Of a stretch of 25,455 bases of DNA, positions 1-25,455 are shown in pieces. Every line of letters starts with the position of its first letter. Position 1 is the stretch's first letter. The notes beneath the pieces are model-generated. The model was not told where the DNA came from, did no database searches, and saw only the letters and a program-made list of their open reading frames with translations. The DNA comes from a virus. The position numbers were made by a program, and so were the translations under genes. Location: the IMG/VR virus record IMGVR_UViG_3300048589_001572, positions 1 to 25,455 of that record. One strand, 5' to 3'.

Positions 1-915
1 TTACTTATTAATTTCTTCTGAGTTTTGATTTACAAGGAACTTCTTGTAAAGAGCATCCAGTTGGTTATACACCATATGTTCCTTCGTACTCTCTCCTCTC
101 TTTCCTTTTGCGTTCTCAATAGCTTTGGCATCTTTTCTATCAAGCGAAGAAAAAAACTTTACAAATGTAGACTCAAAATTATAGAGTTCATCAGCTGGAG
201 TTTTAATAAACTTCTGGATTATCCAGTCGATTATTATTCGGGTTTTTAAAACCTTCTCATCCAATGTTGACATTGCTGCATCAAGAAGGTTCTTCCCTCT
301 CAAAATACCTGCTTCTGTGTCTTTTGTGAGTTCATCTGAGATCTCACCATTCATTGCTTTTGCAAGAATAGTTTTATTTATTTTATTGTGAAAAGTGAGC
401 CACTTACAAGCAGCATCTAACGAATATCCTTTAGAAGTTAATTCGTTAATACCGTTCAGTAAAGGAATATCCTGTGAACAAAGCATTTTAGCTCCTTTAC
501 CGTAATCGCTGCCTTTCCAAGCAACTGTAGCTGTGTTAATCTCTGAGAGCATTCTTGGGATGCTCAATTCAGAATTCAGAGGATACATAAGGAAAAATTC
601 CTTGTTGTACTCAGCATCATTTGCTGTCAGCTCAAGGTGAGCTTGATACCTGTGGTTGGCATCAATAAGCACTACATACTGCGATGCATTTGCTTCAGTT
701 ATAACTTCCTTAGAAGTAAAATCAATTACTTCCAGTCCTGATTTCAATGCATCAGCTGCATCTACTATAACTGCTGGGATTAGTAACCCATTTGACTTCA
801 TAGAAGTCTTTTTTGACTTAACGATCTTTTCGTTAAGGTTTCTGTTACCAGAAAGTCTGGCAACTTTTTTACCTTCATTTTGAAGGTTCGATAACTTTAT
901 TACTTGTTTCATCAT
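1..915 (-). CDS. ParB-like N-terminal domain protein
   Basis: A 304-residue protein ending in TAA. The N-terminal half resembles the ParB/sulfiredoxin-type nuclease fold: an NR motif near residue 24, a segment ending GLLIPAVIV at about 43-51, and then VLIDANHRYQAHLEL at about 82-96, which matches the family's D-G/N-H-R-x-x-A motif. The C-terminal half is helical and charged and I do not recognise it. Such proteins occur on plasmids and phages of Bacteroidota, where they may act in partition, DNA binding or nicking; which applies here is not decided by the sequence. All three Trp codons are TGG and there is no in-frame TGA, unlike the structural genes. Translation may start at either of two adjacent ATG codons. 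The leader carries a palindrome at 949-958. Fold assignment is fairly sure; function is not. Confidence 0.75.
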   Translation of the reverse strand: MMKQVIKLSNLQNEGKKVARLSGNRNLNEKIVKSKKTSMKSNGLLIPAVIVDAADALKSGLEVIDFTSKEVITEANASQYVVLIDANHRYQAHLELTANDAEYNKEFFLMYPLNSELSIPRMLSEINTATVAWKGSDYGKGAKMLCSQDIPLLNGINELTSKGYSLDAACKWLTFHNKINKTILAKAMNGEISDELTKDTEAGILRGKNLLDAAMSTLDEKVLKTRIIIDWIIQKFIKTPADELYNFESTFVKFFSSLDRKDAKAIENAKGKRGESTKEHMVYNQLDALYKKFLVNQNSEEINK

Positions 916-948
916 TTTTATTATTTGATGATTTCTTTTATTCTTTCA

Positions 949-958
949 TCACCGGTGA
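949..958. promoter_or_regulatory. Palindrome TCACCGGTGA in the ParB-like gene leader
   Basis: A perfect 10-bp palindrome, extended by outer arms TTTCA and TGAAA (945-960), lies about 35 bases upstream of the ParB-like start codon. The outer arms resemble those of the classical parS site, which has TTTCAC/GTGAAA around its centre. It could be an operator or a ParB-binding site; both are inference. Confidence 0.35.
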
Positions 959-1014
959 AAGATTCCAGGTAATTAAGTAAAAAGATGTGCACCTCTTGTT
1001 CCTTGATTACGGTA

Positions 1015-1022
1015 CAAAAGTC
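1015..1022 (-). promoter_or_regulatory. Weak candidate promoter for the ParB-like gene
   Basis: Read on the minus strand this is GACTTTTG, a 7 of 8 match to the Bacteroidota -7 element TAnnTTTG. It sits about 100 bases before the ParB-like gene in the only sizeable gap on this side (916-1080). No convincing -33 TTTG is seen, so this is tentative. Confidence 0.25.
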
Positions 1023-1080
1023 TGGACAATAAAAACCACTAAAAATGAGTGAAAAAAAAGTATTTTTTACTCTCGATTAA

Positions 1081-1887
1081 TTACATATATTCAATGACGA
1101 ATTTGTCAAATATAGTTGAATCCTTATACTGATTTAAGAATCCGCTGAGAGTATATTCTGATTCTAAAAAGCTTTCGTTAGAACTGAGTTCAACTAGGTA
1201 TATTAGCTTAGAAATAAGTAGTTTCTTGCTATAAGAGGTATAACCATCTTTCTTTTTTCTGATGTTATTAGGAGGAACTATGTCAAAAAACATCATAAAC
1301 ATAGTAGCAAAAAACCAAATATGATATGAGTTAGAATTTTCTTTTCTAATAGTAATATCATTGTGTACTGGAGATAAAGATATTGATGTTCTTTCACCAG
1401 TAATATCAATGTGTACTTTAATAATATTTCGGATTAATTCCAAAGTTCGTTTCTCCGTTATTTCTACCTTTTTCTTCCCTTTAACTCTAAGAGTTAATTC
1501 TGCTCCTTCACCAATATATCTATAAAGATCCTCTAGATATTCATACTTGTCTTTGAAGAATTCTATCTCTCTTTTACAAGCACAATAACTATAGTCATTA
1601 ATGTAAAGTAGTAAATACCAAAACTTGTCAAAATCATATCCTAATGCAGTAATCATCTCTTGAAGATCTTCATCATCTTCAAATTCATCAATAAAAGATG
1701 TATCAATCTTGTTGTCAATATACCTTCTATTAAAATTTTCATATGCTGCTGAATATATATGACTCATATAATTATTTTGGTGAAGTGGAAAATGTTTCTC
1801 TGTAAAAATTGAAACATATTCAGTCAATTCATTATAATAGTCATATTGACTATCATCAGTTGGCGGTGTAAATAGTAATTCTTTCAT
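1081..1887 (-). CDS. Unrecognised 268-residue cytoplasmic protein
   Basis: I do not recognise this protein. The open frame extends to an ATG at 1921-1923, but that codon lies in the loop of the terminator hairpin. I prefer the ATG at 1885-1887, giving MKELLFTPPTDD and 268 residues. The product is rich in Tyr, Phe, Asp, Glu and Lys, with an acidic stretch (DEFEDDEDLQE, about residues 71-81). A Cys-containing segment (YSYCACKRE) lies near residue 107. One hydrophobic stretch (WFFATMFMMFF, about 190-200) looks more like a buried helix than a clear membrane segment. Both Trp codons are TGG and no TGA occurs in frame. It lies just beyond the terminator that closes the structural operon, so it is probably an accessory gene. 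A TATTTTTG stretch at 1893-1900 could be its promoter, but it lies within T-rich DNA. Confidence 0.7.
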   Translation of the reverse strand: MKELLFTPPTDDSQYDYYNELTEYVSIFTEKHFPLHQNNYMSHIYSAAYENFNRRYIDNKIDTSFIDEFEDDEDLQEMITALGYDFDKFWYLLLYINDYSYCACKREIEFFKDKYEYLEDLYRYIGEGAELTLRVKGKKKVEITEKRTLELIRNIIKVHIDITGERTSISLSPVHNDITIRKENSNSYHIWFFATMFMMFFDIVPPNNIRKKKDGYTSYSKKLLISKLIYLVELSSNESFLESEYTLSGFLNQYKDSTIFDKFVIEYM

Positions 1888-1903
1888 ATACACAAAAATA
1901 ACA

Positions 1904-1934
1904 GAAAAGCCTGTAATCATCAAGATTACAGGCT
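1904..1934 (-). terminator. Hairpin terminator closing the structural operon
   Basis: An 11-bp perfect stem, AGCCTGTAATC (1908-1918) with GATTACAGGCT (1924-1934), encloses a 5-base loop. Read on the minus strand it starts just after the TAA of the holin-like gene and is followed by TTTT and a second T-rich stretch. Read on the plus strand it is followed by CTTTTTT, so it may act in both directions. Confidence 0.75.
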
Positions 1935-1939
1935 CTTTT

Positions 1940-2128
1940 TTAATTAGGTTTTTTGTATTTATAATCTATTCCAAATAAAGCACCAGAAAATGTGCATATT
2001 TCTCCAAATGCAACTAGTGCAGATGTATCTATTACTCCAGTTGGTGGAACTATAAATCCAGCTATAAGTAATCCTACACCCACCAGTACTAGGAAACAAG
2101 CTACTCAAATTTGAATGTTGTGTTTCAT
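1940..2128 (-). CDS. Small two-TM membrane protein, holin candidate
   Basis: A 62-residue protein, intact only if the TGA at codon 8 is read as Trp (NIQIWVACF). It is almost entirely two hydrophobic segments, about residues 6-26 and 38-53, separated by the short turn VPPTGVIDTS, and it ends in a basic tail (DYKYKKPN). Similar small proteins with PP-G-VID between two helices are, as I recall, common in Bacteroidota phages. Size and topology suit a class II holin, which would permeabilise the inner membrane at lysis. It is the last gene of the minus-strand operon; its TAA borders the terminator. The endolysin and spanin candidates are far upstream in the same operon, so the lysis genes are split. 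The gene itself is well supported; the holin role is inferred. Confidence 0.75.
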
Positions 2129-2164
2129 TAATTTTCAATTAAATATTTGTATTGTTTATCTGTT

Positions 2165-3304
2165 TTAGATTACATATAAGAATCCAGAATTTTCAGGTGA
2201 ATTACCAACCATAGTTAAGTAATAACCACTTTGAGCAATTGTACTTCCTGTTTCATCTGTATAGTATTGATAAGTTGAATCATCTCACCAAATTGTACCC
2301 ATAAGTTCAAAACCATATGCACCACTCCACCAAGCATCTTCTTGTGACCATTCGCTAAATCCGTAATAATTATATGGACTTCTTGTAGGTGCTGAATATC
2401 CACATTGACCATTAACTTGAGTTCTGCTATATTGTCCGTATCCTCTGTATTCAGTAGAAGTTCTACCAGAACCATCTGGATATTGATAATATCTTACTTG
2501 TCTATAATATTGAACTGAGTATGTACCATCACAATCATAAGCATTAAGAGTTCCAGCAGCATTAGATACTTCACCAGTATTTGTCCAAGTAGTCCAAGCT
2601 TTAACCCAACCACAAGAACCATCAATTCTTCTGCTTCTAGATTCTCCATTGTAATAATCTGAATAAGTAACCTCTGGTTCATAATTCCAGTAATATTCAT
2701 CTCTTACCTTTTTATAATCTACATAGTAATAGTTACTACCACAAGATCCATTTCAGTAAGTAGATCCATCCCAAACAGCATATCCAATAGAACCAAGATC
2801 CGTTTGAGTTCCACCAGCTTTTACAGTATTTCCATTATCATATGTATAGGTTACATTTCTAGTTCTGGTAACTGAATCAGTATATGTCCAACCACCAATA
2901 CTTTGTATACCATACTCATTAGCAGATGTTCCAGAAGGAGCACTAGTAACATAAGGTTCATCTAATGATCATTCATAAGTACTTGTATAGGTTCTATTCC
3001 TATAAGCATTGTTATTGAAATAGTAATAGCCAGATCATATATACTTCTGTTGAGCATATTCTGATTGAGTTACAGGAGTTCCATAAACAACACTACCATA
3101 TGTATTATTTTGATATCTTTCTTGAGTTCAAGGTGTAGCAGTTCTGGATCTGTAATCATTTGAATAAGTTCAAGCAGAGTAACTTGTTCCAGATAATACT
3201 TCTACTACTGCTGGATAAATTAATGTTGAACCTAAATATATTTTTGAAATGGTTGTAGATCCCATAAAAGCACCTACAACCGTTGTATTTCCTATTTTAT
3301 ACAT
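2165..3304 (-). CDS. Tyr/Ser/Gly-rich tail tip or receptor-binding protein
   Basis: A 379-residue protein, visible only with TGA=Trp; about six TGA codons occur among many TGG codons. It begins MYKIGNTTVVGAFMG, then KIYLGSTLIYPA at about residues 23-34, a start I associate with Bacteroidota phage tail proteins. The rest is very rich in Tyr, Ser, Thr and Gly, with degenerate repeats of the form Y-x-R-x-R followed by GSCGW or GQCGY. These repeats include YRSRTATPW, ESRSRRIDGSCGW and YSRTQVNGQCGY. Paired Cys residues could form a stable beta-rich fold. It starts 1 nt after the stop of the long tail fibre and is followed by the holin-like gene. A receptor-binding or tail-tip role is inferred from position and composition. 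Confidence 0.8.
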
Positions 3305-3305
3305 A

Positions 3306-5867
3306 TTATCCTGTTATAAAGTAAAGTGTATTATCATTCTTAACTAGAGCATTATATGCTGCTTGTGTTCCAGTCCATATATGTTTACTATCAACAGTAT
3401 CAGAGTTACCTGCACTTCCAGCAGATGAAGCATATCCAGATGTTCCTGTAATAGATATTCCTCAAGTACCACTAGCACCTCCACCTATTAGGGTAGGAGA
3501 ATAAGAATTATAATTACTCGAGTTAAGTATTTTTTTCCAAGTACTTGGAGTTCCACCATTATCTCTATTTCTTGCATAAATTTCTCCATTTGAAGAAAAT
3601 CCTAATTGATGTGCATATCCACCGCTGTGAGTAGCAATTGATAGAACAGCATTAGCGTTATTTGAAACAGGAAATAAATTAGTTGCAGAACTTATAATTA
3701 GTGAAGTAAAACTAAGTTTATAGTCTTCAAATAAAGTGTTTACATCCCCACTAAAAGAATTACCATTATAAAGAAAAGTATGAGTATGTCCTGCTGTCGC
3801 TGCATATGAAGTGTAGTTTTCCGAATCTAATATAGTTAACCAACTAGTTCAACTACCATTATTTCTACCTCTTGCTCACATTCTTCCTGATCTATAATCT
3901 TGAGCAATTTGACTCCCTCAAACTGTAGGATTGCCATAATAACATTCTTGATATACTGCTCCATCTCCAGAAGGTGCAGGATGCGATTCAGCAGAATAGT
4001 AAATATCTGATCCGAAAAATGATTGCATAGGTCTAGATTTACTAGATAGATAAGTAGAATAACCTGATGAATTGGCATAATTAACAGACTTATTAGCATC
4101 AGCAGTATTATCGACATTACCAAGTCCAATTTCTGCTTTAGTATATGATGGTTTTGTAGAAGCTTTTGCTCAGCTGTAAACATCAGATGCTGGTAATGAT
4201 GTAGGGAATGTTACCCATTGTTTATCACCTCTCCAATATTGAGAAGTATTTCCAGCAGCAATTGTAGGTTCATAATTATGAGAGTGACTAGCAGCAGCTG
4301 CTCCTACTTCAGTATAAGAGTAACTAGGTTTAGTAGCAGCCTTAGCCCAAGTATAAACATCATTTGCACTAGCAGATCCAGCAGTTGTAGCATAACCTGC
4401 ATTATTTGCATAACCAGCAGAATCTGCTGAAGTAGCATAGTAAACAAATTTATCTTGATCTGCTGTATTGTCTACATTTCCTAAGCCAACTTCTGCTTTT
4501 GTGTAAGATGGTTTTGTTGCAGTTTTTGCCCAAGCATAAACATCAGACGCAGGTCTAGCATCAGATAATCTACTATCATTTCCTTGACAAACTGAATCAG
4601 CAATTGTTCCAAAATTCTTATTAAAAGCAGTATTCTTTAAAAATGCAGGTTCATAAATACCAGCGTGATTATGACTAGCTGGTGCTGCACCAACTTCTGT
4701 ATAAGTATATGCTGGTTTAGTAGCTGCTTTTGCCCAAGAAAAGACATCACTAGCAGGTGCAGATCCAGCTGATGTTGCATAAGAAGCATTTCCAGATGTT
4801 GCTGCATATGATACTGATTTTGTACTATCAGCAGTATTGTCAACATTACCTAATCCAACATCTGTTTTAGTAAGAACAATAGCTCCAATTCTACCAGCAA
4901 CTGAAGTTACAGCATCAGTATTATCAATTTTCACTCAACCAGCAGAACCATTAGAAATTGCTCAGTCACCAATACCAAATTCAATTCCAAGAATAGTAAC
5001 AGCAGCTTGTGCTATGAAATAATATCCTTTATAAGTTGTAGCAGAAATACTACTGATATTTTGACCATTTAAAGCAGCTAAATCAGATGTAATAACTCCA
5101 GTTGCTACAAATGTTCCACCAAATGTTACTTGACCTAAAATGACATCTTGTATTTGATTTAATGGAACTTTACCATTGGCATCAAGTTCAGCAATTCCGT
5201 TTGCTGCTCCTTTTACAGATGTAAGAAGAAAATCTGAAGCGTGTTTACCATCTACTGTATCAGCATCACCAGTAATACTTGCTGCTAATTTTCCCTGTGC
5301 ATTTGCTCTTATGAGTTTATCAGCAGTTCCAGTATTAGCAACTTCAGTATTAAGAACAAAATCAGAAGCATATTTTCCTTGTAATGTTTCAGCATTTATC
5401 TGGATATCTCCACCCAATTTTGTATTTAATTGTCCTTGTAGCTTTTTTAAAGCTGAAAGAATAGAATCTGTTGCTTCAATTTGTGTTGTATCTGCTGGAC
5501 TAGAAGTATAACCATCTAAAGTTTTTCCTGTAATTACTGAGTTAGTAAGCATAGCTATAACTTCTTCTTTTGTATGAGCTACATAATCCAGATTTTCCCA
5601 AGTATTTACTCCATTTCCAATCTTTATTTTTGCAGAATCAGAATCAATAAATTCAATTCCAATTTGTCCACTTTTAAGTACAGTATTTTTACCTGTTCCT
5701 ACTTCATCAACTGCTCATTCAGCAGTAGTACCAGAAACAACATATTCTGTTGTTGGTGTAGTAATAGTACCACCTGTTGATGATCCACCAACAGATGATA
5801 CTGTACCTGTATTTACTTTGTATTTACTCCTAAATTTTTTAGGAATATTAGTTTGTTTAAATTCCAT
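3306..5867 (-). CDS. Long tail fibre protein
   Basis: An 853-residue protein joined from three pieces by TGA=Trp; about eight in-frame TGA codons. The N terminus (MEFKQTNIPKKFRSKYKV) probably attaches to the tail. Residues about 110-250 carry DADTVDGKHASDF-type and ELDANGKVPLNQI motifs, both typical of fibre shafts. A segment near residues 300-330 reads GDWAISNGSAGWVKIDNTDAV, then VAGRIGAIVLT, a well-known tail-fibre motif in which both Trp are TGA. Next come three copies of VGLGNVDNTAD or its IGLGNVDNTAD variant and four copies of a SWAK-x-x-TKP-x-Y unit. A pyocin-knob-like stretch (SGRMWARGRNNGSWTSW) follows, and the protein ends NALVKNDNTLYFITG. It starts just after the hub gene's TAG. Fibre identity is secure; the ligand is unknown. 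Confidence 0.93.
4088..4760 (-). repeat. Degenerate repeats inside the tail fibre gene
   Basis: Four copies of a roughly 30-residue unit, ASDVYSWAKAATKPSYT followed by an EVGAA or EVGLG ending, lie near 4663-4760, 4457-4556, 4264-4376 and 4088-4195. They alternate between AAPASHNH-type and LGNVDNTAD-type endings, suggesting a two-unit duplication. The Trp of the unit is TGG in three copies and TGA (4170-4172) in the fourth. Confidence 0.85.
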
Positions 5868-5869
5868 AA

Positions 5870-7969
5870 CTATTTCTTTTCCACTAATTTTACTTTATTC
5901 TTATCATAAAAATAATCTATCTCCATTGTATCAACTATGAATGTTCCAGTAAGGATTCCAATAGTCAGAGAAGTATATGGAGTAATATCATTTTTAAGGG
6001 ATATATCTAAGATTTTTGATGGTGTTGAATATTGGTTCACATATCTCTGGATGATCGTTTTTTCAGGTGTTTGTGTGACATTTAATGGTATGTTTTTAAG
6101 TGTGTAAAGAAAAGTACCATTTAAAAAGAAAGGTGAACTAAAAGCCATAGCTTTTTCTGTTTGTGTTACAATCTTAGTACTCATTTCAACACCATCTTTT
6201 ACATAACTTTCATTTATAATATTCTCATATAAAGTATCAGTTTCACTTTCTTCATCAATGTTTGGTTTACATATTTTGATTCCAAAATCTTTTAGCCAAA
6301 CTGAACCTGTATCAACATTTGTATTGATAAATTCTGGTGTATATAGGATAAATTCTACATTACCCTTTATTTGATCTTCTGAGTTTATCATAGCACAAAA
6401 TCCTGTTTCATCTATACCAAATGCATAACTAACAGTATTAAGCATAGGAAACCAATGATTGATATAATGATCAGTTGATTCTTGATCATTGAAAAATGGT
6501 AATTGAAAATCTGTTGGAGTTGTAGTCCAACCTGTACCATTAAAGTACTTATCACCAATTCTTAATCTAGCCCATAATTTTAACCAGCTAGGAATATATG
6601 AATCACCACTAGCTTTATATTCTTCATTAATAATTACTGCTCCATTATCTGTTCTATTATTCCAGAGAGCACTCCCTTTAAAGACTATGTAGCATTTATC
6701 AGAAAGATTAAGCTCTGGAATACTACCAGCTTTTGTTTTAAAAACAGGAAGTCTAGGAACATCTATTGTTCCTTTTAATAAATACCTATGCATTACCAGA
6801 TATTCTCCGAATTCTAAGGACTCTACATATCCAGTACTTCCACTAGTACCATTAACTGGTGGAGTAAAGAAGCGTATTAAAGTTGCTCCAATATTATTTA
6901 CTGTATCATAAAATCCAAACTGATTTCCAAATGTTACTGGAGTCCATAAACCATCTTTAGAATAGTAATATGATTCATAATACTGGTGATTATAATATCT
7001 ATGATATTGGAATTTATCATCAACTCCAGTAAACATAGTTTCATTCCAAGCACCTCTTTTATTTGTTAACCATTCATCTTCTCAAACATCTAATAAGACA
7101 TCATCAATATTATATGTTGAACATTCAATTTTTACTTTATTGAATACTTCATCTAAAGTTATTGTAGATCCAGACTCAGTAAAATCTAGTGCTGTTATAA
7201 TCTTATTATGTGATAAAGTAACTATTTGTGTTGAGTGACTTACAAAATTGTCAAGTGATTGATAAACAAAATACTTATTATAGCCAGTTTTTATAGCATC
7301 ATAATCAAGTACATATACTGTATCCTTATAAGCTATAAGAGTATATCCAAAGTACTTCATCATTTCTTCTAAGACCTCTTTATAAGTCATAGGAACATCA
7401 TCTTCATCATAGAAATTTTGCTCTGAAATATAAAGCTTGTCAAGGATACATTCTGGACTCAAAGGATTATAATCACTTCTTTGATTAGACATACTTATAT
7501 GAAGTTTGGTATAGTCACCAGATGCTTTTTTAAGTGCTTTTAAAAGAACACTCCCGAATTGAACAAATCCTTTTTGACCTTCAACAACAGGTTCATATTT
7601 AAAGTACTCTAAAGTGCTTATAGCATCAGTAGCATTAATCTCAATTACTTCATTTTCTTGATTGAAATCTTGACTATAAAGATTTGGTTCAACATATCCA
7701 GATCACTCTAATTCTGAATCATTTTTAAAGAGCTGAATTTTTGTTCCTTGTGCTTCTGCACTATAAATATCAAACAAGTAACTATTGCTTACAATTCTAA
7801 GTGAAGCAGCAGAAAGTTTTAATGGTTTATAAATAGTACTTTCACCTTCATAGCTAACTATAAAGGGTTCTGTTCCCATTAAAACTTCTGTTTCTCCTTC
7901 TCCACCTGTATCAACAACTACTTTATATGATATTTCATTTATGTTTTTAAAATATCCTATATACTTCAT
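5870..7969 (-). CDS. Tail hub / distal tail protein
   Basis: A 699-residue protein ending in TAG, intact only with TGA=Trp at codon 90 (SELEWSGY) and codon 296 (LLDVWEDEW). The first 100 residues (GTEPFIVSYEGESTIYKPL, then SAASLRI, then LEWSGYVEPNLYSQ) match a pattern I know from tail proteins that follow the tape measure in Bacteroidota phages and prophages. This looks like a Dit/Tal-type hub. The remainder (about 110-699) is mixed alpha/beta, rich in Tyr and Asp, without a peptidase motif that I can see. It lies between tape measure and tail fibre, the canonical hub position, starting 1 nt after the tape-measure stop. It would cap the tail tube and anchor the fibres. The exact family name is not certain. 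Confidence 0.8.
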
Positions 7970-7970
7970 A

Positions 7971-10900
7971 TTATTTTACTTTAGATTTTTTCTTGTTGTA
8001 GTTATTTAAAACACCAACTAGTTCATCACCTTTAACTCTAAAAGTAACTTCACTAGCACCAGTTTTTTCATCAAGCTTCAGTAAGCTTTTCAATTTATCT
8101 AAAGGAGCTATCACTTCTGGGTTTGTTGATGCACCTGCATACTCTCCAACCATACCTACAGTAGCACCACTAACAATACCACCATTAGCAAATTTTGGAA
8201 TACCAGCAGCAATGATCATAGCTTCCATAGCAGCAATTTGTCCAGCAGCTAATGCTACACCAGCAAAAGGAATTGAAGCATATGCAGCAGCACTTTGTGC
8301 AGCCATTTGTCCAGAGAATGCAGCTGTAGCAGTTTTAGCAAGTGCAATTTGTCCTATAATTATTGGTGCTTCTGTTGCAGCAGCTGTTGCTTTAGCAGCA
8401 GTTACAGATCCAATTGCAGCTACTTCTGTTGCAGCTTTTGTAGCAATAATTGTATTCTCCGCTTCTTTTGCTAGAGTAAGTTTTGAAGTTAATTCAGTTA
8501 ATGTTTGAATACCTTTAGCAACTGATGATATTGAATCAATAGTTTGTGTTAAAGCATTGACAATAGCCATTACTTTATCAAATCCAGAAGCATCAGTATC
8601 TGCAAGTGTTTCATTGACATTTTTAAATGCATCAACCAACCTTTCAACAGATGTAGCTACATCTTTAATACTGCTAAATGCAGATTCATTAAGTTGATCT
8701 TGGATACTCTTAATATCCTCTTGTACTTGTGCTAGTTTTAGTGCTTTTGAGAGATCTTTTTCACCCTTAATAGCTACTTCTAATTCAAGTTTATAATTTG
8801 ATAATCCAGAATCAACAGCCTTCTTTAATTCCTCTTTAAGCTTTTGAGCAATTTCTACTTCTTCTTCCAGTCTTTGTGCAACTGACTTTTTATAGTCAAA
8901 GGTTTTATCTCTTGCTTCTGGTTTTATAGGAATGTATAGATCTTTAGCAAGATCTTTTTCAAGCTTTTCTTGAAACTTATCTGTATCAACTTTGATTTCT
9001 GGATCTTTAATTTCAATCTCTGGATCTTGTAATCCCAGATTTTCTTCCATTAAAGTATAGAACAGTTCTTTGTACTTTCCTTCTACTTTATCCAGTATAC
9101 CAATTTGTTTAAGGAATGAATCAGTTAATTTTAATACTTCATCATAGTATTCTTTTTGGGAGATAGCTCCATTCTTAATCTGGTTGTCAAGTTCCTTTCT
9201 TTCCTTTGCATACTTCTGTAAAGTATTAAGATCATCATTAGTACTAGAACCACCTTTATTCTCACCTTCAATTCTTCTTTTTTCAAGCTCTCTAAATGCA
9301 TTTTCAAATTCAGCACCTTTACTTGCAAGAACTGCATCAAGTGCTGCAATTTCCTTTTTATATGCTTCAATATCTTTAAGCTTTTGAGTAAATGGATTAT
9401 TTGGAGAAGCTGATTCAAAAACTATTTCAGCAGTTGTTAATCCAGAACTAGTTTTAGCAATCTCTGTATTTAGTTCTTCTTTTCTTGCTAAGATCCTAGT
9501 ATATTCTTGTGCTTTAGCTCTAAGAATTGCTTCTTCTTTAATTAGTTTTAATCTCTCATTAATTGCTGAATTTATAAGATCTTCATTCTTTAATTGTTCA
9601 GATGTATATCCATTGACTTTATTAGTTGGAACACCTAACATTTCAAGCAATTGCTTTCTTTTAGCTATAGTTGTATTTATGTCTAAATACATTGTTCTGA
9701 TAGCTTCTAATTTTGCTTTCTCTTGTATGTACCCAGCTCCACCAGAAGAATATGATTTCTCTACTGTATCAATATTTCTTTGAGATTCAAATGGGATATC
9801 TTTAAGCCTTTTTGCTTCTTTTATTGCTTGAACAATCTTTGTAATAAGGAATGTTAATCCCGCAATAGCAATAGTTATTCAGTTAGAAACTAAGAATGAT
9901 TTTATGGATGCTCCAATTCTTTTAAAACCAGCAACTACTCTACTAGTTGCTAATTCAGCTTTATTAAGATTTTCCTCCATTTTAACTACATCTTCAATGG
10001 ATTTACCAAAGGATATTCTTGCTTGTTCTTCAAGTAGGTTATATTTTGTAGCTAAAGTATGTACTGCATCTGCTTGTTTCTTTGAAAGATTAGTCAGTTT
10101 GGTAAAATCATCACCAAGATTATCAGTTGTAATTATAGGTGAGCTGAGTTTACTGTTGATACTATTGAATTTCTCTCTTAATCCACCATATTTATTAGTA
10201 AGTTGAGCTAAATCAAGATTGTGTTTTTGCACCATCTTACTAAACATTACTGAACCAGACATTGCAATAGCACTTCAAATTCCAGCTGAGATGTTTTTAA
10301 TGTTATTTGCTACAACTTCAAAAGCTTTTGTAATCGTATTAATAACCCCAGACATCAGTTTTTGCATCTTATCAGTAGCAAATAACTCAGTAATGGTATT
10401 TCTCAATTTATTGATAGAACCTTCAATTGAATTTGGATTGAAATTCATTGTTTCAAGCTTCAACTGTTGTCCGAATAAAGGAAGTACTTCAGATGCTACC
10501 AGCTTACCTTTTTTCATCATATCATCAAGCTGAGCAGTTGTAACATTTAATGCTCTGGCCATTATCTGAATTGCACCAGGTAATCTTTCACCTAATTGAC
10601 CTCTTAATTCCTCAGCAGTAATTTTTCCTTTTGACATCATCTGAGTAACAGCTAACATTACTCCACTTGTTTCATCTGCTGAGAGATTAAAATAAGTTGA
10701 TGATTGTGTTAATGCATCAAATACATTTTGAGTATCCTTCAAACTCATATTTGATCCTCTTGCAGCAGCATAGAATCTTGCATAGTTACCAGTAAGACCT
10801 ATTAATTCTTGATTATATTTTTTACTTTGTTCGTTTACAAACTTCAATGCATTACTGTATGAATAGCTATCTCCTGTCACATTTTTAAGTGTTTGAGTAG

Positions 10901-11099
10901 CTTTAGCCATTCCTTTGACAGAAGTCATTATTTGACTAGTAAAGTTCCCAATTCCAATAGCACCTGCTGCAAATGCCATACTAAGATTTCTTACCTGTAA
11001 TTGAATACTTCTTAATGCTCCATTAGCTTTATTTGCTCCTTTAGTAAAACCTGTTGTTAATAGGTTTAATGCAACAGCAAATGATAATTGTTTTCCCAT
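7971..11099 (-). CDS. Tape measure protein
   Basis: A 1042-residue protein, fragmented into three under the standard code by TGA at codon 275 (SAGIWSAIAMSG) and codon 407 (LVSNWITIAIAG). Residues about 60-210 contain the tape-measure N-terminal domain, with the diagnostic GKITAEELRGQLGERLPGA. Long charged coiled-coil segments follow (about 390-790). An Ala-rich hydrophobic region near 860-970 probably spans the membrane or is released at ejection. The C terminus has the familiar FANGGIVSGATVGMVGE and PEVIAPLDKLKSLL motifs. Its length sets tail length, by analogy roughly 150 nm at about 0.15 nm per residue. It lies between the tail assembly chaperone and the hub. Identification is secure. The only two Trp residues I see in it are both TGA. 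Confidence 0.97.
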
Positions 11100-11103
11100 A
11101 TTT

Positions 11104-11727
11104 TTATAGTTTAGCGTTGTCCAGTATTTCTTTTAATTTATCTGCGTATTCATCTGCTAATTCTTTTGCAGTTTTCTCAGATTCATCCTTCTCTCAGTTG
11201 AATAAGATCAAATCTTTTGGTGATTTTAACTTCTTACCAATATGTGGTAGGATATTATAGTAGCACCATAATCTATCTAGTTGTAATTGTTGTTGTCTGG
11301 TTGTATTATAATGATCTACATATAATCCAATATCATCTAACTGCATTTCATTTAAGACTCAGTTTATATCAAGTCCACAATTAGTAACTAAGATTGGAAT
11401 GATCTTGTATATATACAGATCTGAATTTTCAGTTGAATTTGAACCTTCTTCTGTTGGTTCTTCTTTCTTGAAAAATTGCTTTTCAAGTTCTACTACTTTA
11501 AAAAATCGGTTCAATAGTTTCTCAGCAATTCTTTTATTACTTGACATTACTGATTCAAATGCTTCATAAGAGTGATCAAAATCATCACTATTAGCATATA
11601 AACAAGAGTAGATTAATTGAGATAATTCCTTTAAGTCAGAATAATCTATTTTTAAAAATGGTATTGATGATAACTTTTCAAAATACACTATTGCTTTTAT
11701 ATTTAATTTTAGTTTATACTTTTCCAT
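11104..11727 (-). CDS. Tail assembly chaperone (gpG/gpGT-like)
   Basis: A 207-residue protein placed between major tail protein and tape measure, where siphophages encode the tail assembly chaperone. Residues 1-122 (MEKYKLKLNIKAIVYFEKLS...) form a helical G-like domain. TGA at codon 123 then leads in the same frame into a T-like extension (NWVLNEMQLDDIGLY, about 122-136). A second TGA at codon 178 (LFNWEKDE) precedes a charged C terminus; one other Trp is TGG. Phages commonly make the two forms by a -1 frameshift near this junction; here the extension is simply in frame beyond a TGA. Partial termination at that TGA would give G-like and GT-like products, but this is inference. The assignment rests on position and architecture more than on motif matches. 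Confidence 0.8.
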
Positions 11728-11742
11728 AGTGTTATAAATAAA

Positions 11743-11769
11743 AAGGGTAGGGTGCTTTTCCCTACCCTT
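11743..11769 (-). terminator. Intra-operon hairpin after the major tail protein gene
   Basis: A 10-bp perfect stem, AAGGGTAGGG (11743-11752) with CCCTACCCTT (11760-11769), encloses a 7-base loop. On the minus strand it is followed by TTTTTATTTA. It lies in the 55-base gap between major tail protein and chaperone genes. It probably acts as a partial terminator or mRNA-stabilising hairpin, favouring tail tube protein. Confidence 0.75.
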
Positions 11770-11782
11770 ATATTAAATAGAA

Positions 11783-12220
11783 TTAAACTTCTGCTTTAGT
11801 TAAAGCACCTGTACCAGTCATTGTTACTGACATAGTAGCAACTGCTCCGTTATCAGCTTGAACACTTAATGAAGTAATCAAAGCTGATCCTGTAAAACTA
11901 GGTACACCAGCTGCGAAAGCTGCACCTACTTTTGCGAACTTTACAGTAACAGGAGTTCTAGCTTCCATAGCTTCAAACAGATCAGCTACACTTTGTCCAG
12001 CAGTAGTAGCAAATGTTACTAAAGAGTCACTAGACAAGGTTCAACCCATTTGACCTACTAAGTAAGTCTTATAAGCACCTGACATTTTATTTGAAGTATC
12101 TATTGTGTCCATTGTCATTTCTAATGAACAGGTTGTTGCGTATCCAATTGGATCTGCTCCGATAAAGATTAAGAGATCTTGTCCACGAACAAGATCAGTA
12201 TCATTTGTAGTTATTGCCAT
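11783..12220 (-). CDS. Major tail (tube) protein
   Basis: A 145-residue protein, complete only with TGA=Trp at codon 60 (VGQMGWTLSSDSL). The N terminus (MAITTNDTDLVRGQDLLIFIG) and the pattern of short beta-strands fit the TP901-1/phi13-type major tail proteins of siphophages. It includes SLEMTMDTIDTSNKMSG and the C-terminal VQADNGAVATMSVTMTGTG. It polymerises into the tail tube. The start at 12218-12220 is the first ATG after the preceding gene's stop. A strong hairpin follows the gene, consistent with high expression. Position between the connector cluster and the tail chaperone is canonical. Confidence 0.9.
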
Positions 12221-12236
12221 AATATTTTATGTTTTT

Positions 12237-12602
12237 TTAATCGATTTGAAATAATAGTACTTGAATGTATTTGTTATCAACTGCTTCTTCTGTACTATCT
12301 ATAAGTTTGATCTGGAAACCATCTTTAGTTCCCTCCAATTCTGCATCTATAAGTTCTGCTATCTCTTGTGATTCATCATAAGATTCTGAAACAACAGTAA
12401 TATATACTTTACAGATTTCAGAGTGAACTCCGTATTTAGTATACTCTTTACTGTATTCATCTCTTTGATAAACTATTAAAGTTCCTGTTGTTCCGATCGG
12501 TGCTACAATAGGGAATATCCTATCTCCAACCTTTTCAGTTATTGGAGTACTAGCCAATAATCATTGTCTAATATTTGTTCCGATTCTAAATTTACTTGCC
12601 AT
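12237..12602 (-). CDS. Tail terminator-like protein (DUF3168-like)
   Basis: A 121-residue protein whose N-terminal part is hidden under the standard code. With TGA=Trp at codon 14 (GTNIRQWLLAS) the frame opens to an ATG that overlaps the end of the upstream gene by 11 nt. The pattern of an N-terminal helix, VGDRIFPIVAP, LIVYQRDE, EICKVYITVVSESYDESQEIAELIDAEL and a C-terminal strand resembles the DUF3168/tail-completion family. These proteins act as tail terminators or neck proteins in HK97-like phages. Position just before the major tail protein agrees. Confidence 0.8.
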
Positions 12603-13014
12603 TTCTTAACATTATTTTGTCAACAGCTTTTTCAATACCATCATAGAGTATTTCTAATGCTGTTGAATAGTTAGTATCTATTGTTTGTTCCCAGAATTTG
12701 TTTCCTTTTACAGCACCTCTATAATATCCCTTTTTGGTATACCTTTTTGTTGTGCCACTATCTACCAAGTGTGCGTGTCTACCTAAAGCACCAAAACCAG
12801 CTAAAGCTCCTAGTTTTCTTCTTTTGACTTTATTAGTCATTGAATTATAAAGATTACCAGTTCTGCTTACTTTTATGTTTGCCCGACCTTTATTTACTAG
12901 AAATCTTGTAGCTTTTCTTAGTCCATCTTTTATAACTTTACTCTTGTCGATATCCCTTAATTCTGAAATAGCAAAATGAACTCTGTCGATATCAATAACA
13001 TTAACTGTAAGCAT
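12592..13014 (-). CDS. HK97 gp10-like tail completion protein
   Basis: A 140-residue basic protein. The stretch DGLRKATRFLVNKGRANIKVSRTGNLYNSM (split as residues about 31-44 and 45-60) is typical of the HK97 gp10 / tail-component family. So is the later AHLVDSGTTKR, the equivalent of the family's H-x-V-E-x-G-T motif. It joins head and tail during assembly. The start ATG overlaps the previous stop by one base (TAATG), and the end overlaps the next gene by 11 nt, indicating translational coupling. Its single Trp is TGG. Confidence 0.85.
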   Translation of the reverse strand: MLTVNVIDIDRVHFAISELRDIDKSKVIKDGLRKATRFLVNKGRANIKVSRTGNLYNSMTNKVKRRKLGALAGFGALGRHAHLVDSGTTKRYTKKGYYRGAVKGNKFWEQTIDTNYSTALEILYDGIEKAVDKIMLRNGK

Positions 13015-13331
13015 TATTCATCTACCTTTTTAAGTGAAATGGAGTAACTATTATCTTTTTTATTGAGAAATATATTCTCAATCTTATATGTTTTACCTCT
13101 TAGCAATACTTTAAGTGTTTCATTAATGATAGGATTATACCTCACTTTAACTTCTAATAAGTTGCTATTAAATTCTTCTGAGTTAAGTACTCCATTTTTA
13201 CCAGTATTTTTTAATACTTGACATCTGGAACTTATAACTAGAGTTTTGTTTTTAATAATTGCACCTGAACTACTTTTTGTATTGGAAATTGAATAAAAGC
13301 TAATTGTGTCAGTTAGTAATCCAGCTCTCAT
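13014..13331 (-). CDS. Head-tail adaptor (head closure) protein
   Basis: A 105-residue protein. I chose the ATG at 13329-13331, which gives MRAGLLTDTISFYSISNT and follows the upstream stop by 1 nt; the typical family start is MRAG-x-L. The open frame extends further to a TTG, but that would overlap the upstream gene for no reason. Beta-rich segments (SSRCQVLKN, EVKVRYNPIINETLKVLLRGKTYKI) match the SPP1 gp16 / phage head-tail adaptor family. It seals the capsid connector after packaging. No Trp occurs. Confidence 0.85.
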   Translation of the reverse strand: MRAGLLTDTISFYSISNTKSSSGAIIKNKTLVISSRCQVLKNTGKNGVLNSEEFNSNLLEVKVRYNPIINETLKVLLRGKTYKIENIFLNKKDNSYSISLKKVDE

Positions 13332-13332
13332 A

Positions 13333-13626
13333 TTAGTATTTTTTATACAAGCCAATTAAATATTCATATGACAATGGAATTTTAGCCATTATACCATATG
13401 ATACAGGCTCTCTGTTAGCATATAGATTACCTACCATTAACAACATAGCGTGAGTTATAGCAGGTGGTAATTGACCACCTGCTTCTAATTCATTTAATGC
13501 TATGTTCAAATGCTTAGAAATTGCATCTTCTGACACAGTTATTAAATCGAGAATGTATAAATCATCAGATTTAAATTCTTCATCTACATTGAGATGTTTC
13601 TTTGCTTGTTCAATTGTGATATACAT
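13333..13626 (-). CDS. Head-tail connector (gp6-like adaptor)
   Basis: A 97-residue helical protein. MYITIEQAKKHLNVDEEFKSDD is the usual start of HK97 gp6/SPP1 gp15-type adaptors. The helix around LDLITVSEDAISKHLN and the later PPAITHAMLLMVGNLYANRE complete the family pattern. It binds the portal and forms the first ring of the neck. It follows the capsid gene at the canonical place. It has no Trp, so it is unaffected by the recoding. Confidence 0.9.
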   Translation of the reverse strand: MYITIEQAKKHLNVDEEFKSDDLYILDLITVSEDAISKHLNIALNELEAGGQLPPAITHAMLLMVGNLYANREPVSYGIMAKIPLSYEYLIGLYKKY

Positions 13627-13645
13627 AGCATTTAATTATTGGTTA

Positions 13646-14857
13646 TTACTTTACAGATGCAGTTACGAAAGAAGCAGTTCTGCGTGGTTTTGCATCAAAA
13701 TATGCATTGATAACAAGTCTAACTTTACCTTTAGCTGCTTGTGTGTAAGGATCTACTGTAAGATCGAGTCCACCTCATTGACCAATTACATAGTCATTAA
13801 AGTTTCCGAATACTACACCAGCTTCATCAGTTCCAGCTTGAAGTCCATTAGCAACACCGTTTGAAACGAGTACTTTGTAACCTTCAAGTTCATTTCCTTC
13901 CATCAGAAATTTAGCAGTACCAGTTGCTTTTTCAGTTGTTTTAAGAATACCTTTAGCTTTAGGGTGAAGAACGAATACTTTGTTTCCAGTAACATTAGCT
14001 TCTTCAAGAGCTGTTTCCATATTTACGATTGAAGCATAAGTTGGAGTACCTGAAATTGTAGGTACAACTGCAAACATTCCTTCTGGTTTAGTTGAAGTTC
14101 CAGCATCTTTACCAAAGATTGTTGATTCCAGTTTTTCTTTGATTGCGTTTACAATATCATTCTTCAGCATTTGTTCAGCTGAGTTTGAATCTTGGATAAG
14201 GAATTGTTTAGAGATATCAATATAAGTTGTTAATCTTTTTGGTTCAAGATTTACTTCAGTAAAAGTACCAGCTCCATCAGAAGCATCAGCTACTTCACCA
14301 GCCCAAAGAACACTGCTTCCAGAGTATGCAGGAATTGAAACATTACCTGTTAAACCAGTAAGATAAGTAGCACCTGCTTGTGTAAGTACTAAGTTGTTTC
14401 TTAGTGGTTGTAAAATATTAAGTTTATCTTCTGCAACATTCTCTTGTCCAGCTGTTGCTACTGTTGCTTGGATGTCTGCTCTTTCTTCAATAGGAAGTAC
14501 GATTTGACCACTACAATTCTGACCAGCCTTTCTAAATTCAGCTATTCCAGCATTAATTATTTCTTGTGCTTTTTCATCTAGTTGTCTACCGTTAGCTACA
14601 TCATTAATAGCTCTTAAAAGTGAAAATTTTTCCATAGTTGGTTTGTTAATTTTATTAAAATTCTTTTTGTTTGATTGTTCGATATCTCTGATTTGTTTAT
14701 CTATCTCTGCAAGTTCATTTGTGATCTCATTGAATCTTGATTGCTCTGGATCAATTAATTTTCTTACCTCTTTTTCAGCACTTGCTATAAGTGCTTCGGC
14801 TTCTTTTTTAAGAAGTTCTTTTTTGTCGAGTAATTCTAGGGTGTTTAGATTGTTCAT
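13646..14857 (-). CDS. Major capsid protein, HK97 family
   Basis: A 403-residue protein that loses its last 43 residues under the standard code, because codon 361 is TGA (NDYVIGQWGGLDL). Residues about 5-70 form a charged helical delta/scaffold domain. The body (about 100-403) has HK97-fold landmarks: ISKQFLIQDS, the AEQMLKNDIVNAIKEKLES helix, FGKDAGTSTKPEGMF, VFVLHPKAKGIL, and near the end VDPYTQAAKGKVRLVINAYFD. It assembles the icosahedral head; the delta domain is usually removed by the protease encoded just upstream. Its ATG overlaps the protease stop by one base. Confidence 0.97.
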
Positions 14858-15411
14858 TAGGCTAGTTTGTTTTTAAGGTTTTGGAAGTATTCGGTTAGAT
14901 CTTCCTGTTCTAGAGTTTCAATTGCTCTTAATGCAACAGAAGTATCTGGATAAGCTTCTTTATACACAGGTGACACATCGAACAATTCTTTAAACTTGTT
15001 GATCTTTCTTAGATATTTACCATCACTTCTTTTTTCCCATTTGTCATTTTCAATAGTGAATGCAAATGAAGAAGTCGTAATATCACCTCTTTTTAAGCCT
15101 TCCAGTAATTCGTTTCCTAATGCTGTATTTGGAGCTTCAAAGCGGTATTTTAACCCTGTTTCATCTAATGATAGTTCTAAGCTTCCAGAACCGTGTTTAC
15201 TTCTTGCTAATACTCCACGATCTTCATTGTGATTTAACAAGCAGAGAATATCAGATTTCTCTAAAATTCCATCAGCTGCTTCTGGAGAAATAACCTCAGT
15301 AAAACCACCTAGATCTTTGGATTCTTTGTTGAATACAATAGCGTATCCTTCAACTCACCTACTGTCTGGACTAGTTCTAATTTCTAAATTACAGTTTCGT
15401 AATTCTTTCAT
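14857..15411 (-). CDS. Prohead protease, S78 (HK97) family
   Basis: A 184-residue protease. The true start (15409-15411) is recovered only by reading TGA at codon 19 as Trp (PDSRWVEGYAIVFN), which supplies the conserved first strand. CLLNHNEDRGVLARS (about residues 55-69) carries the catalytic His of the family in N-H-N. ITTSSFAFTIEN (about 111-122) carries the catalytic Ser in S-S-F-A-F. PDTSVALRAIE is the usual C-terminal signature. It cleaves scaffold and capsid delta domains during head maturation. It overlaps the capsid gene by 1 nt (TAATG). What is unusual is the gene upstream: a lysis gene rather than the portal. Confidence 0.95.
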
Positions 15412-15443
15412 TTATAATATGTATTAAGTAATTGGTTGATTTA

Positions 15444-15893
15444 TTAAACCACTTTTAGATATGAAAAAAGTTTAGAGATAAAGTATCCAATTACAAGTAC
15501 AGAAATCCCTAATGAATACCAGCTTCACTTTGGAACAACTTCCTTAGTAATTGTATCACCTTTAACTGGTTTAATAACTACTACACTATCTGTTTTGGTT
15601 ATATACCTGTCTTTGTAGATAATTTTGAAAGGTATATTTTGATCTTTTGTCTTTAATGAATGGTTTAAATAACCATTGCTATCAACATAGGCAGTACTTT
15701 CTGAGTACTTATTCTCTAATTGACTAGTAGTATCTTTAACTTTATTGATAATTATCTCTTTTGGAATTTCTACATATACGATTGTATCTTTTAGAACTTC
15801 CTTTTCTATATATTCTGTCCTTACTCTTTCCGTAATTTGTGGACTGCAACTAAGGATAAATAAGCCTAATAATAAGACTCAAAATCTTTTCAT
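15444..15893 (-). CDS. Lipoprotein with C-terminal TM, candidate u-spanin
   Basis: A 149-residue protein not visible under the standard code: codon 5 is TGA (MKRFWVLLLG), and a second TGA is codon 123 (PKWSWYS). A basic start and hydrophobic helix lead to FILSCSPQ, a lipobox with Cys near residue 19, implying a lipid-anchored outer-membrane protein. The middle (about 20-120) is a charged periplasmic segment. Residues about 126-142 (LGISVLVIGYFISKLF) form a single membrane helix near the C terminus. A lipobox at one end and a TM at the other is the layout of unimolecular spanins such as T1 gp11, which fuse inner and outer membranes at the last step of lysis. It starts 1 nt after the endolysin stop. 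Topology is seen; function is inferred. Confidence 0.8.
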
Positions 15894-15894
15894 T

Positions 15895-16278
15895 TTAGTT
15901 GATTGTTAGAATTTGATTTCTGTTACCAGATTTCTTTAAGCTGATATGAATTCAACTGAAATTATGCTCATTGATAAGCTGATCAAATTCATATTGTTTT
16001 ATAATGTTAAATAATCTCTCATTTCCAGATTTGCTTCCAGTAGTAATATCTGCTGCACACCCAGTAAGATGTTGTGAAGTTTTAGCTCCACCTACAGCTT
16101 TATTGACTTCTGGACTTCTGTAACCACTATTTACTGTTATTGGATTTCCATATTCCTCTCTTACTTTATCTAGTAAATTATCTACTAGATATGTTAGATT
16201 ATCTGTTATCTCTTTTGAAGGAGTATTATCCAATCCAGTATTAGTTTTTGTAAGCTCTTTAATTGTAAAGTGTTTCAT
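15895..16278 (-). CDS. Endolysin, peptidase M15 family
   Basis: A 127-residue zinc peptidase with no signal peptide. The stretch LTKTNTGLDNTPSKEI, then NPITVNSGYRSPEVNKAVGG (split at 50-59 and 60-69), and SQHLTGCAADI match the M15 D-Ala-D-Ala carboxypeptidase / L-Ala-D-Glu endopeptidase fold; SQH and AAD supply two zinc ligands. DQLINEHNFS is followed by TGA at codon 109 (15952-15954) and then IHIS. Read as Trp this restores the conserved W-x-H-x-S motif with the last zinc-ligand His. Under the standard code the enzyme would stop two codons before that His. I chose MKHFTIKELT as start; the frame extends a few codons to a TTG. It would cut peptidoglycan at lysis. Confidence 0.92.
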
Positions 16279-16450
16279 TATTTTTATAAGCAATTAATAA
16301 CTGCTCATTTATGATATTTTCTGCTTCTTGATCTGCAATTTGGAAGTAATTATCTGGACTATCTTCACAGCCCAGATAGATCTCTTTACCAAAGATTGTA
16401 TGGTTGGAATTTGTATAAGTCATTCCTTCTTGTGCTGTAAGTATTCTCAT
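16259..16450 (-). CDS. Small conserved phage protein of unknown function
   Basis: A 63-residue protein (MRILTAQEGMTYTN, then FGKEIYLGCEDSPDNYFQI, then a helical AEN-rich tail). The pattern of a strand with EGM-x-YTN, GKEIYLG and a C-terminal helix is one I associate with small proteins next to tail-fibre genes in Bacteroidota phages; no function is known to me. It overlaps the fibre gene upstream by one base (TAATG) and the endolysin downstream by about 20 nt. It is therefore translationally coupled in the operon. No Trp occurs. Confidence 0.75.
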   Translation of the reverse strand: MRILTAQEGMTYTNSNHTIFGKEIYLGCEDSPDNYFQIADQEAENIINEQLLIAYKNNETLYN

Positions 16451-17316
16451 TATGCTAGTGTTCAGTTTTTGTATGTTGCTATTGCTTTTTCTTCTGTTGT
16501 AAGCTTTGCTAAATTTTCAGCTCTTAGGGTACAAGTTAAAGTTGGATTACCTGTATTATCTTTTAAAGCATTAAGAATATTTAAGAGTGATTGTTTTGTT
16601 AGAAACTTTGACTCAAATAGTATTGCAACATTTATGTTTGAAATATTCTCAACTACAGTTAGAGATTCAGCTGAAAAAGCATTGGAAAGGTTTGTTGCAA
16701 TTCCACAATTCACACCCTTTAGGACATTCAATCTACCATCACCAAGAATGAATGACCAAGATCAACTGGTTGGTAAAAATGTAGTATTATTAATCAAATG
16801 GAGTTCTTCTAAAAACTTTAAGTCTTTAAAAGCATTATTACCTCTTGCAACATTACTTACAATGATATGAGTTGATGCTAATGGTAAGCCTATTCCATAA
16901 ATTGATCCTTCACCGTAAAAACAAAGAACCCATCTATATTTAAACTGACCACCAAGATCAATATCCTTTGATATATCTCATTGGTGAGTAACAGTTTTGC
17001 TGAAAGCTACATCACCATCTGAAAAGACAAAATAAGTACCATTAGGATTCCCAGCGTAGGTATTGATATAAGGATCATTATTTACTGCTGAAATTAGGAT
17101 TAACTCAATTCTTGAAGAAAGAGTATTGAACTCATTAAACACACCATATAGATAATCTATTGGTTTTATACTTCCACTTGGAATACTACTAATTTTAGAT
17201 GCATAAGAAGAAAATGTATCAGTATCTAGTACATTGATTCCCTTATTTATAATTGCAGTTTTAATAGCTGCTTTAGTACTTAGTATCTTATTTAATTTGT
17301 CTGATGTTGTTCCCAT
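16450..17316 (-). CDS. Tail fibre-like protein with leucine-rich repeat-like C terminus
   Basis: A 288-residue protein reassembled with TGA=Trp at codons 113 (THQWDIS), 185 (PTSWSWSF) and 285 (YKNWTLA); two other Trp are TGG. Residues about 1-50 (TSDKLNKILSTKAAIKTAII, then KGINVLDTDTFSSYASKI) match a short helical domain common at the N terminus of phage structural and surface proteins. A beta-rich middle follows. The C-terminal 110 residues (FKDLKFLEELHLIN, NLSNAFSAESLTVVENIS, KQSLLNILNALKDNTG) look like BspA/LRR_5-type leucine-rich repeats, ending in the LTTEEKAIATYKNW cap seen in that group. A role in host binding at tail fibre or baseplate is likely. It overlaps both neighbours by one base. 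Confidence 0.85.
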
Positions 17317-17732
17317 TATATGATCTCTCCATTAATTGAATCTAGGATTGAATTTATATCCCCGATTTTTGTATTAACATATGATTCTGATGCTAATCCA
17401 GTAGTTGATGGTATTTCAGTTTTTAAAGCATATAAACTTAAGTCTACTTGTTCTGGTATATCAGTTTTAAGAGCATATCCTGTAAGATCTGGAATAACTG
17501 GTATCTCTACTTTAAGAGCATATGTACTAAGATCTGGCACAATTGGTATTTCTGTTTTAAGAGCAAATACACTATGATCTGGGATATCAGTTTTTAGTGC
17601 ATACATACTAAGATCTGATGATGTCTGGTTTACAACTATATTACTTTGTTCTAATTCAAGATCAAATTCACTTACTTGTTGCAAATCAATGTTGTATTCA
17701 TTTTCAGTAGAAAGTGAGATAGTGTATTCCAT
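17316..17732 (-). CDS. Repeat-containing tail fibre or baseplate protein
   Basis: A 138-residue protein with an acidic, strand-forming start (MEYTISLSTENEYNIDLQQVS). It then has five tandem units built around YALKTEIP, at about residues 49-103. The end (LASESYVNTKIGDINSILDSI) looks like a short coiled coil. The stop overlaps the next start by one base (TAATG). It has no Trp. Similar ALKTEIP/YALKSDIP repeats occur in fibre proteins as trimeric shaft segments, so I infer a fibre shaft or linker. Confidence 0.8.
   Translation of the reverse strand: MEYTISLSTENEYNIDLQQVSEFDLELEQSNIVVNQTSSDLSMYALKTDIPDHSVFALKTEIPIVPDLSTYALKVEIPVIPDLTGYALKTDIPEQVDLSLYALKTEIPSTTGLASESYVNTKIGDINSILDSINGEII
17411..17607 (-). 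repeat. Five tandem 15-residue YALKTEIP units
   Basis: Units in order: MYALKTDIP, VFALKTEIP, TYALKVEIP, GYALKTDIP and LYALKTEIP, each followed by a short linker ending in DL and Ser or Thr. The spacing is 45 bp except for the first unit, which is 9 bp shorter. DNA copies have diverged, so this is an old expansion or one under coding constraint. Confidence 0.85.
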
Positions 17733-17733
17733 A

Positions 17734-18075
17734 TTATGCTAGATAAATTGATGTTGTTCCTTCTACTATCTCATTGTATATTCCATCAGTAAATGAAGCA
17801 TTAGCAACCTGTATATGATAAGAGTATTTTAATAATCCTCTTTCTAGTTGATCAAGCTCTGCTGAATTTAGTATTGCTGAATCTTGTGTTTCTCCAGCAA
17901 CTATTCCAGTATAAGTTTCATTCTCATATTTGCACTCAATAGATGATTCTATGCTCTTAGTATAAAATTTAATGCTGAAATATGTTACATCATTTACTCT
18001 GTAAGGATTTCCAGTTTTATCAATTAATGAAATGTTGAGTTTAACATCACTTCCTTTATAAATTCTTTGTGTCAT
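17734..18075 (-). CDS. Baseplate upper/tail protein, beta-sandwich type
   Basis: A 113-residue protein beginning MTQRIYKGSDVKLNISLIDKTG and continuing YFSIKFYTKSIESSIEC, GLLKYSYHIQVANASFTDG and EIVEGTTSIYLA. The K-G-x-D-V-x-L start with alternating strands resembles the N-terminal domain of baseplate upper proteins (BppU-like) that attach fibres to the tail. It overlaps the end of the portal gene by 20 nt and precedes two fibre-type genes. No Trp. The family assignment is moderate; a structural role is likely from context. Confidence 0.75.
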   Translation of the reverse strand: MTQRIYKGSDVKLNISLIDKTGNPYRVNDVTYFSIKFYTKSIESSIECKYENETYTGIVAGETQDSAILNSAELDQLERGLLKYSYHIQVANASFTDGIYNEIVEGTTSIYLA

Positions 18076-19264
18076 TTTCTGAAGTGTTAGGTTGATTAAC
18101 GGCTCTATCTAAGGTTTGTGTGTTAACCTGCACAAAAGTATGATCACCATTTTTTAATGCTGGAAGATCAATTTCCTTTCTTATTTCATTAGGTGAAATA
18201 ACTCCGATCTGGAATAAAGTATTGTAGTATGCTGCTTGTGATGCTTTATCTGCTTTTAAAAGTGCTGCAGAATTGAATTTTACATCAATCTGAGATCTTT
18301 CTGATGGTTTATATAGCTTCCTCTTAAATTCTAATTCAATCTTCTCCAGCATAGGAGCAATTGTATCAGTTAGGAATGCTAATTGTGTAGCTTCAACTGT
18401 TGAATAAGATGATTTACTAAGATCAAATGCTTTAACAGGTGATACGCCAAAGAATCTACATATATCAATAACATTAAACTCTCTTGTTTCCAGTAATTGT
18501 GCATCTGATGGACTTACAGTAATAGGTTCAAAAGACATATTACCTTCAAGAACTGCAACACCGTTTGGTGTTCCATTAGAAGCATTAAATGCTGTTTGTC
18601 AAGATGCTTTTAAAGCTTTTATTTGATCATCAGTAAGTGAACTTTCAACCTTTAAAATACCAGCTAAATTTGCTCCACCTTTAAAGAATCCAGCAGCGTG
18701 TGCTTCTGAATCTGTAGACAGTCCTAATGTTAATCTTGCGTGTGTTAATGTGGATACTCCGATAATTCCATTGTAACTAAAATTCAAAATATGAATCATA
18801 TTTATTGGTTCTACCAAAGTCTTCATACCAGTAACACTATAAGAAAGTTTCCCATTTTCATATATTGGAGTTACTAGATCTGCTTCTATGAATCTTAATC
18901 ATTTTACATCACCATTCTTTTCTCTTTCAATATAAGCGTATCCATTACCTTTAAGTAGTACACTTGTTACTAGTGTTTTTATGAAAGTGAATCTGCTCAT
19001 TAATGAGTTTGGTTCATAATTGAGTAGATTGTATGTTGGGTGATTTATAAACTTTGACTTGTATCCTTGTTCATCTATAAGATAAGGCTCAAGCGGTAAT
19101 TGAGCTACTGCATCACTTATCACATCTACACATCTGTAAACTGCTGATAGAAGTAGTGCTTTATTTTGTGTATAACTACCAGAACCAGAATACATCAAAG
19201 AATCAAATATGCTGCTTCTTTTTTCTTCTATTGGTGCTGATTTCTTTTTTGAAAATATTCCCAT
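18056..19264 (-). CDS. Portal protein, HK97 family
   Basis: A 402-residue protein, split into three under the standard code by TGA at codon 122 (GDVKWLRFI) and codon 222 (KALKASWQTAFN). The start MGIFSKKK, then ALLLSAVYRCVDVISDAVAQLPL (split around residue 44), NPNSLMSRFTF-like text at about 85, KGNGYAYIER, and CRFFGVSPVKAF at about 269-280 are all typical of HK97-type portals. LKADKASQAAYYNTLFQIG and ISPNEIRKEIDLP form the usual C-terminal helices. It makes the dodecameric ring at the packaging vertex. It starts 2 nt after the TerL stop. The length is typical. Confidence 0.95.
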
Positions 19265-19266
19265 AA

Positions 19267-21918
19267 TTATATTGTGATTATTCTGTTTTTATATCTAGGA
19301 TTGGTTAAATATCCACCTAGTGCCATTAGTATAGCAATTACTCCATCTATCTTTTTACCTTCTACTTGTTTCTTAGGTTTCACATTACCGTTATGATCTG
19401 ACTTTAATACTACATTTCTAAAACAGTACCTAGTAATTTCATTAATGTCAATTACTGCATTATTTGATAAGATTAATCTTTCAAGCTCTCTAGTAGGTTT
19501 ATTAAAGTTTCCTATTGTTTGAGAATACGGTTCAAGTGGTAAACCTTGTTCAGTTGAAGTAATTGCTCATTGTGTAGAGTTCCAATTATCATAATAGATC
19601 TTCTGAATACTGACAATTTTAGAAGCTGCTTTTATATCATTTGTTATATAATCATAGTCTGTAACATTACCACTTGTAACAGTAAGGATTCCCTGAGATC
19701 TTCAATAGTTGTAAAGCTCTTTATTAGTCTTTTCTTTGAGTGCCGATTCTGGAAGATAGTAATGGACTTTAAAGTGATATTTTCCTTCTTTATCAATAAT
19801 TAGGAAACATAAAGCAGTTAAGTCTGATGTAGCAGCTAAGTCTACTCCGATATAACAGGCCATTCCTTTAAACTGATTTAAGTCTACTTGATTAGTACAC
19901 TTCAAAATATAATCTTCTGGAAGCCATACTTGAGCACTATCACACCATTGATTAAGTGTTTTAGTTCTAACTCCAACTTCATCAGATGGATTGTTCTTTG
20001 CTCTTTGAACTTCACCTTTTATAAATTCTTCCTTTACAGTAATATTTAGATTGGGAGTACACTTAATCCAGTTGTCTGGATCTTTTCAATCATCATCTGA
20101 ATCCATTGAAAAAATAGCAGCAAATAATTCATCATCTTTCTTTAGTCCATTAAGAACTTCAATAGCTACTGATCTGTCTTGATAACAAGGATTCTCTTTT
20201 GAAAATCCAGCAGTAGTAATAACTGCTAAGTGTGGATTCTCTCTCATAGCCATTGATGATTTGATTACATCTTTAACTTTAGATGTTGGTGCAGCGTGAT
20301 ATTCATCCAGTAATCCAAATGAAGCATTGAATCCATCAAGCTTTGTATCATCAGCTGCAAGAACCTTTAAACTACTTTTTGTGAGATCAAATAAGATATC
20401 TGCTCTGTAAGTTGTTAGATATTTACCTTTTGGATCTAATCCTTTTGCAAAGTTTGAACACATACCAAAACAGATTTTAGCCTGTTCTTTAGAGTTTGCA
20501 GCAAGTAATACTTCTGCTCCATCTTCACCATCAGCTATTAAAAAGTAAAGAGATAAAGCTGCTGCTAGGGCTGTATTATGAGTAACAGTAAATTTCTTTC
20601 CACATAAATATAGAGATTCAGGATTATCAACTGAGATACATTTTACAGGAACAGATTCTATAGGCTGAATATCAATTATTGACTTATATAGCATCCGTTT
20701 ATTTAGATTCTCTTTTAACCTGTCATATTTTCTTTGAAGTCTAAAACAGGGTAGGTTTTTGTCAGTATAGAATGTTATTCTTTGTACTTCATCACATTCT
20801 TTACCATTACAAGTAGGAATTTTAGTTATTCGATTATACTTTATTCCTAAAGTGCTTAATAATTCACAAAAACCATCAGCTATTAATTTATTCTTCTGTA
20901 TAAATTCACATTGACCAGCTTTAGAAACAGTACCATCAGTATCCATTAAACCTTGAACTAATGCTAATCTTTGTTCCTTACTGGCTCTTAGATAGATTTC
21001 TGGAATATGTTTATTATTAAATACTCCAGCTTCAATTAATTTATGTCTAAGCTTGGAGTTGTTCTTGCCTTTATCACCTGCGAATGATACATTTAAAGTA
21101 TTAGTTCCCTTTTTATTATATAGCTTGTATTCTCCGAATTCAGCAACTAAGCAATCATACATATTTAAATCATCAGTTGATACTGTGAAATCTGGTTTAG
21201 ATGAACTTCCATCTCCTAATCATAATCCTAAAAAATATGGTTCTAATGGTAGTACTTTCTCTGGAAGTTCTAATGGTTTATTTACAGGAACTCTATATCT
21301 ATATTCAATTCCTTTTTGATCTTTTCTATTGTGTTTAAAGTTTAATAAGTCTTTAGTTGTTAAGACTAATTCTTTATCAACATCTTTTTTCTTTATTTGT
21401 CATTGATGATCAGCATCTGCAATTATTTCTTCACCATCCTCAAATGTTACTTTGAAGCAATTTCTATTATATTGGACTGGAGTTACAAATGTTACTGTTG
21501 TTGGTAAACCATTTTTATCTAAAACAATATCTCCAACTTTGAGATCACCCATTATTGTGAAACCAGTTGGAGTTGGAATAGGAGTGTCTAAACTTAGTGC
21601 TTTCCCGTTTTTTCTGGATACTTCTATATAGGAACTACTGAATCTTCTTACTCCAGTTTCTTTCCTGTAAAATCCTAGAATATTAGCAACTATTCATTCT
21701 TGTCAAGGCTCTAAGATAAATGCATTTCCAGAGTGCCTTCCTGTAAAGTGTTTAAGTGTTCCAATAAATTGAATTGCATCATCAACTACAGATTCATTAA
21801 ATATCAAATCATCCCTTTCTAAATCACTTAAAAACCTTTTACAAGCAAGTTTAATAGTTTCTCCTGCTATGATTGTACCATTAATAACATCTTCTGCATA
21901 TTGATAATACTTCTTCAT
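19267..21918 (-). CDS. Terminase large subunit interrupted by an intein
   Basis: An 883-residue precursor; removal of the 342-residue intein leaves a 541-residue terminase of normal size. I chose the ATG at 21916-21918, 1 nt after the TerS stop; the frame extends to an upstream TTG. N-extein: FILEPWQEWIVANI (both Trp are TGA, codons 72 and 75) and SRKNGK, the first part of Walker A, where the intein sits. C-extein: TALAAALSLYFLIADG, Walker B FGLLDEYHAAP, ITTAGFS as coupling motif, and nuclease-domain acids in YIGVDLAATSDL, IYYDNWN and KIDGVIAI. Further TGA-coded Trp are at codons 611, 739 and 784. Phage packaging ATPase and nuclease of the HK97/Terminase_1 group. The P-loop is formed only after splicing. 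Confidence 0.96.
20575..21600 (-). other. Class 3 intein with LAGLIDADG endonuclease in TerL
   Basis: A 342-residue intein inserted between Lys and Thr of the terminase P-loop. It starts ALSLDTPIPTPTGFTIMGDL (block A, with Ala instead of Cys/Ser at position 1) and ends FTVTHN before extein Thr. The class 3 triplet is present: Trp in ADADHQW (block B, residue 67), Cys in PVKCISVDN (block F, residue 321) and Thr in VTHN (block G, residue 340). The block F Cys would be the first nucleophile. The central part has the two LAGLIDADG helices, LGLWLGDG (residues 124-131) and LVQGLMDTDG. Both intein Trp residues, including that of the triplet, are TGA (21400-21402 and 21220-21222). The homing endonuclease looks intact, so the element may be active. 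Confidence 0.92.
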
Positions 21919-21919
21919 A

Positions 21920-22309
21920 CTACCTATTTTCAACTACTGGTTTTTTCTTCTTAGCAAATTGTTCTAAAGGTGATTCTTCATCTTTCTTTTCCATTGATGG
22001 TAATTTCTTTCTTGCTTTAGCAGTTAAGCCAAATTCACCCATTATTTTCATTGCCTGTACTTGTGCATCTTTAGCTACTTTGATCATAGGGTGTGCTTCT
22101 AGATTACCCTTATTATTTGTGATCATCATTCCATCTTTCTCAACTTGTTTAGAAGCTCTAATAAATGTTGAATAGTTTCTTGCTAACATAGTTAATGCAG
22201 CACTATCAACATTCTCCATTACACCTCTATCTTTTAGTTGCTCCAGAACATCTTTCATATATTCTGCTGCTTCTTTTTCAATGTCTTTTGGTATTACAAA
22301 ATCTTTCAT
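21920..22309 (-). CDS. Terminase small subunit (P27-like)
   Basis: A 129-residue helical protein ending in TAG. VDSAALTMLARNYSTFIRASKQV (about residues 34-56), the NNKGNLEAHPMIKVAKDAQVQ stretch (about 65-85) and FGLTAKARKKLPS (about 93-105) follow the pattern of P27-family small terminases: the N-P/H-P-x-I-K-x-A segment and GLTP/GLTAKAR. It recognises phage DNA and hands it to the large subunit, whose gene starts 1 nt later. No Trp. The gap to the preceding gene (22310-22355) holds only A/T-rich sequence. A near match to the Bacteroidota -7 motif (TATAATTTG, one base too long) overlaps the upstream stop. Confidence 0.9.
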   Translation of the reverse strand: MKDFVIPKDIEKEAAEYMKDVLEQLKDRGVMENVDSAALTMLARNYSTFIRASKQVEKDGMMITNNKGNLEAHPMIKVAKDAQVQAMKIMGEFGLTAKARKKLPSMEKKDEESPLEQFAKKKKPVVENR

Positions 22310-22355
22310 TTTTTACATTTTTAATTTTGAATTAACCAAAAAGATGGCTGCCAAA

Positions 22356-23405
22356 TTATATACTAGCAATTTGTTTTAGTTTATATATCTCAAATAACTT
22401 TTCTATAAATAATTTTATCTTATTTGGTTCAGTAATACCTTCTATTCGAGCTGAGAAAAATACAAAATATGCCAAATCAAACTTCATTAATAAATTAGTT
22501 TCTTTTAAATAATTAATAAGTTCGTTAGATCCTTCTTTACTTACTGAATAGTATAAAATTAGAACTAATTCTGGAGTTGTTATTTGAGAAATAAAAAATT
22601 GAGAATAATATTTTGGATTTGTTGAACTATGAGCAAATTCCATAATATTTAGAATATTACTAATGTATGCACTAAAAATATGACCGTATATTCTTAATAA
22701 AGAATTAGCAGTATAATTGATTATTTTAAATGAGTATGAATAAAATTCCTTGTTGCTTTTCTTAGACATTATTTCAACAGCCCAATCCAGATAACTTACA
22801 AATGTATTTTTATCTGATTGTAGGATCTTCTTTGGAATTTTAATTGATTTTATATGTACATAAAATCTGATAGCCATTTGCAATTGTAAAAGTGACAATT
22901 GCTCTGATTCTTTAGATAATGTTTCCGAAATTCCCTTAACTAATTCATCATAAAAAATTAATTCATCTTTTATATCATCAATTTTATTGCTTATGATATA
23001 ATCGTAAATTATAGCAATTATTGTGTGTTCAATTATAATATCTCCAATTGCTACATCAGAATTAATATCTGCTACTTTAATTTGTAAAACAGAAGCTACT
23101 TGCTTTTGATGTAATTCGATATGTTTAAAGAATAGTGATCTTTCTTCATTTTGCTTAGATTGTTTTCTAGATTCATTGATTGAATACAAAACACCTGCAA
23201 AAGCTAGTAAACCAGTAATTGAACCTAAGTAAGATCCAAAATATGCCCAATCACTAGGTTCATCTGAAGTTCCATTAGCTGCAAATTTTATAACATATGC
23301 AAATAACATCACAACAACTACTACTAAGATAAAAATGATTGAAACTTTCAAAACATTATTTTTAGTATAGTCAATAGTTCTATCAAACAAATTTTTGGAT
23401 TCCAT
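22356..23405 (-). CDS. Two-TM membrane protein, putative abortive-infection type
   Basis: A 349-residue protein with two N-terminal membrane helices: about residues 19-42 (VSIIFILVVVVVMLFAYVI) and about 54-76 (FGSYLGSITGLLAFAGVLYSI). A charged helical segment (NESRKQSKQNEERSLFFKHI) and a long cytoplasmic domain with many Ile and Lys follow. W-x-x-FGSYLG-S before the second helix and the Q-rich linker with FF-x-H-x-x-LH-x-x-Q resemble the putative phage abortive-infection family (PF16872-like). It lies upstream of TerS on the same strand and may be transcribed with the late genes from the promoter at 23450-23457. Both Trp codons are TGG and no TGA is present, unlike the operon that follows. 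Exclusion of other phages is a guess. Confidence 0.8.
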   Translation of the reverse strand: MESKNLFDRTIDYTKNNVLKVSIIFILVVVVVMLFAYVIKFAANGTSDEPSDWAYFGSYLGSITGLLAFAGVLYSINESRKQSKQNEERSLFFKHIELHQKQVASVLQIKVADINSDVAIGDIIIEHTIIAIIYDYIISNKIDDIKDELIFYDELVKGISETLSKESEQLSLLQLQMAIRFYVHIKSIKIPKKILQSDKNTFVSYLDWAVEIMSKKSNKEFYSYSFKIINYTANSLLRIYGHIFSAYISNILNIMEFAHSSTNPKYYSQFFISQITTPELVLILYYSVSKEGSNELINYLKETNLLMKFDLAYFVFFSARIEGITEPNKIKLFIEKLFEIYKLKQIASI

Positions 23406-23449
23406 AGCTAATAATTATTAGAAATTAAAGACTAGAGTTATCTGAGTAT

Positions 23450-23457
23450 CAAATATA
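23450..23457 (-). promoter_or_regulatory. Bacteroidota-type promoter (-7) for the leftward genes
   Basis: Read on the minus strand this is TATATTTG, a perfect TAnnTTTG match, about 45 bases before the start of the leftward membrane protein gene. No clear TTTG is seen at -33. It could drive the membrane protein and possibly the structural operon beyond it. Confidence 0.5.
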
Positions 23458-23499
23458 AAGATAATTTGCTGATTATGAATTTTATACAAATGGATTTTT

Positions 23500-23507
23500 T
23501 ACCTTTG
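23500..23507 (+). promoter_or_regulatory. Bacteroidota-type promoter (-7) for the plus-strand cassette
   Basis: TACCTTTG is a perfect TAnnTTTG match, 25 bases before the start of the ribbon-helix-helix gene, which suits a short leader. The -33 element is not convincing. Confidence 0.5.
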
Positions 23508-23532
23508 TATCAAACCTAAATACCTGATAATA

Positions 23533-23721
23533 ATGAAATTAACATCTATGGAAAAACGAATTACAGTAAGATTAGATAGTGATCTGGATGAAAATCTAGA
23601 ATTACTTCACAGATGAACAAAGACAGATAAAGCAAAACTAGTTAGAATGATACTAAAAGATTTTTTTGATAAGAATGAAGAACAACTTGATGAATACTAT
23701 GCAAAGACACAAACCGAATAA
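23533..23721 (+). CDS. Ribbon-helix-helix (CopG-like) regulator
   Basis: A 62-residue protein, complete only if TGA at codon 28 (23614-23616) is Trp (LLHRWTKTDKAK). KRITVRLDSDLDENLELL supplies the beta-strand and first helix of a ribbon-helix-helix domain, and KAKLVRMILKDFFDKN the second helix. Such proteins bind DNA as dimers and often repress their own promoter. An alternative start at the second ATG (23548) would remove five residues. It is the first gene behind the plus-strand promoter, which carries GTATCAAA boxes, and it overlaps the next gene by 23 nt. Fold is likely; target is inferred. Confidence 0.82.
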
Positions 23722-24166
23722 GGAGATACTACTTCAATATATATATGATTATGGAATAGAAGGTGCTTGTTCCTGATGAAATATGACAGAAGAAGAAATT
23801 GATGGAATACTAAATCCATCACTTAAAAATGCACCTAAAATAAGATCATATGGAAGTGATCATATTGAAATAGATACTTCAGTTTCACAGGTAATAGAAA
23901 AAAACTACCAAAAACTTAAAGACAAATATGTAACTGAGAGTACAAAACTTGCTATGTGTCAAGATTCAGAAGATATTTTTCATAATACTCTGATAAAAGT
24001 AATGGAAGAACTTTCTGCATTAAGTGAAGAACAAGTACTAGATTATATAGATTATAAATTTAAGATGATAAACTTCCAGACTAAACAAGATCAAAAAGAA
24101 CTTTACAAACATCAAACATATTTCTCTGATGCCAACCATCACCAAAACACCGAAACCAGCGAATAA
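23699..24166 (+). CDS. Small regulator-like protein with weak sigma-70 region 2 resemblance
   Basis: A 155-residue protein. The first 28 residues are recovered by reading two adjacent TGA codons (23774-23779) as Trp-Trp (GACSWWNMTEEEID). The N terminus (KPNKEILLQYIYDYGIEGA) may be a small helix-turn-helix. Residues about 70-100 (QKLKDKYVTEST, then DSEDIFHNTLIKVMEEL) recall region 2 of ECF sigma factors, whose usual motif is D-A-E-D-x-x-Q-D-T-F-x-x-V. The usual DNA-reading region 4 is missing, so a true sigma factor is not shown. It overlaps the gene before by 23 nt and the HNH gene after by 38 nt, so the three are probably co-translated. It could control late transcription, or it could be a packaging accessory protein. 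Confidence 0.75.
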
Positions 24167-24428
24167 GTCAATTAATCGAATAGAAAGAATTAAAGTATAT
24201 AATTCTAAAAGATGAAAGAAGCTCAGGGTAGTAAAACTTATGAAAGATCCTTTGTGTGAAATGTGTTTACAGAAAGGAATAATCACTCCAGCTATCGATG
24301 TGCATCACATAATTTCGTTTATGATTTATGAAGGTTTAGAACGATCTGAGAAAGCTTATAACATAAATAACCTAATGTCGATCTGTAAAATCTGTCACCA
24401 GAAAGAGCATTCAATTATAGATATTTAA
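24129..24428 (+). CDS. HNH endonuclease
   Basis: A 99-residue phage HNH nuclease. KRWKKLRVVKLMKDPLCEMC (about residues 28-47) is the classical start, with Trp encoded by TGA at 24213-24215. PAIDVHHIISF gives the first catalytic His pair. NNLMSICKICHQKEHS gives Asn, the second Cys pair and the final His; the two CxxC pairs bind a structural zinc. Such proteins often sit beside terminase genes and help cut concatemers at packaging. Here the gene is about 1.8 kb upstream of TerS and on the opposite strand. It overlaps the upstream gene by 38 nt. Its last 14 bases overlap the end of the convergent pentapeptide-repeat gene. Confidence 0.92.
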
Positions 24429-25455
24429 TACCTTTCATATTCTTACATTCTCTAAATTTTAGATTGTCAGAATTTTTAAATTTTTTATTAATAAATGTTT
24501 CAGTAAATGAATCTACTCCGTAGAACATATTGTCATTTATAAAGTTAGAAGATTGGAAGTTACATATGGCAATATGAGAGGGGCAGATATTAGTATTACT
24601 AAACGATGCAAAACTAAATTCAAGATCTTCGAATTTTTCTCCATCAAATTCTACTTTTTCAAAAATGGAAAACCAAAATGTGCAATTATTAATTAATGAC
24701 ATCATTTCTCCTATTTCAACTGAATTAAATTTTGCATAATCAAAGCTACAATCACTAATATTTTTGTAAAAATTACATCTAAAAAATTCAGAATTGTCGA
24801 ATGAGCAATTACTTATATTGTTATTAAAATCAATAAACTTAAATTGAGTATTAGACAATTCTAATCTTATCCCAACAAAAACCCTATCAGAACTAAATAA
24901 TAAATTAATTATTGTTTGTATTGTAATAGGGGCTAAAATAGAAAGTTCACTTTTCTTATCACTACTTGTTTCATAATTAAGTTCACTTTTCGTCTTTTCT
25001 TCAACTTTTTTATATAGTGCCTTTGATTGATCTTTTAAATAACTTGTAAATAACCCAGCAACTATTGGTGTGTATCTATCATCTTCCTTAGCTAGTTGAT
25101 ATAGTGCATAAATACCACCTAAAACAATTGAAGTATTTTCACTTCCAAGATATCCAATAGCTTCACCAAATCTTTTATCAGCATCATATGATTTTTGATC
25201 TAGGTTTCTATCTTCAACCAGTTTATTTTGTTTGTTCTGAGCTTTGATCCTTTGACTATTTATCCATAAACCATAAATAATTCCGATACCACCAAGTACA
25301 GATAGAATAACTTTAAAAAATTCTCCATTTGGATTATCCTTAGTAAAATTTGAAGCTATATCCGAGTAAAAATAGCAGAAGACACCAAACAAAATTACTA
25401 TACCCAAAATACAGATTCCTTTGTGCTTTTTCCAGTACTCTTTAATATCATTCAT
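24415..25455 (-). CDS. Pentapeptide-repeat membrane protein
   Basis: A 346-residue protein with two N-terminal membrane helices: about residues 14-31 (ICILGIVILFGVFCYFY) and about 49-65 (VILSVLGGIGIIYGLWI). A charged coiled-coil linker (RIKAQNKQNKLVEDRNLDQK) follows. The segment KRFGEAIGYLGSENTSIVLGGIYALYQLAK (residues about 94-123) is a conserved block found in many two-TM pentapeptide proteins. The C-terminal half carries degenerate A/C-x-F-x-x pentapeptides (CSFDNSEFFRCNF, CSFDYAKFNSVEI), expected to form a right-handed beta-helix. The three Trp codons are all TGG. It starts exactly at the right edge of the window. It may be a defence or superinfection-exclusion moron; function is unproven. 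Confidence 0.88.
   Translation of the reverse strand: MNDIKEYWKKHKGICILGIVILFGVFCYFYSDIASNFTKDNPNGEFFKVILSVLGGIGIIYGLWINSQRIKAQNKQNKLVEDRNLDQKSYDADKRFGEAIGYLGSENTSIVLGGIYALYQLAKEDDRYTPIVAGLFTSYLKDQSKALYKKVEEKTKSELNYETSSDKKSELSILAPITIQTIINLLFSSDRVFVGIRLELSNTQFKFIDFNNNISNCSFDNSEFFRCNFYKNISDCSFDYAKFNSVEIGEMMSLINNCTFWFSIFEKVEFDGEKFEDLEFSFASFSNTNICPSHIAICNFQSSNFINDNMFYGVDSFTETFINKKFKNSDNLKFRECKNMKGIKYL

Follow-up and report, generated by a model that had tools for sequence, protein, structure and literature searches.

A predicted class 3 intein with TGA-encoded Trp residues in the terminase P-loop of a TGA-recoded Bacteroidota phage

The gene for the large terminase subunit (TerL) of a tailed phage raises the question of what element interrupts its P-loop, and of how TGA codons came to occupy Trp positions in that element, one of them in the residue triplet that defines a class of inteins. 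The window, meaning the whole 25,455-base stretch from IMG/VR that was analyzed, comes from a metagenomic fragment and holds the late block of this phage, with terS, terL, portal, prohead protease, major capsid protein, and tape measure genes.

Interruption of terL in a genome that reads TGA as Trp

When read in code 4, terL encodes an 888-residue precursor and ends at TAA. Under table 11, the same frame contains seven internal TGA codons, five in the extein (W77, W80, W616, W744, and W789) and two in the intein, and no internal TAA or TAG. The initial annotation had placed an intein at 20575-21600 in the terminase P-loop, splitting GK from T, and translation gives exactly these coordinates, with the junctions YIEVSRKNGK/ALSLDT and FTVTHN/TALAAA (slashes mark the intein ends). 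This insertion between the P-loop Lys and Thr of a terminase_1 TerL corresponds to TerL1-a, a known intein site of mycobacteriophage TerL (PMC5050341). The genes and gene parts concerned are as follows.

21920-22309, minus strand: terS, small terminase subunit (Pfam Terminase_4, E 7e-24)
19267-21933, minus strand: terL, large terminase subunit with TerL_ATPase and TerL_nuclease domains, intein-interrupted (Pfam PF03354, E 6e-21; PF20441, E 3e-38)
21601-21933, minus strand: N-extein, 111 residues from the TTG start as called, holding W77 and W80, both TGA
20575-21600, minus strand: predicted class 3 intein, 342 residues, 1026 nt, at the Lys/Thr split of Walker A (SRKNGK/T)
19270-20574, minus strand: C-extein, 435 residues, beginning with the P-loop Thr (+1 residue)
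18056-19264, minus strand: portal protein, whose Trp222, encoded by TGA, is matched by Trp in all 10 standard-code relatives

Across the window genes, 45 TGA and 49 TGG codons are present, and the stops are TAA (27) or TAG (2), with no TGA stops. These genes were aligned to ten standard-code relatives with Trp columns masked. The columns at TGA codons hold Trp in 67 of 113 cells, with Leu next (12), and those at TGG codons hold Trp in 53 of 72. The pattern of code-4 (TGA-to-Trp) phages, with in-frame TGA at conserved Trp and TGA never a stop, is therefore present in the window, and it recurs in the independent contigs L010, L189, L198, and L192. The window phage is a TGA-recoded siphophage of Bacteroidota.

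Searches with ARAGORN and Rfam returned no tRNA with a UCA anticodon in the window or a full related prophage. Likewise, the search for a UGA-reading tRNA was negative in the window, its relatives, the complete related prophage, and two host genomes carrying relatives; one weak 29-bit match and one match at a contig end were also returned. Both host genomes encode RF2 (prfB), and their only tRNA-Trp has the anticodon CCA. Absence of a UCA tRNA is common, as only 11 of 73 code-4 phages have one (PMC11210395). The TGA codons of the related prophage cluster in its late genes (48 TGA/19 TGG vs 3/25 in other genes, p = 4e-8), and a late-gene concentration of the reassigned codon is described for crAss-like phages (PMC7886860).

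Some features of the surroundings were also recorded. Four genes that flank the late block (window 1-1923, 22356-23405, and 24415-25455) contain 0 TGA and 10 TGG codons, against 41 and 39 in the late block (p = 0.002). The gene at 22356-23405 adjoins terS and encodes a membrane protein that matches Pfam putAbiC, with a possible role in abortive infection; at its place in L010 (2660-3715) lies a different gene of similar length. Another contig, DPKJ01000005.1 from Rikenellaceae UBA12406, a host with the standard code, carries what seems to be a complete TGA-recoded prophage (about 24-58 kb, L204-L207). Its TGA codons cluster in late genes, no tRNA that would read UGA turned up in the prophage, and a serine-recombinase-like gene lies near the host prfA (RF1).

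Class 3 residues, fold, and endonuclease

Class 3 inteins are defined by W, C, and T at block positions B12, F4, and G5 and by the lack of a nucleophile at position 1 (PMC5050341). The insert begins with Ala instead of Cys, Ser, or Thr. Its Trp67 (DHQW, block B position 12), encoded by TGA, aligns to Trp67 of structure 6rix, and Cys321 (VPVKCISVDN, block F position 4) aligns to the Cys of 6rix. Thr340 occupies position 5 of block G and is followed by His341-Asn342, and the +1 nucleophile of the C-extein is the P-loop Thr itself. Across the 96 distinct full-length relatives aligned, residues H65, W67, C321, T340, and N342 never vary. The Ala1 and W-C-T assignment of the initial annotation is borne out. 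The parts of the intein are located as follows.

21376-21600, minus strand: N-terminal splicing part, residues 1-75 (Ala1, His65, and Trp67), aligned to residues 1-71 of 6rix/6bs8
21400-21402, minus strand: codon of Trp67 (TGA), first member of the Trp-Cys-Thr triplet
21220-21222, minus strand: codon of Trp127 (TGA), within LGLWLGDG, the first LAGLIDADG motif (from translation)
20934-21249, minus strand: LAGLIDADG endonuclease core, about residues 118-222 (Pfam LAGLIDADG_3, PF14528, E 6e-7)
20638-20640, minus strand: codon of Cys321, the block F nucleophile, aligned to class 3 structures
20575-20583, minus strand: Thr340-His341-Asn342, the block G end of the intein (from translation and the alignment of relatives)

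A profile built from the intein and five homologues retrieved the class 3 structures 6rix and 6bs8 (E about 1e-36), and an NCBIfam search gave only weak matches to intein-bearing proteins. The AlphaFold2 model of the intein has a mean pLDDT of 95.6 and a HINT fold, as judged from its Foldseek match to the class 3 splicing domain 6bs8 (TM 0.86 by target length); compared with the intein-endonuclease PI-SceI, the TM is 0.75. The known structures belong to MchDnaB1 and MsmDnaB1 (6rix and 6bs8; PMC7664689). In MchDnaB1, the active residues are His65, Trp67, Cys124, and Thr143, and a Cys-His-Thr triad has been proposed for the chemistry (PMC7664689). The terL insert shares the fold and this His65, Trp67, Cys, and Thr site, but MchDnaB1 and MsmDnaB1 are mini-inteins without an endonuclease and reside in bacterial DnaB. 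By its residues and modeled fold, the 342-residue insert is assigned as a class 3 intein.

The endonuclease, described initially as apparently intact, retains two LAGLIDADG motifs with their catalytic acids, LGLWLGDG (Asp130) and LVQGLMDTDG (Asp222). Among the relatives, Asp222 is invariant and Asp130 nearly so. Constraint was evaluated against a close copy of the intein, L198 (contig MKTA01000007.1, MAG 'Bacteroidetes bacterium 41-46'), which is 89% identical, lies at the same site, and has both Trp codons as TGA. The dN/dS is 0.13 for the intein and 0.12 for the endonuclease core (residues 118-300), indicating that both are under constraint. The corresponding extein values are 0.04-0.11, and the intein dN/dS against a second relative, L155, is about 0.10.

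These results bear on two readings in which the locus would be without function. If TGA were a true stop, the terL frame would be a pseudogene or an assembly artefact, and the failure to find a suppressor tRNA, together with RF2 and the lone tRNA-Trp(CCA) of the host genomes, could be cited in its favor. However, TGA occupies conserved Trp positions in several genes, never ends a window gene, and follows the same pattern in the four independent contigs, leaving this reading with a negligible probability. The intein itself might instead have decayed, its motifs kept by recent descent in a dead terL allele that no longer splices. The source is a metagenomic fragment and splicing activity is predicted from sequence, but the low dN/dS values of both intein and extein, the absence of internal TAA, TAG, or frameshift, and the retention of all catalytic residues make decay very unlikely. 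The reading preferred here is that the intein and the recoded terL frame are both functional.

TGA codons and movement of the intein

The intein contains no TGG codon. Both of its Trp residues, that of the triplet and that of LGLWLGDG, are TGA, as had been noted initially. The suggestion that relatives be examined for TGG was followed: Trp67 is TGG in 94 of 96 full-length relatives, and the only others are the window and L198 (listed as L199), both with TGA. This count excludes L292, where a TGA at position 67 falls on the margin of a partial match. L292 is one of five class 3 intein relatives, with L277, L287, L305, and L316, whose match starts only at residue 66-79; their N-terminal parts are possibly split or frame-broken, as far as the sequences suggest.

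The intein thus matches the codon usage of the phage, in keeping with the proposal that it has adapted to a recoded genome. At that usage, the chance of both Trp codons being TGA is (45/94) squared, or about 0.23, so drift is enough to explain them. It had further been argued that an active terminase would require TGA decoding. This requirement is true, but the intein TGA codons add nothing to it, as the five in the extein already impose it, and with W77 and W80 ahead of the intein, TerL would depend on UGA decoding even without it.

Intein-free alleles, also sought at the initial annotation's suggestion, were found at the same terL site in L010, L114, L191, and others. The L010 TerL is 82% identical to that of the window and TGA-recoded, and the TerL of L189, an integrated prophage of a Rikenellaceae genome, is 99% identical to that of L010, likewise recoded and intein-free. 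L198 comes from another contig and sample than the window, and its N-extein and intein have diverged more than its C-extein. DNA identity to the window (L198 900-2350) is about 87-89% in the N-extein and intein and 97% in the C-extein, the TerL C-extein protein is 98-99% identical, and the synonymous divergence is 0.56, 0.45, and 0.12 for N-extein, intein, and C-extein, respectively. The mosaic border near the intein 3' end might reflect a homing or recombination event. A more distant intein, that of L031, is 66% identical and encodes every Trp as TGG; the TerL that carries it is in the standard code, and its C-extein shares only 52% identity with that of the window. A search of the order that includes Parabacteroides gordonii, in a sample of 393 genomes that contains no positive control, yielded no such intein at E 1e-40.

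The L155 locus is informative about movement. Its TerL extein is 97% identical in nucleotides to that of intein-free L114 and 93% to that of a Parabacteroides gordonii prophage, and an intein 73% identical to that of the window sits exactly between the two extein halves. This intein uses TGA for Trp14 and Trp127 and TGG for Trp67, against 0 TGA and 9 TGG codons in the L155 TerL extein and 0 and 1 in the portal gene (Fisher p = 0.04, on small numbers). Placement of a TGA-bearing intein precisely in a TGA-free TerL that is 97% identical to the empty L114 allele points to a recent transfer from a TGA-using donor. L155 was also considered as an ordinary standard-code phage; this was dropped because L155 carries four TGA codons beyond those of the intein, of which one corresponds to TGG in L114 and another to TGG in L144. 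The simplest reading of these sequences is that a TGA-using donor recently supplied the intein to a phage line in which TGA is sparse. Separately, two Trp codons in a single tail gene of L114 are TGA, and a few TGA Trp sites lie downstream in L114 (8111-8788) and L155 (4721-5059, 5062-6921, and 7130-7546), with terL and portal free of TGA. Such sparse use is possibly an early stage of recoding.

The four nearest inteins (window, L198, L155, and L031) form one clade with support 100, and their TerL proteins fall in three separate places of the TerL tree. The Trp codons are graded, from all TGG in L031, through TGA14, TGG67, and TGA127 in L155, to all TGA in the window and L198. The order among L031, L155, and the window in the intein tree is weakly supported (85), and the few sequences suggest a change from TGG to TGA. 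On the TerL tree, the TGA label requires four changes, with at least two forced by well-supported branches, so recoding has probably been gained or lost more than once.

Two other histories can be weighed against these data. TGA at Trp67 might have been selected because it ties splicing to a late change of code, so that active terminase would appear only late. The concentration of TGA in the late genes of the related prophage, and the location of terL in the late block, would fit. However, UGA termination would halt the ribosome at W77 and W80, before the intein; the intein TGA fraction fits genome usage; and L155 has TGG at Trp67. Selection for TGA at this position was dropped in view of the codon usage and the two upstream TGA codons, and we regard such a switch as highly improbable. 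Alternatively, the intein could predate the code change in this phage line and have been lost from most relatives, with no transfer. The window, L198, and L155 inteins do sit in related TerL genes, and losses are possible; against this, only 4 of the 76 distinct TerL rows in the tree carry the intein, presence and absence are precise between L155 and L114, and the window and L031 inteins (66% identical) are closer than their exteins (52% or less). Inheritance without transfer is thus rather unlikely. The initial annotation had suggested long residence or transfer among recoded phages: movement among TGA users is upheld by L198 and L155, and residence can be only part of the account, as the L155 insertion is recent.

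Very probably, then, this is a mobile class 3 intein with its own homing endonuclease at the TerL1-a site of a TGA-recoded phage, which splices, homes, and has had its Trp codons drift from TGG to TGA. The comparisons show the sequence, its conservation, the empty and filled alleles, and the selection; from these we infer splicing, and likewise homing, Trp insertion at UGA, and the direction of transfer. In late expression, UGA would be read as Trp to give the 888-residue precursor. By analogy with its class, Cys321, with His65, Thr340, and Trp67, would attack the Lys-Ala bond; the N-extein would then be passed to Thr+1, and cyclization of Asn342 would free the intein and rebuild the P-loop GKT. 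The endonuclease would keep the element moving between phages that share the site, and ordinary synonymous drift in TGA-reading genomes would convert its Trp codons.

Comparison with known inteins and implications

Mycobacteriophage TerL1-a inteins (PMC5050341) occupy the same gene and the same point between the P-loop Lys and Thr. About 35% identity is seen with the intein of Mycobacterium phage Contagion (L008), which likewise begins with Ala1 and carries the W-C-T triplet, but these inteins occur in the standard code, with Trp67 as TGG, and in phages of actinobacterial hosts. The TerL intein of Vibrio phage 489E54-1 (OX241561.1) has the same site, Ala1, full triplet, endonuclease, and 43% identity; it differs in its standard code, with all Trp TGG. 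The crAss-like phage OBYQ01000140 (PMC7886860) resembles the window in having terL inteins in a recoded phage, with reassigned stops in both TerL and inteins, but the codon is TAG (glutamine) rather than TGA (Trp), and the two inteins are described as Hint-Hop. Neither a class 3 triplet nor transfer between codes was found in the passages of that description considered here.

The kind of element is thus already known, from the TerL1-a site (PMC5050341) and the TAG-bearing TerL inteins of a crAss-like phage (PMC7886860). In the literature cited here, no description was found of a class 3 intein with a former stop codon as its defining Trp, or of a neighbor set showing codon drift and transfer across differing TGA use. 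The recoded intein-free allele L010, the close TGA-coded copy L198, and the L155 transfer case are added here. The set of relatives (standard-code TGG, mixed, fully TGA, and intein-free) traces codon change within a selfish element and lets one ask whether a changed code limits intein spread. One tentative answer, drawn from few data points and at present doubtful, is that the code acts as a one-way gate, in which TGG inteins enter recoded phages and TGA-drifted copies pass only to TGA readers. If so, L155 would represent a TGA-loaded intein entering a line just starting to use TGA, and such inteins could favor retention of the new code. Surveys of class 3 inteins with patterns that spell Trp as TGG would miss recoded inteins.
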